Shown: one piece after another, positions 1 through 64,000 of the stretch
Layout of the letters: the number at the start of each line of letters is the position of its first letter
Position numbering within the stretch: the first letter of the stretch is position 1
Source of the DNA: Acrocarpospora corrugata
GTDB taxonomy: Bacteria; Actinomycetota; Actinomycetes; Streptosporangiales; Streptosporangiaceae
Reading direction: 5' to 3'
DNA: 64,000 nucleotides
Assembly: GCF_009687845.1 (NCBI RefSeq)
Contig: NZ_BLAD01000070.1
Coordinates: forward strand, 1-64,000
Made by a program: the position numbers and the translations under genes
Notes under the pieces: generated by a model
The model's input: only the letters and a program-made list of their open reading frames with translations
Told to the model about the DNA's origin: nothing
Databases searched by the model: none

Positions 1-1
1 A

Positions 2-277
2 GGGAACTGCACCCAAATCCCTCGGCACACGACCCTGACACTGGAAGACATCGCTCGGCAGGCAAATCCGGTCCTCCGGGGCTGGTTGGCCTACTTCACC
101 GTGTTCTATCCGAGCGTGGTGATCCCGCTATGCAGGCGCGTTGACCGTATCTTGATGCACTGGGCACGGAACAAGTACAAGCGACTGAAATGTAGCAACA
201 GGCGTGCGTATAAATGGCTGCAACGGGTGAGGGAAAGTGCCCCGAAGCTGTTCGCGCATTGGGCGCTGCGGTATTGA
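2..277 (+). CDS. Group II intron reverse transcriptase/maturase, C-terminal fragment
   Basis: An open frame enters the window without a start and stops at TGA 275-277, giving 91 residues. The pattern (NPVLRGWLAYF, then a basic stretch with W-R-KYKR and a terminal LFAHW) is that of the maturase (GIIM) X domain of bacterial group II intron proteins, which helps splice the intron RNA and supports retrohoming. The domain V/VI RNA directly downstream confirms the assignment. The reverse transcriptase active site (YADD region) would lie upstream of the window. I see no frameshift in the visible part. Confidence 0.85.
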   Translation, partial: GNCTQIPRHTTLTLEDIARQANPVLRGWLAYFTVFYPSVVIPLCRRVDRILMHWARNKYKRLKCSNRRAYKWLQRVRESAPKLFAHWALRY

Positions 278-297
278 CCTGAAAGTAGAGACGGCAC

Positions 298-365
298 GAG
301 CCGGATGACGGGAGACTGTCACGTCCGGATCTGTGAGGGCCGGGGGCTGCGATGCCCCCGGCTAC
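298..365 (+). ncRNA. Group II intron domains V and VI
   Basis: Domain V (298-331) begins with the conserved GAGCCG and folds into the usual 34-nt hairpin: the GAGCCGGAT arm pairs with the GTCCGGATC arm around a GGGAGAC apical region. The following hairpin (about 339-365) has GCCGGGGGC pairing with GCCCCCGGC and would be domain VI, which carries the branch-point adenosine. Domain V is the catalytic core of the ribozyme, so this is good evidence for a real intron and not a free-standing reverse transcriptase. Confidence 0.8.
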
Positions 366-367
366 TC

Positions 368-600
368 GGCCAGGCACACTGGCTCCACCGGATTTCGTCC
401 TGGCGATCTTTGGTCATGAGCAAGATCGGCAGGTGCTCGTCGGCGAGTATCACCGAGCCGCATAGAACGTGCAGCTCAAATGCTAGGCGATGGGTTTGAC
501 GCGGTTGCGCCATAACCCTTCGTGAGGAGTCGACGCTTCCTGTAGCCGCCGAGGTCGCGGCAACTACTCCCGCGGGCCTCGGCGAGGTGACAGGTGCGGG
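368..600. other. Intron 3' flank without a recognisable gene
   Basis: About 230 bases lie between the intron end and the ridA stop. Short open frames exist on both strands, but none resembles a known family and none has a convincing start. It may be the remainder of the gene or site into which the intron inserted. I cannot identify that target. Confidence 0.4.
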
Positions 601-1062
601 TTAAATGGCGGTGGTCACCATGATGCCGACCTCCACGGGGCTGTCCAGCGGAAGCCGGGCCGCGCCGACGTTGGTGCGGACGTGGCGGCCGGTCTCGCCG
701 AAGAGGTCCACCATGAGGGTGCTGGCGCCGTCGAGCACGGCCGGGTGCCCGGTGAAGCCGGGGCCGCAGGCGATGTGCCCGGTCACGCTGAGCACCCGGG
801 CGATGCGGTCGATCCCGCCCAGGATCGCCGCGGCCGCGGCGACGGCGTTCAGGGCCGCCTGGCGGGTCAGGGCCGCCGCCTGCGCCACGGTGACGTCCAC
901 GCCGACCAGCCCGGTCAGCGGCAGCGCGCCGTCGACGAAGGGGAGCTGGCCGGTGGTGATCACCAGGTCGCCGTGCCGGACCGCGGGGACGTAGGCCCCC
1001 ACGGCCGCGGGCACGGCGGGCAGCGTCAGGCCCAGGGCGGCGAGCCGCTCGGACGGCGGCAT
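601..1062 (-). CDS. RidA (YjgF/YER057c/UK114) family protein
   Basis: This 153-residue protein belongs to the RidA superfamily, whose characterised members are trimeric deaminases that hydrolyse reactive enamine/imine intermediates. Visible family signatures are TTGQLPFVDG near residue 36, NAVAAAAAILGG near 72 and the C-terminal ARLPLDSPVEV. The last contains Arg136 at the position of the catalytic arginine of canonical RidA. The ATG at 1062 overlaps the upstream pxpC stop (TGATG), so it is the last gene of the nine-gene operon and translationally coupled. Its job here is probably to clear a reactive or cyclic imine by-product of the lactam pathway; that is inferred from position. Confidence 0.85.
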   Translation of the reverse strand: MPPSERLAALGLTLPAVPAAVGAYVPAVRHGDLVITTGQLPFVDGALPLTGLVGVDVTVAQAAALTRQAALNAVAAAAAILGGIDRIARVLSVTGHIACGPGFTGHPAVLDGASTLMVDLFGETGRHVRTNVGAARLPLDSPVEVGIMVTTAI

Positions 1063-2036
1063 CAGCGAGTCGCCTCCAACGCCTCGCGCAGCCTGGCGGC
1101 CCTGGCCTGATCGTCGGCGCGAGCCCGCAACGCCTCGTCGAGGGTCACCGGCACGAACCGGGTGCGCGTTCCCGGCGAGCACTGCGCGACCCTGTTCAGG
1201 TCGGCGCTGATCACCGTCGCGACCATGGCGTAGCCGCCGCCGGAGACCGCGTCGCGGTGCAGGATGATCGGCTCGACTCCGCCGGGCACCTGGATCGAAC
1301 CGATCGGGTAGCCGGCGTCCACGATGTTGGAGGGGTCGGATCCGGCGCCGAACGGCTGGATCCGCTCCTCCCACTCCAGGACGGGACCGGAATACCGGAA
1401 ACCGGTGCGGTCCGCGACCGGGGTCAGCGTCCACTCCGACTCCAGCAGGCAGTTGCGGCCCGCCTCGGTCAGCCGGTAGTCGTACAGGCCGAGGACGACC
1501 CGGAGTTCGATCTCGCGGCGGTAGGCGGGGCGCAGTTCCTCGGGGACGGCCCTGCCGGGGCCGCCGTTCGCCCGGCCGACCGGGATCACGTCACCTTTTC
1601 GCAGGTTCCTGCCGCCGAAGCCGCCGAAGCCGCCCAGCGCGTACGTGGACCTGCTGCCCAGCACCACGGGCACGTCGAACCCGCCGGCGACGGCGATGTA
1701 GATCCGCGCGCCCGCCCGCAGGAATCCGAAGGTCAGCTGGTCTCCGGCCGCGACCGGGAAGGACTCCCACTGCGGTGCGGGCGCGCCGTTGAGCAGCGTC
1801 GGCATGGTGGCGCCGGTGACGGCCACCACCGCGGGCGCGTCGAACATCAGCGCGGGCCCCATGTACGGCGCCTCGATGACGGCGGCGTCGGGGGGATTGC
1901 CGACGAGCAGGTTGGCCGTGACGGCGGCGCGCAGGTCGGCCGCGCCCGACGGCGGGATGCCGACGCTGTAGTAGCCCGGCCGCCCCCGGTCCTGGATGCT
2001 GGCGGCCAGCCCGGGCTCGATGATCTCAACTGCCAT
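1062..2036 (-). CDS. pxpC: 5-oxoprolinase subunit C / biotin-dependent carboxyltransferase-like (KipA family)
   Basis: 324 residues, full length for the KipA/PxpC family (carboxyltransferase C/D-like domain). The N-terminus (EIIEPGLAASIQDRGRPGY) is the family's hallmark, followed by SGAADLRA and the GGF repeats near 135-145. In bacteria PxpC works with PxpA and PxpB as ATP-dependent 5-oxoprolinase, turning 5-oxoproline into glutamate. The same fold forms half of the carboxyltransferase domain of urea carboxylase. It starts 11 nt inside pxpB and its stop touches ridA. With biotin carboxylase and BCCP genes in the same operon, a biotin-dependent reaction is also plausible. Confidence 0.93.
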   Translation of the reverse strand: MAVEIIEPGLAASIQDRGRPGYYSVGIPPSGAADLRAAVTANLLVGNPPDAAVIEAPYMGPALMFDAPAVVAVTGATMPTLLNGAPAPQWESFPVAAGDQLTFGFLRAGARIYIAVAGGFDVPVVLGSRSTYALGGFGGFGGRNLRKGDVIPVGRANGGPGRAVPEELRPAYRREIELRVVLGLYDYRLTEAGRNCLLESEWTLTPVADRTGFRYSGPVLEWEERIQPFGAGSDPSNIVDAGYPIGSIQVPGGVEPIILHRDAVSGGGYAMVATVISADLNRVAQCSPGTRTRFVPVTLDEALRARADDQARAARLREALEATR

Positions 2037-2931
2037 AGAGGGCTCCCAGAAGTTCGGCGTTGTAACCGTCGGGGTCGGCCAGCAGACGGTCCAGGTCGAA
2101 GGTGACCGGCCGCTGCCGGTACCGGTAGGCGCCGGCCTCGACCTCCGCGCGGATGGCGTCGTACTCGGCGTTGTCGATGCTGCGGAACTTCACGATGTCG
2201 CCGGGGCGGAAGAACACCATGAAGTCGTTGAAGTCGGCGAGCCGCTGCTCCGGGTCGAAGATCGGCACCGGGGTCACGCCGAACATCTGGTAGCCGCCCG
2301 CGCCGCGTACCGAGTAGATGCAGGCGAAGCAGCCGCCGTGGCCGATGGTCAGCGCCGGGGTGTCGGTGCGCGGCCGCAGGTACTTCGGGAGCTCCAGCTG
2401 CCGTTCCTGCGGGACCATCTGGAACATGAACGGCAGGCCGGCCACGAAGCCGACCATGGACGTGATCCAGGGCGAACCGGAGTGGGCGTCGATGAACGCC
2501 TGGACCGAGTCCATGTCGTTCTCGACGGCGGCGAACTCCAGGTCGTTGCCCTCAGGCCGCTGGTGCCGGTCCCGGAACCTGGACCCGGTCTCGTTGGTGA
2601 ACGGGTCGTCGTACCAGACCGGGACCTCGAAGATCCGGGTCTCGACGCTCCGGGCGGGTGCTCCGGCGACCTGCTCCTCCGCCGCCCGTACCCTCGCCTC
2701 GACAGCGGCGGGCGCCGCCACGTCGGGGTCGAACCTGATCAGCAGAGACGCGTTCGCGGGGCAGATGTCCACGATCCCGGGCAGCCGGTCGTCGTTCAGG
2801 ATCTTCGACACCGCCATCGCGGTGAAGTTGACCTCAAGGCTCATGGCCTCGGCGAACTGGACGACCAGATGCTCGTCGCCGCCCCAGGAGTATCGACTCT
2901 CGCCTGATCTACGCAAGATGTGCTCCTTCAC
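2026..2931 (-). CDS. pxpB: 5-oxoprolinase subunit B / allophanate hydrolase subunit 1-like (KipI family)
   Basis: About 300 residues of the KipI/PxpB (CT_C_D) family. Visible signatures include GGDEHLVVQF near the N-terminus, FVAGLPFM in the middle, and TPALTIGHGGCFACIYS, GGYQMFGVTPVPIF and FRPGDIVKF near the C-terminus. It pairs with PxpC. Two starts are possible. GTG 2931 overlaps the accC stop (GTGA), as in most junctions of this operon. TTG 2916 is preceded by a much better Shine-Dalgarno (AAGGAG, 6 nt spacing) and would give 296 residues. I list the longer form; the start is unsettled. Confidence 0.92.
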   Translation of the reverse strand: MKEHILRRSGESRYSWGGDEHLVVQFAEAMSLEVNFTAMAVSKILNDDRLPGIVDICPANASLLIRFDPDVAAPAAVEARVRAAEEQVAGAPARSVETRIFEVPVWYDDPFTNETGSRFRDRHQRPEGNDLEFAAVENDMDSVQAFIDAHSGSPWITSMVGFVAGLPFMFQMVPQERQLELPKYLRPRTDTPALTIGHGGCFACIYSVRGAGGYQMFGVTPVPIFDPEQRLADFNDFMVFFRPGDIVKFRSIDNAEYDAIRAEVEAGAYRYRQRPVTFDLDRLLADPDGYNAELLGALYGS

Positions 2932-4280
2932 TTGCCGGCGCCGCCGGCGATCCAGTCTTCGAGGAAGGTCGTGTGGTACAGGCCCTCGCGGAACTCCGCG
3001 ACGCCGATCACCCTGCGCAGGAAGCTCGCGGTGGTGGCGACGCCCTCGACCTCGACCTCGTCCAGGGCCCTGGCCATCCGGGCGACCGCCGCCGCTCTGC
3101 TGTCCGCCCAGACGACGATCTTGGCGAGCAGGGAGTCGTAGAACGGGCTGACCTCGCTGCCCGGCCCGAAGCCCGAGTCGATCCGGACGAACGGGCCGCC
3201 CGGCATCCGCATGGAGGTGATGACGCCGGGACTGGGCATGAACCCGAAGTCCGGGCTCTCGGCGTTGAGCCGGATCTCGATGGCGTGGCCGCGGAACTCC
3301 ACGTCCGACTGGGCGAACGACAGGGGAGCGCCGGAGGCCACGGTGAGCTGCTCGCGGACCAGGTCGCGGCCGGTGACCATCTCGGTGACCGCGTGCTCCA
3401 CCTGGATCCTGGTGTTCATCTCGATGAAGTAGAACTCCCCGCGCGCGGAGTCGTAGAGGAATTCGACGGTGCCCGCGCCCGAGTAGCCGGAGACCTTGGC
3501 CAGCGCGACGGCCGCCTCGGTCATCGCGGTGCGCACGTGCTCGGGCAGGCCGGGCGCGCCGGCCTCCTCGATCACCTTCTGCCGCCGCCGCTGCATCGAG
3601 CATTCGCGTTCGCCCAGGTGGACGAAGTTCTGCCCGTCGCCGAACACCTGCACCTCGATGTGCCTGGCGTTCGGGACGAACCTTTCGATGTAGACCAGTC
3701 CGCTGCCGAAGGCCGCCTGGGCCTCCGCCCTGGCGACGGGCAGCGCCTCGGTGAGCTCGGCGGCGTCGGCCACCACGCGGATGCCGCGCCCGCCGCCGCC
3801 GGCCGCGGCCTTCACCGCGACCGGGTATCCGGCCTGCTCCGCCTCGGCCAGCGCTTCGGCCAGGCCGTCGACGGGACCGGTGGAGCCGGGTACGGTCGGC
3901 ACGCCCGCCGCCTCGGCGGCGGACCTGGCCCTGGCCTTGTCGCCCATCAGCCGGATCGTCTCCGCGGACGGCCCGACGAAGGCGAGCCTGGCCGCGGTGA
4001 CCTTCTCGGCGAACTCGGCGCGCTCGGACAGGAAGCCGTAGCCGGGGTGCACCGCGTCCGCGCCGAGGTCCACCGCCGCGGTGACGATGACGTCCATGTT
4101 CAGGTAGCTGCGGGACGCGGCCGGCGGGCCGATCAGCACCCGCTCGTCGGCCAGCTTGACGTGCAGGGCGTCCTGGTCGGCCTCGCTGTACACGGCCACG
4201 GTGCCGATCCCGAGCTCCCGCGCGGCCCGGATGACGCGCACCGCGATCTCACCGCGGTTGGCGACAAGCAGCTTGCGCAC
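2928..4280 (-). CDS. accC: Biotin carboxylase subunit
   Basis: 450 residues, the normal length for a free-standing biotin carboxylase, which uses ATP and bicarbonate to carboxylate biotin on a BCCP. It starts RKLLVANRGEIAVRVIRA; HPGYGFLSE lies at about 78-86 and the glycine-rich ATP-grasp loop GGGGRGI at about 161-167, followed by the catalytic EFLYD and EMNTRIQVEH segments. The gene sits 5 nt after the BCCP gene and overlaps or nearly abuts pxpB. As no acetyl-CoA-type carboxyltransferase is present, the partner transferase is most simply PxpB/PxpC, making a split urea-carboxylase-like enzyme (inference). Confidence 0.95.
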   Translation of the reverse strand: MRKLLVANRGEIAVRVIRAARELGIGTVAVYSEADQDALHVKLADERVLIGPPAASRSYLNMDVIVTAAVDLGADAVHPGYGFLSERAEFAEKVTAARLAFVGPSAETIRLMGDKARARSAAEAAGVPTVPGSTGPVDGLAEALAEAEQAGYPVAVKAAAGGGGRGIRVVADAAELTEALPVARAEAQAAFGSGLVYIERFVPNARHIEVQVFGDGQNFVHLGERECSMQRRRQKVIEEAGAPGLPEHVRTAMTEAAVALAKVSGYSGAGTVEFLYDSARGEFYFIEMNTRIQVEHAVTEMVTGRDLVREQLTVASGAPLSFAQSDVEFRGHAIEIRLNAESPDFGFMPSPGVITSMRMPGGPFVRIDSGFGPGSEVSPFYDSLLAKIVVWADSRAAAVARMARALDEVEVEGVATTASFLRRVIGVAEFREGLYHTTFLEDWIAGGAGK

Positions 4281-4285
4281 CGCGA

Positions 4286-4531
4286 TCAGCCCTTCTCGAC
4301 GGTGAGGATGCCGTCCCCGGGGCCGATGATGCTCTCGTTCTCCGCGTGGATCTCCGTCACCGTGCCGTTCACCCCGGCCTTGACCTCGGCGAACTGCTTC
4401 ATGACCTCGACCAGGCCGACGGTGGTGTCCGCGGTGACCACGGAGCCGACCTCGACGAAGGGCGGCTGGTCGGGCGACGGCTTGGTGTAGAAGATGCCGG
4501 GAAGCGGAGACTGCACGACGTGTTCAGACAT
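4286..4531 (-). CDS. accB: Biotin carboxyl carrier protein (short form)
   Basis: An 81-residue single-domain biotinyl protein. The expected biotinylation loop is VEVMKQF with Lys45 as acceptor, instead of the EAMKM of fatty-acid BCCPs; EVMK is usual in the short BCCPs encoded next to KipI/KipA genes. It lacks the long Ala/Pro-rich N-terminal arm of AccB. The ATG at 4531 overlaps the upstream pxpA by 8 nt. It would shuttle carboxybiotin from the AccC-like subunit to PxpB/PxpC. Confidence 0.9.
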   Translation of the reverse strand: MSEHVVQSPLPGIFYTKPSPDQPPFVEVGSVVTADTTVGLVEVMKQFAEVKAGVNGTVTEIHAENESIIGPGDGILTVEKG

Positions 4532-5279
4532 GGTGGGCCTTTCCGGATACGGAATCCTGCGAGTCGATGACGGTTCTGATGGCGGTGGCCACCTCGACGG
4601 CGTTCGGCGTGTCCGAGTGCACACAGACCGTGTCGAATTTCATGGGGACCCGCTCGCCGGTGACGGCGATGGCCACGCCCTCGGTGAGGGCGACGGTCAT
4701 CCGCTCCACGGCGCGCTCGACCGGGGTGGCGTGCGGCCGGCGGGCGATGATCAGCCCACCGTCGGCCGCGTACTCGAGATCCACGTAGAACTCGGCGAGG
4801 AACGGGATGCCCCGGGCGGCGGACACCCGCTCGTGGGCCGTGCCCGCCATTCCGTAGATCGGGACCTCGTACTGCGCGGCGACGTCGCAGACCGCGTCCA
4901 TCAGCGCCTCGTCCCGCGACACCATGCCGTACAGCGAGCCGTGCGGCTTGATGTGGTCGAGCTGGACACCCGCCGCGTCGAGGAAACCCTTCAACGCGCC
5001 GACCTGGTACTGCACGATGTCGCGTACCTCCTCGGGGAAGAGCTTCATCTCCCGCCGTCCGAAGCCGACCAGGTCGGGCAGCCCCGGGTGGGCGCCGATG
5101 GTGATCCCGGCGGCGGCCGCGCCGGTGACGGTCTCCCGGATTCCGCTCGGGTCGCCGGCGTGGAAACCGCAGGCCACGTTCGCCGTGTCGATGAGGCCCA
5201 GCAGCGCCCGGTCGTTCCCGAAGGAGTGGATCCCGAAGGATTCCCCCATGTCAGAGTTGAGGGTGATCTTCATGTTCAT
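4524..5279 (-). CDS. pxpA: 5-oxoprolinase subunit A (LamB/YcsF family)
   Basis: 251 residues, full length for the YcsF family. Visible signatures are LNSDMGESFG at the N-terminus, ANVACGFHAGDP near 34-45, GAHPGLPDLVGFGRR near 62-76 and HIKPHGSLYG near 108-117; the conserved His and Asp residues form the active site. PxpA supplies the hydrolytic half of prokaryotic 5-oxoprolinase. The ATG at 5279 overlaps the permease stop (ATGA); a second ATG at 5273 is possible. The family also includes lactam-utilisation proteins, so the substrate need not be 5-oxoproline. Confidence 0.93.
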   Translation of the reverse strand: MNMKITLNSDMGESFGIHSFGNDRALLGLIDTANVACGFHAGDPSGIRETVTGAAAAGITIGAHPGLPDLVGFGRREMKLFPEEVRDIVQYQVGALKGFLDAAGVQLDHIKPHGSLYGMVSRDEALMDAVCDVAAQYEVPIYGMAGTAHERVSAARGIPFLAEFYVDLEYAADGGLIIARRPHATPVERAVERMTVALTEGVAIAVTGERVPMKFDTVCVHSDTPNAVEVATAIRTVIDSQDSVSGKAHHV

Positions 5280-6307
5280 ACCTTTCCGGCGTACACGGCC
5301 ACCGCGAGCCGGCTGCGCAGGCGATCGGCGACGACGGCCAGCGCCAGGACGGCCCCGGTGACGATCATTTGGTAGTAGGAGTTGATCTGCGCCAGGTTCA
5401 TGCCGTTGGCGACGATCCCGATGAACACGGCGCCCAGCACCGCGTCGATGACCCGGCCGGAACCGCCGCGCAGGCTGACCCCGCCGATGACGGCCGCGGC
5501 GATCGTCTGGAGCGGCAGGGACGCGCCGAGGTTCGCCTCCCCGGTCTCGATGCGCGCGGTGAGCAGCACCGAGCCGATGGCCGCGAGCCCGCCGGCCGCC
5601 ACGTAGGCCAGGAGCAGGGTGCGGAACTCGCTGATCCCGGAGAGCCTGGCCGCCTTGGGGCTGGAACCGACCGAGTAGATGTGGCGGCCAGGACGGGTCA
5701 GCGTCAGCAGGACCCAGAGGCCGGCGGCGGCCAGGGCGGCGATCCAGATCGGGACGCCGATCCCGAAGATCTTGTTGAAGCCCAGCCAGTCGCTGAACTC
5801 CACCGGCAGCCCGGCGACCGGCACGCCCGAGGTGAGCATCAGCGCCAGTCCGGAGAACGCCGAGGCCGTGGCCAGCGTCATGATGAACGGGTTGATGTTC
5901 AGGCTCGCGATGCCCAGGGCGTTGACCAGCCCGCAGCCCATGCCGACCAGCATGCCGACGGCGATGCCGACCAGGACCGCGGTCAGCGGCGAGGACGACT
6001 CCGCCTGCGCGACCATGGCCATCGCGGTGCTCACCGAGACCAGCGCGGTCACCGCGCCGATCGACAGGTCGAACCCGCCGGTCAGCAGCACGATGAACTG
6101 GCCCAGGGTGGCGATGACGATGTAGGAGTTCTGCCGCAGCGCCGAGTGGATGTTCTCCACGGTCAGGAAGTTGTCCGACATGCTGGCGAACACCACCAGC
6201 GCGACCAGGACCAGGACGGGCAGCACGCCGATCTTGACGAACCCCCGGGCGGCGAGCGAGACCATCAGGTTGCGCGGTCGCGCGACGGCGGGACTGCTGG
6301 CGGTCAT
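5276..6307 (-). CDS. ABC transporter permease (ribose/RbsC type)
   Basis: 343 residues with about nine hydrophobic segments and the BPD_transp_2 pattern seen in RbsC-type permeases: a GGFDLSIGAVTAL segment near 95 and GGVSLRGGSGR near the C-terminus. It forms the membrane channel for the ATPase encoded just upstream; the ATG at 6307 overlaps the ATPase stop (ATGA). Only one permease gene is present, so it probably acts as a homodimer. Substrate is not deducible from this subunit; the operon suggests a small nitrogen compound or lactam. Confidence 0.9.
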   Translation of the reverse strand: MTASSPAVARPRNLMVSLAARGFVKIGVLPVLVLVALVVFASMSDNFLTVENIHSALRQNSYIVIATLGQFIVLLTGGFDLSIGAVTALVSVSTAMAMVAQAESSSPLTAVLVGIAVGMLVGMGCGLVNALGIASLNINPFIMTLATASAFSGLALMLTSGVPVAGLPVEFSDWLGFNKIFGIGVPIWIAALAAAGLWVLLTLTRPGRHIYSVGSSPKAARLSGISEFRTLLLAYVAAGGLAAIGSVLLTARIETGEANLGASLPLQTIAAAVIGGVSLRGGSGRVIDAVLGAVFIGIVANGMNLAQINSYYQMIVTGAVLALAVVADRLRSRLAVAVYAGKV

Positions 6308-7821
6308 GCGATGTCCTTTGCTGCTGGTTCGCCCCAATGCATCATGTGGCGCAAGATCATTTCCTCGTTGATGTCGGCCCCGGTCAGCTCCGCGGTGATC
6401 TGCCCGTGCGAGAACACGTACACGCGGTGGCACAGGTGCAGGATCTCCGGCAGCTCGGACGAGACGACCAGCACGGCGCTGCCCGCCCGGGCGAGCGCCA
6501 CGATCCGCTCGTAGATCGTCACCCGGGCGCCGACGTCCACGCCGACGGTCGGCTCGTCCAGCAGGTACGTGGTGCACTCCCCGAGCAGGGCCCGCCCGAG
6601 CAGGCCCTTCTGCTGGTTGCCGCCGGAGTAGCTGGCCGCGGGGCGCTCCGGGTCGGCCGGGCTCAGCTGCATCCGGCGCAGCATGTCACCCGCCACCGCG
6701 CGCTCCCGCCCCGGTCGCAGCAGCGGGCCGGTGGACATGGGCGCCCGGCGCAGCCACGGCAGGGTGACGGTCTCCCGCAGCGGCCGTTCCAGGAACAGCC
6801 CTTCCTGCTTGCGGTCACTGGGCAGGTAGACCACGCCGGACTTCATGACCGCGGCGGGTTTGGCGCCGGTCAGGTCCTGCCCGGCGATGGTGACCGTGCC
6901 GGAGTCCACCCGCTCCAGGCCGAAACAGGCGCGGGCCGCGGCGGACTTGCCCGAGCCCATCAGCCCGGCGAAACCGACGATCTCCCCGGCGCGCAGCTCG
7001 AAACTCGCGTTCCGTACCGAGCCGTCGAAGGTGGTGAGGCCGCGCGCGGCGAGCACCACATCGGTGCCGGGGACGGGCAGTTCGGGGTAGAGGTCCTCCA
7101 CCACCCGGCCGGTCATCAGGTTGATCAGCTGCTCGTCCGGGGTGTCGCCGGGGACCGTGGTGACCAGGCGGCCGTCCCGCAGCACGGTCACCCGGTCCGC
7201 GAGCCGCCGGATCTCGGCCATCCGGTGGGTGATGTAGATGATCCCGATGCCGCGCCCGCGCGCCTCCTCGACCAGGGCGAACAGCCGCTCGGCCTCCTCA
7301 TCGGTGAGCGAGGCGGTCGGCTCGTCCAGGATCAGCACGCTGAGCTCGGGCCGGAACGCCTTGGCGATCTCCACCATCTGCTGTTCGGCCCGGCTCAGCG
7401 TCTCCACCAGCCGGTCGGGTGCGATGCGGAAGCCGAACTCGTCCAGGCGCTCCCGCGCCAGCCTCCTGATCCGGCGCCGGTCGACGAAACCGAACCTGCC
7501 GGGCTCGCTGCCCATCACCAGGTTCTCCGCCACGGTCATCGTGGGCATCAGCGAGAACTCCTGGAACACCGCGCTGATGCCCAGCGCGCGTGCGGCCGCG
7601 ACGCCGGACAGTTCGACGGCCCGGCCGCCGGCCTCGATGGTCCCGCCGTCCGGGCGCTGCGCCCCCGAGACGATGGAGATGAGGGTGGACTTCCCGGCGC
7701 CGTTCTCGCCGAAGAGCACATGCACCTCACCGCGGCGGAGGTCGAAGTCCACCTGGTCGAGCGCGGTGACGCCCGGGTACTTCTTGGTCAGCCCGCGGAC
7801 CCGAAGCACAGGTTCGGTCAT
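6304..7821 (-). CDS. ABC transporter ATP-binding protein, two nucleotide-binding domains (RbsA/MglA type)
   Basis: 505 residues with two fused ATPase domains. The first has Walker A GENGAGKST (about 38-46), the signature-like LSRAEQQMVEIAKA and LILDEPTAS. The second has GLMGSGKSA, YSGGNQQKGLLGRAL and YLLDEPTVGVD. RbsA-type ATPases of this layout are usually sugar importers, but the partner solute-binding protein here is TorT-like. ATG 7821 is chosen; an in-frame TTG at 7830 gives three more residues. It starts 10 nt after the binding-protein stop. Confidence 0.93.
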   Translation of the reverse strand: MTEPVLRVRGLTKKYPGVTALDQVDFDLRRGEVHVLFGENGAGKSTLISIVSGAQRPDGGTIEAGGRAVELSGVAAARALGISAVFQEFSLMPTMTVAENLVMGSEPGRFGFVDRRRIRRLARERLDEFGFRIAPDRLVETLSRAEQQMVEIAKAFRPELSVLILDEPTASLTDEEAERLFALVEEARGRGIGIIYITHRMAEIRRLADRVTVLRDGRLVTTVPGDTPDEQLINLMTGRVVEDLYPELPVPGTDVVLAARGLTTFDGSVRNASFELRAGEIVGFAGLMGSGKSAAARACFGLERVDSGTVTIAGQDLTGAKPAAVMKSGVVYLPSDRKQEGLFLERPLRETVTLPWLRRAPMSTGPLLRPGRERAVAGDMLRRMQLSPADPERPAASYSGGNQQKGLLGRALLGECTTYLLDEPTVGVDVGARVTIYERIVALARAGSAVLVVSSELPEILHLCHRVYVFSHGQITAELTGADINEEMILRHMMHWGEPAAKDIA

Positions 7822-7831
7822 CGGAGACAAC

Positions 7832-8965
7832 TCAGCTGCCGGCCTTGACCTGGAACGTGGGGGACCAGCCGTCGGGGGCCAGCGTGGTGGACACGTCGAA
7901 GTCCTTCAGCGTGTCCTTGGTGACCATGACGAGCTCGGGCCCGACATGCTGCTGGAAGTCCTTCTTCTCCAGCGCGCGGATGGCCTGGTCGATGGCGATC
8001 CGGCCCTGGATGGCGGTGCTGTCGCTGGGCGCGGCCTGCACGGTCCCGCGCTCGATGCCGGTGTACGTGCCCGGCGTGAAGTAGTAACCGGCGACGCGGA
8101 TCTTGTCGGTCAGGCCGCGGTCCCGCAGGATCGGCCCGGCCGCCTCGGCGGTGACCGCGGTGCCGACGATGTAGTCGATGTCGGGGTGCGCGGCGAGCAC
8201 GTCCTCGATCAGCTGGCTCTGCGCGTCCTTGCCGGTGTCGCCCCACTTGGTGTCGACGATCTCCACCGGGCTGCCGGCCAGGGCGCCCTTGAAGCCGCGC
8301 TCGCCGTCCTCGGACCAGCCGGCGCCCTTCGGGCCGGGGAACCAGGCGACCTTGACCGGCTGACCGGCCGAGTCCTTGACCACCCATTCGGCGGCGATCT
8401 GGGCGAGGTCGTGGAAGGAGACGAGCGACTTGGCGGTGACCTTGGGGCTGGACATGCCGTTGATGACGTCGATGACCGGCTTGCCGGCGGCGGCCAGCCG
8501 TTCCACCGTGCTGTTCAGCCCGTCGAAGGAGATGGCGCCGATGACCACGGCGTCCGCGCTCTGCGCGCAGTCCTCGACCTGCTGGATCTGCTTGTCGATG
8601 TTCTCGTAGCCGCCCGCCTCGACCATCGTCATGTTGACGCCGGCCTCGCGCGCCTGCTCGGCCACGCCGTAGTTCAGGCCGAGCCAGTAGGCGTCCTTCA
8701 TGTGAGGTACGGACACACAGATGTTCCACGGCTTCTCGGCTTTGCCGACGGGGGCGTACTCGGCCTTGCTGCGCGCGCTGTCCATGGACAGGTCGGCCCA
8801 GACGTCGACTTTGGCCGGGGCCCAGCTCTTCGCGGCCGCCGTGGTTTCCGCGGCAGGGCCGGCCGCGGAGCCGGAGTCGGTGGGGGTGGACGAGCCGCAG
8901 GCCGACAGCGCCAGAGTGGCGGCGGCCGCGGTCGCGAGGACGGCGGAATAGCGTGTGAACTGCAC
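7832..8965 (-). CDS. TorT-like periplasmic-binding lipoprotein of the ABC importer
   Basis: 377 residues. A lipoprotein signal peptide ends in LALSAC with Cys23 as the lipidation site, then an Ala/Thr linker. The core resembles the TorT branch of periplasmic binding proteins: CVSVPHMKDAYWLGLNYG, then EAGGYENIDKQIQQVEDC. TorT itself senses TMAO with the TorS kinase; ABC-linked relatives exist. As the first gene of the operon it probably defines the imported substrate. The start is GTG 8965 behind AAGGGGAG at 7-nt spacing. I know of no substrate for this subgroup. Confidence 0.85.
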   Translation of the reverse strand: MQFTRYSAVLATAAAATLALSACGSSTPTDSGSAAGPAAETTAAAKSWAPAKVDVWADLSMDSARSKAEYAPVGKAEKPWNICVSVPHMKDAYWLGLNYGVAEQAREAGVNMTMVEAGGYENIDKQIQQVEDCAQSADAVVIGAISFDGLNSTVERLAAAGKPVIDVINGMSSPKVTAKSLVSFHDLAQIAAEWVVKDSAGQPVKVAWFPGPKGAGWSEDGERGFKGALAGSPVEIVDTKWGDTGKDAQSQLIEDVLAAHPDIDYIVGTAVTAEAAGPILRDRGLTDKIRVAGYYFTPGTYTGIERGTVQAAPSDSTAIQGRIAIDQAIRALEKKDFQQHVGPELVMVTKDTLKDFDVSTTLAPDGWSPTFQVKAGS

Positions 8966-8985
8966 GAATATCTCCCCTTAGGGGG

Positions 8986-9000
8986 TTCCGCATGCCGGAA
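8986..9000. promoter_or_regulatory. Candidate operator in the divergent binding protein / pucR promoter region
   Basis: A perfect 5-5-5 inverted repeat, TTCCG-CATGC-CGGAA, lies 20 nt upstream of the GTG start of the binding-protein gene in the 168-base gap between the operon and the divergent PucR regulator. A second short palindrome, GCAATTGC, lies at 9092-9099, closer to pucR. Either could be the PucR-family binding site. No experimentally known motif is matched. Confidence 0.4.
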
Positions 9001-9133
9001 CTACGCAGGTCGGTGGGATGGGAGCAGTCAACAGCGAGGCTCTTCGCAGCGTCTACGTGCGGCGTGGCCAAGCTCAAACGCCATGTACTGTGCAATTGCC
9101 TAACACGGGTGATTTATCGGGAGGAATGCCCCC

Positions 9134-10627
9134 ATGGCGTTGAGCTTGGATCAGCTCATGGCCGAGACCGTCCTGGAGCTCAGCCTGGTCACGCCCACCA
9201 GCCCTGACCTGCTGAAACGCGCGGTCCGCTGGGTGGCGTCCACCGAACTCGTGGACCCCGCGCCGTTCCTGCGGGGCGGTGAGCTGCTGCTCACCACCGG
9301 TGCCTTCATCCAGGCGAACGATCAAGAGGGATGGCGGACCTTCGCGGATCGGCTTAAGCACAAAAGGGTCACGGCCATCGGCTTCGGATGCGGGCTGACC
9401 CACGCCGACGTGCCCCGGGCCCTGGTGGAGAGCGCCACCGCGGTGGGGCTGCCGGTGCTCCTGGTGCCGTACAGCGTGCCGTTCGTACGGATCAGCGAGT
9501 TCGTGGCCGACATGATCGTCGCGGACCGGTTCAAGGACATGGGCCGGGCGTCCAACCTCGCCGCGGAGCTGGCGCAGCTCATCTCCAACGAAGCGCCGCT
9601 GATGACCCTGCTCGGGCGGATCGCCGAGGAGATCGGCGGCGAGGCGGCCATCCTCGACATCGACGGCAGGGTGGTGGCGAGCTGGCCGCTGCACCGGGAA
9701 TGGCGGATGGACCTGGTGCTGCAGGGACTGGCCACCAGCGGGACGACCGGATACCACGCGGTGCCGCTCGACCAGGCGGGCGCGCACGACCACATCCTGG
9801 TCGGCCGCTCCGGGATGGCCGTGGAGAGCGTCCGGATGGCGATGAGCTCGGCCGCGACACTGGTCGCCATCGACCTGACCCGCAGGTTGCAGGAGGAGCC
9901 GTCGAACGCGACGCGGATGGCCGCGGTGCTCACTGGCCTGACCGACTGGACCACGCCCACCCCGACCCTGGTCCGGGCGCTGCGCGTGGCCGGCTTCGAG
10001 AGCGACGTGCCCACCGTCGTCCTGCTGGCCGCGCCGAAACCCGCGTTCTCGGCCGGCTACTCGCTGCGCCTGCGCCTGGCCGTGGAGCAGGTGCTGCCCG
10101 TGGTGCGCTCGGTGCGCAGCGGCGAGCTTCTGGTGCTGTTCGCCCAGGGCGGCACCGGCGACACGACCGGCGAGGTCCTCGAAGTCCTGCGCCGGGAGAT
10201 GCCCGGCCGGGCGATCGTGGTGGCCGGGCCCGCCAGGGACGCCGAGGAGATCCGCCTGGTGCTCGCCTCGGCCCGGGCGATGGTCACAGAAGAGCTGGCC
10301 AGACCGCAGCGCTCCCGCGCGTTCGACCTGACCTCGATCGTGGCGGCGGCCGCCGGGCGGGGCGGCCAGCACGCCGCGCGGGAGGTGCTGCAACCGCTGA
10401 TCGACCACGACGCCAAGGCCGACGGTCAGCTGACGCACACCCTCCGGACCTACCTGCGGCTGGACGCCAGGCAGCACGCGACGGCCGAAGCCCTGCACGT
10501 GCACCGCAACACGCTGCGGTACCGGCTGACTCAGATCGGCAGGCTGCTCGAAGCGGACCTGGACAGCCTGGAGACGCTGGTGATCTGTAACCTGGCCTTC
10601 CGGTTGTACGACGCGGCCGGCGGCTGA
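9134..10627 (+). CDS. PucR-family transcriptional regulator
   Basis: 497 residues with the three-part PucR architecture. The N-terminal PucR/PurC-like sensor covers about 10-125 (FLRGGELLLTTGAF). A central GGDEF-like region follows. The C-terminal HTH_30 domain lies near 435-490 (ATAEALHVHRNTLRYRL). Members activate purine, GABA, ornithine/proline and other nitrogen-catabolic operons. A good Shine-Dalgarno (GGGAGGA) precedes ATG 9134. It is divergent from the transporter/lactam operon, the usual arrangement of a PucR activator and its target. The ligand is probably the imported compound or a product (inference). Confidence 0.92.
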   Translation: MALSLDQLMAETVLELSLVTPTSPDLLKRAVRWVASTELVDPAPFLRGGELLLTTGAFIQANDQEGWRTFADRLKHKRVTAIGFGCGLTHADVPRALVESATAVGLPVLLVPYSVPFVRISEFVADMIVADRFKDMGRASNLAAELAQLISNEAPLMTLLGRIAEEIGGEAAILDIDGRVVASWPLHREWRMDLVLQGLATSGTTGYHAVPLDQAGAHDHILVGRSGMAVESVRMAMSSAATLVAIDLTRRLQEEPSNATRMAAVLTGLTDWTTPTPTLVRALRVAGFESDVPTVVLLAAPKPAFSAGYSLRLRLAVEQVLPVVRSVRSGELLVLFAQGGTGDTTGEVLEVLRREMPGRAIVVAGPARDAEEIRLVLASARAMVTEELARPQRSRAFDLTSIVAAAAGRGGQHAAREVLQPLIDHDAKADGQLTHTLRTYLRLDARQHATAEALHVHRNTLRYRLTQIGRLLEADLDSLETLVICNLAFRLYDAAGG

Positions 10628-10635
10628 CGGAACGC

Positions 10636-11235
10636 TCAGCCGTCGCCTTCGCCACGGGCGGCGAGCGCCTCGCCCAGCTCGTCGGCGTGCCGCAACGTCC
10701 TGACCAGGAAGGGCACCGCGAACGCGGGGATCGAACGCTCCGCGCCGCGGGCCTTGGCGGCCTCCCGCACCTCGGCGGAGATCATGGACAGGGCGGCCAC
10801 CGCCTGCAGGGTGAGCCCGATCAGCAGGCCGACCCGGTCCGGTCTGACCCCCAGCCGGGTGAACGGCCGGAGCCCGCGCTCCACCGCGAACACCAGGTCC
10901 TCGACCCGGGTGGTGACGGTGAACAGGTTGGCGGCGGCCAGCGCCGCCACGATCCGCAGGCACACCACCAGGGCCTGGCCGGCGCCGAGCAGCCACCACT
11001 GCATCGCGAACACCAGCAGCACGAGCATCCCGAGCATCCGGGCGAGCTGCAGGCACCGCCGGGGCGTGACCCGCGCCACCGCGTACCCGAGGAGCACGGC
11101 CGCGCAGACGCCGCCCAGCCAGACCGGCGACCGCAGCGCGAACACCAGTGCCGCGAGCGCGAGCACGGCCAGGAACTTCCACCCGGCGGGGATCCGGTGC
11201 AGCGGGCTGGTCCCCGGTTCGTACCAGCCGGTCAT
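10636..11235 (-). CDS. bioN: ECF transporter T component (BioN/EcfT type)
   Basis: 199 residues with about five membrane segments and the two Ala-Arg-Gly coupling motifs of EcfT proteins in the cytoplasmic helices (AKARGAE and ALAARGEG near the C-terminus), through which the T protein contacts the ATPases. It is the last gene of the biotin uptake operon; the ATG at 11235 overlaps the bioM stop by four bases. With BioM and BioY it would form a dedicated ECF biotin importer. Confidence 0.88.
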   Translation of the reverse strand: MTGWYEPGTSPLHRIPAGWKFLAVLALAALVFALRSPVWLGGVCAAVLLGYAVARVTPRRCLQLARMLGMLVLLVFAMQWWLLGAGQALVVCLRIVAALAAANLFTVTTRVEDLVFAVERGLRPFTRLGVRPDRVGLLIGLTLQAVAALSMISAEVREAAKARGAERSIPAFAVPFLVRTLRHADELGEALAARGEGDG

Positions 11236-11906
11236 GTGACGAGCGTCCGGTAGTGCCGCAGCGCGTGCTCCGGCCGGTCGTCGGCCACCACGCGGCCCTC
11301 GTCGAGCACGATGACGCGGTCGAACGATTCGAGCAGGTCGAGGTCGTGCGTGACCAGGACGATCTGCTGCCGCAACCCGGTGAGCCGCTCGACGAACCGC
11401 CGTTTGTTGCGCAGGTCCAGCAGCGTCGTCGGCTCGTCACAGACCAGCACGTCGGGATCGAGCACGAGCATCGCGCACAGCGCGAGCAACTGCTTCTGCC
11501 CGCCGGAGAGCTGGTGCGCCGGATGGTCGGCGTAGCCGTCCAGCCCGTATTCGGCCAGCGCCTGGGCCGCCCGTTCTGCGCGCTCCCGCTTGGACAGTCC
11601 GCTGCGCCGCAGCGAGAACGCCACGTCCTCGCCCGCGGTCGGCATCACGATCTGGCTGTCCGGGTTGGCGAAGACGAACCCGACCCGGCGGCGGACCTCG
11701 CGGCCGTCGCGGCTCGGGTCGAGGCCGTCCACCCGGACCCGGCCGCTGGTCGGAGGCACCAGGCCGTTGATCATGCGGGCCAGGGTGGACTTGCCGGAAC
11801 CGTTCGCGCCGACGAAGGCCACCCGCTGCTCGGCCAGCCGCAGGTCCACGCCGGACAGGACGACCCGGTCGCCGTACCGGTGCCCCACATCCGCGAACTC
11901 GATCAC
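11232..11906 (-). CDS. bioM: ECF transporter ATPase (BioM type)
   Basis: 224 residues, GTG start overlapping the thiolase stop (GTGA). Walker A is GANGSGKST (about 33-41), followed by the Q-loop region FANPDSQIV, the signature LSGGQKQLLAL and Walker B VLVCDEPTTLLD. NPDSQ and the short length are typical of CbiO/BioM ATPases of ECF importers. It energises BioY-BioN. Only one ATPase gene is present, so the ATPase pair is probably a BioM homodimer. Confidence 0.92.
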   Translation of the reverse strand: MIEFADVGHRYGDRVVLSGVDLRLAEQRVAFVGANGSGKSTLARMINGLVPPTSGRVRVDGLDPSRDGREVRRRVGFVFANPDSQIVMPTAGEDVAFSLRRSGLSKRERAERAAQALAEYGLDGYADHPAHQLSGGQKQLLALCAMLVLDPDVLVCDEPTTLLDLRNKRRFVERLTGLRQQIVLVTHDLDLLESFDRVIVLDEGRVVADDRPEHALRHYRTLVT

Positions 11907-13027
11907 GACACGGCCTCCCAGGTCGTCGCCACGCCGACGCCGCCGCCCGCGGACAGGGCGGCGAGGCCGAAGCCCGAACCGCGCCGCCGGACCAGGGTCG
12001 CGAACAGCCGGACCACCAGCACGGCACCGGAAGCCCCCCACGGGTGCCCCAGCGCGATCGCGCCGCCGTCCGGACTGACCGTGTGCTCGTCGATGCCGGC
12101 GCTGTCCAGGCAGGCCAGAGTCTGGCCTGCGAACGCCTCGTTGAATTCGACCACGTCAGGCGTGCGGTCGAGTACGGACTTGATCGCGGGCACCGCGCCG
12201 AGGCCGAGCCGGTTCGGATCCACGGCCGAAGTGGCCGAGGCGACCAGCCGCAGGCCGGGCAGCCCGTGGCGGCGCCGATAGGCCTCGCTCACCAGCAGCA
12301 CAGCCGCCGCGCCGTCATTGACCCCGCAGGAATTGGCCGCGGTGGCGGTGCCGTCCGGCGTGAAGGCGGGCCGGAACCTGGCCAGGCGTTCCACCGTGAA
12401 GCCGGCGCGTGGCCGTTCGTCCCGATCGACACCGCCGATCGGGACAAGCTCGGCGGTGAACCGGCCCGCCCGCTGGGCGCGTACCGCCCTGGCATGGCTG
12501 CGAACGGCGAAGGCGTCCTGACGCTCCCGCGAGATCCCGGCCTCGGCGGCCACCAGGTCGGCGGCGGGGCCCATGTCGGGGTCGCCGATCTCGGCCGGCG
12601 CGAACGGCGCCCGAGTGTAGAAGTCCGGCGGTTCGTCGCCCGCTCGCGCGGGCCAGGCGCGCAGCGGGGCGGTGGAGGCGCTCTCCACGCCCCCGGCCAG
12701 GTACGCCTCACCCGCGCCCGCACGGATCATCGCCGCCGCGAGCACGATCGCCGCGAGGCCGCTGGCACACTGCCGATCCACGGTCAGCCCCGGCACCTCA
12801 TGACCGAGGCCGGCGCGCAGGGCCGCGACCCTGGCCGGGTTGCCGCCCGGCCCGAAGACGTTGCCGAGCAGCACGTCGTCCACCGTGTCCAGGCCCGCGT
12901 CGGCCAGCACGGCCCGCAGCACCGGCGCGGCCAGCTCGTCGGCGGCGAAACGGCGCAGCGCGCCACCCGCGCTGCCGATCGGGGTGCGCCTGGCCGCCAC
13001 GACGACCGGTGTCAGGTCGCCGGTCAC
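11903..13027 (-). CDS. Thiolase-family protein embedded in the biotin operon (YhfS-like)
   Basis: 374 residues. The nucleophilic cysteine is present in VDRQCASG (Cys87) and the catalytic histidine in ALGHPWGASG (His328). The second cysteine usual in acetyl-CoA acetyltransferases (LCxGGG near the C-terminus) is replaced by serine (LSAGGG, Ser359). NEAFAGQ is present. The GTG start overlaps the stop of the ligase gene. In Bacillus subtilis a thiolase-like and a ligase-like gene (yhfS, yhfT) accompany a second bioY homologue (yhfU), so this looks like the same association. The role could be salvage or breakdown of a biotin precursor or side chain (inference). Confidence 0.87.
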   Translation of the reverse strand: MTGDLTPVVVAARRTPIGSAGGALRRFAADELAAPVLRAVLADAGLDTVDDVLLGNVFGPGGNPARVAALRAGLGHEVPGLTVDRQCASGLAAIVLAAAMIRAGAGEAYLAGGVESASTAPLRAWPARAGDEPPDFYTRAPFAPAEIGDPDMGPAADLVAAEAGISRERQDAFAVRSHARAVRAQRAGRFTAELVPIGGVDRDERPRAGFTVERLARFRPAFTPDGTATAANSCGVNDGAAAVLLVSEAYRRRHGLPGLRLVASATSAVDPNRLGLGAVPAIKSVLDRTPDVVEFNEAFAGQTLACLDSAGIDEHTVSPDGGAIALGHPWGASGAVLVVRLFATLVRRRGSGFGLAALSAGGGVGVATTWEAVS

Positions 13028-14325
13028 CGCAGCGGCTCCGCGGCCAGCGTGCCGTCGAGCAGCTGCTGCGCGACGACGGCGCGGGCGGGCTTGCCCGACG
13101 CCGTTCTGGGCAGCGCCGTGGTCGCCAGCCAGCGCCGTGGCCGCTTGCCGGGTTCCAGACCGGCCCGCGCCGCCGCGCGGAGCTCGCGCAGCGTGGGCCG
13201 CCCATCGGCGGCGGTCTCGACCACGGCGGTCACGATCGCGCCGAGCGTCGGATGCGGGGTGCCGGCGACCAGCACGTCCGCCACCGCGGGCACGGCGCGT
13301 AGCACCGCCTCGACCTCCGCCGCGGCGACCAGCCTGCCGCCGCTGGACACGACGGCGCCGGCCCGGCCCCGCACGGTCAGCAGGCCGCCATCGTCGATGT
13401 CGACCTGATCGCCCACCGTGGACCACTCCCGCGCGGGCGACAGCGCGCCCTGATCCAGCCGGCCGCCGTACGCCAGCGGCGATTTCACCCACAGCAGGCC
13501 GTCCCTGACCTCCAGCCGCACGCCCGGGACCGGGCGCAGGCCGCCGTCGCCACGCCGCACCGCGATCAGGGAATGCTCCGCCGAGCCGTAGTACTCGACC
13601 AGCTCCGCCCCGGGCAGCAGCCGGGCGAACCGCTCCCGCGTCCGGTCGCCCAGATGCGCGCCACCGCAGACCACGCTGCGCAGAGCGCAGCCGCGCCGCA
13701 GTCCGGGGTCGTGCTCCAGCACGTCGAGCAGTCCCGCCAGCATGGCGGGGACCAGGTGGACGGTGGCGCACCGCCGCGCGGCCAGCGCGGCGGCCTCCGG
13801 TTCCCAGCGGGTCAGCGGCAGGATCGGCCGGCCGCACCAGAGCGCGTGCAGGGCGCCGAACAGGAACAGCGACGAGCTGAGCGGGCCCGGGATCAGCACC
13901 GGGCCGGGCAGCGGGCCGAGCGCGGCGAAGCTGCCCAGCCACGACCCGCGGTCCCGGATCAGCACCTTCGGCCGGGCACTGCTGCCCGAGGTCGTCGGCA
14001 GGTAGAAGAACGTGCCGTCGTCGCCCGCCGGCGCCATGCCGTCCGCGCTCGGTTCCGCGACGCCGGTGGCTACCAGGACCGGGCGCGCGTCGGCGAGCAC
14101 CGCGTCCCGCTCGCGCGGCGTCCAGGCCGGCTCGACCACCAGGCAGGCCGCGCCGAGCAGGTCCGCCCCGAGGAACCAGGGCAGCGGGTCAGGCGAATCC
14201 ACCGCCACCCGCGAACCTTCGGCGACCCCGCGATCGGCCAGCCACCGCGCGGCTCCGTGCGCCCGCGCGAGCGGCTCGGCGGGAACCGCGCCCGAGCCGA
14301 CGATCGGCGGCGTGGCGAGCCTCAC
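13024..14325 (-). CDS. AMP-dependent acyl-CoA synthetase-like protein (YhfT-like)
   Basis: 433 residues, about 100 shorter than a typical acyl-CoA ligase. Adenylate-forming motifs are present: the phosphate-binding loop TSGSSARPK (near 112-120), EYYGSAEHS (motif A5), TVGDQVDID (motif A7-like) and LPRTASGKPAR near the C-terminus with the catalytic lysine. It lies between bioY and the thiolase with four-base overlaps on both sides. It would activate a carboxylic acid, possibly a pimelate-like or biotin-derived acid, as its CoA ester. The substrate is not deducible from sequence. Confidence 0.85.
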   Translation of the reverse strand: MRLATPPIVGSGAVPAEPLARAHGAARWLADRGVAEGSRVAVDSPDPLPWFLGADLLGAACLVVEPAWTPRERDAVLADARPVLVATGVAEPSADGMAPAGDDGTFFYLPTTSGSSARPKVLIRDRGSWLGSFAALGPLPGPVLIPGPLSSSLFLFGALHALWCGRPILPLTRWEPEAAALAARRCATVHLVPAMLAGLLDVLEHDPGLRRGCALRSVVCGGAHLGDRTRERFARLLPGAELVEYYGSAEHSLIAVRRGDGGLRPVPGVRLEVRDGLLWVKSPLAYGGRLDQGALSPAREWSTVGDQVDIDDGGLLTVRGRAGAVVSSGGRLVAAAEVEAVLRAVPAVADVLVAGTPHPTLGAIVTAVVETAADGRPTLRELRAAARAGLEPGKRPRRWLATTALPRTASGKPARAVVAQQLLDGTLAAEPLR

Positions 14326-14897
14326 GCGGACCGTTTCGCCGATCCCGCCAGCTGTCCCGGCAGAGCACGGTAGAGCAGGGCGGCGATCAGCGAGACCACC
14401 ACGACCTTGGCCACGTCACCCGGCAGGAAGGTCAGCGACTGGACCGCCGCGGCCGGCAGGTCGCCGGTGTAGAAGCCAAGCCACGGCACGCCGATGAGGT
14501 AGTCGGCGGCCAGCCCCGCCGCGTTGGCGGCCAGCAGCACGGGCAGCCCCGGGCGCTTCGCGCGCGCCACGATGAGACCGGCGACCAGGGCGGACAGGAT
14601 CCAGCCCAGCAGGAAGCCGCCGCTCGGGCCGAGGAACGGGCCGATCCCGGCCCGGCCGCCGGACAGCAGCGGCAGGCCGAGCGCGGTCAGCGCCAGGAAC
14701 AGCGCGACGGACATGGCCCCGCGGCGGGCGCCCAGAAGGCTGCCGGCCAGCAGCGGGCCGGCGTTCTGCAGCACGATGGGGATGCCGGAGGTGCCGACGT
14801 AGACGCCGGGGAAGATGCCGAGCACCGCGATGAAGGCGGCGAAGACCACGGTCCTGGCAAGGTCGGCGGCGGGGAGGGGAGCACGGGAACCTGACAC
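14322..14897 (-). CDS. bioY: Biotin transporter substrate-binding component BioY
   Basis: 191 residues with about six hydrophobic segments and the BioY pattern: GIPIVLQNAGPLLAGSLLG near 38-56, then GPSGGFLLGW and WLGFYTG. BioY is the biotin-binding S component of ECF transporters and is the promoter-proximal gene here. The neighbouring operon encodes a biotin carboxylase and a biotinyl protein, so uptake of the cofactor next to its use is coherent. Confidence 0.94.
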   Translation of the reverse strand: MSGSRAPLPAADLARTVVFAAFIAVLGIFPGVYVGTSGIPIVLQNAGPLLAGSLLGARRGAMSVALFLALTALGLPLLSGGRAGIGPFLGPSGGFLLGWILSALVAGLIVARAKRPGLPVLLAANAAGLAADYLIGVPWLGFYTGDLPAAAVQSLTFLPGDVAKVVVVSLIAALLYRALPGQLAGSAKRSA

Positions 14898-14952
14898 GTC
14901 GACACCATATCCCCAGGTGGGGACCGGCTTACGAGCCAGCCTCGCAAGAGAC

Positions 14953-14970
14953 TGTCAAGCGCTTTGAAAG
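14953..14970. promoter_or_regulatory. Candidate bioY operon promoter (-35) with overlapping palindrome
   Basis: On the minus strand TTGACA (14958-14953) is a good -35 for the bioY operon; no convincing -10 follows at 17 nt. It overlaps AAGCGCTT, an 8-bp palindrome inside a longer imperfect repeat that resembles LacI-family operators. No BirA- or BioQ-type site known to me is visible. Confidence 0.35.
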
Positions 14971-15045
14971 CGGCCCCGGGTAGAACTCCAATCGCCAGAA
15001 ATTGGTGATCATCGGACCAGGAGCGGCCCAGGGTTGAAGGAGTTC

Positions 15046-15406
15046 TCACATCGTCAGACCCAGAGCGATCAGCGGGTTGCGGAAGTCGTCGCGTGCCCAT
15101 CGGGTGCCATCGGCGACGTTGGTGAAGCCGAGCAGGCCTAGCCGACCTGGGCGAGTGTGCGGCACACCGTGTCGGGGTGTGGGGCGTGGTAGCGGCCGGT
15201 CCGCCGGTCATGCCGGGCTCCGATCCGCTGGAGGACTTCTTGCGGGGCGCGGGCGATCCAGTGCCGGATCGCCGCGTACGACACGGCGCCGGACACGAGC
15301 GCCGCTTGGACCAGCGCGAACATCACGGCCAGCGGGTGCCGCCGACCGCGCCGGTCGCGGGGATCTGCGCCCACACCTGGCGGAGATCGGTCATGTCCGG
15401 GGTCAT
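15046..15406 (-). pseudogene. ISAs1-family transposase, internally deleted and frameshifted
   Basis: The N-terminal part (LRQVWAQIP, then DPRDRRGRRHPLAV and SYAAIRHWIARAPQEVL) matches the start of ISAs1-family DDE transposases but changes frame near 15365 and stops at 15138. The following bases on the same strand encode a typical ISAs1 C-terminus (GFTNVADGTRWARDDFRNPL, stop at 15046-15048). The catalytic middle of roughly 250 codons is missing. It is therefore a deletion derivative that cannot encode an active transposase. I did not find clear terminal inverted repeats. Confidence 0.75.
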
Positions 15407-15826
15407 GCCGCTGGGCGTCAGGTGTTCGCGCTGGTCAGCACCCGGCGGCCCGGAGCGACGGGCCTCTGTTGTCTTTCAGCCTGGCCATGTTCGAACACGT
15501 CGCCGAGCAAGGCCCGCTGGTCAAGGCGCTGCTCGGACGCAAGGGCGGCGGTGTGGTCATGGCCCAGGGCGAGCTGATGCTGGCCGCGGTCGTCCGGGAT
15601 GAGCTCCAAGCCCGGGGGGCGATCGCCTCGGCCCGGCTCGAACTCCTCGTCGCCGGAGTCGTGGGCGCCTTCCTGGTGATGTTGCGCAGGTGGGTCGACG
15701 CCGAGCTCACCGCGACACCTGGCCGAACTGGACGCCGCCTTCCGCACGCTTGTCACGCCCGGTGTGGAGTCCTTCCTGGCTCTGGGAGCGATGGTCGAGG
15801 AACGGGCCGGGACGGCGATGCCGTAA
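15407..15826 (+). pseudogene. TetR-family regulator, C-terminal remnant
   Basis: Only the ligand-binding half remains: FEHVAEQGPLVKALLGRKG, then LLVAGVVGAFLVMLRRWVD, as in TetR C-terminal domains. The frame is broken near 15717; in the next frame the protein continues AELDAAFRTLVTPGVESFL and ends at TAA 15824-15826. The DNA-binding N-terminus is absent, and the ISAs1 remnant begins where it should be, so insertion of the element is the likely cause of the truncation. Confidence 0.7.
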
Positions 15827-16556
15827 TCGGCGCCCCAGCACCATCGGCAAGAACAAACGCGACCGCCGTAGCCAGCCCTGCCAACGGGCCATGCCGCGTA
15901 AGCGTCCGCTTGGCTGCGGTGGCGTGTCCAGGCTGCCGTACCGCCCTTGGCCTCGGGTGCGTGCGGTTGACGGCTGCCTCTCGGGCGGGAACGCCTGTGG
16001 GGTGGTGATCGTTGAGCGAGGTGATCGGCTCTCCGCCCCCGGCTGCTGCAGGTCGGCGGCCATCTCGCGGGAGTGTGCTGCACGGAGTCGCCGACACCGG
16101 GGAAGCGACTTGATCGAGCTGGTGATCCAGATCGTGCTGGCCGCGGGGGGCGGATATCGGCGCTGACCAGGCAGGCCGAACCGATACCCGAACGCTGATC
16201 TCGAAGAGAACAGTCTTGGCGGGGTCGGCAATCCTGGCGGAGAAGGCCGACTGCTGGGATGAGCGTGACCAACTGCCGGAGGTGACCGAGGCGGAGATCC
16301 TCGAACTGTGCCGGTGGCTGCTGCTTCAGCCACCCCCAAGAGGCCGAACATGTCGTGTGGCTGACCATTGCAACGCCGTCTCTCCGCACGTCAAGGAACG
16401 GATCGGCCCCGCCAGCCTGTACGACGGCCGGTGGGACGAGCGCGACAGGGACGCGGCGGTCCAGGAAACTGGGCCCAGCGGGCGCGGAGAATGTCCGTCG
16501 GGTCGGTTCGGCGGATCGGGTTCGGGGCGGATTTCGCGCTCGGCTTGGTCGTGGGC
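15827..16556. other. Non-coding/decayed stretch
   Basis: About 730 bases in which no frame shows a family pattern or a coherent start. Open frames occur on both strands with a low-complexity Arg/Pro/Ser composition typical of out-of-frame high-GC DNA. One plus-strand piece around 16216-16320 (AEKADCWDERDQLPEVTEAE) has protein-like composition but I do not recognise it. The stretch lies between two pseudogenes and is most likely decayed sequence. Confidence 0.5.
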
Positions 16557-17247
16557 TCACGACCGGCAGCCTTGTGCGGCCCAGGCCAGGTAGGCCGGGG
16601 TCTGGTCGGTGACGATCCGGTGGTGCGGATACCGATAGCAGGCCCTTGCGGGCCGGGGCGGAGCGCACGGTGCGCAGGGCCGAGGGGAAGAACGAGGTCA
16701 GGCTGGCCCACGCCGAGGCCGACAACCGCCGGTAGAGCTCTTGCAGGGAGTGCAGGTCAGCAGAGTCGGGACCTGCTTCAGTTCCACCAGGGTCTCCTTG
16801 GTTTGCCCCGCAACAGTTGCAGGGCCTGGTCGAGGGTCGGTGGTCGCGGGCCGTCGGGCGGTGCGCAGCGTGCGGAATTGTGCCAGCGTCATGTCGGAGA
16901 CCCGTCCGGTGGCTGTGGTGGCGCGGTCGACCGTGGCGTCGTGCATCAGCACCGGCCGGTGATCCTTGGTGAATCGCACATCCGGTTCGACGCGGTCGGA
17001 ATCCGCCGTCAGGGCGCGCCGGAACGCCGACAGGGTGTTCTCCGTTCCCGCGGCGGCTGGTTGCGGAGTTGGTTGCCCGCCCGCACGCCGGTGACCTGGT
17101 ACGTGCAGGCCGGGACAGAGCTGCTGGCAGGGTTGTCGGCGGTACGGGCGGCGGCCTGGGCCGGCAGGCCGGTGGCCAGGAGCCAGGAGCCAGCCGACGG
17201 TGGCGCACGCGGGTGAGTGCGGAGGCGATCCGCTCGGCGAGGGTCAT
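16557..17247 (-). pseudogene. Glycerophosphodiester phosphodiesterase (GDPD), multiply frameshifted
   Basis: Read across frames, the strand starts at ATG 17247 (MTLAERIASALTRVRHRRL, an export-like N-terminus). It then shows the GDPD core RPVLMHDATVDRATTATGRV and SDMTLAQFRTLRTA at about 16870-16980, followed by KETLVELKQVP, LHSLQELYRRLSAS and a C-terminal VTDQTPAYLAWAAQ, stop at 16557. GDPD enzymes hydrolyse glycerophosphodiesters to glycerol-3-phosphate. At least three frame changes are needed, so the gene is dead unless the assembly is poor here. Confidence 0.75.
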
Positions 17248-17278
17248 GATACTCGCTGCGTTGTGGTGTGCTAAGCAG

Positions 17279-17977
17279 TCAGGCGTCAGGGCTGACCAGC
17301 CCTGTTCGGTAGGCGATGACAACCAGTTGCGCGCGGTCACGCGCACCCAGTTTTGCCATCGCGTGGCTGACATGGGTGCGCGCGGTGGCCGGGCTGAGGA
17401 ACAGTTCGGCGCCGATCTCGTCGTTGCTGAAACCCCGTCCCACCAGCGCCAGCACTTCTCGTTCGCGCCCGGTGAGCACCGCGAGCCGGTCCTCCGCGGC
17501 ACTGGCTGCCGTTCGCCGCGCGGTGAACTGACTGATGAGACGCCTGGTGATCCGCGGCGCGAGCAGGGCGTCTCCGGCGGCGACCACCCGGATGGCATGC
17601 AGGAGTTCGGCCGGTCCGGCGTCCTTGAGCAGAAAGCCGCTGGCACCGGCTTGCAGTCCTTCGAAAACGTAGGCGTCGGTGTCGTAGGTGGTGAGGATGA
17701 GAATCCGGACGCGCTCCAGCCCGCGCATCCCGGTGATCTGGGTGGTGGCCTGGATTCCGTCGACCTTCGGCATGCGGATGTCCATGAGGACGACGTCGGG
17801 GCGGGTGGCGCGGGCGCCCTCGACGGCTTCGGCGCCGTTGGTCGCTTCTCCGACCACGGTGATGTCGTCTTCGAGGTCGAGCAGCAATTTGAATCCGGAT
17901 CGCACGAGTTTCTCGTCGTCGGCGAGCAGCACCTTGATCGGAGCGGTGGTCGACAGTGACCCGGATGCGGTGTTCAT
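17279..17977 (-). CDS. NarL/LuxR-type response regulator
   Basis: 232 residues: receiver domain with the acidic pair in LLADDE (20-22), phosphoacceptor Asp66 in VLMDIRMP and the conserved Thr and Lys in ILTTYD and LLKDAG. A GerE-type HTH follows near 165-225 (LTGREREVLALVGRGFSNDEI). The ATG at 17977 overlaps the stop of the histidine kinase gene (ATGA), making a co-translated two-component pair. The likely target is the divergent 19402-24020 gene set. Confidence 0.95.
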   Translation of the reverse strand: MNTASGSLSTTAPIKVLLADDEKLVRSGFKLLLDLEDDITVVGEATNGAEAVEGARATRPDVVLMDIRMPKVDGIQATTQITGMRGLERVRILILTTYDTDAYVFEGLQAGASGFLLKDAGPAELLHAIRVVAAGDALLAPRITRRLISQFTARRTAASAAEDRLAVLTGREREVLALVGRGFSNDEIGAELFLSPATARTHVSHAMAKLGARDRAQLVVIAYRTGLVSPDA

Positions 17978-19200
17978 CGGAGCGACCCGGTCGGTGCGAG
18001 CGGCAGCCGGGCCGTGACCTGGAAACCTCCGCCCGGAGTCGGCTCGGCGTCGAGCTCTCCGCCGAGCAGCTGACAGCGCTCGCGCATGCCCAGGATCCCG
18101 CGGCCCGCCTTGGCCGACGTGTCCGTGCCATTGCCGGACGGTCGATCCGCGGAGGCGTCACCGGTGCGGCGGCCTTCGTCGGTCACGCGGATCTCCAGGA
18201 CGTCGGTCCCCGGGTTCAGCGCGACCGTCACCCGGGTCGGGCCGACGTGACAGATCACATTGGTGATCGACTCCTGAAGGATCCGGTAGGCGGCACTGTC
18301 CACCGCGCTTGGCAACGGCGTCGCGGGCGCGGTCGATTCGAGCGTGATGTCCAGTCCGGCCTCGCGTGCCTTGGCGGTGAGTTCGTCGATCTGTTCCAGG
18401 CCGGGGTGTGGCACGCGGCCGTCGTTGTCGTCACGGAGCACGCCGAGGATGGTTCGCATCTCCCGCAGCGCCCGGGAACTGGTCTGCTCGATGGCTTGCA
18501 ACGCTTCGCGGGCCCGGTCCGGTCTCTTGTCGAGCACGTGCGCGGTGACCCCGGACTGCACGTTGATGATCGCGATGGCGTGCGCGACGGTGTCGTGGAC
18601 TTCGCGCGCGATCCGGAGCCGTTCGGCATCGACCCGCGCTCGCGCTTCTTCCTCGCGGGTCCGTTCAGCCAGTTCCGCACGCTCCTGGGCTTCGGCCGCG
18701 ATGACCCGACGGGACCGGACGGACTCGCCAAGGGCCGCGCTCATGATCGACACACCGATGCGGAAGAACACCCAGCCGATGGCGGCGCGCGGCTCGATGT
18801 CGGCCGCCGCGAACAACCACCCGATGGCGAGCGCCGCCGTACCCGCACCGGCGATCACCAATGACCGGCGCCCGTCACCGTAGGCGGCGAGGGTGTACAG
18901 GGCGACGAAGAGCGCGAGCCAGCCGGGCCCGTCCGGGAAGTCGAGACCGTAGTACACCAAGCTGGCGAGTGCGGCGATGACGAACACCGGCACCGGCCAC
19001 CGTCGGCGGACGGTCAGGACCAGGCCACTCACCACCAGCAGCGCCAATCCGAGGTTTCCGAAGTCGGTGAGCGGACGCGGTGCCCCCTCGGCGGCAACGC
19101 GGGCGAGCGTGCCCTGCACCTGCATCACGGTGACGAAGAGCGCGATCACCACGTCTTGCGTCCCGACACGCAGGCGGAACGGCACTGCGCGGCGTTTCAT
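17974..19200 (-). CDS. NarL-type sensor histidine kinase (HisKA_3)
   Basis: 408 residues with about four to five N-terminal membrane segments (within 15-155), a coiled-coil-like Glu/Arg-rich linker (165-195), the HisKA_3 phosphoacceptor motif REVHDTVAHA with His202, and a C-terminal ATPase domain (AAYRILQESITNVICH, GRGILGMRERCQLLGG). There is no extracellular sensor domain, so a membrane or cell-envelope signal is likely. Such kinases often control efflux or envelope stress genes in actinomycetes (family knowledge). Confidence 0.94.
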   Translation of the reverse strand: MKRRAVPFRLRVGTQDVVIALFVTVMQVQGTLARVAAEGAPRPLTDFGNLGLALLVVSGLVLTVRRRWPVPVFVIAALASLVYYGLDFPDGPGWLALFVALYTLAAYGDGRRSLVIAGAGTAALAIGWLFAAADIEPRAAIGWVFFRIGVSIMSAALGESVRSRRVIAAEAQERAELAERTREEEARARVDAERLRIAREVHDTVAHAIAIINVQSGVTAHVLDKRPDRAREALQAIEQTSSRALREMRTILGVLRDDNDGRVPHPGLEQIDELTAKAREAGLDITLESTAPATPLPSAVDSAAYRILQESITNVICHVGPTRVTVALNPGTDVLEIRVTDEGRRTGDASADRPSGNGTDTSAKAGRGILGMRERCQLLGGELDAEPTPGGGFQVTARLPLAPTGSLR

Positions 19201-19289
19201 GCCGTGATCCTACTGTTCTCGGGTACGGACAGCGCTCCGCCCAGACGCGCGACCTACTACGGCGACAGGCGTAGCGAGACACGAATCGG

Positions 19290-19307
19290 CTACGCCCAAT
19301 TGCGTAG
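19290..19307. promoter_or_regulatory. Candidate operator between the kinase gene and the oxidase/efflux genes
   Basis: An inverted repeat CTACGC-CCAATT-GCGTAG (6-6-6) lies in the 200-base divergent promoter region. A related half-site GGCGTAGCG occurs about 25 bases upstream. It is a reasonable binding site for the adjacent response regulator, but no family consensus proves this. Confidence 0.4.
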
Positions 19308-19401
19308 ACGCTGTCATCCGCTGGCAGAGGCCACGGCAGCCTCACCGGCGCGACGATCTCCGTCATGAACGCTCACCCTCACCCACCTCAAGGAGCGCGC
19401 C

Positions 19402-19809
19402 ATGCGTAGATCCTTCGCCGGGCTGGCGACCCTGCAGGTGCTGGCCGTCGTCGCACAGTTCTTCCTGGCCGCCAGCAGTGCGTTCGACACGGCGCCCAAC
19501 GACGAGTCCTTCCAGACGCACCGCATGCTGGGCGCCGGAATCATCCTGCTCGCGGTCCTGGTAACCATCGTCGCCGCGATAGCCCGGATGCCCGGGCGGC
19601 TCATCGGGATGAGCGGCCTGGTCGCCGGGCTCGCGGTCGTCCAGTTCGTGATCGGGGCGATCGCCAAAGCGCTCGACGGCGCCGCCGGCGAGCTCGTCTT
19701 CGGTCTGCACGCGGTCAACGGTCTCGCCATCCTGGCAGTGGCCGGGATGATCGCCCGCCAGGCCGGACAGCTGTCCAGGCCGGCCACCCCCGCGCGACAG
19801 GCGCCATGA
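19402..19809 (+). CDS. Small four-helix membrane protein (DUF6220-like)
   Basis: 135 residues, almost entirely four hydrophobic helices with a long periplasmic loop (ASSAFDTAPNDESFQTHRMLG) and His residues in two helices (QTHRMLG, GLHAVNG), in the style of small haem- or quinone-associated membrane proteins. It resembles DUF6220 members. A good ribosome site (AAGGAG) precedes ATG 19402 and the stop overlaps the oxidase start (ATGA). It may be a membrane partner of the oxidase (inference). Confidence 0.75.
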   Translation: MRRSFAGLATLQVLAVVAQFFLAASSAFDTAPNDESFQTHRMLGAGIILLAVLVTIVAAIARMPGRLIGMSGLVAGLAVVQFVIGAIAKALDGAAGELVFGLHAVNGLAILAVAGMIARQAGQLSRPATPARQAP

Positions 19810-21734
19810 CCACCGGGCAGTGGATCATCCTGGATCACGTCGTCGCGCTGCTGGGCATCGCCACCTGGTTCGCGGCCGGCGTCGCACTGGCGCTCCGGCG
19901 GACCCGGCTGGCGTTCGCCGCCCTGGTCGCGGCGGTGCTCGTGACGCTTGTCCGGATGGTCACCGTGGTGATGCTGGCCGCCCGGGGCTGGTGGTTCGTC
20001 CAGGAGAAGGTGCTGCTGGGGTTGCCGATGCTGGGGGTCGCCGGAGCCGGGGCCGTGCTGCTCGCGGCGCGGCGGGGGCGCGGCGACGGTGGGTCGGCAG
20101 GCGGCGTGGTCTCGGTGCTCACCACGGCTTACGCGGCGCTGGCCGGTCTTGTGGTGACCGTCCTGGCCGGGTACCCACTCACCCTGAGCACGGCCTTGAT
20201 CACGATCTCGCTGGTGTGCGCCGGCGCGTTGCTGACCGCGCGCGTGGTCGCGCCTCCCATCGAGAACACCGCTGATTCGGAGGGTCGGCGCGGGATCTCG
20301 CGCCGCCGGTTCATCGGCTGGACCGGCGGCGCGGTCGCGGTGACCGCGGCCGGCGCCGGCGCCGGGCTGTCGTTCCTCCCCGCCGAATCGGAGGCCATCG
20401 GAGGCGGCCCCGGACGGTCGTCCCGAGCGGCCGTGTCAGTGGCCGACCTACGGGGCCCCGGCTCACCGGCACCGGGTGGCACGGTGCGGCGAGCCGTACT
20501 CACCGCGAAGAAGGCCACCGTACGGCTCCCGTCCGGACGAGAGATCCACGCGTGGACCTACAACGGCGAGGTCCCGGGTCCGGCGATCACCGCGACCCGG
20601 GGCGACCTGATCGAAGTGCGGCTGCGCAACGCCGACATCGACGACGGCGTGACCCTGCACTGGCACGGCTACGACGTACCGTGCGGTGAGGACGGCGCGC
20701 CGGGTGTGACCCAGCTGGCCGTGCGACCCGGTGCGGACTTCGTCTACCGGTTCCGCGCCGACCAGGCGGGCACCTACTGGTACCACACCCATCACGCGTC
20801 TCACCTCGGCGTACGCAACGGGCTGTACGGAACCCTCGTCGTAACACCGCGCGACCGGCAGCCGGCCGACGGGCAGGTGGACCTGACCCTGCCCGTGCAC
20901 ACCTTCGGCGGCACCGTCGTGATCGCGGGCAGAGACGGCCGAACCGAACACCTCGCACCACCAGGCACACCCGTCCGGCTGCGATTGATCAACACCGACT
21001 CGGATCCGCACCGGTTCGTCCTCGCCGGAACCCCGTTCCGGATGGCAGCCGTCGACGGCCGAGACCTCAACCAGCCCGGCGAGGTCAGCGGCGTCGCACT
21101 GCACCTGCCCGCAGGCGGGCGATACGACCTGGTGTTCCTCATGCCGGACACGTCCGTGGCACTCGTTGTCGACGACGATCGTGACGGCGGACTGCGCCTG
21201 CATGGCGATGACCCCGGTGAAGCGCGCATCGAGGACACCTCCGGCTTGCCGGAGCTCGACCTGCTGCGGTACGGAACTCCGGCCGCCGTACCCTTCGACG
21301 CCCGCGATGCCGACCGGCATTTCACCATGGTCCTCGACCGCGGAGCGGCCATGGTCGACGGCCAACCGGCGTACGCGCACACCGTCAACGGCCGGGGCCA
21401 CCCCTCCATCCCCGGCCAGCTCGTCGCCAAAGGCGACATCGTCCGGTTCACCGTCGTCAACCGGAGCCTGGAAACGCACCCCTGGCACCTGCACGGCCAT
21501 CCCGTGCTGATCCTGTCCAGGGACGGGACGCCGTCGACGGGCAGCCCGCTGTGGGTGGACACATTCGACGTCCGGCCAGGCGAGACATGGGAGGTCGCGT
21601 TCCGCGCTGCGAATCCCGGAATCTGGATGAACCATTGTCACAATTTGCCCCACGCGCACCAGGGCATGATGCTGCGACTCCACTATGACGGCGTCACGAC
21701 GCCATTCGGCGGAAGCCCAGGCCATGGCCACTGA
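19806..21734 (+). CDS. Multicopper oxidase with N-terminal membrane domain
   Basis: 642 residues in two parts. Residues 1-150 form about five membrane helices. After a Tat-like SRRRFIGWTGG (about 165-175) and another hydrophobic stretch comes a periplasmic/extracellular multicopper oxidase. All copper motifs are visible: HWHG (285-288), WYHTHH (325-330), HPWHLHGH (558-565) and HCHNLPHAHQGMM (610-622). Both T1 and trinuclear copper sites therefore look intact. Membrane-fused oxidases of this kind may act in copper tolerance or phenol oxidation. Co-transcribed with the small membrane protein upstream. Confidence 0.92.
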   Translation: MTTGQWIILDHVVALLGIATWFAAGVALALRRTRLAFAALVAAVLVTLVRMVTVVMLAARGWWFVQEKVLLGLPMLGVAGAGAVLLAARRGRGDGGSAGGVVSVLTTAYAALAGLVVTVLAGYPLTLSTALITISLVCAGALLTARVVAPPIENTADSEGRRGISRRRFIGWTGGAVAVTAAGAGAGLSFLPAESEAIGGGPGRSSRAAVSVADLRGPGSPAPGGTVRRAVLTAKKATVRLPSGREIHAWTYNGEVPGPAITATRGDLIEVRLRNADIDDGVTLHWHGYDVPCGEDGAPGVTQLAVRPGADFVYRFRADQAGTYWYHTHHASHLGVRNGLYGTLVVTPRDRQPADGQVDLTLPVHTFGGTVVIAGRDGRTEHLAPPGTPVRLRLINTDSDPHRFVLAGTPFRMAAVDGRDLNQPGEVSGVALHLPAGGRYDLVFLMPDTSVALVVDDDRDGGLRLHGDDPGEARIEDTSGLPELDLLRYGTPAAVPFDARDADRHFTMVLDRGAAMVDGQPAYAHTVNGRGHPSIPGQLVAKGDIVRFTVVNRSLETHPWHLHGHPVLILSRDGTPSTGSPLWVDTFDVRPGETWEVAFRAANPGIWMNHCHNLPHAHQGMMLRLHYDGVTTPFGGSPGHGH

Positions 21735-21842
21735 TCCCGCCTGCGTCGCTCGCCGAGTCGGCGATTCTCGCCCTGCTGCGAAATGCACCGTGATGACTCT
21801 TGATCCGTTCTATGCGGCAACGAGAGAAAGGACTTGAGGAAG

Positions 21843-24020
21843 ATGATGACAATCGAAACCCCTCGTACTAGTGGAGCTCTGGCGGGGTTAGCCCGATTCT
21901 GTTATCGGCGCCGTCGCCTGGTCCTTCTGACCTGGATCGTCGGCGTCATCGCGGTGGCGTTCGTCGGCTTCGGCTACGGCGCCGCCTCCGACAACGAATA
22001 CTCCGGTGGAGACTCCGATTCCGCCAAGGCACAGGTTCTGATCGAGAAGCATTTTCCCGAGCGGCAAGGGGACACGCTGACTCTCGCGATCAAGGCGGCG
22101 CAGGGGATCGACGACCTCGCCGCCCGGCAAAAGGTCGAGAAGGTCATCGCCGATTTGCACGCCTCACCCATTACGGGGCCGGTGACCTCGCCGTATCAGG
22201 ACGAGGATCTGGTGACGGAGGATCGTCGTATCGCCCGTACGACCATCCCGCTGACCGACAAGGATGTGGAGAAGACCGAGGTCAAGCGCCTGGTGGACAC
22301 AGTCAAGGCCGCCTCGGGTGACGGTGTGACACTGGGGCTGGGCGGGGAGGCGGCGGAAAAGGCCGAGACGCCCCCGCAGGGTCCGGCCGAGAGCGTGGGC
22401 GTCCTGGCGGCAGCGGTGATCTTGTTCATCGCCTTCGGGTCGCTGGTGGCCATGGGCCTGCCGATCGTGACCGGACTGATGGCGGTCCTCGGCGGCGTCG
22501 CCCTGATGAAGCTCGTGGGGCACGTGGTCCCGTCACCGGACTTCACTGTGCTCGTCGCCGCGTTGATCGGGCTCGGTGTCGGCATCGACTACGCGCTGTT
22601 CATCCTGACCCGCTACAAGGACGGCCTGCTGGACGGCGACGAGCCCGAGAGCGCCACGGTCACGGCCATCACGACCGCAGGTCACGCGGTGCTGTTCGCC
22701 GGCACGACCGTCGTGATCGCGCTGCTGGGCCTGATCGCCATGGGGCAGGAGATGATGACCGGCGTGGCCATCGGCGCGTCGGTGGCCGTGCTGGTGACGA
22801 TGATCGCCGCGGTGACCCTGGTGCCGGCGTTCCTGGGCTTCGCCGGCCACAAGATCAACTCGCTGCGCCTGCCCCGTCGCACGTCCCACCGGCACAGGGC
22901 CGACGGTGTCCCGGCCCGGGAGCGGACCCCCGCCGAGCGCTGGGCCGGTGTGGTGCAGCGCAGGCCGCTGGTCGCCGCGATATTGGCCGGCGCGGGCCTG
23001 CTGGTGATGGCCGCCCCCGCGCTGTCGATGCGGCTGAGCCTGCCCGACGCCAGTGTCCAGCCCCACGACAGGAGCAGCTACACCTCATACGAGATCATCT
23101 CCGAGGGCTTCGGTCCCGGCTACGGCGCACCCCTGATCTTCGCCGCCGAGGTCGACGCCAAGGACGCCGATCTGCGTCCCATCGTCGAAGCGGTCGGGAA
23201 GACCGAGGGCATCGCCCACGTCACGCAGCCTCGGGTCAGCGATGACGGGCAGGCCGCCACCTTCATGGCCTTCCCCAAGACCGGATACCAGGAGGAGGCG
23301 ACCGCGGACCTGGTGCACGAACTCCGTGACGACGTGCTGCCCCAGGCGCCCGGCGGCGAAGAGGTCTACGTCGGTGGCCCGAACGCCGGCGCGATCGACC
23401 TCGCCGAGGACACCGGCTCGCGCCTGCCTCTGATGATCGCGGTCGTCATCGTGCTGTCCCTGGTACTGCTGATCGTGCTGGTCCGGTCGGTCACGATCGC
23501 GCTGCAGGCCGCCGTGATGAACCTGCTGTCGATCGGCGCCGCCTACGGCGTGCTGGTCGCGGTCGTGCAGTGGGGATGGCTCGGCTCGGCCCTCGGTTTC
23601 CCCACCGCCATGCCGATCACGACCTGGGTGCCGATGATGATGTTCCCGCTCCTGTTCGGCTTGTCGATGGATTACGAGGTCTTCCTGATCTCGCGGATCC
23701 GTGAGGAGTACGAGCGCACCGGCGACACCCGGAGGGCCGTCACGCACGGGCTGGCGCGCACCGCCAAGGTCATCACGGCCGCGGCCGCCATCATGATCGC
23801 CATCTTCACGACCGCCCTGCTCGGCCCCGACGTCTCGGTCAAGCAGATCGGCCTGGGCATGGCCGTCGCCGTGCTCGTCGACGCCACCATCATCCGGATG
23901 ATCCTCGTCCCCGCGGTGATGGAACTGTGCGGCAAGGCCAACTGGTGGATGCCCGGACGCCGGGCACCGAAGGCGACCTTGGCTTCACCGGCCAGGCTCG
24001 GGGAACAGACCAGAGTCTGA
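21843..24020 (+). CDS. MMPL/RND-family transporter
   Basis: About 725 residues with the duplicated MMPL layout: one N-terminal helix (30-55), an extracellular domain, a block of five helices, a cytoplasmic loop rich in Arg, then the same again. The characteristic GIDYALF and SMDYEVFLISRIREEY motifs, with Asp residues of the proton pathway, are present. These exporters move lipids, siderophores or drugs. Starts at TTG 21834, ATG 21843 and ATG 21846 are all in frame; 21843 is chosen. It follows the oxidase by about 110 bases and may share its regulation. Confidence 0.92.
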   Translation: MMTIETPRTSGALAGLARFCYRRRRLVLLTWIVGVIAVAFVGFGYGAASDNEYSGGDSDSAKAQVLIEKHFPERQGDTLTLAIKAAQGIDDLAARQKVEKVIADLHASPITGPVTSPYQDEDLVTEDRRIARTTIPLTDKDVEKTEVKRLVDTVKAASGDGVTLGLGGEAAEKAETPPQGPAESVGVLAAAVILFIAFGSLVAMGLPIVTGLMAVLGGVALMKLVGHVVPSPDFTVLVAALIGLGVGIDYALFILTRYKDGLLDGDEPESATVTAITTAGHAVLFAGTTVVIALLGLIAMGQEMMTGVAIGASVAVLVTMIAAVTLVPAFLGFAGHKINSLRLPRRTSHRHRADGVPARERTPAERWAGVVQRRPLVAAILAGAGLLVMAAPALSMRLSLPDASVQPHDRSSYTSYEIISEGFGPGYGAPLIFAAEVDAKDADLRPIVEAVGKTEGIAHVTQPRVSDDGQAATFMAFPKTGYQEEATADLVHELRDDVLPQAPGGEEVYVGGPNAGAIDLAEDTGSRLPLMIAVVIVLSLVLLIVLVRSVTIALQAAVMNLLSIGAAYGVLVAVVQWGWLGSALGFPTAMPITTWVPMMMFPLLFGLSMDYEVFLISRIREEYERTGDTRRAVTHGLARTAKVITAAAAIMIAIFTTALLGPDVSVKQIGLGMAVAVLVDATIIRMILVPAVMELCGKANWWMPGRRAPKATLASPARLGEQTRV

Positions 24021-24324
24021 CCTCGACAGGAGACGAGCAGCTCAGGGGGATATTCGGCGCTGGTGACGCGGCGCCGAGACCTCGGCGCCGCTTGGCCACA
24101 GCGCGCTCCGCCCGGCTCGATTGGACCACGCTCACCAGTGGCCGGAATCCCCTACCACGAACGGTGATTGAGCACGACGGACCCAGCCGCCGAACGGTTC
24201 GTCGGCAGCGGTGCTCAGCTGGCAGTACGGCAGGCGGGCGCGTCGCTCATCAAGAATCCTCCGATCCCGTGCAGGCGTTGGTCTGGGCGCCGCCGGGGCC
24301 CGCAGCGCGGGTGGTCGTCCGGCG
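24021..24324. other. Intergenic gap between convergent genes, nothing recognised
   Basis: About 300 bases between the convergent ends of the MMPL and chromate-transporter genes. The only frames are the overrun of neighbouring genes in other phases. I see no tRNA-like fold and no strong terminator hairpin with a U tract. Confidence 0.5.
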
Positions 24325-25539
24325 TCAGGCCAGAAGGGTGTGGGCCAGTCCGATGGCGGCGCCGCCGGCGATATACCAGGCGTTGTTGAGCTTGGTCTTC
24401 CACAGCAGCGCCAGGGTGACCAGCGCGATCGCGGCGGTGAGGGGATCGATGACGGCGGTCTGCCCGAGTTGGAAGGACACCCCGGCCATGAGGGCCAGCG
24501 CGGCGACGTTGAGGCCGTCCAGCAGAGCGGAGGTCCACGCGCTGGAGCGGAGCTTGTCGGTGAGTTTGGTGAGCAGTCCGACGAAGACGAAGGACGGCAG
24601 GAAGATGGCGACGGTGGCCAGGAACGCGCCGAGGGGGCCGGCGACGAGGTAGCCGATGAAGGTGGCCGTGGTGAACACCGGGCCCGGGGTGACCTGGCCG
24701 ATGGACACGGCGTCGATGAGCTGCTGATTGGTGATCCAGCCGAGCCGGTGGACGAAGTCGCCGCGCAGGAAGGCCAGCAGTACATAGCCGCTGCCGTACA
24801 GGACGGACCCGATCTTCAGCATGGTGAGGAACAGCTGCGCCAGCTGACCGCCGGTTGGATCGGGGAAGACGGGCAGAGCCGGCGTGCCCAGGCCGCCGAG
24901 CAGCGCCACCAGGCCATGTGCGGTGTCCTGGCGGTGCTGCCGTACCAGAAGGGCTGCCGCCGCCAGCAGCGCGCCCGCGGCCAGCACGAGCAGCTCGTTG
25001 ATGCCCAGCAGGTAGGCGGCGAGGGAGGCGAGGGCCAGCACGGCGAGCCACATGTTCTTGATCACTGTGCGAAGCAGGCTGACGAGCGCGTGCGCGATGA
25101 TCGCAATCACCGCTGGGACGATCCCGTACAAGATGCCCGCGACGGCGGGCGTCGTCCCGTAGGTGAGGTAAGCCCAGGCCAGCGCGGTGACGATCAGCGC
25201 CGCAGGGAGGATGAAGCAGACGCCGGCGGCCAGCAGGCCGCGCCAGCGGGCGCGGTCATAGCCCAGGTGGATGGCCAGCTCGGTGGAGTTGGGGCCGGGA
25301 ATGAGGTTGGTCGCGCCCATCAGGTCGACGAAACGTTCGTCGCTGACCCAGCCGCGGCGGCGTACCAGCTCATCGCGCATCATCGCGGTGTGCGCGGCCG
25401 GGCCGCCGAAGGCGATGGCGCCGAGCTTGAGGAACAGCAGCGCCACCTCCCATGACGCCCGCCAGGACGTCCCCGTCCCGCCTGCCCGATCGCCGGCGGG
25501 ATCTCCAGCCTGATCGCCGGTGAAGTGCTCGTCTGCCAC
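24325..25539 (-). CDS. chrA: Chromate/CHR-family transporter
   Basis: 404 residues with two homologous CHR halves of about six helices each: FLKLGAIAFGGPAAHTAMM and GATNLIPGPNSTEL in the first, LKIGSVLYGSGYVLLAFL and SIGQVTPGPVFTTATFIGY in the second. This is the long-chain CHR type that exports chromate using ion gradients. GTG 25539 is chosen because GGAAGGG lies six bases upstream; in-frame codons further up lack a ribosome site. It is divergent from the ArsR-ArsC fusion gene, which may regulate it. Confidence 0.93.
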   Translation of the reverse strand: MADEHFTGDQAGDPAGDRAGGTGTSWRASWEVALLFLKLGAIAFGGPAAHTAMMRDELVRRRGWVSDERFVDLMGATNLIPGPNSTELAIHLGYDRARWRGLLAAGVCFILPAALIVTALAWAYLTYGTTPAVAGILYGIVPAVIAIIAHALVSLLRTVIKNMWLAVLALASLAAYLLGINELLVLAAGALLAAAALLVRQHRQDTAHGLVALLGGLGTPALPVFPDPTGGQLAQLFLTMLKIGSVLYGSGYVLLAFLRGDFVHRLGWITNQQLIDAVSIGQVTPGPVFTTATFIGYLVAGPLGAFLATVAIFLPSFVFVGLLTKLTDKLRSSAWTSALLDGLNVAALALMAGVSFQLGQTAVIDPLTAAIALVTLALLWKTKLNNAWYIAGGAAIGLAHTLLA

Positions 25540-25704
25540 TGTCGCCCTTCCGTTGCCTAGTGCGCGGCCCGCCAGGAGGCGGACAAGACCGGGCACTCGA
25601 AAGCCCGGGCGTGGTTCGGCCGCCGCCCAGCCGTGAGCAGCACGAGCGGACGGCGTCAGCTGTCGCCATGCTCATCGGACCGAAACTCCTCGCAAGCGCA
25701 GATG

Positions 25705-25728
25705 CATCAAGTCTGCTTGATGTATTAT
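25705..25728. promoter_or_regulatory. ArsR-type operator overlapping a -10 element
   Basis: A perfect inverted repeat CATCAAG-TCTG-CTTGATG (25705-25722) has the ATCAA/TTGAT style of ArsR/SmtB-family operators. Directly after it, TATTAT (25723-25728) could be the -10 for the plus-strand fusion gene. That would place transcription start at or just before ATG 25735, a leaderless mRNA. The site lies in the promoter region shared with divergent chrA. Confidence 0.65.
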
Positions 25729-25734
25729 CGGGTG

Positions 25735-26502
25735 ATGGTGCCCTCGGCTCAAGCCGCCCCGGCCTTCCTGCGATTGGCCGCCCATCCGCTGCGGTGGCAA
25801 CTGCTGAGCGAGCTGGCCGCAACCGACTACCGGGTACGCGAACTGGTAGAACTCATCGGCCAGCCGCAGAACCTCATCTCCTACCACCTGCGGCTGCTGC
25901 GCGGCGGCGGGCTGGTCACCGCGCGGCGCAGCACCTTCGACGCCCGCGACAGCTACTACCACCTGGACCTGGAACGCTGCGCTCAGGCCCTGGCCGACAC
26001 CGGCGCCGCTCTGCACCCAGCGCTGCGACCGGGCCCGGCGCCACTGTCACCGCCCGCGTCCGCGCACCGGGCCGAGGTGCTGTTCGCCTGTACCGGCAAC
26101 AGCGCTCGCTCACCGATCGCCGAAGCCCTGCTCCGCCGTCGCGCCGGCAACCACGTTGCGGTGACCAGCGCGGGCAGCCATCCCCGGCCGCAGCTCCATC
26201 CCGATGCCGTACGGGCCCTGCGCGAGGGCTACGGCATCGATCTGAAGGATCAGCGCCCTCGGCATCTGGAGGCCATGGCGGGCCGCCGGTTCGACTACGT
26301 GATCAGCCTGTGCGACAAGGTCCGCGAGGTCTGTCCTGATTTCGGCGATCACCCCCGGCGTATCCACTGGAGTATCCCCGACCCCGCCACAGCCGCCGCC
26401 GAGCAGGCCGGCTACCCCGCCTTCGCCCGCACCGCGGCGGAGATCGACACTCGCATCCAGTACCTGCTGCCTGTCCTCACCCCATCGGAGGCCCAGTCAT
26501 GA
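25735..26502 (+). CDS. ArsR-family repressor fused to thioredoxin-type arsenate reductase
   Basis: 255 residues with two domains. Residues 1-95 are a winged helix of the ArsR family (ELIGQPQNLISYHLRLLRGGGLV). Residues 112-250 are a low-molecular-weight phosphatase/ArsC domain beginning EVLFACTGNSARSPIAEALL. The P-loop is CTGNSAR with Cys119; Cys193 and Cys200 (SLCDKVREVC) sit 74 and 81 residues later, matching the Cys10/Cys82/Cys89 arrangement of thioredoxin-coupled arsenate reductases. The helix domain lacks the paired cysteines of metal-sensing ArsR, so sensing may run through the fused domain. ATG 25735 has no Shine-Dalgarno; earlier in-frame starts would include the operator. Confidence 0.88.
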   Translation: MVPSAQAAPAFLRLAAHPLRWQLLSELAATDYRVRELVELIGQPQNLISYHLRLLRGGGLVTARRSTFDARDSYYHLDLERCAQALADTGAALHPALRPGPAPLSPPASAHRAEVLFACTGNSARSPIAEALLRRRAGNHVAVTSAGSHPRPQLHPDAVRALREGYGIDLKDQRPRHLEAMAGRRFDYVISLCDKVREVCPDFGDHPRRIHWSIPDPATAAAEQAGYPAFARTAAEIDTRIQYLLPVLTPSEAQS

Positions 26503-26906
26503 CCACCCCCGACCAGTTCGCCGGTGTCCGTTACCTCGTCGACGACGTGAGCGCCGCCATCGACTTCTACACCACCCACCTCGGCTTCACCCTGCACACC
26601 GACGCCGCGCCCGCCTTCGCCGACGTGGTACGCGGACCGCTGCGGCTCCTGCTGTCCGGACCGGCCAGCTCCGGAGCCCGCGCCACCCCCCAGCAGACGC
26701 CCGCCGGCCGCAACCGCATCCACCTCATCGTCAACGACCTCGACACCGAGATCGACCGGCTCCGCAGCGCCGGAGTGTCCTTCCACAGCGACATGGTCGC
26801 CGGCCCCGGCGGACGCCAGATCCTGCTCACCGACCCCGCCGGCAACCTCATCGAACTTTTCCAGCCCGCCCGCACTCCAGCCGCCATCACACCGGCACGA
26901 GCCTGA
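26499..26906 (+). CDS. VOC-family (glyoxalase/dioxygenase fold) protein
   Basis: 135 residues with a single glyoxalase-like module: VRYLVDDVSAAIDFYTTHLGF at the start and GRQILLTDPAGNLIELF at the end. The usual metal ligand near the C-terminus (Glu in LIELF) is present. ATG 26499 overlaps the fusion gene stop (ATGA), so it belongs to the same transcript. Some arsenic operons carry a VOC protein (ArsI, a C-As lyase), but the vicinal cysteines of ArsI are absent here, so that function is not supported. Confidence 0.88.
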   Translation: MTTPDQFAGVRYLVDDVSAAIDFYTTHLGFTLHTDAAPAFADVVRGPLRLLLSGPASSGARATPQQTPAGRNRIHLIVNDLDTEIDRLRSAGVSFHSDMVAGPGGRQILLTDPAGNLIELFQPARTPAAITPARA

Positions 26907-27012
26907 CCCACCCGGGCCGTGGCCGCATTGGTCATCTGGCTCCGTACCTGATCCAAGAAACAGCTCCTGGCGGGAAGCGGTGAATCGGCCCGCGTAGCCA
27001 GCCGTCCTGTCC

Positions 27013-28850
27013 TTATCGGATGACCTGCCAAGGGCGCATCATCTCGTTGTCCTCGTGTTCCAGCATGTGGCAGTGCTGGATGTACTCAGCAGGAAATTCG
27101 CTGCGGGTGCCGGGGACCGCGGCGATGGGTTCGGGGAGATCGAATCTCAAGACGATCCTGCTCACCATTCCCGGGTAGGCGATGACAATGTCCTTCCAGC
27201 CCATCTCCTCGGGCATGGGTGCGATCGGATCGCCTTGCAGGTAGCGGGTAAGAATCGGCTTGTCAGCCGGGTCACGGCCTCCGGACACCCACGTCTTGTA
27301 GGCGGCCTGGTAGGAGGCGGCGTCGAACTTCTGCCGGTTGAGGATCTGGAACTGGACGAGATGGACGTGCATCGGGTGGGCGTCTCCGGAGGTGTTGACG
27401 TACTCCCAGATCTCGCTCGTTCCCACCTTGGGGAAATCCTCTACCGGATCGTTGAAGAGGCGCTGGTTGATGGCCAAGTGCGTTGATTCGCCGACGGCGT
27501 CCTTGTTGGCGATCAAGACGAACTCCCGCCGGGGCAGGCCGGGTGTCGGCGCCAGCGGCGTGATCGGCCGCAGGGCCAGCTGCTGCGCCGGCGTCGTGCG
27601 GTCCGGGCTGGAGAGGGTCTTGGTCATCTGGAACTGCATGATCTCCGGCATTGGGACGTCTTTGCCTCCTTGCGGGTAGGGGGTGGTGGCGTCGTTCATC
27701 AAGGTGATCCGGCTGCCTTGGGGTACCTGAGTGAGGTCGAGGATCAGATCCAGGCGCGAGGCCGGGGCCAGCAGGACGCTGGTCAGCCGCAGCGGCGCGG
27801 CACGGAAGCCGCCGTCGGTGCCGATCAGCCAAAACGGCCGCCGCGTGTCGCCGTCTTGGAACCAGAAGTGGAAGAAGCGCTGGTTGGAGCCGTTGAGAAA
27901 GCGCAGCCGGTAGCGTCGGGGCTCAACGGCCAGGAAGGGGTAGGCTTTACCGTTCACCACCGGTGTGTCACCGAAGAAGTTGGGATTCCACTTGGGGTGG
28001 TACGGACTGGGCCCCTTGGCGGGATAAGACAGCGCGCCGTCAGGAGTGAAGTTGCGGTCCTGCAGGACCAGGGGCACCTCGAAGTCGCCTCGTGGCAGGG
28101 CCAGGCCCTCTTCGAAGGGGTCACGGATCAGGTAGAGGCCCGCCAATCCGGCGTAGTTGTTCAGCCGGGTGATCGCCATCGCGTGGTCGTGGTACCACAA
28201 CATGGCCGCCTGCTGGTGGCTGGTGTAGGCGTAGACGGCCTCATTGGATCGGGCCCCGTCCAAGGTGGCGTAGTCCGGGCCGTGTATGCCGTCCGGGGTG
28301 AACCACGCCTCCGGGGCGCCGTCAGACGCTGAGTAATTGAATCCGCCGTGCAGATGGGTACGACCCGCACGTTCATCCCGGCGGGAAAGTCCTGCGGCAT
28401 CCGCCCACCAGGCGGATCAGGCGGTATGCCCGGGACGTTCTTCCACAGCGTGACATCGATGGCCGACTGCAGCAGGTGAGTGGTGGGCAAACGGTTGCGG
28501 TACCGGACCACTACGGGCCGATCGCGGTGCGCGATCAGCGTCGGACCGAGATAGCCGAGGCCAGTCGGCCGGGCCGCGCCCGACGGATTCGAGGCCCAAA
28601 ACCCCCACGCCTGGGTGGCCGGTAGATCCCGGTGGAACCGCCACGGTCGCTGCCGCATCGTCAGCTCGTAGAAGTCCACATCCGGACGCACCGACTCTCG
28701 CGGCATGGCGATCGGCAGCCTGGGCACCGAGTCGACATATCTGGCCAGCCCCACACCGGCCTCGCTTGACCCGGTTTCCTTCCCCAGCGGGGAGACGGCG
28801 ATACCCGCCCCCACCATCAAACGCTCGAACTCTCTCCTGGTCAGATCCAT
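27013..28850 (-). pseudogene. CotA/bilirubin-oxidase-like multicopper oxidase, one frameshift
   Basis: Two overlapping frames together make one full-length oxidase of about 612 residues. The N-terminal frame (from ATG 28850, MDLTRREFERLMVGAGIAV) runs to the G run at 28356-28358. One extra base there would restore the copper motif HLHGG and join the second frame, which carries WYHDHAMAITRLN, HPMHVHLVQF and HCHMLEHEDNEMM and ends at 27013. As written, the first copper-binding motif is lost and the product is truncated. It could be a recent mutation or a sequencing error in the homopolymer. Confidence 0.8.
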
Positions 28851-29577
28851 CGCCGCGCCCCCGAAAATCACCACGAATGGCCGTCAGTTCCATCTCCTGC
28901 GAAAGGTGAAACGAAAGTGCTGCCCACGTCGGCAGAGCCGATCTCCCTCTGGCCCCTTCCTTTATCGGGCCCGCACGTCTGCGGAATCGACCGGCAGATC
29001 CCCGGCCGCAACAGCCACCCCTTGCTAACCTGCCCCCGGTACACCCGGCCGCTATCGTCTGGCGATATCGCATTTCGTAAATTTCGGTGATCGGCTGGCG
29101 AGGCGTAGTAGGGCGCCGGATGTCGATGCTCACCGCGCACGCCGAGGTGTCCCGTCAGCGGGGTTTACCGAGACGGGCTGGCACCCCTCACCCGCGACCG
29201 TCCTGCGCATGCTGCGCGAACACGACGAAAGCAAATGCCGCTGCACGGCGCTCCCGACATGACCGCCCACCGGCAGGAGCCTGTCCCAGAGAGCGACACT
29301 GACGCCATCGCCGAGGTCCTGGACCTCAAGGGCGTCCCGCACGCCCGCGCCCGACTACGCGACGCCGGCGCCCTCATCTTCCACCGCCTGGAGCCCGCCG
29401 AAGACCAGCGCCGGCAAGCTTGCGGCCTCGCCGGCGTGCCTCGGACCGATTGCCTCCACCTACTGATGGACCTGCCCGCCGATCTCCCGACCGTGTGGGG
29501 TGCGGAAACTCATCCGTAGTGGTTGACCTGGGAATGCGTGGCTCGAGCATGATGAGGTCTCGGGCATCCTGCTGACG
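28851..29577. other. Intergenic region, no confident gene
   Basis: About 730 bases upstream of the broken oxidase. Bases 29030-29090 are AT-rich for this genome and may hold a promoter. A 94-codon frame at 29235-29519 (plus strand) has a plausible amino-acid mix but no recognised family and no good ribosome site. The 3' half may be flanking sequence carried with the transposase remnant that follows. Confidence 0.45.
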
Positions 29578-30319
29578 GTGTCATGGTCCTCCCTCTACCT
29601 CATCCTCGGGCGCGTTTTTCAACTCCTGGTCCTCCTGGGCCGCGGTGATCGGCCAAGACGGCCGAGATCGTGGTGCTTCGCCATCAAATCGCCGTGTTGC
29701 GCCGTCAGGTGAAGCGGTCCGATCTCCAGCCGGAGGATCGGGTCGTGCTCGCAGCCCTGTCGCGGCTGCTTCCCCGCTCGTCGTGGGATGTCTTCTCGTC
29801 ACCCCCGCGACGTCGCTGCGCTGGCACCGCGCCCTGGTGACACGCCGCTGGACCTACCCGTCCAGACGCCCGGGCCGTCCCTGTACCCGCGCGGACGTCC
29901 GAGAAGCTGTTTTGCGCCTGGCCCGGGAGAATCCCACGTGGGGCTATCAGCGCATCAGCCGCGAACTGCCCGGCGTCGGCCTTCGGGTACCTCCCAGCAC
30001 CGTACGCGACATCCTCAAAAGAGCCGGACTCGGTCCGGTACCACGCCGCGCCGGCCCGCGTTGGAGTCGGTTCCTCAAAGCGCAGGCCGAGGGCATCTGG
30101 GCGTGCGATCTGTTCCACGTCGACACGGTGTATCTGAAGCGGTTCTACGTTCTGTTCTTCATCGAGCACGCCACCCGCGTGATCCACATCGCGGGCGTCA
30201 CGACGCATCCAACCGGCGCCTGGGTCGCTCAACAGGCCCGCAACCTGGTCATGGACCTGGGAGAGCAGGCTGAGGGGATCAGATTCCTCATTCGCGACCG
30301 CGACGCCAAATTCACCGCG
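29578..30319 (+). pseudogene. Integrase-core (rve) transposase, frameshifted and 3'-truncated
   Basis: Read across three frames this is the actinobacterial rve-type transposase that starts VSWSSLYLILGRVFQLLVLL, continues [17 protein letters not shown] after a shift near 29648 and [19 protein letters not shown] after a second shift near 29798. Then comes an intact stretch with GRPCTRADVREAV, NPTWGYQRISREL and the catalytic-core segments CDLFHVDTV and FLIRDRDAKF. The sequence breaks off at about 30319, before the last catalytic glutamate region. The element is dead; I could not identify its ends. Confidence 0.78.
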
Positions 30320-30668
30320 GTGCGCCGGTGCCGTGCTGTTCGAGGCGGAACACGAGGCCGAGCTGCTGGTAGTAGAAGTCGCGACATTCGTCGGGCTTGG
30401 CGCTGTAGATGACAGAAGCGTGGTTCTGACCATCGCGGCAACCGTGGCCAGTGCTTGCACGAGGCGTTCGGCGTCGCGCAGGTCAGGCAGGACAGCGTGG
30501 GCTCCGGCGCTGGCAAGCTCTTTCCTCACCCACTCCCTCAACGACCATGCGACCCCACGAGATGTGGGTGACGAGCGGAGACGGCTTCATAGCCGGGACA
30601 CTAATCCGGCGAGTACCCCCATGACCACCGCCCGGTACATCTTCGCGAGTGACCATGAAAGTAGGCCC
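30320..30668. other. Junction region with a possible hydrolase remnant on the minus strand
   Basis: About 350 bases between the transposase break and the hemoglobin gene. On the minus strand, about 30440-30540, a frame reads ELASAGAHAVLPDLRDAERL, which resembles the C-terminal end of HAD-type hydrolases, but it is only a fragment and loses character downstream. Nothing else is recognised. In-frame codons upstream of the hemoglobin gene make its reading frame look longer than it is. Confidence 0.35.
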
Positions 30669-31112
30669 ATGACCAGTTTGTACGCCCACGCAGGCGGCGA
30701 CGAGGCCCTACACAGGCTCGAAGAGATCTTCTACACGAAGGTCCTCGACGACCCCCTGCTGCGAACCCTGTTTCCGGAACGTCTCCCGACCCATGTCGAC
30801 CACCTGACCTGGTTCACGGCCGAATCCTTCGGCGGTCCCGACCGCTTCACCCAAAACCTTGGCTTCGACTACCTCATACAAGTCCACCGCCACCTCGAAA
30901 TCACCGATGAGCAGCGCGAACGTTTCGTCCAGCTGTACCTGGAAGCCATCGACGAGGCGGGCCTACCTGACGACGAACCATTCCGCGAGGCCGTACGGGA
31001 ACATCTGGAATTCGGCTCCCGGGTGGCCCAGCAGAACTCCCACGCCACCACCGACGCCGAACTCCACCCGCTCCGCGACGTACCCCTGTGGACATGGAAG
31101 GAGTCCGACTAG
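30669..31112 (+). CDS. Group II (YjbI-type) truncated hemoglobin
   Basis: 147 residues. The start SLYAHAGGDEALHRLEEIFY, the FPERLPTHVDHLTWF segment, ESFGGPDRFT and the haem-region LIQVHRHLEI with the probable proximal histidine are typical of bacterial group II truncated globins, which bind O2/NO and protect against nitrosative or oxidative stress. ATG 30669 is chosen by alignment to the family start; an in-frame ATG at 30621 would add 16 residues. A second aromatic end, VPLWTW, is also typical. Confidence 0.9.
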   Translation: MTSLYAHAGGDEALHRLEEIFYTKVLDDPLLRTLFPERLPTHVDHLTWFTAESFGGPDRFTQNLGFDYLIQVHRHLEITDEQRERFVQLYLEAIDEAGLPDDEPFREAVREHLEFGSRVAQQNSHATTDAELHPLRDVPLWTWKESD

Positions 31113-31160
31113 CGGGAGCTCAAGGCAGCGCCCACCGCACGGTCGCTGAATGATAGGGGC

Positions 31161-31523
31161 ATGAATCTCGATGAAGCACACCAGTTCGCCGACGAGTGGT
31201 TGGCGGACTGGAACTCCCACGACCTTGACCGAATCACCCGCCACTACGCCCCCGACGTCGTCTTCACCTCCCCGATCGCCGCACGGATCGTGGCAGGCAG
31301 CGATGGCGTCGTCCGTGGCATCGAGGCGCTCCGCGCGTACTGGGCAGAAGGGCTGCGCCGCAATCCCCAGCTCCGATTCGAGGTCATCGGGGTGTACGCC
31401 GGAGTCGACACCATCGTGATCCATTTCCGGAACCAGACCGGCCAGCTCTCCGCCGAGGTCCTCACCTTCCACGACGGCAAGGTCGTCACCGGCACGGCCA
31501 ATCACGGCCCTCTCCCAACCTGA
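31161..31523 (+). CDS. SnoaL-like / nuclear transport factor 2 family protein
   Basis: 120 residues with the SnoaL_2-like pattern: FADEWLADWNSHDLDRITRHYAPDVVF at the start, GIEALRAYWAEGL in the middle, VLTFHDGKV near the end. The cone-shaped fold serves as polyketide cyclase, isomerase or ligand-binding protein; the specific role is unknown. It is 48 bases after the hemoglobin gene on the same strand and may be co-transcribed. Confidence 0.87.
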   Translation: MNLDEAHQFADEWLADWNSHDLDRITRHYAPDVVFTSPIAARIVAGSDGVVRGIEALRAYWAEGLRRNPQLRFEVIGVYAGVDTIVIHFRNQTGQLSAEVLTFHDGKVVTGTANHGPLPT

Positions 31524-31539
31524 CCGAATGCTGGGCCTC

Positions 31540-31556
31540 TAGAAAATACTTTTCTA
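31540..31556. promoter_or_regulatory. Perfect inverted repeat upstream of a small membrane protein gene
   Basis: TAGAAAA-TAC-TTTTCTA (7-3-7) is a perfect palindromic repeat in otherwise GC-rich DNA, ending 10 bases before ATG 31567. It is very likely an operator and overlaps the expected core promoter, so repression is the probable mode. The regulator is not encoded next to it. Confidence 0.65.
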
Positions 31557-31566
31557 CGACCTAGTC

Positions 31567-31908
31567 ATGACTCAGGATGACTCCACCCCACCGAGCAGCG
31601 CCCCGGCGCGGGAGAGCCTCGCCGCCGCCCGTGAACTCGCAACCACCACCGCCCGCCGTGGAGCCGCCGTGGGCGCGGTCACCACCGCCGCAGTGGGTGT
31701 TCTCGTGGCGGGCGCCCTCGCCGCGGCGTCCTTGTTCACGCCGGAGCGCCCGGTCGTCTTCGTCGTGCTACTCGCGATCTACGGAATCGCGATGACGCTG
31801 CTGATGGTGTGGCATCACCGCAAGCAGGTGGTCGCCCACTCGAATCTCGCCGAATCCGAAGGGACGTGTGGGCGCGTGTTCGGGTCAGCATTGAAAATCA
31901 CGATATGA
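31567..31908 (+). CDS. Small two-helix membrane protein
   Basis: 113 residues: a polar, Ala/Thr-rich N-terminus, two membrane helices (about 38-58 and 60-80, separated by FTPERP) and a short basic tail after WHHRKQ. The last 20 residues (HSNLAESEGTCGRVFGSALK) look unlike the rest, and the gene may be a 3'-truncated version of a longer membrane protein. No ribosome site is visible between the operator and the ATG, so leaderless translation is possible. Function unknown. Confidence 0.7.
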   Translation: MTQDDSTPPSSAPARESLAAARELATTTARRGAAVGAVTTAAVGVLVAGALAAASLFTPERPVVFVVLLAIYGIAMTLLMVWHHRKQVVAHSNLAESEGTCGRVFGSALKITI

Positions 31909-32294
31909 CAGGACAGTCAGATACCCCCGATCCCGACGAGCTTGAACGGCGACGCCACTGGTTCAGGTGGTATACCGACACCGCATCGCACAACAGCACC
32001 CTTCGCCCTCCCCGCGACCGGGCGTACGCCTGCCCTTGCTGCGGTTACCGCACTCTCCTCGAGCGGGGAGGCTATGAGATCTGTTCGGTTTGTTTTTGGG
32101 AGGACGACGGCCAGGACGACCACGACGCACATATCGTCCGCGGCGGCCCCAACGGCACCCTGAGCCTCAGCCAGGCCCGCCGGAACTTCGCCGCATTCGG
32201 TGCCAATCGTGAACGCGACTTACCCCACGTACGTGATCCACGCCCAGAGGAACATCCACTCCAGGAAGAGCCGCGATCGGGCGATCACAGCTGA
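31905..32294 (+). CDS. CPCC-family cysteine-rich protein
   Basis: 129 residues with the CPCC domain: AYACPCCGYRTLLERGGYEICSVCFWEDDGQD, where four cysteines in two CxxC-like pairs probably bind a metal. The end of the domain, LSLSQARRNFAAFGA, is also typical. These small proteins are widespread near toxin-immunity loci and of unknown function. ATG 31905 overlaps the membrane-protein stop (ATGA), although the two genes have no known relationship. Confidence 0.87.
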   Translation: MTGQSDTPDPDELERRRHWFRWYTDTASHNSTLRPPRDRAYACPCCGYRTLLERGGYEICSVCFWEDDGQDDHDAHIVRGGPNGTLSLSQARRNFAAFGANRERDLPHVRDPRPEEHPLQEEPRSGDHS

Positions 32295-32499
32295 TATGCA
32301 CAGCGGCTCGTTCGACACAGAGCCCCGGCGCGACAAGAGGTCAGGCACTCGCGTACCCCACACGGAAAGGTTCTCTGCCGCACTGCGAAGACACATACGA
32401 ACGTCCGGCGGCCATGCTGGAAGATGGCGATCAAGACAACCTTCGCCGGCTCGGGCTGGTATCCCGCCTGAAGGACTGATCGCGCGTCGGAAGATGTTC

Positions 32500-33139
32500 G
32501 GTGGATTGAGCCGGGGAGCGCACCTTCACCAACATCGCGCGCGCCGCCGGCGGCATCGCCCACACCACTCTCACTCGAGCTACGGATGTCCTGACCGAGA
32601 AACAGGCGGTGGCAGCCGAGTTGCCATTCTCACTGCGGCCGTCGAAGGAACGCCGCGACCGAGTGGCCGATCCTTACCTTCGGTTCTGGCTCGTGTTTCT
32701 GGATCCGCACATGGCGGAGATCGAGCGGATGCGGGGAGATCTCACCCTGAGCCGGATCAAGGAGCAGTGGACGAGCTGGCGGGGCCGCGCGATCGAGCCC
32801 CTCGTCCGGGAATCCCTCGCCCGTCTCCTGCCGGACGGGCTCCTGCCCGCCACTCCGGCGATCGGCGGGTATTGGACCCGGAGTAATGACGTCGAATTCG
32901 ACTTGGTGGGTGTCGACCGGCAACCGGTGGCCAAGCAGTTGCTCTTCCTCGGCTCGATCAAGTGGCTGGAGAATTCCGCGTTCGACAGCCACGACCTGGC
33001 CGCGCTGCAGAAGCACCGGGCGGCGATCACCGACGAGCCGGTACCGCTCGTCGCGGTCTCCCGCAACGGGACCAGCTGCTCCGGGCTCCAGGCGGCGTAC
33101 GGCCCCGAGGAACTGCTCAGCGGCTGGCGCAGGGCGTGA
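32500..33139 (+). pseudogene. DUF234/AAA ATPase, C-terminal remnant
   Basis: From about 32512 the plus strand reads ERTFTNIARAAGGIAHTTL, then RDRVADPYLRFWLVFL, WRGRAIEPLVRE, GGYWTRSNDVEFDLVGVDR and LGSIKWLENSAFDSHDLAAL, ending at TGA 33137-33139. This is the winged-helix and DUF234 C-terminal half of the archaeal/bacterial ATPase family; the ATP-binding N-terminal half is missing. Bases 32295-32500 hold no gene. The frame is intact after the truncation, suggesting one deletion or rearrangement event. Confidence 0.75.
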
Positions 33140-33288
33140 GCGGGGGCTGGGCTCCTGTGGCGGCGTGACAGTTTTGGCACCCGCACGACGGTGAACCATG
33201 ATCCGGAACCTGCACGAAATCGTGGGTAAGCATTGGGTGGGAGGCACCCGCGAACGGTCAGTCCCAGCCGTTGACAGCCGGGCACGTG

Positions 33289-33333
33289 AAGCCCCCGCAC
33301 ACCTGCATCAGTGCAGGTCAGGCGGGGGTTTCC
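33289..33333 (-). terminator. Hairpin downstream of the tRNA gene
   Basis: A long stem formed by GCCCCCGC and GCGGGGG encloses a second stem ACCTGCA/TGCAGGT. It lies immediately downstream of the 3' end of the minus-strand tRNA. The following U tract is weak, as is common in actinomycetes. It could also end transcription coming from the ATPase remnant side. Confidence 0.7.
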
Positions 33334-33345
33334 GCTGATGGTGAC

Positions 33346-33422
33346 TGGTAGGGCGGGTGGGACTTGAACCCACGACCCACGGATTATGAGTCCGATGCTC
33401 TGACCGGCTGAGCTACCGCCCC
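33346..33422 (-). tRNA. tRNA with CAU anticodon (Met or lysidine-type Ile)
   Basis: The minus strand folds into a full cloverleaf: acceptor GGGGCGG/CCGCCCT, D arm GCTC/GAGC, anticodon arm CGGAC TCATAAT CCG with anticodon CAT, T arm GTGGG TTCAAGT CCCAC, discriminator A and encoded CCA. The first acceptor pair is G1-U72. CAU can be elongator Met or Ile2 (lysidine at C34); no initiator features such as three G-C pairs next to the loop are complete. Sequence alone does not settle the amino acid. Confidence 0.92.
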
Positions 33423-33514
33423 GCAATGGTGGAGTCTCTCATAACTTTGGCGGTGGGGGGATGTATGGGCGGTAGGTGAGATCAACTTTTGTCATGGGAC
33501 AGGGGTATAAGGAC

Positions 33515-33541
33515 GCCGCCGCCCGGGCTCCGGGCGGCGGC
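33515..33541 (-). terminator. Terminator hairpin of the secreted protease gene
   Basis: An 11-bp perfect stem (GCCGCCGCCCG / CGGGCGGCGGC) with a 5-base loop lies 17 bases after the protease stop. It is a typical GC-only actinomycete terminator without a clear U run. Confidence 0.7.
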
Positions 33542-33557
33542 GGGGGCTACGAAGGGG

Positions 33558-35015
33558 CTACGGGCGGGTCGAACCCACCGAGTACGCTCCGGAGCCGCTG
33601 TAGGCGTGGACACGGATCCGGTAGGAGCCTGCGGTGCCGTTGTAGGTGACGGCCTCGTCGGGGCCCGCGCTGGTGCCGCTGGCGACGGTGACCCAGCTGC
33701 TGCCGTTGTAGCGCTGCAGGTACAGGTCGAAGTCGACGCCGTTCGGGCCGTCGAGGCAGGCGCGGTGGGTGCCGGAGACGGTCGAGGTGTAGGAGGAGTT
33801 GTTCGGCAGGTAGACGTTGGCGCCGCTGGTCAGTGAGCCGGTGTAGGTGTTGGCGTAGCCGGAGCAGGTGGTGCCGCCTCCTCCGCCGCCCTGGGTGACC
33901 AGGGTCAGTCCGTACGTGGAGAGGATCTCGTTGACCGGCTGGAAGTAGGTGGTGCCGCCGGAGGAGCAGTTGCCTGAGCCGCCGGAGGTGACGCCCTGGG
34001 CCTGGTTGCCGGAGATCCAGGAGCCGCCGGAGTCGCCGGGTTCGGCGCAGACGTTGGTGCGGGTCAGGCCGGTGACGGTGCCCTGCGGGTAGGTGACGGT
34101 GGCGTTGAGCTGCTGGACGACGCCGCAGTGCCAGCCGGTGGTGGAGCCGGAGCGGCAGATGGAGCCGCCGACGACCTGGGCGCTGGAGCCGGCCACGGTC
34201 ACGGTGCCGCCGCCGGAGCCTACGACGACGGGCTGGGGGGTCCAGTTGGCGTTGACGGCGACCCAGGCGTAGTCGTTGCCGGGGAAGGAGGAGGCCTGGA
34301 AGGTGCCCTGGGCGACTCGGTTGAAGCCTTGGGTGGAGGCGCCGGCGGTGCCGCAGTGGCCGGCGGTGACGAAGCCGTTGGTGCTGCCGCGGGTGATCGA
34401 GAAGCCGATCGAGCAGCGGCCGCTGTTGTTGATGTAGTACGCGTCGCCGCCGCGTAAGTCGTAGTAGGGCTGCGGCTGCTCGGTGGTGGCCTCGATCCGT
34501 ACGGCTCTCGCGTCGACGCCGGTGGCCGCGACGAACGCTTCGGTGGCGGCCTGGTCGCGGGAGAGGACGACGACGGCGTTGGTGCGGACGTCGACGTACC
34601 AGCCGGAGACGGTGGCGGGGGCGGTGGACTGGTCGAGGCGGGCCTTCACGCCGTCCAGGTCGGCGAGGGTGCGGGTGACGACCTGGGCTTTGGCGCCGGA
34701 GGCGGTGATGCCGGCGGCGGCGGTGGCGTCGGTGACGGCGACGGTGAGGGTGGCGGCGTCGCCGCTGAGCCAGGAGCCGGCGAACCGGTTCCCGAGGGTG
34801 GTGCGGATCTTGCCTTCCACCTTGCCGAGCCGCTTCTCGTTCAGCAGCCGGGTTTCGGCCTGCTCAACGGTCAGGTTCAGGTCCCGCTGGAGGGCCTGGA
34901 CCATGGTCGGCGCGGGTTTGGTGTCCGCGGCGGCCACACCGGGGGTGGTGGTGAGAACGAGGGCGATACCGAGGGTGACGGTGGTCGCCGCGCTCAGGAG
35001 GTGCCTGCTGCGCAT
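33558..35015 (-). CDS. Secreted S1 serine protease (streptogrisin/alpha-lytic type) with C-terminal PPC domain
   Basis: 485 residues in prepro form: signal peptide (1-30, ending VAAAD), an alpha-lytic-type pro-region (about 35-185), the protease domain (about 190-375) and a PPC domain (about 385-485) after a Gly linker. Catalytic residues are in TAGHC (His), NDYAWV (Asp) and GDSGGS (Ser). Cys pairs match the family disulphides. The pro-region folds the enzyme and is then removed. It is a free-standing gene with its own terminator. Confidence 0.95.
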   Translation of the reverse strand: MRSRHLLSAATTVTLGIALVLTTTPGVAAADTKPAPTMVQALQRDLNLTVEQAETRLLNEKRLGKVEGKIRTTLGNRFAGSWLSGDAATLTVAVTDATAAAGITASGAKAQVVTRTLADLDGVKARLDQSTAPATVSGWYVDVRTNAVVVLSRDQAATEAFVAATGVDARAVRIEATTEQPQPYYDLRGGDAYYINNSGRCSIGFSITRGSTNGFVTAGHCGTAGASTQGFNRVAQGTFQASSFPGNDYAWVAVNANWTPQPVVVGSGGGTVTVAGSSAQVVGGSICRSGSTTGWHCGVVQQLNATVTYPQGTVTGLTRTNVCAEPGDSGGSWISGNQAQGVTSGGSGNCSSGGTTYFQPVNEILSTYGLTLVTQGGGGGGTTCSGYANTYTGSLTSGANVYLPNNSSYTSTVSGTHRACLDGPNGVDFDLYLQRYNGSSWVTVASGTSAGPDEAVTYNGTAGSYRIRVHAYSGSGAYSVGSTRP

Positions 35016-35100
35016 CGGGTCTCCTTGGGGGGTGGGAGTGCCGTCAACGTAACGGCGGGAGTGCCCGGCGAGGACCTACCAGTTGCCCCCCACCATGGTG

Positions 35101-36060
35101 TTATGGCACGGTTCCATAACCCTGGTTTCGGGCCAGCCAATTTGAGTAGGCGGGGCTCTGGAGGGCGGCGTCCTGATGGGCGGCCTTGGCGTGGCCGACG
35201 ATCTGGGCGGCGTTCTCGGCGGCGGGGGTCTCCGGGTGCCAGCCGAGCAGCTGCCGCCAGCGCAGCGGCGTGCCGGTGATGGGGAGCGCGACCAGGCCCT
35301 CGCTCAGCCGGAAGGTGCCCTGGCAGAGTGCGACCGCGCGGCCGACCCTGACCAGATGCACGCAGGTCGCCACATCGGTCTCGTAGATGGTCGCGGGGGT
35401 GAAACCGGCCCGTGAGGCCGCCACCGCGAAGCATTCGCCGAAGCAGCCGTCGCCGGGCGTGACCGCCCACTGCTCCTCGGCGAGCGCGCCCAGTTCGACC
35501 TCGTGCTCGCCGGCCAGCGGATGCCCGGCGGACACCAGCACGAAGACCGGGTCCATCGCCACCACGGCCCAGGCCACGGCTTCGTCGCCGGGGGCCCGGG
35601 TGTCGCCGCAGACGCCGATCAGGGCGTAGTCGAGGCGGCCGAGCATGACCTTGGTGGCCAGTTCGCCGGTGGACCATGAGGTGGCCGTGGTGATGACGGC
35701 GTCGGGCTCGGCCTGGGCCAGCCGGTCGACCAGGCCGCCCAGGATCGGGCCGTTGGCCGCGCCGATCCGGTAGCGCCGCCCTGGCTCGCCGCCGTTGGCC
35801 AGCCGCGCCGCCTCCTCCTGTAGTTGCCGTACGGCGGGCAGCAGCACCTGCGCCCGGGACAGCACCAGTTCGCCCAGCGGGGTCGGCCGGGAGCCGGTGT
35901 GGTCACGCTGGAAGAGGGTGCCGCCGAGGGCCCTTTCGATTCGTTTGAGCTGCGCGGTCAGCGCGGGCTGCGCCAGCCCGAGCACGGTGGCCGCTTTGCT
36001 GACGCTGCCGGTCTCGGCGACCGTGCGCACAATGCGGAGATGGCGGAGCTCCAAGTCCAT
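35101..36060 (-). CDS. LysR-family transcriptional regulator
   Basis: 319 residues: an N-terminal winged helix (LRHLRIVRTVAETGSVSKAATVLGLAQPALTAQ) and a LysR substrate-binding domain. It begins 165 bases from the divergent sugar-binding lipoprotein gene, with an AT-rich stretch (36070-36125) between them where its operator probably lies. Divergent LysR genes usually control the neighbouring gene. The effector is unknown. Confidence 0.94.
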   Translation of the reverse strand: MDLELRHLRIVRTVAETGSVSKAATVLGLAQPALTAQLKRIERALGGTLFQRDHTGSRPTPLGELVLSRAQVLLPAVRQLQEEAARLANGGEPGRRYRIGAANGPILGGLVDRLAQAEPDAVITTATSWSTGELATKVMLGRLDYALIGVCGDTRAPGDEAVAWAVVAMDPVFVLVSAGHPLAGEHEVELGALAEEQWAVTPGDGCFGECFAVAASRAGFTPATIYETDVATCVHLVRVGRAVALCQGTFRLSEGLVALPITGTPLRWRQLLGWHPETPAAENAAQIVGHAKAAHQDAALQSPAYSNWLARNQGYGTVP

Positions 36061-36225
36061 AGGCCGACCGTATGGGTATGTAATAACTCCAGCAATGATG
36101 ATTTGTCACACATTCTGACTAGTCAAGTCGGAAACGGGGCATCAAGACTCGGCCAAAGGGGGTACGGCCTGGGAATTCTTCGGGTATGGGCGCTGTACGG
36201 GACCGCGCTGTTTGAGGGGGGGACC

Positions 36226-37335
36226 GTGGTGACGAGATGGCGATTGGCGAGTGCCGCCCTGCTGGTCGCGGGCGCGGTCGGATGCGCGGTGATGCCCGGT
36301 TCCGGCGGGGGGACGGACACCGCGGGGGACACGCCTCCGCTCGTCGACGAGGGGTTCAAGATCGGGCTGCTGCTGCCCGAGAGCGAGACGACCAGATACG
36401 AGAAGTTCGACCGTCCTTACATCACCAGGTCGATCAAGGAGCTCTGCCCGGACTGCACGGTGCTCCATCACAACGCGGGGGGTGACTCCGGTCAGCAACA
36501 GCAGCAGATCGACAAGATGATCACCCACGGGGTGAAGGTCCTCATCCTGGACGCCGTGGACGCCGAGACGATCGCGCCCTCCGTCACGAAGGCCAAGCAG
36601 CAGGGGGTCAAGGTCATCGCGTACGACCGGCTGGCCGAGGGGCCGATCGACTCCTATACCTCCTTCGACAATGTCGAGGTCGGCAGGATGCAGGGTCAGG
36701 CGCTGCTGGAGGCGCTGGAGAAGGGCGGGAATCCGACGCGCGGGCCGATCGTCATGATCAACGGAGCGCCGGCCGATCCCAACGCGGGGGAGTTCAAGGA
36801 GGGGGCCCACGCGGTGCTGGACGGGAACGTGCGGGTCGGCCGGGAGTTCGACACGCCCGACTGGAGCCCGGAGCAGGCGGGGATCGAGGCGACCGCCGCG
36901 TTCGCCGCGCTGGGCGTCGACCAGGTGATCGGGGTGTATTCCGCCAATGACGGGATGGCCGGGGGGATCGCCGAGGCCATCCGGCTGTCCGGGGCCAAGC
37001 CGGGGACTCCGCTGACCGGTCAGGACGCGGAGCTCGCCGCGATTCAGCGGATCCTGCTCGGCACCCAGACCATGACGATCTACAAGCCGATCATGCCGCA
37101 GGCGCAGAGCGCCGCCCATATGGCCATCGACCTCGCGGCCGGCCGCAGGCTCCGGGCTCCGACGACGGTGAGCAACTCGACGGTGAAGGGAATTCCTTCG
37201 ATGGTCATCGCGCCGATGGTGGTGACCAGGGACAACATCAAGGGGACCGTGGTTCAGGACGGCTTCTGGTCGGTCAAGGAGATCTGTGCCCCGGAGCAAT
37301 TGAAGGCGGCGTGCAAGTCCACGGGACTGATCTGA
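36226..37335 (+). CDS. Sugar-type ABC substrate-binding lipoprotein (XylF/ChvE-like), no transporter nearby
   Basis: 369 residues with a lipoprotein signal (LLVAGAVGC, Cys near residue 18) and the periplasmic-binding fold I: FKIGLLLPESETTRYEKFD, GVKVLILDAVDAETIAP, VKVIAYDRL, GVYSANDGMAGGIAEAI and GQDAELAAIQRILLG, as in xylose-binding XylF. GTG 36226 follows GAGGGG at about seven bases; the next codon is also GTG. No ATPase or permease gene accompanies it, so it may serve a transporter encoded elsewhere or act as a sensor. Confidence 0.88.
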   Translation: MVTRWRLASAALLVAGAVGCAVMPGSGGGTDTAGDTPPLVDEGFKIGLLLPESETTRYEKFDRPYITRSIKELCPDCTVLHHNAGGDSGQQQQQIDKMITHGVKVLILDAVDAETIAPSVTKAKQQGVKVIAYDRLAEGPIDSYTSFDNVEVGRMQGQALLEALEKGGNPTRGPIVMINGAPADPNAGEFKEGAHAVLDGNVRVGREFDTPDWSPEQAGIEATAAFAALGVDQVIGVYSANDGMAGGIAEAIRLSGAKPGTPLTGQDAELAAIQRILLGTQTMTIYKPIMPQAQSAAHMAIDLAAGRRLRAPTTVSNSTVKGIPSMVIAPMVVTRDNIKGTVVQDGFWSVKEICAPEQLKAACKSTGLI

Positions 37336-37341
37336 GGCGTT

Positions 37342-38370
37342 CTAGTCGCGGAGGGTTTCGGCGAGTTGTTCTGGGGTCAGGCGGTGGGAACCGACGTAGT
37401 ACAGCACGGCTCCGGCCGGGAGGCTGGCCTGCCAGCTGGGGTTGACCAGGAGTTGTTCGCCGGTTCTGGCGGCCAGGAGGGTCGCGCCGTGGCGGCGGCC
37501 GAGGGAGGTCTGGCATTTGTCCACCGAGACCGGGCCGAGTGACTCCGGGAGGCGTACCGAATAGGTGTCGGCGCCGCCGTGGGTCATCAGCTGGGTGTAG
37601 ATCTCGGTGATGCCGGGGTCCTTCAGCTCTTCGGTGATCATGTGCGGGCTGTGCCACTGCACGCAGCGGAGTTTCTCGTCCACGTAGCGCAGGTGCTGGA
37701 CGCGCGCGATGTCGCGGAGCGCCACGACCAGATGGGCGCCGGTGGCGACGTGGTCGGCGGTGACGGCGACGGCCAGGGCCTCGTTGTCGTCCCGGGCGTC
37801 CACCAGGACGCTGTGGGCGCGGTGCACGCCGGCCCGCCGGAGCACGCCCGCGTCGGTCAGCTCGCCCCGGACGAACTCGACGTCGCGGTCGGCCATCGGG
37901 TGCGCGCCGACCTCGTCCCAGGCGCAGAGCACGACCCGGGTGGCGCCGTCGGCCGTCAGTTCGTCCACGATGTGCTCGGTCCGGCCGGGCGTGTAGCCCA
38001 GCAGGACGATATGACCGGACAGATCCACCGTGATGGCTCCTTGCATCCTGCGTCCCTTCGCCTGCTCCAGGCGGGTCGCCAGCCTGGTGAAGACCGTGGT
38101 CAGGGTGGCGATGCCACCCACGATCACGTACGCCCCGACCACATGTCCGGCCGCCGATTCCGGAAACAGGTCTCCGTAGCCGACCGTGGCCGAGGTCACC
38201 ACGAAATACCACCAGAAGTTCCCCGGCTCGGCGATCGGGCTCCCGGCCGGCTCCGCCAGCGCCATCAGCGGCCAGCTGGTCAGGAACACCACGCCGAGCA
38301 CGAGCACGGGCGTCCACCAGCCGCCGAGCAGCGCGATCCGGCTGAACAGCCGCGCGACGAAGACCGGCAC
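37342..38370 (-). CDS. Potassium channel with RCK/TrkA-N domain
   Basis: 342 residues: two membrane helices flanking a pore loop with the selectivity filter TVGYGD (about 62-67), then a cytoplasmic Rossmann TrkA-N domain beginning GHIVLLGYTPGRTEHIV. This is the MthK/Kch-type layout for NAD- or ligand-gated K+ flux. GTG 38370 is chosen for the GGGAGG four bases upstream. Only six bases separate its stop from the convergent lipoprotein gene. Confidence 0.92.
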   Translation of the reverse strand: MPVFVARLFSRIALLGGWWTPVLVLGVVFLTSWPLMALAEPAGSPIAEPGNFWWYFVVTSATVGYGDLFPESAAGHVVGAYVIVGGIATLTTVFTRLATRLEQAKGRRMQGAITVDLSGHIVLLGYTPGRTEHIVDELTADGATRVVLCAWDEVGAHPMADRDVEFVRGELTDAGVLRRAGVHRAHSVLVDARDDNEALAVAVTADHVATGAHLVVALRDIARVQHLRYVDEKLRCVQWHSPHMITEELKDPGITEIYTQLMTHGGADTYSVRLPESLGPVSVDKCQTSLGRRHGATLLAARTGEQLLVNPSWQASLPAGAVLYYVGSHRLTPEQLAETLRD

Positions 38371-38430
38371 AGTTCCTCCCACGTTCGTGCAGGTCACACT
38401 AACGGGACAAACAGCCAGAAAACAGCCCGG

Positions 38431-38841
38431 TTACTCCAGTGGATTCAGCGAGACGACCGGGATCGCGCGCCCGGCCTTCTCCTCGTGCTCCAGGAAGAAC
38501 GGGTAGTGCTCGGTGATCGACTGCCAGAGCCCGTCGCGCTCCGCGCCCTCGGTCGGCTCGGCGACGGCGATGTAGACCTCGGGGCCGACCTCGACGGTGA
38601 CCTTCGGTTCGGCCAGCAGGTTCAGATACCACTCGGGGGCTTCGGGCGCGCCCGCGTTGGAGGCCATGACGAGGAGGCGGTCGCCCTCTTCGACGTACAT
38701 CATCGGGGTGGTGTGCGGGCGGCCGGTGACGCGGCCCCGGGTGGTGAGGATGAGCAGGGGGCGGCCCTCGAACGCGGCGCCGCCCTTGGCGGCGCGGAAG
38801 TCCTCGATGGTCTTCGCGTTGATCTCTCGTATGTCTTCCAT
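38431..38841 (-). CDS. Deazaflavin (F420)-dependent oxidoreductase-like protein (Ddn family)
   Basis: 136 residues of the nitroreductase/deazaflavin-dependent family: LLILTTRGRVTGRPHTTPMMYVEEGDRLLVMAS, then PEWYLNLLAEPKVTVEVG. Members use F420H2 or bind FMN. An in-frame ATG at 38874 would add 11 residues; the start used gives the usual N-terminus. It is the second gene behind the Lrp-type regulator, about 40 bases away, and may be its target. Confidence 0.88.
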   Translation of the reverse strand: MEDIREINAKTIEDFRAAKGGAAFEGRPLLILTTRGRVTGRPHTTPMMYVEEGDRLLVMASNAGAPEAPEWYLNLLAEPKVTVEVGPEVYIAVAEPTEGAERDGLWQSITEHYPFFLEHEEKAGRAIPVVSLNPLE

Positions 38842-38881
38842 GGCCGAGATACTGACCAGAAAGGCTGCCATCATGTGTCAG

Positions 38882-39373
38882 TTACGGGGTGTCCCAGGTA
38901 AAGCGATTCGTGTGTACGGCAAAATACGGGAACGTCTCGCATGCTGACACGCCGTCGAGGGGCTTGATCCGATCTTCGACCAGGTCGAGGAGGGCGCGGG
39001 CGGAGGCGCAGGCGATCTCGGCGAAGAGCTGGTAGGAACCCGCGGTGAGGACCACGTGGCCGACCTCGGGGAGGGCGCCGACGGCGTCCGCGACCGGGCG
39101 GGGGTCGCCGCTGGTCCTGATGCCGAGCATGGCCATGGCGGGGCGGCCGAGGGCGATCGGGTCGACGAGGCCGGCGACGCGGAGCACGCCGCCGGAGGTG
39201 AGGCGCTGGACGCGCTGGCGGACGGCGGGCGCGGAGAGGCCGACGAGCGCGCCGAGGGCGGCGTAGGAGCGGCGGCCGTCGCGCTGGAGTTCGCGCAGGA
39301 TGGCCCGGTCGGTGCGATCGATGTCGGTTTTGTCCGGATCGTTCGTGATTTTGGATCGCTCGCGGGTAGGCAC
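38882..39373 (-). CDS. Lrp/AsnC-family transcriptional regulator
   Basis: 163 residues: an AsnC-type HTH (IDRTDRAILRELQRDGRRSYAALGALVGLSAPAVRQRVQRL) and the RAM ligand domain (LGIRTSGDPRPVADAVGALPEVGHVVLTAGSYQ). These octameric regulators respond to amino acids. GTG 39373 has no ribosome site but is preceded by TATACT at 8 bases, which argues for a leaderless transcript and this start. Confidence 0.92.
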   Translation of the reverse strand: MPTRERSKITNDPDKTDIDRTDRAILRELQRDGRRSYAALGALVGLSAPAVRQRVQRLTSGGVLRVAGLVDPIALGRPAMAMLGIRTSGDPRPVADAVGALPEVGHVVLTAGSYQLFAEIACASARALLDLVEDRIKPLDGVSACETFPYFAVHTNRFTWDTP

Positions 39374-39375
39374 GA

Positions 39376-39407
39376 ATCGAAAGTATAGGCGGCTCAGCAC
39401 CTTCGAT
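39376..39407 (-). promoter_or_regulatory. lrp promoter with flanking repeat (candidate self-operator)
   Basis: On the minus strand TATACT (39387-39382) is a good -10 placed so that transcription would start at or next to the GTG. The core is framed by ATCGAAG and CTTTCGAT (39401-39407 and 39376-39383), an imperfect inverted repeat. Autoregulation by binding near the promoter is common in Lrp proteins. Confidence 0.5.
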
Positions 39408-39603
39408 CCGGTGTTGAGGACGAGTGATTCGGCGGCAACCAATCCACCCCGCCAGGAACAGAAGTTCGTTTGCAGTTCAAACTATTGACGAGGGGTTCGC
39501 GGCTGTGTGAACCTCTCGGCAGTTCCATGCACGCGCTGGGCGGACGGTCAGGGTCCCCACCTGATCGTGCATGGCGGTTAACCATTCACGAGGGAGACCG
39601 TCC

Positions 39604-42336
39604 ATGCGAAGAAAGCTCCTCAGCATGCTCGCACTCGTCGCCGTGGCACTGGTCACGGTCGTGGTGCGCAACGCGCCGGCGGGTGCCGCGGCGTCAGACC
39701 CGTACAACTTCAAGAACGTGCGGATCGACGGTGGCGGCTTCGTGCCGGGCATCGTCTTCAACCAGACCGAACAGAACTTGATCTACGCGCGTACCGACAT
39801 CGGCGGCATGTACCGCTGGGACCAGGCCGGCCAGAGCTGGAAGCCGCTGCTCGACTGGGTCGGCTTCACCAACTGGGGCTACAACGGCGTCGACAGCATC
39901 GCCACCGATCCGGTGCAGACGAACCGGGTGTACGCCGCCGTCGGCATGTACACCAACAGCTGGGACCCGAACAACGGCGCGATCCTGCGCTCCACCAACA
40001 AGGGCGACTCCTGGTCGGTCACCACGCTGCCGTTCAAGATGGGCGGCAACATGCCGGGCCGCGGCATGGGCGAGCGGCTGGCCGTCGACCCGAACCGGAA
40101 CAGCACGCTGTACCTGGGCGCGCCCAACGGCAACGGCCTGTGGCGCAGCCTCGACTTCGGCGCGACCTGGGCGAAGGTGACCGCGTTCCCGAACGCCGGC
40201 AACTACGCCTCCGACCCGAGCGACCCGAACGGCTACGGCACCCACCAGCCGGGCGTCGTCTGGGTGACCTTCGACAAGCGGACCGGCACCAGCGGCAACG
40301 CCACCCAGACCATCTACGTGGGCGTCGCCGACAAGCAGAACACGGTCTACCGCACCACCAACGGCGGCACCAGCTGGGAGCGGCTCGCCGGTCAGCCGAC
40401 CGGGTACATCGCGCACAAGGGCGTGCTCGACACCGTCAACGGCTACCTCTACCTCGCGACCAGCGACACCGGCGGCCCCTACGACGGCGCGAAGGGCGAC
40501 GTGTGGCGGTACGCCACCGCCACCGGCGCCTGGACGCAGATCAGCCCGATCCCGTCCAGCAGCGCCGACGACTACTTCGGCTACAGCGGCCTGACCATCG
40601 ACCGGCAGAACCCGGGCACCATCATGGTGTCCACCCAGATGTCCTGGTGGCCGGACGTGATCTTCTTCAGGTCCACCGACAGCGGCGCGACCTGGACCCG
40701 GGTGTGGGACTTCACCTCCTACCCGAACCGCAGTTTCCGCTACAAGATGGACGTCACCTCCTCGCCGTGGCTGAGCTTCGGCGCGAACCCGCAGCCGCCC
40801 GAGGTGACGCCCAAGCTGGGCTGGATGGTCGAGTCGATGGAGATCGACCCGTTCAACGGCAACCGGTTCATGTACGGCACCGGCGCGACCCTCTACGGCA
40901 GTACCGACCTCAAGCTCTGGGACACCGGCGGGCAGTTCACCATCAAGCCGATGGTGAAGGGCCTGGAGGAGACCGCCGTACTCGACCTGGTCAGCCCGCC
41001 GACCGGCGCGCCGCTGGTCAGCGGCCTGGGTGACATCGGCGGCTTCCGGCACACCAACCTGGACGCGGTCCCGCCGATGATGTTCACGGCGCCCAACTTC
41101 ACCTCCACCACCTCGCTCGACTACGCCGAGACCAACCCGAGCGTGATGGTCAGGTCGGGCAACTTCACCGACTCCGACCGGCCGAACGACAGCCACGTGT
41201 CCTTCTCCACCGACGGCGGCGCGAACTGGTTCCAGGGCGGCGAGCCGGGCGGCGTCAACAACGGCGGCACTGTGGCGGCCTCGGCGGACGGCAGCAGGTT
41301 CGTCTGGGCTCCGGGCGACAGCGGCATCCAGGTCGTCTACTCGGTCGGGTTCGGCAACTCGTGGCAGACCTCGACGGGTGCGCCGGCGAACGCGCGGATC
41401 GAGTCCGACCGGGTGAACTCGCAGAAGTTCTACGCCTTCGCCAACGGCCGGTTCTACGTCAGCACCAACGGCGGCGCGGCCTTCACGGCGACCGCGGCGA
41501 CCGGGCTGCCGACCGTCGGCAAGTTCAAGGCGGTGGCCGGGCGCGAGGGCGACATCTGGCTGGCGGGCGGCACGTCCACGACGTCCTACGGCCTGTGGCA
41601 CTCCACCAACTCCGGCGCGTCGTTCACGAAGCTGGCGAATGTGCAGGAGGCCGACAACATCGGCTTCGGGCGGGCGGCTCCCGGGCAGAGCTACCCGGCG
41701 CTGTTCACCGTCGCCAAGATCGACAACGTGCGCGGGGTGTACCGGTCGGACAACACGGGCGGCACCTGGGTGCGGATCAACGACGACGCGCACCAGTACG
41801 GCAACATCGGCGAGGCGATCACCGGTGACCCGCGCACCTATGGGCGGGTTTACCTGGGCACCAACGGCCGGGGCATCATCTACGGCGACCGCACGGGCGC
41901 GAACCCGTCGCCTTCGCCCAGCCCAAGCCCCAGCCCCAGCCCGTCTCCGTCTCCGTCTCCGTCCCCTTCGCCGTCGCCGAGCCCGTCTCCGTCGCCCAGC
42001 CCGAGTCCGAGTCCGAGTCCGGGCGTCGGCAAGGCGTGCACCGCGACCTACGTGATCACCAACACCTGGCCGGGCAACTTCAGCGCCACGGTGACCGTCC
42101 GCAGTAGCGGCACGGCGGCGATCACCGGCTGGCAGGTCCGCTGGACCTACCCGAACGGCCAGACGATCCAGTCGCTGTGGAACGGCGCCCACACCCAGAG
42201 CGGGGCGAACGTCACAGTGAACAACATGGGTTACAACGGCAACCTGACTCCGAACGCCACGACATCATTCGGCTTCAACGCGGCCGCGCCGGGCACCAAC
42301 AACGTCCCCACCCCGGTGACCTGCACGGCTTCCTGA
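39604..42336 (+). CDS. Secreted GH74 beta-glucanase/xyloglucanase with CBM2
   Basis: 910 residues: signal peptide (1-32, ending PAGAAA), a GH74 domain of about 720 residues made of repeated propeller blades, a long Pro/Ser linker near 770-808, and a C-terminal cellulose-binding CBM2 of about 100 residues with a Cys at each end (KACTATYVITNTWPGNF ... TPVTCTAS). The first catalytic aspartate should be in ARTDIGGMYRW. GH74 enzymes cleave xyloglucan and related glucans. GAGGGAGA precedes ATG 39604. A GTTTG-CAGTT-CAAAC repeat (39468-39482) upstream may bind its regulator. Confidence 0.94.
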   Translation: MRRKLLSMLALVAVALVTVVVRNAPAGAAASDPYNFKNVRIDGGGFVPGIVFNQTEQNLIYARTDIGGMYRWDQAGQSWKPLLDWVGFTNWGYNGVDSIATDPVQTNRVYAAVGMYTNSWDPNNGAILRSTNKGDSWSVTTLPFKMGGNMPGRGMGERLAVDPNRNSTLYLGAPNGNGLWRSLDFGATWAKVTAFPNAGNYASDPSDPNGYGTHQPGVVWVTFDKRTGTSGNATQTIYVGVADKQNTVYRTTNGGTSWERLAGQPTGYIAHKGVLDTVNGYLYLATSDTGGPYDGAKGDVWRYATATGAWTQISPIPSSSADDYFGYSGLTIDRQNPGTIMVSTQMSWWPDVIFFRSTDSGATWTRVWDFTSYPNRSFRYKMDVTSSPWLSFGANPQPPEVTPKLGWMVESMEIDPFNGNRFMYGTGATLYGSTDLKLWDTGGQFTIKPMVKGLEETAVLDLVSPPTGAPLVSGLGDIGGFRHTNLDAVPPMMFTAPNFTSTTSLDYAETNPSVMVRSGNFTDSDRPNDSHVSFSTDGGANWFQGGEPGGVNNGGTVAASADGSRFVWAPGDSGIQVVYSVGFGNSWQTSTGAPANARIESDRVNSQKFYAFANGRFYVSTNGGAAFTATAATGLPTVGKFKAVAGREGDIWLAGGTSTTSYGLWHSTNSGASFTKLANVQEADNIGFGRAAPGQSYPALFTVAKIDNVRGVYRSDNTGGTWVRINDDAHQYGNIGEAITGDPRTYGRVYLGTNGRGIIYGDRTGANPSPSPSPSPSPSPSPSPSPSPSPSPSPSPSPSPSPSPSPGVGKACTATYVITNTWPGNFSATVTVRSSGTAAITGWQVRWTYPNGQTIQSLWNGAHTQSGANVTVNNMGYNGNLTPNATTSFGFNAAAPGTNNVPTPVTCTAS

Positions 42337-42364
42337 TTCTGGGGGTTCCTCCGGCCTCCAGTCC

Positions 42365-42405
42365 GGTACGGCTTCCGCCGCCCGCCCAGCGGCGGGAGCC
42401 GTACC
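42365..42405 (+). terminator. Strong hairpin between GH74 gene and pta
   Basis: A 9-bp outer stem GGTACGGCT / AGCCGTACC encloses an inner CCGCCG / CGGCGG stem. It is about 30 bases after the GH74 stop and ends only nine bases before the pta ATG. It should terminate the glucanase transcript, and may also shape the 5' end of the pta mRNA, for which no Shine-Dalgarno is visible. Confidence 0.7.
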
Positions 42406-42414
42406 ATAACCCGC

Positions 42415-44475
42415 ATGGCGATCGGGGTCTACGTCGCGGCGAGCGACGCCAGAAGCAACAAGGGCGCGGTCGCCCTGGGGCTGATCGAACTGCTCTCCCG
42501 GCAGGTGGGCGCGGTCGGCGTCTACCGGCCGGTGGTCCGGGCCGGGGTGGAGGACAATCTCATCAACACGGCCAGGATCCGCTTCAAGATGGATCTGCCG
42601 TACCAGGTCTGCGCGGGCGTCACCTATGAGGACGTGCACGCCGATCCTGAGCAGGCGATCGACGACATCGTGGCCGGCTACCGGGCGGTCGCGGCGCGCT
42701 GCGCGGCGGTCGTGGTGATCGGGACGGACTACACCGATGTGGGCGCGCCCACCGAGTTCGAGTTCAACGCCCAGGTCGCCGCCAACCTGGGCACTCCCGT
42801 GCTCAACGTGGTCACCGGCCTGCAGCGGAGCCCGGCGGAGATCGCGTCCGCCGTCGAGCTCTCGGCCAAGGAGCTCGCCGAGGAGCACGCCTTCGGCATC
42901 GCGGTCGTGATCACCCGGGTCGATCCGGAGCGGCTGGGCGAGGTGGCGGAGGCCGTAGCGGACTGCCCGACGCCCGTGTGGATCCTGCCGGAGGTGGCGC
43001 GACTGTCGGCGCCCACGGTCGCGGACCTGCTGGCCGGCTGCGGCGGCACCCTCTATCTGGGCGAGGAGCAGCAGCTCGGCCGCGAGGTCGACGGCCTGAT
43101 GGTCGGCGCCATGTCGCTCCCCAACATCCTGGACCGGCTCACCGAGGGCGTCGCCGTGATCGCCCCCGCCGACAGGGCGGCCGACCTGCTGCCCGGCCTG
43201 CTCGCCGCGCACCACGCCGACACCTTCCCGGCCCTGTCCGCGATCATCCTCAACGGCGGCATGGACCTCCCCGAGCCGGTACGGCGGCTGCTCACCGGCA
43301 TGGACATCCGCCTCCCGGTGATCACCACCCCCGGCGACACCTTCGCCACCGCCACCCGCCTGTCCCGGGTCGAGGGCCGCTTCACCCCCGACGCCGACGG
43401 CAAGATCGACACCGCGCTCGGCCTGTTCGCCGCGCACGTGGACGGCCCCGCCCTGCTCGCCCGCCTGCACGTCACCCCCGCCACCGCCGTCACCCCGCTC
43501 ATGTTCGAGTACGACCTGCTCGAACGCGCCCGCGCCGACCGCCGCCACATCGTGCTCCCCGAGGGCGCCGAACCCCGCATCCTGCGCGCCGCCGACATCC
43601 TGCTCCGGCGCGGCGTCGCCGACCTGACCCTGCTCGGCGACGAACGTGAGATCCGCGCCCAGGCCGCCCGGCTCGGTCTCGACCTGGGCGAGGCCCGGGT
43701 GCTCAGCACCTTCGACCCCGAACTCCGCGAACGTTTCGCCGTCGAGTACGCCCGCCTGCGCGCCCACAAGGGCGTCACCGTGCAGCTCGCCCGCGACACC
43801 GTGACCGACGTGTCCTACTTCGGCACGCTGATGGTCGGGCTCGGCCTGGCCGACGGCATGGTCTCCGGCTCGATCCACACCACCGCGCACACCATCCGCC
43901 CCTCCTTCGAGATCATCAAAACCCGGCCGGGCGTCGGCGTGGTCTCCAGCGTCTTCTTCATGTGCCTGGCCGACCGGGTCCTGGTGTACGGCGACTGCGC
44001 CGTGGTCCCCGACCCGACCGCCGAGCAGCTGGCCGACATCGCGATCTCCTCGGCGGCCACGGCGGCCAGGTTCGGGGTGGAGCCGAGGGTGGCGCTGCTG
44101 TCGTACTCGACGGGGGAGTCCGGCGCCGGGCCCGAGGTGGAGAAGGTGCGCGCGGCCACCGCGCTGGTCCGGGAGCAGCGGCCGGACCTGCCGGTGGAGG
44201 GCCCGATCCAGTACGACGCGGCCGCCGAGCCGAGCGTGGCCAGAACCAAGATGCCCGACAGCCCGGTCGCCGGGCGGGCGACGGTGTTCGTGGTGCCGGA
44301 TCTGAACACGGGCAACAACCTGTACAAGGCGGTGCAGCGGAGTGCGGGGGCAGTCGCGGTGGGGCCGGTGCTGCAAGGGTTACGCAAACCGGTCAACGAC
44401 CTGTCGCGGGGGGCCACCGTGCACGACATCGTGAACACGGTGGCGATCACCGCGATTCAGGCGCAGGGGGAATGA
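42415..44475 (+). CDS. pta: Phosphate acetyltransferase
   Basis: 686 residues, the long form of Pta: an N-terminal P-loop-like/DRTGG-containing regulatory region (1-350) and the C-terminal PTA_PTB catalytic domain (RRHIVLPEGAEPRILRAADILLRRG, then STGESGAGPEVEKVRAAT and VFPDLNTGN-like VVPDLNTGNNLYKA). It interconverts acetyl-CoA and acetyl phosphate. The last codons overlap ackA (ATGA), so the two acetate-metabolism enzymes are translationally coupled. Confidence 0.96.
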   Translation: MAIGVYVAASDARSNKGAVALGLIELLSRQVGAVGVYRPVVRAGVEDNLINTARIRFKMDLPYQVCAGVTYEDVHADPEQAIDDIVAGYRAVAARCAAVVVIGTDYTDVGAPTEFEFNAQVAANLGTPVLNVVTGLQRSPAEIASAVELSAKELAEEHAFGIAVVITRVDPERLGEVAEAVADCPTPVWILPEVARLSAPTVADLLAGCGGTLYLGEEQQLGREVDGLMVGAMSLPNILDRLTEGVAVIAPADRAADLLPGLLAAHHADTFPALSAIILNGGMDLPEPVRRLLTGMDIRLPVITTPGDTFATATRLSRVEGRFTPDADGKIDTALGLFAAHVDGPALLARLHVTPATAVTPLMFEYDLLERARADRRHIVLPEGAEPRILRAADILLRRGVADLTLLGDEREIRAQAARLGLDLGEARVLSTFDPELRERFAVEYARLRAHKGVTVQLARDTVTDVSYFGTLMVGLGLADGMVSGSIHTTAHTIRPSFEIIKTRPGVGVVSSVFFMCLADRVLVYGDCAVVPDPTAEQLADIAISSAATAARFGVEPRVALLSYSTGESGAGPEVEKVRAATALVREQRPDLPVEGPIQYDAAAEPSVARTKMPDSPVAGRATVFVVPDLNTGNNLYKAVQRSAGAVAVGPVLQGLRKPVNDLSRGATVHDIVNTVAITAIQAQGE

Positions 44476-45653
44476 TGCACGTCCTGGTGCTGAACAGCGG
44501 CTCGTCGTCGATCAAGTACCAGTTGCTGGACATGAGCGCGCGGCGGCGGCTGGCGACCGGGCTGGTGGATCGGATCGGGGAGTCCGCTGGGCGGCTGATC
44601 CACAACGGCGAGGCCGTCGGGGGCGACGGGTTCGCCGATCACGAGGCCGGGTTGCGGGCGGTGCTGGAGGTGTTCGCCACGCGCGGGCCTTCGTTGGAGC
44701 AGGTGGTCGCGGTCGGGCATCGGGTGGTGCACGGCGGCAGCCGGTTCGCGCGGCCGGCGTTGATCGACGACGAGGTGGAGGCGGCGATCCAGGAGCTGAT
44801 TCCGCTGGCGCCGCTGCACAATCCGGCGAACCTGGAGGGGATCAGGGTGGCGCGGCGGGCGTTCCCGCTGCTGCCGCATGTGGCGGTGTTCGACACGGCT
44901 TTCCATCAGACGCTGCCGCCGGCGGCGTACACGTACGCGGTGCCGGCCGAGTGGGGGGTCCGCAAGTACGGATTTCATGGGACTTCTCATGCTTTCGTGT
45001 CGCGGCGGGCGGCGGAGTTGCTTGAGCGGCCGTATGGGGAGGTCAACACGATCGTGCTGCATCTGGGGAACGGCGCGAGCGTTACGGCCGTGCGGGGTGG
45101 GCGGTCCGTGGAAACCTCGATGGGGCTGACGCCGCTGGCCGGGCTGGTCATGGGCACCAGATCCGGCGACGTCGACCCCGGAGTCCTGCCCTACGTCGCC
45201 CGGCAGCTCGGCCTCAACATCGACGAGATCGACTCCGCCCTCAACCGGGACAGCGGCCTCCGCGGCCTCGCCGGCGACAACGACCTACGCGAGGTCTGGC
45301 GCAAAGTCGACCAAGGCGACCCCGATGCCCGGCTGGCCATGGACGTCTACACCCACCGAATACGCGGATATATCGGCAACTATTACGCCGTCCTCGGACA
45401 TGTTGATGCGATCGTGTTCACGGCGGGGGTGGGGGAGAACGACCCGCGAACCCGCGAACTGTCCCTCGCCGGCCTCGGCCGCCTCGGCATCACCATCGAC
45501 CAGGCCCGGAACGCCGGCGCCTCCCGGGACGCCCGCACCATTTCGGCGGACGACTCGCCGGTGACCGTCCTGGTGATCCCGACCGACGAGGAGTTGGAGA
45601 TCGCCGAACAGACAATCGATACTGACGGCGTAGCGCGAAATCCTCCGAACTGA
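44472..45653 (+). CDS. ackA: Acetate kinase
   Basis: 393 residues with the ASKHA signatures: VLVLNSGSSSIKYQL at the start, GHRVVHGG, KYGFHGTSHAFVS and HLGNGASV, MGLTPLAGLVMGTRSGDVDP and FTAGVGENDPRTR. It makes ATP and acetate from acetyl phosphate. Two consecutive ATGs (44472 and 44475) are possible starts, the first overlapping the pta stop. The acetoacetate and crotonyl-CoA from the lysine genes downstream feed the same acetyl-CoA pool (inference). Confidence 0.96.
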   Translation: MMHVLVLNSGSSSIKYQLLDMSARRRLATGLVDRIGESAGRLIHNGEAVGGDGFADHEAGLRAVLEVFATRGPSLEQVVAVGHRVVHGGSRFARPALIDDEVEAAIQELIPLAPLHNPANLEGIRVARRAFPLLPHVAVFDTAFHQTLPPAAYTYAVPAEWGVRKYGFHGTSHAFVSRRAAELLERPYGEVNTIVLHLGNGASVTAVRGGRSVETSMGLTPLAGLVMGTRSGDVDPGVLPYVARQLGLNIDEIDSALNRDSGLRGLAGDNDLREVWRKVDQGDPDARLAMDVYTHRIRGYIGNYYAVLGHVDAIVFTAGVGENDPRTRELSLAGLGRLGITIDQARNAGASRDARTISADDSPVTVLVIPTDEELEIAEQTIDTDGVARNPPN

Positions 45654-45704
45654 TGAGAGGCCCGGAAGATCTCGCTCGCTATCGTGGGGTGATGGGGGTG
45701 AGTC

Positions 45705-46175
45705 GTGTCGACTACCGAAAACACTGAAAGAGCAGGTCAGACCGTGCCGGAAGGGGATGAGAAACATTCGGAATACACGGCACGCGGGGAGGCCAGAGGG
45801 CCGATGAAATGGCTCGACCGGGTGCGCTCCACGAAAGCCGGCCGGTTGACCCTGAAGATCGTCGTCGGCATCGTCGGCGGCGCCATGGTGATCGGAGGCC
45901 TGATCATGGTCCCGTTCCCCGGCCCCGGCTGGCTGATCGTCTTCGGCGGCCTCGCGCTGCTGGCCACCGAGTTCCACTGGGCCAGCAACGTCCTCGTCTT
46001 CGCCAGACGCATGGTCGGCGCGGCGACCGGCTGGCTCAAGCGGCAGAACTGGTTCGTCCGCATCTTCGCGGGTGTGCTCACCTTCGTGCTGGCCGCCGCC
46101 ATCGTCTGGTTCTGCCTGAAGCTCACCCTGAAGATCGACCTGATCCAGGAAGCGCGGGCGTTCTTCAGCCGCTGA
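45705..46175 (+). CDS. PGPGW-motif membrane protein
   Basis: 156 residues, GTG start. A charged N-terminal 35 residues, then two to three membrane helices with the signature VPFPGPGWLIVFGGLALLATEF (PGPGW, the TIGR02611-type family). Function unknown; members are common in actinobacteria. Its last 11 bases overlap the convergent amidohydrolase gene. Confidence 0.87.
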   Translation: MSTTENTERAGQTVPEGDEKHSEYTARGEARGPMKWLDRVRSTKAGRLTLKIVVGIVGGAMVIGGLIMVPFPGPGWLIVFGGLALLATEFHWASNVLVFARRMVGAATGWLKRQNWFVRIFAGVLTFVLAAAIVWFCLKLTLKIDLIQEARAFFSR

Positions 46176-47379
46176 GCTCGCTCAGCTCGCCGATCCCCCC
46201 GGCGGGCACGGCAGCCGCCAGCCGGCGGGTCGCCAGCGCGGTCAGCAGCGTGGCCCCATCGGCCAGCACGCCGTCATCGAACTCCGCCTCGGGCGAGTGG
46301 TTCGTCGGAGCGCCCACCGGATCCCGTCCATCCGGGCAGGCCCCCAGCACCAGGAACGCCCCCGGCACCTCGTTCAGCACGAACGAGAAGTCCTCGGAGC
46401 CGGCCGCGGGCTGCGGCATCGGGAAATAGCGCTCCTCGCCCAGAATCTCCCGTACCGTCTCGGCGGCGAACTCCGCCTCCGCGTCGTCGTTGACGGTCAC
46501 CGGGTAGCCGATGCCGAACGAGCAATCGGCGGTGAGGCCGTGGGCTTCGGCGATGTGCTGCGCGAGCCGTACCACGCCTTCCTTTAGCCTGGCCCGGGTG
46601 TCGGCCGAGAACGAGCGGAGGGTGGCGTCGAAATGGGCGTCATCCGGGATGACATTGTCGGCGGTCCCGCCGTGGAACTGCCCGATCGTCACCACGACCG
46701 GGTCGAACACGTCGAAACTCCTGGTCACGTACGTCTGGAGCTGCGTCACGATCTCGCAGCCGACCTGGATCGGATCCAGCGCCCGATGCGGCGTGGAACC
46801 GTGGCCGCCCCGCCCGCGCACGGTCACCCGGAAGGTGTCGGCCGCCGCCAGAATCGGCCCGCCCTTGGTGAGGAACAGGCCGGTCGGCACCATGGTCGCG
46901 AAGACGTGCATCCCGTACGCGGCGACCGCCCTGGATCCCGAGGCGTCCAGCACGCCTTCCTCGATCATCAGCTTGGCGCCCTCGTACCCTTCCTCGCCCG
47001 GCTGGAACATGAACACCACGTCCCCCGCCAGGTCCCCCCGGCGCGCGCTGAGCTGGTGCGCCGCACCGACCAGCATGGCCATGTGCAGGTCATGCCCGCA
47101 GGCGTGCATCCGCCCGTCGATCCTCGACCGGTACGGCACCGCGACCCGCTCCCGCACCGGCAGCGCGTCCATGTCAGCCCTGAGCAGCACCGTCGGACCA
47201 GGCACCCCACCCCGCAGGACGGCGGTGACCGACGACAGCCCGTCACCCGTGGAGATCTCCAGCGGCAGCCCGTCCAGCGCCGCCAGCACCTTCTCCTGGG
47301 TGCGGGGGAGGTTCAGCCCCAGCTCGGGTTCCTGGTGGAGGGCATGGCGAAGGCGTACCAACTCGTCCTGAATGTCCAT
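46165..47379 (-). CDS. M20-family amidohydrolase (aminoacylase/hippuricase type)
   Basis: 404 residues. Metal and catalytic motifs are visible: LRADMDALPV (metal Asp), HACGHDLHMAM (metal His), FQPGEEGYEGA (catalytic Glu and ligand) and a C-terminal GSEDFSFVLNEVPG. Such enzymes hydrolyse N-acyl amino acids, amino-acid amides or auxin conjugates; the substrate is not predictable. The start gives MDIQDELVRLRHALHQEPEL, typical of the family. Confidence 0.94.
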   Translation of the reverse strand: MDIQDELVRLRHALHQEPELGLNLPRTQEKVLAALDGLPLEISTGDGLSSVTAVLRGGVPGPTVLLRADMDALPVRERVAVPYRSRIDGRMHACGHDLHMAMLVGAAHQLSARRGDLAGDVVFMFQPGEEGYEGAKLMIEEGVLDASGSRAVAAYGMHVFATMVPTGLFLTKGGPILAAADTFRVTVRGRGGHGSTPHRALDPIQVGCEIVTQLQTYVTRSFDVFDPVVVTIGQFHGGTADNVIPDDAHFDATLRSFSADTRARLKEGVVRLAQHIAEAHGLTADCSFGIGYPVTVNDDAEAEFAAETVREILGEERYFPMPQPAAGSEDFSFVLNEVPGAFLVLGACPDGRDPVGAPTNHSPEAEFDDGVLADGATLLTALATRRLAAAVPAGGIGELSELSG

Positions 47380-47469
47380 GCCTCATCCTGCGGGACTTGC
47401 CCCCGTCCCGGCAATGCGCCGCGCCATTGACCCCTCCCGCCTGCGATCCTGGGTCGCCGGGGGGAAACG

Positions 47470-47967
47470 ATGATCGCGATTCTTGGCGCCATCCTGCTGA
47501 CCACGCCGCAGGTCACCATCGGTCTGACCAACGGCATCACCGAAATCGACCAGCGAACGACCTACACCATCAGAGCCGTCAACCACGAGCCCACACCACT
47601 GGCGGCCAACGTCCGCATCACCCTCCCGCCCGGCCTCCAAAAGATCAAGGCCCCGGGCGCGTCGGTAGGCGAGACCCACGCCTCCTGGACGATCATGATG
47701 CCACCGGGCGAGAACATCTACCACCTGACCGGAACCCTGCGCGGCGACCCCGGCTCCGCGGTGGCTGCCACCGCCTGCGTCTACGCCGGCGACCTGAGCA
47801 GGCCCCTGGTCTGCTCCACCGACATCGACGAACTCCCCGACCCACCGGTCACCCCCGGCGGCGGGGTGCTGAGCGCGTTCCTGGTGCTCCTGGTCCTGGC
47901 CGGCGGAGCGGGCACCGGCTACCTGACGACCCGCACCCGGCGCGAACGCCACCGCGCGACCATCTGA
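47470..47967 (+). CDS. Exported, membrane-anchored hypothetical protein
   Basis: 165 residues: a short hydrophobic start (MIAILGAILLTTP), an extracellular beta-rich region (VTIGLTNGITEIDQRTTYTIRAVNHEPTPLAANVRITLPPGL, similar in style to DUF11-like repeats), one Cys pair (TACVYAGDLSRPLVCST) and a C-terminal helix with a basic tail (LLVLAGGAGTGYLTTRTRRERHR). Such a layout suggests a small cell-surface protein. A good ribosome site (GGGGGAAACG) precedes ATG. Function unknown. Confidence 0.72.
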   Translation: MIAILGAILLTTPQVTIGLTNGITEIDQRTTYTIRAVNHEPTPLAANVRITLPPGLQKIKAPGASVGETHASWTIMMPPGENIYHLTGTLRGDPGSAVAATACVYAGDLSRPLVCSTDIDELPDPPVTPGGGVLSAFLVLLVLAGGAGTGYLTTRTRRERHRATI

Positions 47968-48071
47968 CGCTAACAACTTTCCGCCTTATCTCCAGTCTTT
48001 GCGTGATGTCGTCGCCCTGTTACGTTGACGCCGTCGGCCATTTTCGCCCACCAGCAAGAAAGGAAACGCTC

Positions 48072-48374
48072 TTGTTACGCAAGCGCATCGCCGCCGCCGC
48101 GGGAATCGTCACAATCGCCGTGTCCGGCCCCCTGGTCATGACCGGCCCGGCCCAGGCCAGCACCCCCTACAGCTGCCCGTACCTCTCCAACGCCCCCCAG
48201 TCCAGCCTCTACGCCTCGGCAGCGGGCCAGGGTCAAATCGTCTGCTGGTACTACGGCAAACCCGCCCCCTGCCGCTACAACGCCTGGCTCAACGGCGACG
48301 ACTGGTACTACTACCAGCCAAGCTACGGCCCCAACCCCTCCTACTGCCCAACCCGGGCCATCCCGACGGCCTGA
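48072..48374 (+). CDS. Small secreted four-cysteine, Tyr/Trp-rich protein
   Basis: 100 residues from TTG 48072, preceded by GAAAGGA at about seven bases. The signal peptide (RKRIAAAAGIVTIAVSGPLVM) ends at about AQA, leaving about 70 residues with four Cys (YSCPYLS, QIVCWYY, APCRYN, SYCPTR), many Tyr/Trp, Asn and Pro, and no charged clusters. It could form a compact disulphide-bonded extracellular peptide. I do not recognise a family, and no processing enzymes are nearby. Confidence 0.65.
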   Translation: MLRKRIAAAAGIVTIAVSGPLVMTGPAQASTPYSCPYLSNAPQSSLYASAAGQGQIVCWYYGKPAPCRYNAWLNGDDWYYYQPSYGPNPSYCPTRAIPTA

Positions 48375-48465
48375 ACGAACCCACCGATCAAACAGGCCCC
48401 CGGCGAGCGGGCCGCGAACGGCGGCTTCGCGGTCCCCTCTCCCCGTTCGGGAGACCCGCCAGTGG

Positions 48466-48483
48466 GTATAGCGTTTGCTATAC
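48466..48483. promoter_or_regulatory. Toxin-antitoxin operator (perfect inverted repeat)
   Basis: GTATAGC-GTTT-GCTATAC (7-4-7) lies 44 bases upstream of the toxin start in an AT-richer patch. TA operons of the HigBA/RelBE kind are repressed by the antitoxin on such repeats, so this is the likely autoregulatory site. Confidence 0.7.
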
Positions 48484-48487
48484 TCGC

Positions 48488-48521
48488 GCTGTGGCCGGGG
48501 AAGAGCTGTGGCCGGGGAAGA
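48488..48521 (+). repeat. Exact 17-bp tandem duplication over the toxin ribosome-binding region
   Basis: Two identical copies of GCTGTGGCCGGGGAAGA follow each other directly (48488-48504 and 48505-48521). The GGGGAAG of the second copy is the Shine-Dalgarno for GTG 48528. Because 17 is not a multiple of three, the duplication changes which upstream frame runs into the toxin gene and may affect the start site used. Confidence 0.85.
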
Positions 48522-48527
48522 TACGTC

Positions 48528-48860
48528 GTGACCGAGGTGCGTGAGTGGATCGAGCAGCTCGACGATCTCGCCCGTGCCGGGGTCGTGCAAGCTATCGACG
48601 CACTCGCTGAAGGCGGCCCGGGGCTGGGCCGCCCCCTGGTCGACACGATCACTGGATCGGCTATCACCAACCTGAAGGAACTCCGGCCGGGCACTGTTCG
48701 CATCCTGTTCGTCTTCGATCCGTGGCGATCCAGCATTCTGCTGGTTGCCGGTGACAAGGCCGGGCGGTGGAAGAGCTGGTACGAGGAGGCGATTCCGTTG
48801 GCGGAGCACCGATATGAGGTCTATCTGAAGGAACGCGCGCAGCAGGAGGACGGGAAATGA
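48528..48860 (+). CDS. RelE/HigB-family toxin (phage-derived Gp49-like)
   Basis: 110 residues with the family core: VREWIEQLDDLARAGVVQAIDAL, then GRPLVDTITGSAITNLKELRPGTVRILFVFDP and ILLVAGDKAGRWKSWYEEAIPLAEHRYEVYLKE. Members are mRNA-cleaving ribosome-dependent toxins. GTG 48528 is chosen for its ribosome site; in-frame codons upstream run through the operator. The toxin precedes the antitoxin, the HigBA order, with ATGA overlap. Confidence 0.9.
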   Translation: MTEVREWIEQLDDLARAGVVQAIDALAEGGPGLGRPLVDTITGSAITNLKELRPGTVRILFVFDPWRSSILLVAGDKAGRWKSWYEEAIPLAEHRYEVYLKERAQQEDGK

Positions 48861-49174
48861 CCGGATACGCGCGCTGGCAGGACATTCGGGCCGAGCATGT
48901 CGAGCGTGCCGGCGGTGAAGAAGCGGTCCGGGTCGGGAAGAACGAACTTCTGGCTGAGGTTCAAGGGCATCGGCTGGCGGAGATTCGCCGGAGGCGCGGC
49001 CTGACGCAGCAGCAGGTGGCCGAGCGGATGGGAGTCACCAAGGGACGGGTCTCCCAGATCGAGCAGGGCAAGATCTCCGGTCAGGAGATCCTCGCTCGCT
49101 ATGCCGCGGCCCTCGGGGGTCGGCTGCACCAGGCGATCTACTTTGACGATGGCGACATAGCGGCGATCGCCTGA
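48857..49174 (+). CDS. XRE-family antitoxin (HigA-like)
   Basis: 105 residues with a clear XRE HTH (RLAEIRRRRGLTQQQVAERMGVTKGRVSQIEQGK, about 38-72). The N-terminal part (EHVERAGGEEAVRVGKNELLAEV) is typical of HigA-type antitoxins of this subgroup. It should neutralise the upstream toxin and repress the operon. ATG 48857 overlaps the toxin stop. Confidence 0.92.
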   Translation: MTGYARWQDIRAEHVERAGGEEAVRVGKNELLAEVQGHRLAEIRRRRGLTQQQVAERMGVTKGRVSQIEQGKISGQEILARYAAALGGRLHQAIYFDDGDIAAIA

Positions 49175-49222
49175 CAGACACTGGTCCATCGCACCGCGTG
49201 TGACGGATCGCCAGAGCCTTCG

Positions 49223-50710
49223 CTAAGGCGTTGATTCGTGGATGGCGGTGGCGGCGCGTAGGCCGGATTCGAGGGCGCCTTCGATCCAGGCGTGCCAGAG
49301 GGAGCAGTGTTCGCCGGCGAAGTGGATTCGGCCTTCGGGTTTGAGGATGTCGTCGTGGAGGTTGGATTGTTGCTGGGGTTCGAAGAGGGCGAAGGCGCCG
49401 GCGGCCCAGGGGTCGGCGTACCAGGAGTGGCTGATGCCGAATTCGAAGGCGTCGGTGATTTCGGGGTGGACTTTGGCGACGTCTTCTACGGCCTGGTGGA
49501 TGCGGCGCTGGTGGGACATGGCGCCCCAGCGGAGTGCGTCCTGGCCCCAGGTGTAGCTGGCCAGCAGGATTGAGCGGTCTTCGTGGGGGTCGGAGTAGGA
49601 GGGGTAGCAGATCCGGCGGATGGGGAGGTCGGTGACGGTGGTTCCGCCGATGATGCGGTCGGTCTGCTCCCAGAAGCGGGTGCGGACCTGGAACAGGATT
49701 TTGGTGGAGGCGTTGTAGTGGAGTTCGCGGATGGCGCGCTGCTTGCCCCGGGAGAAGGCGGGGTGGACTTCGATGTCGCGCAGGACTGAGAACGGGATCG
49801 TGCAGATGGCGTAGTCGGCGGTGAGGGTGGTCTGGCCGGTCGTGGTGCGGACGTGGAGGTGGACTCCGTCGCTGTCCTGTTCGATGGCGTGCACCTCGTG
49901 GCCGAATCTGACGTGGTCCTTGATCTCGCGGTAGAAGGCGGTGGGGAGCAGGTCGGAGCCGCCGGCGATCTCCTGCATGTCCTCGAAGGCGCGGCCGATG
50001 ATCTCGCGGAACTGTTCGATGACGGCCGCGTTCAGGTTGGCCTCGCGGAAGCTCATGATGCCGTAGAGCTCGATCGCGCCGGTGGAGAAGCCGCGTTCGC
50101 GGAGGAAGGCGCGGATGGAGTAGCGGTCGTATTCGGCGCAGAGGCGGTCGAGGGCGTTCTCGCCCTCCTGGGCGTACAGGTCGTGGATTTCGGCGGTGGC
50201 CTCGCGCCAGAGGTCGGTGTAGGTGCGGCCCTGCTCGTGGGGGGCGAGGTCGAAGTCGAGGAGGTCGGGTTCGGCGTTGAGCTGGCCCATGGTGAGGCGT
50301 TTGCCCTGGATGTAGGCGAGGGTCTGGGGGTTGTCCATCACGAAGGGGCGGAGTTCCAGGCCGAAGCGGTGGCAGTAGCCCAGGGTCAGGTCGTGGACCC
50401 GGGGGATGCGCATGGCGCCGGCTTCGGCGTACAGACCGGGTGCGAAGCCCCGCAGGGTGTGGACCCGGCCGCCGACCCGGTGCTGCGCCTCCAGCACGGT
50501 CACGTCGTGGCCTTGGGCGATCAGCTCGTACGCCGCCACCAGTCCGGCCATCCCGGCGCCGATCACCAGCACCCGTTTGGGCTCGGAACCGGCGGGGAGC
50601 CCGTGGGTGGCGGTGGCGACCAGGTCGGCGGAGACCCGCACACCGGGGTCAGGTTGGGGGGCGCCCGCCGCGACCAGGTCGGCGGAGGCGGGAGCGGGGA
50701 GATCCCTCAT
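49223..50710 (-). CDS. Flavin monoamine oxidase / L-amino-acid oxidase family protein
   Basis: 495 residues. The FAD-binding N-terminus is RVLVIGAGMAGLVAAYELIAQGHDVTVLEA with GGRVHT after it; the C-terminal FAD motif is GRIHFAGEHCSLWHAWIEGALESG. These enzymes oxidise amines or L-amino acids to imines with H2O2. ATG 50710 is chosen: an upstream ATG at 50752 lies inside the -10 element. It lies in the lysine-degradation neighbourhood, so an amino-acid substrate such as lysine or a derivative is plausible. No signal peptide. Confidence 0.92.
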   Translation of the reverse strand: MRDLPAPASADLVAAGAPQPDPGVRVSADLVATATHGLPAGSEPKRVLVIGAGMAGLVAAYELIAQGHDVTVLEAQHRVGGRVHTLRGFAPGLYAEAGAMRIPRVHDLTLGYCHRFGLELRPFVMDNPQTLAYIQGKRLTMGQLNAEPDLLDFDLAPHEQGRTYTDLWREATAEIHDLYAQEGENALDRLCAEYDRYSIRAFLRERGFSTGAIELYGIMSFREANLNAAVIEQFREIIGRAFEDMQEIAGGSDLLPTAFYREIKDHVRFGHEVHAIEQDSDGVHLHVRTTTGQTTLTADYAICTIPFSVLRDIEVHPAFSRGKQRAIRELHYNASTKILFQVRTRFWEQTDRIIGGTTVTDLPIRRICYPSYSDPHEDRSILLASYTWGQDALRWGAMSHQRRIHQAVEDVAKVHPEITDAFEFGISHSWYADPWAAGAFALFEPQQQSNLHDDILKPEGRIHFAGEHCSLWHAWIEGALESGLRAATAIHESTP

Positions 50711-50750
50711 ACGCGCAGCGTCCTTCCTCAGAAGAGCCTGACTACAGCTC

Positions 50751-50778
50751 ATTGTACGCGGACGCTCACGTTCTGTAA
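50751..50778 (-). promoter_or_regulatory. Promoter of the amine oxidase gene
   Basis: Reading the minus strand, TTACAG (50778-50773) and TACAAT (50756-50751) with 16 bases between form a good sigma-70-type promoter directly after the upstream gene's stop. Transcription would begin a few bases into the ATGAGC that follows, which rules out ATG 50752 as start and leaves a short leader before ATG 50710. Confidence 0.65.
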
Positions 50779-53619
50779 CTATGGAGCCTGGGTGGGCGTC
50801 GGCTTCACCTCGCTGATCGTGGGCAGGGGCGCGATGGCGTTGTTGACGAACGCGGTCGTCACGGCGGTTCCGGCGGCGATCAGTACGGCGGTGAGGGGGG
50901 CGGCGATGGCGCGGGCGCTGCGCACGCTGCGGACCCGGACCCACGGCTCGGCCGCCAGGTTCAGCAGCCGCCACTCCCAGAAGAGCCCGAGCCCGAGGCA
51001 GACCACGGCCAGGTTGCCCATCGCGAGCAGGGCGCCGATGATCGCTTCGGCCGGCGTGGGCAGCGGCGTGCTGAAGGCGGCCGGATCGGCGGTCAGCGTG
51101 ACGGCGAGCGCGAACAGGTGCGCGGGGATGGTGATGACCACGGCGGCGAGCAGCAGGAACATCGACTTGGTGAGCGGCTGGTCGCCCCGGACCCTGGGGT
51201 AGAAGAAGCCGAAGACCGCGCACAGCAGGGGCGCGATCGACGCGGTCGCCAGCACACCCGGCAGCTCGTCCGGGGCGGTCGACTGGACCAGCCTCGCGGT
51301 GGTGAACGGAATCGACAGCACCAGCCCCACCCCGAAGGCGGTGACCGCTCCCTGCCAGGGCGTGCGGCCGCCGGCGGTGGACAGCGCCAGGTCCGAGTCG
51401 ATCGGCCCGGTGGCGTCGTCGCTCGCCCTGAGCAGGGTCCGCCGCTGCTTCTCGAAGATCGCCATGGACATCTCGCCGGCGGCGATCCTGCTGCGGCCCT
51501 GGCGGAGCAGGTCGGTGAGGGCGGCGCGGGCGAAGCGGCGGTTCACCAGGGCTCTGATCAGGGTCTGGTGCCGCTCGGGGGTGATCTCCGGGCTGGTCTT
51601 CGCCCGCTGGGCGGACGGCCCGGACAGCAGCCACAGCACGGCCAGCCACATGATCACGACGGTGGCCGGGGCCGCGATGTCATTGGCGACCTGGGGCAGG
51701 AAGAGCCCCAGCAGCATCGTGGAGTACGCCTCGCCCTGGAAGACGGCGGCAGCGGACTGCCCCAGTCGTCTGAGCCGGATCAGCAGCAATACGGCGAGGA
51801 GGATGAGGTAGATCAGCGCGATGATGCCGACTGATCCGGAGTAGAGGTAGAACTCCGCCGGGACGGTGTAGCCGGAAAAGAAGTGCGATGAGGCCGTAGC
51901 CAGGCCGACGCCGATGATCAGAGTCAGGGCCGCTCCCGACCATAAGATCGCGCGCCCCGGCCACCGGCCGGTGGCCACCGCCAAACCCGCCACCAGGAGC
52001 ACCATCAGTTCCAGGCCCATGATCAGGGTCATCGCCTCGTACCCGGGCGCCAGCCCCTCCAGGCCGACCCGGATGGTGAGCAGAATCCCAGTCCCCAGCA
52101 GGATGGCCGCGAGCACCGGCGCGTACGGGCGCGCCCGCCGGAACGCGGTCACCCCGACCGCGGCCGCCGGCAGAACGGCCCACCACCAGGGAGCGATCGA
52201 CAGGAGCAGCAGACCGGATCCGATCAGGACGGCCCCGATCAGCCCACCCGCGATCGACAGCAGGCCGATCGTCGAACCGGGCCAGGGCGGGGGACCGACC
52301 CGCCGGGCGGCCATGATGAGGGCGAGAACGGGCAGGCCGGTCAGAAGCAGCCCGATCAGCGGCAACTCCAGCGGCGGCGGCGGGCTGAAGCCAAGACCGA
52401 CCAGATAGAAGACCAGGAACCAGAGCACGAGGAACCGGTTGTCCCAGCGTCTCCACCAGGCCGCCCCGAACGACCGCGCGAACGTCCAGACCAGCACGGC
52501 GATCACCAGCACCGCGAGAGCGTTGAACGCGGCTGTGGTCACCCACCATGGGCCGTCCGTGGCTTCCGTGGGATTGGAGAAGACGTAGCCGGACGCATCT
52601 CCCGCGAGGTAGGCGGCCGCGGCCCCCGACCCGGGCGTGCCCGTGCCGAAGGCGACTCGGGTGACCTGGGTTCCGTCGAACCGGAGGTTTTCGCGGTCCT
52701 GCGCCGAAGGCGCCGCGCCCGTCACCCCCCACAGCGTCAGGCCGGGCGCGGCCACGATGATCTCGTGGGTGGCCGGGCGGGAGACCGAGCCATCGGGTGC
52801 GGGGGGCCAGAACGCGACTCGGCAGATCCGGGCGCCGATCCCGCCGGACAGGCCGTAACCGACCCCGGTCGCCGTGACGACGAACTGGCCGGAGTCGGGG
52901 TCGACCCGGAGCACCGGCATCTCGTACTCCACCGGGAGGTCCTGGCCGCCGGTGTACGTGTCCACTTCGCCGAGTCTTATCGTCAGGAAGTCGGTCGGCG
53001 TGTCCAGGGCCGCGCCGGCGCGCAGCAGGGCCGCGTCCGGGTCGTCGGCGCGCAGCCGCCATTCGTGGGTGACGGCGACCTTGACGTAGGTCTCGTTCTC
53101 GAGCTCCAAAGAATAGGCCCGATACGCCGCTTCGACCTCGTCCCTGGCCGGGGTGGTCAGGGTCACTCGCGTGACGGCGGCCAGCCCGCGGCCGGGTGTG
53201 ATCCCGCCCGGCGGCGGGATCACCTGGAACATGGCGCTGCCGGAGTCGCCAGTCTCGTCGCAGGTCGCGCGCATCTCATAGATGCCGGGCGGGATCCGGG
53301 AGTCCACGTCGACGAGTCCGGTCGCCGGGCCGTCACCGGTCGAGGTATCCAGGCTGGGCGTGTAGGTGAGGATCGGCGACACCGCCGTCGCCGTCTGCCC
53401 CCGGCAGGGCGCGGTCACCGTAATCTGGGAACCGGGCTGGACCTTCGCGGGACTCAGGACGATTTTCAGTGGTTCTACGGAGACTTCGGGCTCCGCGAGC
53501 TCTTCGGATTCGGCCGCCGGTGGGGGCGAGGGGAGCCGGAAGACCGCCACCGCCTCGGCGGTCACGATCAGGGCGATGGCCGCGGCGACGATCAGAAGCC
53601 GGGCAGGCGGTTTCCGCAC
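50779..53619 (-). CDS. Large multi-span membrane protein of unknown function
   Basis: 946 residues. A signal-like first helix (7-27) is followed by about 330 extracellular residues with beta-sandwich character (PGSQITVTAPCRGQ, PGIYEMRATCDETG: two Cys pairs), then roughly ten to twelve membrane helices with a cytoplasmic loop around 680-750 (RALVNRRFARAALTDLLRQGRSRIAAGEMSMAIFEKQRRTLL) and a short Pro/Thr tail. I do not recognise a family. It lies 45 bases after kce on the same strand, so it may be co-transcribed with the lysine genes; a transport or sensing role is a guess. Confidence 0.8.
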   Translation of the reverse strand: MRKPPARLLIVAAAIALIVTAEAVAVFRLPSPPPAAESEELAEPEVSVEPLKIVLSPAKVQPGSQITVTAPCRGQTATAVSPILTYTPSLDTSTGDGPATGLVDVDSRIPPGIYEMRATCDETGDSGSAMFQVIPPPGGITPGRGLAAVTRVTLTTPARDEVEAAYRAYSLELENETYVKVAVTHEWRLRADDPDAALLRAGAALDTPTDFLTIRLGEVDTYTGGQDLPVEYEMPVLRVDPDSGQFVVTATGVGYGLSGGIGARICRVAFWPPAPDGSVSRPATHEIIVAAPGLTLWGVTGAAPSAQDRENLRFDGTQVTRVAFGTGTPGSGAAAAYLAGDASGYVFSNPTEATDGPWWVTTAAFNALAVLVIAVLVWTFARSFGAAWWRRWDNRFLVLWFLVFYLVGLGFSPPPPLELPLIGLLLTGLPVLALIMAARRVGPPPWPGSTIGLLSIAGGLIGAVLIGSGLLLLSIAPWWWAVLPAAAVGVTAFRRARPYAPVLAAILLGTGILLTIRVGLEGLAPGYEAMTLIMGLELMVLLVAGLAVATGRWPGRAILWSGAALTLIIGVGLATASSHFFSGYTVPAEFYLYSGSVGIIALIYLILLAVLLLIRLRRLGQSAAAVFQGEAYSTMLLGLFLPQVANDIAAPATVVIMWLAVLWLLSGPSAQRAKTSPEITPERHQTLIRALVNRRFARAALTDLLRQGRSRIAAGEMSMAIFEKQRRTLLRASDDATGPIDSDLALSTAGGRTPWQGAVTAFGVGLVLSIPFTTARLVQSTAPDELPGVLATASIAPLLCAVFGFFYPRVRGDQPLTKSMFLLLAAVVITIPAHLFALAVTLTADPAAFSTPLPTPAEAIIGALLAMGNLAVVCLGLGLFWEWRLLNLAAEPWVRVRSVRSARAIAAPLTAVLIAAGTAVTTAFVNNAIAPLPTISEVKPTPTQAP

Positions 53620-53664
53620 CTGTCGATCATGATGTCACCCCGGTCGCCGCGTCCAGGCCTGCTG

Positions 53665-54498
53665 TCAACCGTTACCGGTGGGGAGCCCGAGGAAAGCGCG
53701 GGCGGTGGCGGTGTCCATTGGCGGGCGCTGGGCGAGGGTCGCCGCCGCGGCGGCCCTGGTCACCAGTTCGGCGTTGTCCCGTACCGGCCGCCCCTTGGCG
53801 AAGGTGAGGGTGTCCTCCATGCCGACGCGCAGGTGGCCGCCCGCCGCGAGGGCCGCCAGCAGCACCGGCACCGAGGTCCTGCCGATCCCGGTGGCGGACC
53901 AGGTCGCGCCCTCCGGGAGGGCTCGCAGGGCGGCGGCGACGGTGGGGAGGTCGCCGCCGAAGCCGCCGGGGACGCCCATCACCAGGTCGCAGTGGATCCG
54001 GCCGCCGCGTGGAGGGCCGTACGTCGCGAGCAGGCGGTTCAGCGCGGCGATGTGGCCGAGGTCGAAGAGTTCGAATTCGGGCACGACGCCCTTCTCCTGG
54101 GTGGCCTGGTAGAGGTCGGTCATGAAGCCCCACGGGTTCATGAAGACGTCGTCGCCGAAGTTGACCGTGCCGCAGGTGAGGGAGCACGCGTCGGGGGCGG
54201 CGTCGAGCACGCGCAGCCGGGCCTCGTACGGATCAGTGACCGCGCCGCCGGTCGAGAGCTGCACGATCAAGGACGTGTGGGCGCGCAGAGCGGCCACCGT
54301 GTCCTTCAACCGGCCCAGATCCAGGGTGGGCCGGGCGTCGTCGTCGCGGATGTGCACATGGATGACCGCCGCGCCGGCCGCCTCGCAGGCGACGGCGGCA
54401 GCCACCAGCTCGTCCAGGGTGACGGGGAGGGCGGGGGTGCTGGCCTTGTCCGCCTCCGCTCCGGTGGGAGCGACGGTGATGAGGGTCGCGGCAGTCAT
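53665..54498 (-). CDS. kce: 3-keto-5-aminohexanoate cleavage enzyme (BKACE family)
   Basis: 277 residues of the beta-keto acid cleavage family. The zinc-site histidines are in VIHVHIRDDDARP, with LIVQLSTGG and SLTCGTVNFGDDVFMN after it, and GGRIHCDLVMGVPGG containing further conserved residues. Kce condenses 5-amino-3-oxohexanoate with acetyl-CoA to give 3-aminobutyryl-CoA and acetoacetate. The divergent kdd-kamDE-kal genes make the specific assignment strong, since BKACE homologues alone have varied substrates. Confidence 0.9.
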   Translation of the reverse strand: MTAATLITVAPTGAEADKASTPALPVTLDELVAAAVACEAAGAAVIHVHIRDDDARPTLDLGRLKDTVAALRAHTSLIVQLSTGGAVTDPYEARLRVLDAAPDACSLTCGTVNFGDDVFMNPWGFMTDLYQATQEKGVVPEFELFDLGHIAALNRLLATYGPPRGGRIHCDLVMGVPGGFGGDLPTVAAALRALPEGATWSATGIGRTSVPVLLAALAAGGHLRVGMEDTLTFAKGRPVRDNAELVTRAAAAATLAQRPPMDTATARAFLGLPTGNG

Positions 54499-54543
54499 GT
54501 GCCAGATATTGCCTGCTGGGGATGGGGTGGGACAAGATGTTTC

Positions 54544-54561
54544 CCTGAGTCGAGACTCAGG
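54544..54561. promoter_or_regulatory. Palindromic operator between kce and kdd
   Basis: CCTGAGT-CGAG-ACTCAGG is a perfect 7-4-7 inverted repeat in the 93-base divergent promoter region, 31 bases upstream of kdd and 46 from kce. It is well placed to control both halves of the lysine pathway. No regulator gene lies in the cluster within the window. Confidence 0.65.
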
Positions 54562-54591
54562 AATGGCGGATCGGCGTGAGGACGGTGAGTG

Positions 54592-55629
54592 ATGCGAGAA
54601 GCCCGCGTTTCCCGTGAAGATGGCGGGTGGACCGCCTCACCGGTGGGCCTGCACCGGGTGCTGGCCCCGACCGGCGTGCTGCCGCAGGCGGCGGAACGCC
54701 TGGACGCCTCGCCCGAGTTGTGGCCGGGCGAGGTGCGGATCCGGGTCGAACGCCTCAACCTGGACGCGGCTTCGTTCCGCCAGCTGTCCGACCAGTACGG
54801 CGACGCCATCAAAGCCGAGGTCCTCGCGATCATCGAGTCGCGCGGCAAGATGCACAACCCGGTCACCGGCTCCGGCGGCATGCTGGTCGGCGTCGTCGAC
54901 GAGGTCACCCCGGACTCGCCGCTCGGGCTGAAGCCGGGGGACCGGGTGGCCACCCTGGTGTCGCTGACGCTCACCCCGCTGCGGATCACCGACGGGCTCG
55001 CCCGGTGGGACGGCAGATCCGAGCAGGTGCCCGCCGAAGGGCACGCGATCCTGTTCGCCCGCTCGATCGCCGCCGTACTCCCCGGCGACCTGCCGGTCCC
55101 GCTGGCGCTGTCGGTCATGGACGTCTGCGGCGCGCCCGCGCTCACCCGCCGGGTGGTGAAACCGGGGTCGGCGGTCGCGGTGATCGGGGCGGCCGGGAAG
55201 AGCGGTTCGCTGTCGCTGGCCGCCGCCCGCCGGGCCGGGGCCGCCCGGCTGGTCGGCGTGGTGCCGCACGCGCGCGAGGCCGAGGCGCTGACCTCGGCCG
55301 GGCTGGCCGACGAGGTGGTCATCGCCGACGCGCGCGATCCGGTCGCGCTCGCGGCGGCCGTCGGCGCGCCCGTGGACGTGACCGTGGTCTGCGTGGACGT
55401 GCCCGGCTGCGAGCACGGCTCGATCCTGGCCACCCGGGACGGCGGGACGGTGATCTTCTTCTCGATGGCGACCTCGTTCAGCGCGGCGGCGCTCGGCGCG
55501 GAAGGGCTCGCCGCCGACGTGACCATGCTGGTCGGCAACGGCTACACGCCCGGCCACGCGGCGCTCGCCCTGGACCTGTTCCGCACGTCCGCGGGCGTGC
55601 GCGCCCTGTTCGAGGGGAGGCACGCGTGA
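54592..55629 (+). CDS. kdd: L-erythro-3,5-diaminohexanoate dehydrogenase
   Basis: 345 residues. It resembles the Kdd family: GLHRVLAPTGVLPQAAERLD at the start, GKMHNPVTGSGGMLVG, GDRVATLVSLTLTPL, and an NAD-binding AVIGAAGKSGSLSL near 200. It oxidatively deaminates 3,5-diaminohexanoate to 5-amino-3-oxohexanoate and ammonia. ATG 54592 is the usual start; GTG 54589 is also in frame. The stop overlaps kamD (GTGA). Confidence 0.92.
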   Translation: MREARVSREDGGWTASPVGLHRVLAPTGVLPQAAERLDASPELWPGEVRIRVERLNLDAASFRQLSDQYGDAIKAEVLAIIESRGKMHNPVTGSGGMLVGVVDEVTPDSPLGLKPGDRVATLVSLTLTPLRITDGLARWDGRSEQVPAEGHAILFARSIAAVLPGDLPVPLALSVMDVCGAPALTRRVVKPGSAVAVIGAAGKSGSLSLAAARRAGAARLVGVVPHAREAEALTSAGLADEVVIADARDPVALAAAVGAPVDVTVVCVDVPGCEHGSILATRDGGTVIFFSMATSFSAAALGAEGLAADVTMLVGNGYTPGHAALALDLFRTSAGVRALFEGRHA

Positions 55630-57155
55630 GCAAGCTGGGCCTGGACCAGGAGGTCGTGGCGAAGGCCCGGCGGCTGGCGGCGCGGGCGGCCGAGCCGATC
55701 ATCGAGATGGCGCGGACGCACACGACCGTGTCGGTGGAGCGCGCGGTGCTCCGGCTGGCCGGGGTGACGGGGGCGGACGCGGACGGCACGCCGTGGGTGA
55801 ACCGGATCGTGGACGCGGTGCGGGCGCAGGTCGGCCTGGAGCGGGGGATCGCGCTGCCGGTGTTCCACGCGTTGCGGGAGCACCAGGATCCGCGGGAGCT
55901 GGTGCGGGCGCGGTTCGAGGTGCCGGCGGGGGCGCAAGCCGTACGGGCCGGGAAGCGGGCGCGGGAGGCGGTGGCGCGCGGGATCGCGCGGATCGACGCG
56001 AACCGGGCGGACCGGGATCGGCTCCTGGGTAAGCATGGGAATCCGGACATGCCGTGGATCTATCTGATCGTGGCCACCGGGGACATCTACGAGGACATTC
56101 CGCAGGCGCAGGCCGCCGCCCGGGAGGGGGCCGACGTGATCGCGGTGATCCGGTCGACCGGGCAGTCGCTGCTGGACTTCGTGCCCGAGGGCGCGACCCG
56201 CCAGGGGTACGCCGGGACGTACGCCACGCAGGAGAACTTCCGGCTGATGCGGGCCGCGCTGGACGAGGTGTCCGGGGAACTGGGGCGGTACGTCCGGCTG
56301 ACCAACTACGCGAGCGGGCTGTGCATGCCCGAGATCGCCACGCTGGCGGGGCTGGAACGCCTCGACATGATGCTCAACGACTGCATGTACGGCATCATCT
56401 TCCGCGACATCAACCCCAAGCGGACCTTCATCGACCAGCGCTTCTCCCGGCAGATCCACGCCCGCGCCGGGATCGTCATCAACACCGGCGAGGACAACTA
56501 CCTGACCACGGCGGACGCGGTCGACGCCGCGCACACCGTGATCGCCTCCCAGCTGCTCAACGAACGTTTCGGCCACGAGGCGGGGCTGTCGGACGCGCAG
56601 CTCGGCCTCGGCCACGCTTTCGAGATAAATCCGGACCTGCCGGACTCGTTCAGGCTGGAGCTCGCGCACGCCCAGCTGGTCAGGGAACTCTTCCCGGACG
56701 CGCCGCTCAAGTACATGCCGCCCACCAAGCACATGACCGGCAACATCTTCGCCGGCTACCTGCTGGACGCCTTCTTCAACCTGGCCGGCGTGCTGACCGG
56801 CCAGTCGATCATCCTGATCGGCATGATGACCGAGGGCATCCACACCCCCTGGCTCTCCGACCGCGACCTGGCCCTGGAGAACGTCCGGTATGTCCGCCGG
56901 GCCGCGGGCGCGCTCGCCGAGGACTTCCATCCCGCCCCCGGCGGCTTCACCGTCGAACGCGCCAGGCAAGTGCTCTCCGAAACCGTCGACCTGCTCGGCC
57001 GGGTCGCGGACGACGGCCTGCTCACCGCCATCGCCGACGGCACCTTCGGCGTCACCCGCCGCCCCGCCGACCGCGGCAAGGGCCTGGACGGCGTGATCGA
57101 ACAGGCCGACGGCTACTACAACCCGGCCACCGAGATCCTTGAGGAGCGCCCGTGA
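55626..57155 (+). CDS. kamD: Beta-lysine 5,6-aminomutase alpha subunit
   Basis: 509 residues, full length for KamD. Visible motifs are the N-terminal EPIIEMARTHTTVSVERAVLRL, PWIYLIVATGDIYEDIPQAQAAA, VIRSTGQSLLDFVPEG, LNDCMYGIIFRDINPKRTF and KYMPPTKHMTGNIF. The alpha subunit holds most of the TIM barrel that binds adenosylcobalamin and the PLP ring. Together with KamE it shifts the terminal amino group of beta-lysine from C6 to C5. GTG start overlaps kdd, stop overlaps kamE. Confidence 0.95.
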   Translation: MSKLGLDQEVVAKARRLAARAAEPIIEMARTHTTVSVERAVLRLAGVTGADADGTPWVNRIVDAVRAQVGLERGIALPVFHALREHQDPRELVRARFEVPAGAQAVRAGKRAREAVARGIARIDANRADRDRLLGKHGNPDMPWIYLIVATGDIYEDIPQAQAAAREGADVIAVIRSTGQSLLDFVPEGATRQGYAGTYATQENFRLMRAALDEVSGELGRYVRLTNYASGLCMPEIATLAGLERLDMMLNDCMYGIIFRDINPKRTFIDQRFSRQIHARAGIVINTGEDNYLTTADAVDAAHTVIASQLLNERFGHEAGLSDAQLGLGHAFEINPDLPDSFRLELAHAQLVRELFPDAPLKYMPPTKHMTGNIFAGYLLDAFFNLAGVLTGQSIILIGMMTEGIHTPWLSDRDLALENVRYVRRAAGALAEDFHPAPGGFTVERARQVLSETVDLLGRVADDGLLTAIADGTFGVTRRPADRGKGLDGVIEQADGYYNPATEILEERP

Positions 57156-57934
57156 CCATCTCGGTCGACACGATCAAACAGATCATCCGCCCATACGGCG
57201 ACACGACCGGCGACGCCATGGTGCAGGTGTCCTTCACCCTGCCCGTCCCGCAGGGCCCCCGTGCGGAGTCGGCCGCTCTGCAGCTGGCGGGAAAGATGGG
57301 TCTAGAACCGGCCAGCGTCGTCCATACCAAGGCGATGGGCCCGGACTTCACGTTCTTCATCGTGTACGGGAAAGTCACCCACCTCATCGACTACGCCGGC
57401 ATCGTCGTCCCCGAAGGCCGCGAGTACGAGTTGCTCACGCCCCAGCAGGTCAACCTGGCCATCAGGAGTGTGCTGGGCCGCAAGCTCGTGGTGGTGGGGG
57501 CGTGTATCGGCACGGACGCGCACACGGTCGGCATCGACGCGATCCTCAACGTGAAAGGGTTCGCGGGGGAGAAGGGCCTGGAGTACTACCGCGAGATCGA
57601 AGTGCACAACCTAGGCGCCCAGGTCGAAGTGGACGAACTGGTCGCGCACGCCAAGGACGCGAACGCGGACGCCGTGCTGGTCTCCCAGGTGGTGACGCAG
57701 AAGAGCGCGCACATCCACAACACCAAGCAGATGGCCGGGGCGTTCACGGACGCCTACCCGACCTCGCTGACCGGCGGGCTCGGCCGCCCGCTGCTGGTCG
57801 TCGGCGGCCCGAGGTTCGACACGGTGTCCCCGTCCGACCTGGGCGTGGACCGCATCTTCGGGAAGGGAACCACACCGGGCGAAGTGGCCAGTTACCTGGT
57901 GGCCGCGCTGATCCCCACCTGGAGCCCGGCATGA
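57152..57934 (+). CDS. kamE: Beta-lysine 5,6-aminomutase beta subunit
   Basis: 260 residues. The cobalamin-binding motif DAHTVG gives His124 as the lower cobalt ligand, and Lys135 (NVKGF), 11 residues later, matches the PLP Schiff-base lysine (His133 and Lys144 in the clostridial enzyme). The rest follows the B12-binding fold, with VLVSQVVTQKSAHIHNTKQM and LLVVGGPRF. GTG start and ATGA stop overlap the neighbours, keeping the subunits in balance. Confidence 0.95.
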   Translation: MTISVDTIKQIIRPYGDTTGDAMVQVSFTLPVPQGPRAESAALQLAGKMGLEPASVVHTKAMGPDFTFFIVYGKVTHLIDYAGIVVPEGREYELLTPQQVNLAIRSVLGRKLVVVGACIGTDAHTVGIDAILNVKGFAGEKGLEYYREIEVHNLGAQVEVDELVAHAKDANADAVLVSQVVTQKSAHIHNTKQMAGAFTDAYPTSLTGGLGRPLLVVGGPRFDTVSPSDLGVDRIFGKGTTPGEVASYLVAALIPTWSPA

Positions 57935-58320
57935 AGGTCACCCATCGGCGGTATGTCCCGTATTCGCACGCGCACTACGGCGGGTCACTGGTGGACGGCG
58001 CGTACGTGCTCGGCCTGTTCGGGGACGTCGCCACCGAAGTGTGCGTGCGGCTGGACGGCGACGAGGGACTGTTCGCCTCGTACTCGGACGTGCGGTTCCT
58101 CGCGCCCGTCCGGGCCGGGGACGTGATCGAGGTGAGCGCCGAGGTGACCAGGGTCGGCAACCGGAGCCGGACGCTGGCCTTCGAGGCGCTGGTGGTCTGC
58201 CGGGCCAGGCCCGACCGGTCCGAGTCGGCGGCGGAGGTCCTGGAACCCCCGATCGTGGCGACGACGGCGACCGGGGTGGTGGTCGTCCCGGTCAGTCCTC
58301 CTCCATCGCCTCGGCCTTGA
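57931..58320 (+). CDS. kal: 3-aminobutyryl-CoA ammonia-lyase
   Basis: 129 residues with the hot-dog-fold Kal pattern: RRYVPYSHAHYGGSLVDGAYVLGLFGDVATEV at the start, FLAPVRAGDVIEVSAEVTRVGNRSRTLAFEA in the middle. It eliminates ammonia from 3-aminobutyryl-CoA to give crotonyl-CoA, the last dedicated step of the pathway. The C-terminus (PPSPRP) is longer than usual and its last 29 bases overlap the convergent SHOCT gene. Confidence 0.9.
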   Translation: MKVTHRRYVPYSHAHYGGSLVDGAYVLGLFGDVATEVCVRLDGDEGLFASYSDVRFLAPVRAGDVIEVSAEVTRVGNRSRTLAFEALVVCRARPDRSESAAEVLEPPIVATTATGVVVVPVSPPPSPRP

Positions 58321-58945
58321 GGCGGTCGAACTCCGCCGCCGAGATCGCGCCGGAGCCGCGGAGCGCGTCCAGTTGCGTCAGCCGCTGGATCCGGGCGTCG
58401 GACGCGGTCCGCGGATAGGACATGCTCGCCGCGACGGTACGGAGGTCGTCGAGGATGACCGGGTCGCCGGGCCGCGCCGGGTCGTACGCGACGGTGACCG
58501 TGGCGCCCTGCGGGACCCGGCTGAGCGTGCGATGCCGGAACTCCAGGCCGGGCACGTCCGGCACCCGCAACGTGAGACGCCACAGCGGCTGCCCGTTGAC
58601 CCGGGTCCCCGTCGCCTGAGCCGTCACCACGATCGCCTGCGCCGGGATGCCGTGCTCACGCAGGTAGTCCTCCCGCCGGCCGCGCCTGATCCAGCGGACC
58701 GCCAGCCAGAGCGCGACCGCCAGCGCGACGCAGCCGATGACCAGGAACACGATCCCGACGATCATGTTCGTGGTCTCGCCCTCCAGGCAGGTGCTCGTCC
58801 GGCCGCGGCTGTCCACGCAGGCGTGACTCGTGTCCGGGTCGTCGAACGCCAGCCACCGGTAGGTGAAGTACGCGCCCACCGGCAGGCTCCACGCGACCTG
58901 CACGAGGATGGCGACCACGATCCAGAAGCGGGCTTTCCTTGGCAT
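58292..58945 (-). CDS. Membrane protein with C-terminal SHOCT motif
   Basis: 217 residues: a first helix (8-28), an extracellular loop with two Cys (SHACVDSRG, STCLEGE), a second helix (60-85), a cytoplasmic beta-rich domain (PAQAIVVTAQATGTRVNGQPLWRLTL, DUF3592-like) and a SHOCT motif (RIQRLTQLDALRGSGAISAAEFDRLKAEAM). SHOCT tails are thought to be interaction modules. The function is unknown. Convergent with kal. Confidence 0.85.
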   Translation of the reverse strand: MPRKARFWIVVAILVQVAWSLPVGAYFTYRWLAFDDPDTSHACVDSRGRTSTCLEGETTNMIVGIVFLVIGCVALAVALWLAVRWIRRGRREDYLREHGIPAQAIVVTAQATGTRVNGQPLWRLTLRVPDVPGLEFRHRTLSRVPQGATVTVAYDPARPGDPVILDDLRTVAASMSYPRTASDARIQRLTQLDALRGSGAISAAEFDRLKAEAMEED

Positions 58946-59084
58946 GCGGGCAGCCTAGTTCGCCCGAATATCGGAGCGGAAGTCGCGTCGTGTTCCGGTC
59001 GTGTATACGGAGGGTGGTGTAGTGGAGGTCCCACAAGAACCCTCGCGGATCTCTGTGAGTTCGCTCGGGGTGTGGCGGGCCAAG

Positions 59085-59117
59085 TTACGGTAGCGTAGGT
59101 TACGAATTCGTAGGTTA
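59085..59117. promoter_or_regulatory. Tandem operator of the desaturase gene
   Basis: Two adjoining 15-mers, TTACGGTAGCGTAGG (59085-59099) and TTACGAATTCGTAGG (59100-59114), differ at three positions; the second contains the 12-bp perfect palindrome TACGAATTCGTA (59101-59112). They end about 10 bases before ATG 59127, so binding would block transcription or initiation. The style is that of TetR-type fatty-acid regulators, but no regulator lies nearby. Confidence 0.6.
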
Positions 59118-59126
59118 GGGGTAAAA

Positions 59127-60062
59127 ATGTCGCGTGCGCTGACGCAGACCGAGCTCTTGGTGGAGCTGGAACATGTGGTCGAGGAGAATCTGAACCGGCA
59201 CATCGACGTGGCCAAAGAGTGGTTTCCGCACGAATACGTGCCGTACAGCGACGGCCGGACCTTCGACGGCGTCCTCGGTGGTGAGGCGTGGCGTCCCGAG
59301 GATTCCACCATCCCGGAGGCGGCCCGCGTCTCGCTCGTGGTGAACCTGCTGACCGAGGACAACCTCCCCAGCTACCACCACGAGATCGCCACCACCTTCG
59401 GGCGGGACGGCGCGTGGGGCACCTGGGTGCACCGCTGGACCGCGGAGGAGGGCCGGCACGCCATCGTCATCCGCGACTATCTGATGGCCAGCCGCGCCGT
59501 GGACCCGACCGCGCTTGAGCGGGCCCGGATGGCCCACATGGAGAACGGCTTCGCCACCGAGTACGGCACGATGCTCCAGCAGCTCGCCTACGTCTCCTTC
59601 CAGGAGCTGGCCACCCGGATCTCGCACCGCAACACCGGCCGGGTCTCCGGCGACCCCGTCTGCGAGCGCATCCTGGCCCGCGTCGCCGCCGACGAGAACC
59701 TGCACATGCTCTTCTACCGCAACCTGCTGGGCGCGGCCTTCGAACTCTCGCCGTCGCAGACCATGCGCGCGGTCACCGACGTGGTCACCTCGTTCCAGAT
59801 GCCCGGCGCCGGCATGCAGGGCTTCGCCCGCAAGTCGGTGACCATCGCGATGGCGGGCATCTACGACCTGCGCCTGCACTGCGACGAGGTCCTGGCCCCC
59901 GTGCTGCGCCAGTGGAAGGTCAACGAGCTGGAGGGCCTGGACGCCGAGGGCGAGAAGGCCCGCGAGGAGCTCAACACCTTCATGTCCCAGCTGGACCTGA
60001 TGGCCACCAAGTTCGAGGAGCGCCGCGAGGCCCGCCACGCCCGCGAGGCCGCCAGGGCCTGA
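59127..60062 (+). CDS. Acyl-[acyl-carrier-protein] desaturase
   Basis: 311 residues of the soluble di-iron FA_desaturase_2 family (DesA-like). The iron-binding ExxH motifs are EEGRH (107-111) and DENLH (about 190), with further ligands in TEDNLPSYH and FQELATRISHRN. It introduces double bonds into acyl-ACP and needs ferredoxin. A good ribosome site (AGGGG) precedes ATG. Regulated probably by the tandem operator upstream. Confidence 0.93.
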   Translation: MSRALTQTELLVELEHVVEENLNRHIDVAKEWFPHEYVPYSDGRTFDGVLGGEAWRPEDSTIPEAARVSLVVNLLTEDNLPSYHHEIATTFGRDGAWGTWVHRWTAEEGRHAIVIRDYLMASRAVDPTALERARMAHMENGFATEYGTMLQQLAYVSFQELATRISHRNTGRVSGDPVCERILARVAADENLHMLFYRNLLGAAFELSPSQTMRAVTDVVTSFQMPGAGMQGFARKSVTIAMAGIYDLRLHCDEVLAPVLRQWKVNELEGLDAEGEKAREELNTFMSQLDLMATKFEERREARHAREAARA

Positions 60063-60077
60063 CCCCGCTACGGACGG

Positions 60078-60398
60078 TTAGAGGTAGAGCCCGGTGCCGT
60101 GGTCGGTCTGCGGAGTGGCCACGGCGTGCAGGTCGCGTTCGCGCATGACCAGGTAGGTCTGGCCGTGGACCTCTACCTCAAGCTGGTCTTCCGGGCTGAA
60201 CAGCACCTTGTCGCCCACCTTGACGGCGCGGGCGTTGGCGCCGACGCCCGCGACCTCACCCCAGATGAGACGGTTGTCCATCTTGACGGTGGCCGGGATG
60301 ACGATGCCCGCGGTGCTGCGTCGCTCCTCGGTCTCCTGCTCGGCCTTGACCATGACTCGGTCGTGCAGCATCTGGATCTCGAACTTCGGGTCGGCCAC
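60078..60398 (-). CDS. GroES-like co-chaperone paralogue
   Basis: 106 residues from GTG 60398. The Cpn10 pattern is clear: FEIQMLHDRVMVKAEQETEERRSTAGIVIPATVKMDNRLIWGEVAGVG, then VKVGDKVLFSPEDQLEVEVHGQTYLVMRERDL. No groEL is adjacent, so it is probably an extra GroES-type protein as known in actinobacteria. It is convergent with the desaturase gene; their stops are 15 bases apart. A CIRCE element was not seen in the upstream bases. Confidence 0.87.
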   Translation of the reverse strand: MADPKFEIQMLHDRVMVKAEQETEERRSTAGIVIPATVKMDNRLIWGEVAGVGANARAVKVGDKVLFSPEDQLEVEVHGQTYLVMRERDLHAVATPQTDHGTGLYL

Positions 60399-60779
60399 AT
60401 TCGGCAGTTTACTGGGCGTTCGACCCGCGGTAGCCAGTTGCGGCAAGTCCGCTAAATCCGGACGCCGCCCGCGTACGCGGCCTGGCGCCCCCACCCGACC
60501 CCGCCATATATCCGGATTTTTCGCGTTGAATCGATTATCGCTCCGCCCCTTCTGGAGTTCCAGGGTAAATCGCCGGGATATGCCCATAATGCCGAACTCG
60601 ATCGGCCGTTCGGGCATTTTGTTGTCGTGTCAACATTGGTTGAATTCTCTGAGGCCCCCCGTCAATGCGGAATTCGCCGCTATAACTATGCCTTGCGATC
60701 TCACCAGATAGTCATTTCGCGCCTTCATTAGGAAAAGGCCGTAAATATGGCACATGTCTGGATCCCCCCATTAGGAGGC
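60399..60779. other. Intergenic region with divergent promoters
   Basis: About 380 bases, AT-richer than the surroundings (60500-60750), between the GroES-like gene and the secreted protein gene. The open frames that cross it are extensions of neighbouring genes. Promoters for both genes should lie here; I could not pick a clear -35/-10 pair. Confidence 0.5.
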
Positions 60780-62795
60780 ATGGTGGCGCTCGTCCGCAGA
60801 TTCGGTCCGGCCGTCCTCGGTCTGACCTCGGCCTTCGTCCTGGTCCCCGCGACCGCGGCGCACGCCGTGGAACCGATGATCAACATGAAGATCCTGCTCG
60901 TCAGCGACGGTTCCCCGTCCACCGACGCGATCGCGCAGGCGATGGACTCAGAAGGCGTGCCGTACCAGAAAGTGGATCTCAGCAGTCCCGGGCGGCCGAT
61001 CATCACGCCCGGATTCCTGGCCGACACGGTCGGCGCGGCCGACCGGGCGAAGTTCCAGGGCGTGATCCTGCCGAACGCGAATCCGTTTACCGACCAGGCG
61101 GAAATGACGGCCCTGGTGAACTTCGAGAAACGCTTCGGAATCCGTCAACTCAGCGCTTACGTGTACGCGTACCCAGATGTCGGTCTTAATTATCCGGAAT
61201 ATCTGGGGCCGCTGGACGGGATGACCGCGAGCATCGCGCCCGGCGCGCCGTTCCCGTACCTGCGCGGGCAGGTGCCGTTCGAGGACGAGTCGCCCGTCGT
61301 CGGGGAGAGCTACGGCTACCTCGCGACGCCGCTGCCGAACGACCCCGCCAACGGCAAGAGCTTCCAGCCGTTCCTCACCATGCCGGTGCCGAACAGCGCG
61401 ACCCAGGGCGTGCTGGCCGGCGTCTACACCCACGACGGGCGCAGCGAGATGGTGGTCACCGCCGCGTTCAACCAGAACCAGAAGCAGTTCCGGATGATCT
61501 CGCACGGGATCATCAGCTGGCTCACCAAGGGCGTGCACTTCGGCTACGACCGCAACTACTTCGCCATGCACGTCGACGACGTGTTCGGCGACGACACCAA
61601 GTGGGACCCGGTCCACAACTGCACCCCGGCCAGCGACTGCCCGCCCGAGGCGCCGGAGACCGGCATCCGGATGACGCCCGCCGACGTCACCGCCGCCGTC
61701 CAATGGCAGAACGCCAACGGCTTCACCCTGGACTTCTACTACAACGGCGGCGGCAGCGCGCTCTACGCGGCCGAGCACGGCGGCTCCGACCCGCTGCTGA
61801 CCAGTCTCAAGGCCAACAAGGCCAAGTTCAGGTGGGCCAACCACACCTACACCCACCCGTTCCTCGGCTGCGCCCAGGACTTCTCGGTCCTGCCGTGGCG
61901 GTGCGCCACCAACGCCCAGGGCCAGACCGTGTGGACCACCCGGGCCACCATCGAGGACGAGATCAACCGCAACAAGCAGTTCGCCAACCAGCACGGCTTC
62001 GCCGACGACACCACCGAGCTGGTCACCGGCGAGCACTCGGGCCTGTTCCTGCAGCCACGCCAGCCGGTCGACAACCCCAACCTGGCCCCGGCGCTGAACA
62101 GCACCGGCGTCAAGTGGATCGGCAGCGACGCCTCCCGCGACCCGGCGCAGCGCCCGGTCGGCGGCGCGTTCACGGTGCCGCGCTACCCGATGAACGTCTT
62201 CTACAACGTCGCCACCTTCGCCGACGAGGTGGACGAGTACAACTGGATCTACAACAGCCGCGCCGACGGCGGCTCCGGCATCTGCGAGGACAACCCGCTC
62301 ACCACCACCTGCATCCCGCCGCTGGACCCGGCCACCGGCTGGCCCCAGCACATCCTGCCCGCCGAGGTGCGCACCGCGATGCGGCACGTGCTCGGCGGCC
62401 TGCCCTGGCCGCACTACGCGCACCAGTCCAACCTGACCGGCGACCGGCTGCTCTACTCGGTGCTGGGCGAGCTGTTCACCCAGTACAACACCCTGTACGC
62501 GGCCAGCGCCCCGATCGTCAACCTGCGCACCTCGGCGATCGGCGCCGAGCTCAGGCGGACCCAGCTCTGGAAGCAGGCCGTCCAGGCCGGCCAGGTCACC
62601 GGCTACATCCAGAACGGCGCCGTGTACGTGGACGCCCCCGACACCCTGGACGTGCCGCTGACCGCCCCCGCCGGGACCCGGGTGCCCAACCTGCTCAACC
62701 TCGGCAGCAGCCCGTTCGGCTCCGCCTACGCCGGCGAGCTCTCGGCCTACCAGCGCGAGGCGCTGCTCACGCCGATCAAGCTGCTGCTGCCGTAG
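60780..62795 (+). CDS. Secreted polysaccharide deacetylase-like protein next to a PelF-type gene
   Basis: 671 residues with a signal peptide (5-29, ending TAAHA). The C-terminal half shows NodB-like metal motifs: MHVDDVFGDD with the paired aspartates (264-270) and NHTYTHPF with the HxxxH-type histidines (354-361). Residues 30-250 form a Rossmann-like domain (MKILLVSDGSPSTDAIAQAM). The family is not named with certainty, but this combination before a PelF-like glycosyltransferase resembles the PelA role in exopolysaccharide modification. ATG 60747, with its own GGAAAAGG, would give 11 more residues. Confidence 0.75.
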   Translation: MVALVRRFGPAVLGLTSAFVLVPATAAHAVEPMINMKILLVSDGSPSTDAIAQAMDSEGVPYQKVDLSSPGRPIITPGFLADTVGAADRAKFQGVILPNANPFTDQAEMTALVNFEKRFGIRQLSAYVYAYPDVGLNYPEYLGPLDGMTASIAPGAPFPYLRGQVPFEDESPVVGESYGYLATPLPNDPANGKSFQPFLTMPVPNSATQGVLAGVYTHDGRSEMVVTAAFNQNQKQFRMISHGIISWLTKGVHFGYDRNYFAMHVDDVFGDDTKWDPVHNCTPASDCPPEAPETGIRMTPADVTAAVQWQNANGFTLDFYYNGGGSALYAAEHGGSDPLLTSLKANKAKFRWANHTYTHPFLGCAQDFSVLPWRCATNAQGQTVWTTRATIEDEINRNKQFANQHGFADDTTELVTGEHSGLFLQPRQPVDNPNLAPALNSTGVKWIGSDASRDPAQRPVGGAFTVPRYPMNVFYNVATFADEVDEYNWIYNSRADGGSGICEDNPLTTTCIPPLDPATGWPQHILPAEVRTAMRHVLGGLPWPHYAHQSNLTGDRLLYSVLGELFTQYNTLYAASAPIVNLRTSAIGAELRRTQLWKQAVQAGQVTGYIQNGAVYVDAPDTLDVPLTAPAGTRVPNLLNLGSSPFGSAYAGELSAYQREALLTPIKLLLP

Positions 62796-62801
62796 CGCCC
62801 G

Positions 62802-64000
62802 ATGCGCATCGCGATGGTCACCGAGGGGAGCTACCCCCACCACTACGGCGGCGTCAGCGTCTGGTGCGACCAGCTGGTGCGCGGCATGCCCGAGTACCGC
62901 TTCGACCTGCACGCCATCACCGGCACCGGGCGGGAGAGCCTCGCCTGGGAGCTGCCGGGCAACGCCACCGTCACGCCGATCCCGCTGTGGGGCGCCGCCA
63001 CCCGGCGCCCGCCCAGGGGCCGGGCCAGAAGACGCTTCGAGGAGCTGTTCCGCGAGATGCTCGACCTGATGCTCGACCCCTGGGAGGGGTCGGCGGCCCG
63101 CTTCGGCGGGGTGCTGCGCGAGCTGCTCCGGCTCGGCGCCCCGCTGTGCGGCGACACCTCGGTGCGCTGCGTGCTGGACGTGTGGGACGCCAGGCGGGCC
63201 GAGTTCGAGCGGATCGGGGTGACGCCGACCGTGCACGACGCGGTCACGGCGGTGGACCTGATCGAGCATTCGCTCCGGCCGCTGCTGCGGCCCGCGCCGG
63301 GGGCCGACGTCACGCACGTGGTGGCCAACGGGCTGGCGGTGCTGCCCGCGTTCGCGGCGAAGTGGACGGCGGGCACGCCGTTCGTGCTGACCGAGCACGG
63401 GGTGTACCTGCGGGAGCGGTATCTGGGGTTCCGGAACTCGCCGTACCGGTGGCCGGTGAAGGAGCTGATGCTGAGTTTCCTGCGGCTGCTGTGCGCGGCG
63501 GCCTACCTGGAGGCGAGCCTGATCACGCCGGGCAACAAGTACAACATCCGGTGGGAGGTGCGGTGCGGGGCCGATCCGGCCCGGCTGCGCACGGTCTACA
63601 ACGGCGTGGATCCGGACCAGTTCGAGCCGGCCGGGACCGAGCCGGAGGCGCCGACGCTCAGCTGGGCCGGGCGGATCGACCCGATCAAGGATCTGGAGAC
63701 GCTGATCCGGGCGTTCGCCCTGGTGCACGCGCGGCTGCCGGCGGCGCGGCTGCGGATCTTCGGGGGGACGCCGGCCGGGCGGGAGAAGTACCTGGCCGGG
63801 TGCAAGGAGCTGGCGGGGGAGCTGCCGGTCGTGTTCGAGGGCCGGGTGGACAACATCCGGGACGCCTACGCGGCCGGGCATGTCGTGGTGCTGTCCAGCA
63901 TCTCGGAGGGGTTCCCCTACACGCTGATCGAGGCGATGGCGACCGGGCGGGCGACGGTCTCCACCGACGTCGGCGGGGTGCGGGAGGCCGTCGCGGGGAC
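62802..64000 (+). CDS. PelF-like GT4 glycosyltransferase (cut by window end)
   Basis: The gene starts at ATG 62802, six bases after the previous stop, and runs open to the window edge (about 399 residues). It begins RIAMVTEGSYPHHYGGVSVWCDQLVRGMP, a PelF-type (DUF3492) N-terminus, and has GT4 features downstream: YNGVDPDQF, SWAGRIDPIKDLETLIRAF and SISEGFPYTLIEAMATGRATV, the nucleotide-sugar EX7E-type region. PelF polymerises the Pel exopolysaccharide from UDP-GalNAc/GlcNAc in other bacteria. Further Pel-type genes (pelG, a membrane anchor) may follow beyond the window. Confidence 0.88.
   Translation, partial: MRIAMVTEGSYPHHYGGVSVWCDQLVRGMPEYRFDLHAITGTGRESLAWELPGNATVTPIPLWGAATRRPPRGRARRRFEELFREMLDLMLDPWEGSAARFGGVLRELLRLGAPLCGDTSVRCVLDVWDARRAEFERIGVTPTVHDAVTAVDLIEHSLRPLLRPAPGADVTHVVANGLAVLPAFAAKWTAGTPFVLTEHGVYLRERYLGFRNSPYRWPVKELMLSFLRLLCAAAYLEASLITPGNKYNIRWEVRCGADPARLRTVYNGVDPDQFEPAGTEPEAPTLSWAGRIDPIKDLETLIRAFALVHARLPAARLRIFGGTPAGREKYLAGCKELAGELPVVFEGRVDNIRDAYAAGHVVVLSSISEGFPYTLIEAMATGRATVSTDVGGVREAVAG

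Follow-up and report, generated by a model that had tools for sequence, protein, structure and literature searches.

A probable biotin-dependent lactam amidohydrolase operon with its own importer in Acrocarpospora corrugata

PxpABC, attributed to Niehaus and colleagues in 2017, is reportedly the ATP-dependent 5-oxoprolinase of prokaryotes. Lactam opening by the caprolactamase CapAB and by OplAB needs ATP and bicarbonate, and a carboxylated lactim is one of three intermediates proposed for CapAB (mechanism C); both are HyuA/HyuB-type proteins, for which the accessible text of these reports describes no biotin carboxylase (BC) or biotin carboxyl carrier protein (BCCP) subunit (PMC8453981, PMC11033972). 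Carboxylation substrates of known biotin enzymes are given, in the accessible part of one source, as CoA esters, pyruvate and urea (PMC3199775). Urea carboxylase combines BC, BCCP and the carboxyltransferase (CT) A/B and C/D domains in one chain. According to the accessible text on the yeast enzyme KlUA, Lys1605 is the likely general base, and the K1605A change severely inhibited the isolated urea carboxylase (PMC5770610).

The locus described here lies in a 64,000-nucleotide stretch (the window) of the genome of A. corrugata, an actinomycete from soil, where nine tightly joined genes occupy positions 601 to 8965 of the minus strand and a PucR-type gene diverges from their promoter side on the plus strand. 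The features are listed from the regulator through the operon, in gene order from its promoter side.

9134..10627, plus strand: divergent PucR-type regulator; PF07905, PF13556
8966..9133, no strand: intergenic region of 168 bp, presumed divergent promoters; conserved blocks in an alignment of five sequences
7832..8965, minus strand: TorT-like solute-binding lipoprotein (SBP), 377 aa; PF13407, PF00532; GTG start; LSAC lipobox found by eye
6304..7821, minus strand: ABC importer ATPase, 505 aa; PF00005 twice (two ABC stretches)
5276..6307, minus strand: ABC permease of ribose/allose type, 343 aa; PF02653
4524..5279, minus strand: PxpA (LamB/YcsF), proposed ring opener, 251 aa; PF03746 (E 2.7e-84), NF003814 over cut-off
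4286..4531, minus strand: BCCP, 81 aa, presumed biotin-accepting Lys45 in EVMKQF; PF00364, NF005457 (104.8 against a cut-off of 87)
2928..4280, minus strand: BC, 450 aa; PF00289, PF02786, PF02785, NF006367 (PRK08591) over cut-off
2026..2931, minus strand: CTCD, PxpB-like carboxyltransferase subunit C/D with putative general-base Lys183, 301 aa; PF02682, Lys/Arg split, fold
1062..2036, minus strand: CTAB, PxpC-like carboxyltransferase subunit A/B, 324 aa; PF02626, below the PxpC equivalog cut-off
601..1062, minus strand: accessory RidA/YjgF-family protein, 153 aa; PF14588

All of the parts named in a preliminary description of this DNA (PxpA, PxpB-like and PxpC-like proteins, BC, BCCP, TorT-like importer, RidA and PucR) were confirmed, as was its estimate that the genes are joined by overlaps or gaps of about 10 bases or less: the largest gap is 10 and the largest overlap 11. 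SBP is separated from the ATPase gene by 10 bases, the ATPase gene overlaps that of the permease by 4, and the latter overlaps PxpA by 4. PxpA overlaps BCCP by 8, BCCP is followed by BC after 5 bases, BC overlaps CTCD by 4, CTCD overlaps CTAB by 11, and CTAB overlaps RidA by 1. The most likely CTCD start is GTG 2931, which yields 301 aa, the same as in close relatives; those of the ATPase and permease genes are ATG 7821 and ATG 6307. Of two TorT models, SBP passes NF008185 (377.2, cut-off 200) and misses TIGR02955 (259.8, cut-off 310). The conserved intergenic blocks are shared with four relatives, and an operator search of this region yielded a single weak 9-nt palindrome-like repeat. Among 80 named loci, RidA had a match in 4 and PucR a match of at least 60 bits in 34; matches were scored by tblastn, and gene calling by GC3 missed RidA and some BCCP.

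We consider it probable that the operon encodes a lactam amidohydrolase that depends on biotin, together with a dedicated importer. A small cyclic amide would be taken up by the TorT-like ABC importer. Judging from its conserved residues, BC would carboxylate biotin on BCCP using ATP and bicarbonate. Alignment and fold suggest that CTCD and CTAB form a carboxyltransferase of the urea carboxylase type, which would pass the carboxyl from biotin to the nitrogen in the lactam ring, with Lys183 as the general base. The product, an N-carboxylated lactam analogous to allophanate, would have its ring opened by PxpA, and the resulting carbamate would lose CO2 to give an amino acid. For clusters with a TorT importer the likeliest substrate would be 2-pyrrolidone, converted to GABA, followed by delta-valerolactam. 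The proposed reaction resembles that of CapAB and OplAB in being an ATP- and bicarbonate-dependent lactam opening; HyuA and HyuB domains were not found among the nine genes.

CTCD Lys183 aligns with Lys1605 of KlUA. A lysine occupies this CT-base position in all 101 group I sequences (the window included), 13 of 13 group II sequences and 13 of 13 urea carboxylases. An arginine is found there in the solved PxpB-type chains compared and in 21 of 21 ordinary PxpB, a set made up of the contig-57 locus and 20 places picked from weak matches, 12 of the 21 having PxpA in the stretch; none of these 21 loci had a BC or BCCP match. CTCD scored 100.2 bits against the urea_carbox model and 78.7 against PxpB. 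The predicted CTCD structure matched urea carboxylase with Z scores of 20.2 over 270 residues (3va7) and 16.2 over 269 (5i8i), compared with 13.0 to 14.9 over 185 to 195 residues for full-length PxpB-type chains. Urea carboxylase is a closer structural match to the model than the PxpB-type chains of solved structure are, and by its sequence CTCD does not belong with ordinary PxpB. The residue at the CT base, Lys or Arg, offers a single-position marker that aids in telling carboxyltransferases from ordinary PxpB.

In sequence, both BC and BCCP seem intact, and they are conserved together with the rest of the core. The presumed biotin-accepting lysine of BCCP is present in all 99 loci with a match, and of seven BC site positions checked, six do not vary across 100 of 100 loci, while the seventh is E in 53, D in 46 and A in 1. 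The window also encodes a BioY protein, which had no match in any other locus at 1e-20; the stretches of the closest relatives end short of its expected position. Biotin supply was set aside as a regular neighbor, since no more than 7 of the 104 group I loci have a bioB match; the 0 of 23 found for ordinary loci makes no real contrast, the ordinary set being small (352 kb vs 1,934 kb).

The full core of PxpA, BCCP, BC, CTCD and CTAB was present in 98 of 105 loci (L039 and L065 are one locus, counted twice), and because it is so often complete, the five-gene grouping is far above chance. Ninety-one of the 98 keep one order on one strand. These loci span Actinomycetota, Pseudomonadota and a haloarchaeon. 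Clusters of this kind are found across many bacteria and in some archaea; the operon is not peculiar to A. corrugata. In a single midpoint-rooted FastTree run, the PxpA of the window fell in a clade of mostly BC-linked PxpA.

A strict rule by which Lys goes with a nearby BC and Arg with none was rejected, as there were exceptions both ways. Three Lys-bearing loci (L106, L138 and L140) hold neither BC nor BCCP; matches elsewhere in their genomes resemble other biotin enzymes and, in two of these genomes, form AccBC-like pairs. Both genes are also missing from L050, and BC from L049. Conversely, an Arg-type PxpB accompanies BC and BCCP in Lactiplantibacillus (L179) and a BC in S. meliloti (L183). 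The preliminary description had read BC, BCCP and the PxpB/PxpC pair as urea carboxylase divided into subunits, one option being that the set activates a lactam or amide by carboxylation. This interpretation is partly supported: the general-base lysine, the fold and the intact, co-conserved BC and BCCP speak for it, and the relatives without a dedicated BC or BCCP, and the Arg-type PxpB beside BC, count against it.

A lead to the substrate came from gene neighbors. gabT, encoding GABA transaminase, adjoins 7 of 27 loci with a TorT importer vs 0 of 83 without one, a contrast by importer type that was sought after a failed replication, with limits of 350 bits for GabT and 150 bits for SBP set post hoc, the scores being known. 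In that replication, the GABA link was found in none of six further plasmid loci outside the discovery set, one of which has a TorT importer. At a looser limit of 1e-20, some class III aminotransferase was present in 14 of 104 loci, six of them without a TorT importer. Five gabT neighbors were seen among the 80 named loci vs 0.36 expected by chance, a rough estimate based on five genomes picked for having such a neighbor. In Enterovibrio (L117), SBP, ATPase, permease, PxpA, BCCP, BC, CTCD and CTAB, ordered as in the window, continue in one run into gabD and gabT. GabT and succinate-semialdehyde dehydrogenase (SSADH) pass the TIGR00700 and TIGR01780 cut-offs in L117, L120, L128 and L185, and SSADH, carbonic anhydrase and bioB all occur in L184. 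GABA genes are absent from the operon of the window and from most relatives. Because gabT adjoins some of the TorT-importer loci, the data suggest 2-pyrrolidone or a similar lactam as the substrate in that branch.

It is unlikely that the operon encodes a PxpABC-type 5-oxoprolinase that converts 5-oxoproline to glutamate, with BC and BCCP as helpers or a variant activation route. The two systems share PxpA and two CT-fold subunits (PF03746, PF02682 and PF02626 in one operon), from which ATP-dependent lactam opening is expected, and PxpA passes the PxpA subfamily cut-offs. Moreover, Lactiplantibacillus L179 joins Arg-type PxpBC, BC, BCCP and PxpA to an NRAMP-type transporter, the family to which the accessible text of one report assigns the 5-oxoproline transporter PxpT (PMC13274462). 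However, the operon has Lys183 in place of the arginine of the 21 ordinary PxpB, its dedicated BC and BCCP, and another type of importer, and both subunits score well under the equivalog cut-offs (CTCD 78.7 vs 145.55 for TIGR00370; CTAB 192.8 vs 500 for NF045499). The host encodes a separate ordinary PxpABC, without BC, elsewhere in its genome, and the neighbors in the 7 of 27 TorT-type loci point to GABA rather than glutamate. The preliminary description had offered two options, that carboxylation activates the lactam or amide or that the substrate is not 5-oxoproline; the sequence evidence and the separate PxpABC favor both, the substrate itself being a prediction.

It is quite improbable, in our view, that the set carboxylates urea, as a urea carboxylase in separate subunits, or some other amide or ureide with an open chain, PxpA then serving as the second-step hydrolase. 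The CT residues resemble those of the K. lactis enzyme (3va7, 5i8i), which is also the best fold match of CTCD, and relatives of a protein annotated as allantoin permease, itself with no Pfam or NCBIfam match, adjoin 12 of 110 loci. The importer of the window, however, differs in type from these relatives, and the pocket differs as well: where the urea carboxylase motif RTWT has its Trp, 97 of the 101 group I sequences have Asp and the other 4 have Glu. The functions of the single chain are spread over four proteins, each far below the cut-off of the single-chain model TIGR02712 (1303.85 bits). PxpA stands where urea amidolyase has allophanate hydrolase, and Pfam families revealed no allophanate hydrolase of the amidase type in the nine-gene set.

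An acyl-CoA carboxylase with a functionally unrelated PxpA is very improbable: public records name BC and BCCP acetyl-CoA carboxylase subunits and both match such models, but the nine genes include no acyl-CoA-type carboxyltransferase, the CT being of the PF02682/PF02626 type, and PxpA keeps company with the other four core genes.

The P. aeruginosa PA7 locus (L133) holds the full five-gene set, and we take it to be equivalent to PA0492-PA0496. For PA0493-PA0496, the accessible text of one report describes a biotin-requiring protein and a BC homologue in the context of fatty acid synthesis and gives no function (PMC6249292); these genes and the core of the operon are probably the same operon. 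No published function for such clusters was found among the matches listed, most subscription papers being beyond the reach of the search. We lean slightly toward the broader view that this is the first biotin-dependent lactamase, a multi-protein system widespread in bacteria and haloarchaea that would N-carboxylate its substrate via biotin before opening by PxpA and, in the TorT-importer branch, convert 2-pyrrolidone to GABA. If true, the repertoire of biotin enzymes would gain a new type of reaction, biotin-driven cyclic amide hydrolysis, and a function could be assigned to genes that current annotation treats one by one, under the names acetyl-CoA carboxylase, allophanate hydrolase and 5-oxoprolinase. 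If the substrate lead is also true, it would account for the use by some bacteria of 2-pyrrolidone, a lactam of industry from which nylon-4 is polymerized.

The nine genes at positions 601-8965 of the window had been described, from the sequence alone, as one run of tightly joined genes, and this description holds: no gap exceeds 10 bases, overlaps prevail, and the parts could be named by domain searches.

601-8965, reverse strand: TorT-like solute-binding protein, ABC ATPase, permease, PxpA, biotin carrier (BCCP, 81 residues), biotin carboxylase (BC), CT_C_D protein (CTCD, the PxpB-like carboxyltransferase subunit), CT_A_B protein (CTAB, the PxpC-like subunit) and RidA
9134-10627, divergent from the operon: PucR-type regulator

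At the left edge of the window, a short frame without a Pfam match (86-274) resembles, by eye, the end of a group II intron maturase.

When CTCD was used as the query against 200 genomes of the host's order, close relatives (group I, at least 48% identity) were found in 13 genomes, together with more remote stand-alone proteins (group II, about 30% identity), fused urea carboxylases and weak matches to ordinary PxpB. At least 569 relatives were confirmed when named genomes were scanned, and the best 80 of these were retained. The set is also visible in annotated plasmid records of Thioclava, Diaphorobacter, Ruegeria, Azospirillum, Shinella, Phyllobacterium, Sulfitobacter, Rhizobium and Aestuarium and of two Haladaptatus archaea. 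PxpA, BCCP, BC, CTCD and CTAB were all present in 98 of 105 group I loci, a total that counts one locus twice (L039 and L065 are the same), and 91 of the 98 complete loci had them in this order on a single strand. Among the seven incomplete loci, two (L072 and L131) are contigs no longer than about 4 kb; BC is missing from L049, and both BC and BCCP from L050, L106, L138 and L140. The BCCP lysine was found in all 99 loci with a BCCP match. Seven positions taken to represent the BC site were checked; six were invariant in 100/100 sequences, and the seventh was Glu in 53, Asp in 46 and Ala in 1. BC or BCCP matches were found at none of the 21 ordinary PxpB loci. Four group II loci (L051, L052, L053 and L054) have stand-alone carboxyltransferase (CT) proteins, about 30% identical to CTCD and with a urea-carboxylase-like KYNPTRTWTAEG motif, beside PxpA, BC and PucR-type genes; a BioY-like gene is also near in L051 and L052.

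The host genome has two places with a CT_C_D domain, the window operon and a plain pxpA-pxpB-pxpC on contig 57 (locus L003, 5245-7525), where no BC or BCCP match was found within the 12 kb examined and the flanking genes resemble, by eye, a peptide-type ABC importer. Over the aligned parts, the window proteins share 30 to 39% identity with these counterparts. A long fused urea carboxylase is encoded at neither place (the open frames span 307 and 740 residues), and BC domains occur at five places in the genome.

Lys1605 of Kluyveromyces lactis urea carboxylase, its likely general base (PMC5770610), aligns with the Lys of LPKYLRPRTDTP in CTCD (residue 183 of 301), as counted by hand in the printed alignment. 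With one fragment that does not reach this column left out, Lys occupies it in 101/101 group I sequences (CTCD included), 13/13 group II sequences and 13/13 urea carboxylases, and Arg in 21/21 ordinary PxpB sequences. Printed alignments also place Arg in PH0987, Bacillus subtilis KipI, Mycobacterium smegmatis Msmeg0435, Escherichia coli YbgJ and TTHA0988, the last two read against the contig 57 PxpB. Further columns, several of them gaps in the ordinary set, set group I and urea carboxylase apart from ordinary PxpB and PxpC; fewer columns unite group I and the ordinary set, with urea carboxylase apart. In place of the Trp of the urea-carboxylase motif RTWT, group I has Asp (97/101) or Glu (4/101). 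Judged from these residues, urea carboxylase and group I do not have the same pocket.

The CTCD model (mean pLDDT of 80.9, below 50 at residues 186-198 and 200-211, near the Lys) found urea carboxylase as its best Foldseek match, with an E value of 1.7e-17 versus 2.5e-12 for the best PxpB-type chain. In VIA-align, the urea carboxylase structures scored Z 20.2 over 270 residues (3va7) and 16.2 over 269 (5i8i), and full-length PxpB-type chains 13.0-14.9 over 185-195 residues; the aligned range ended at model residue 288 for urea carboxylase as opposed to 250-265 for PxpB-type chains.

One tree, built from 122 PxpA sequences, placed the window PxpA in a clade of 69 (support of 0.994), comprising 67 from BC-linked loci, one from Nakamurella L106, which is without BC, and one from a group II locus. 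The proteobacterial group I PxpA (n = 24), two from Pseudomonas loci without BC among them, formed a second clade near ordinary PxpA (support of 1.0). Because group I PxpA is split in this way, the BC/BCCP/CT module goes with more than one PxpA lineage.

Beyond pucR, at positions 10636-14897, a BioY protein, a CbiQ-type permease and an ABC ATPase, with an AMP-binding enzyme and a thiolase-like frame (the last read by eye), together look like a biotin importer cluster adjoining the biotin-linked operon. BioM-like genes likewise follow pucR in G144, a genome of the host's genus, and in G141; none were seen in G110 and G132, whose examined flanks are shorter. A bioB match was present in 7/104 group I loci, and in Rhizobium CIAT894 genes for succinate-semialdehyde dehydrogenase (SSADH), carbonic anhydrase and bioB lie consecutively downstream.

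Neighbor clustering turned up class III aminotransferases and SSADHs. GabT exceeded the TIGR00700 cutoff and SSADH that of TIGR01780 at L117, L120, L128 and L185, and Ruegeria L059 has the same two functions by annotation; in four of the five genomes of this kind the neighboring gabT was the only one over the cutoff. Enterovibrio L117 shows the window's gene order in one same-strand run, SBP-ATPase-permease-PxpA-BCCP-BC-CTCD-CTAB-gabD-gabT (SBP, solute-binding protein), with gabD-gabT standing where the window has RidA. In the window's own genome, gabT over the cutoff lies on contig 90, away from the operon. An adjoining GabT was found at 7/27 loci with a TorT-type importer versus 0/83 others, across five genera (Fisher P = 2.8e-5, relatedness ignored, with score limits chosen once the scores had been seen), and at none of six additional plasmid loci, only one of which has the importer. 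DavT and DavD of 5-aminovalerate metabolism are similar to GabT and GabD, so valerolactam is another possible substrate. In Corynebacterium glutamicum, GABA use is under a PucR-type regulator (PMC7652997), a parallel that agrees weakly with the GABA lead.

Other branches have other neighbors: annotated allantoin permease relatives (12/110 loci), HyuAB (5/104 loci) and, at some loci, ABC, SDR and polysaccharide-deacetylase genes. Substrates therefore probably vary by branch. A phenol/methane-hydroxylase-type oxygenase was noted near the core at L078, L089, L093, L103, L114 and L132 (four Nocardia, one Streptomyces and one Saccharopolyspora), the Nocardia loci also having an SSADH-like gene. Iron-sulfur or FAD subunits of the molybdenum-hydroxylase type, enzymes that can turn cyclic imines into lactams, were seen at L042, L058, L066 and L073 (the last from clustering only). 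In Azospirillum thermophilum (L186, 3791-6235), torA, for TMAO reductase, adjoins an operon with a TorT-like SBP.

Gene content, conservation, residues and fold are direct findings, and every catalytic step and the substrate are inferred. By analogy with urea amidolyase, N-carboxylation would render the amide more readily hydrolyzed. Bicarbonate dependence has been shown for the lactam enzymes caprolactamase and OplAB, and for caprolactamase a carboxylated lactim is among three proposed intermediates (PMC8453981, PMC11033972). Each operon gene belongs to a known family, and public records annotate the cluster piecemeal. A paper on SigX says of PA0493 and PA0494, from what is probably the same operon in Pseudomonas aeruginosa, that their precise function is unknown (PMC6249292), and none of the literature matches listed assigns the cluster a function; it is apparently uncharacterized.

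Several loci depart from the pairing of Lys with BC. L106 (Nakamurella) and L138 and L140 (Pseudomonas) keep a Lys-type CT and PxpA and have no dedicated BC/BCCP at the locus. Other BC proteins are encoded in all three genomes, and in two of them these include AccBC-like pairs. Either such proteins act in trans for these loci, or the loci do without biotin. Conversely, Lactiplantibacillus L179 has an Arg-type PxpB next to BC and BCCP, and Sinorhizobium meliloti pRM41A (L183) an Arg-type fused PxpBC next to a 570-residue BC protein; the Arg-type loci L180 and L181 gave no BC match. By its title, PDB entry 9yx5 holds a long-chain acyl-CoA carboxylase complex to which an Arg-type PxpBC-like pair, MSMEG_0435-0436, is bound; a paper search returned no text on it. 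Because of these cases Lys is weaker as an absolute marker, but its association is not weakened by them. The operon is a real, conserved, biotin-linked variant of the PxpABC/urea-carboxylase theme and most likely encodes a biotin-dependent lactamase, and L106, L138 and L140 are natural tests of whether a housekeeping AccBC can serve a Lys-type CT.
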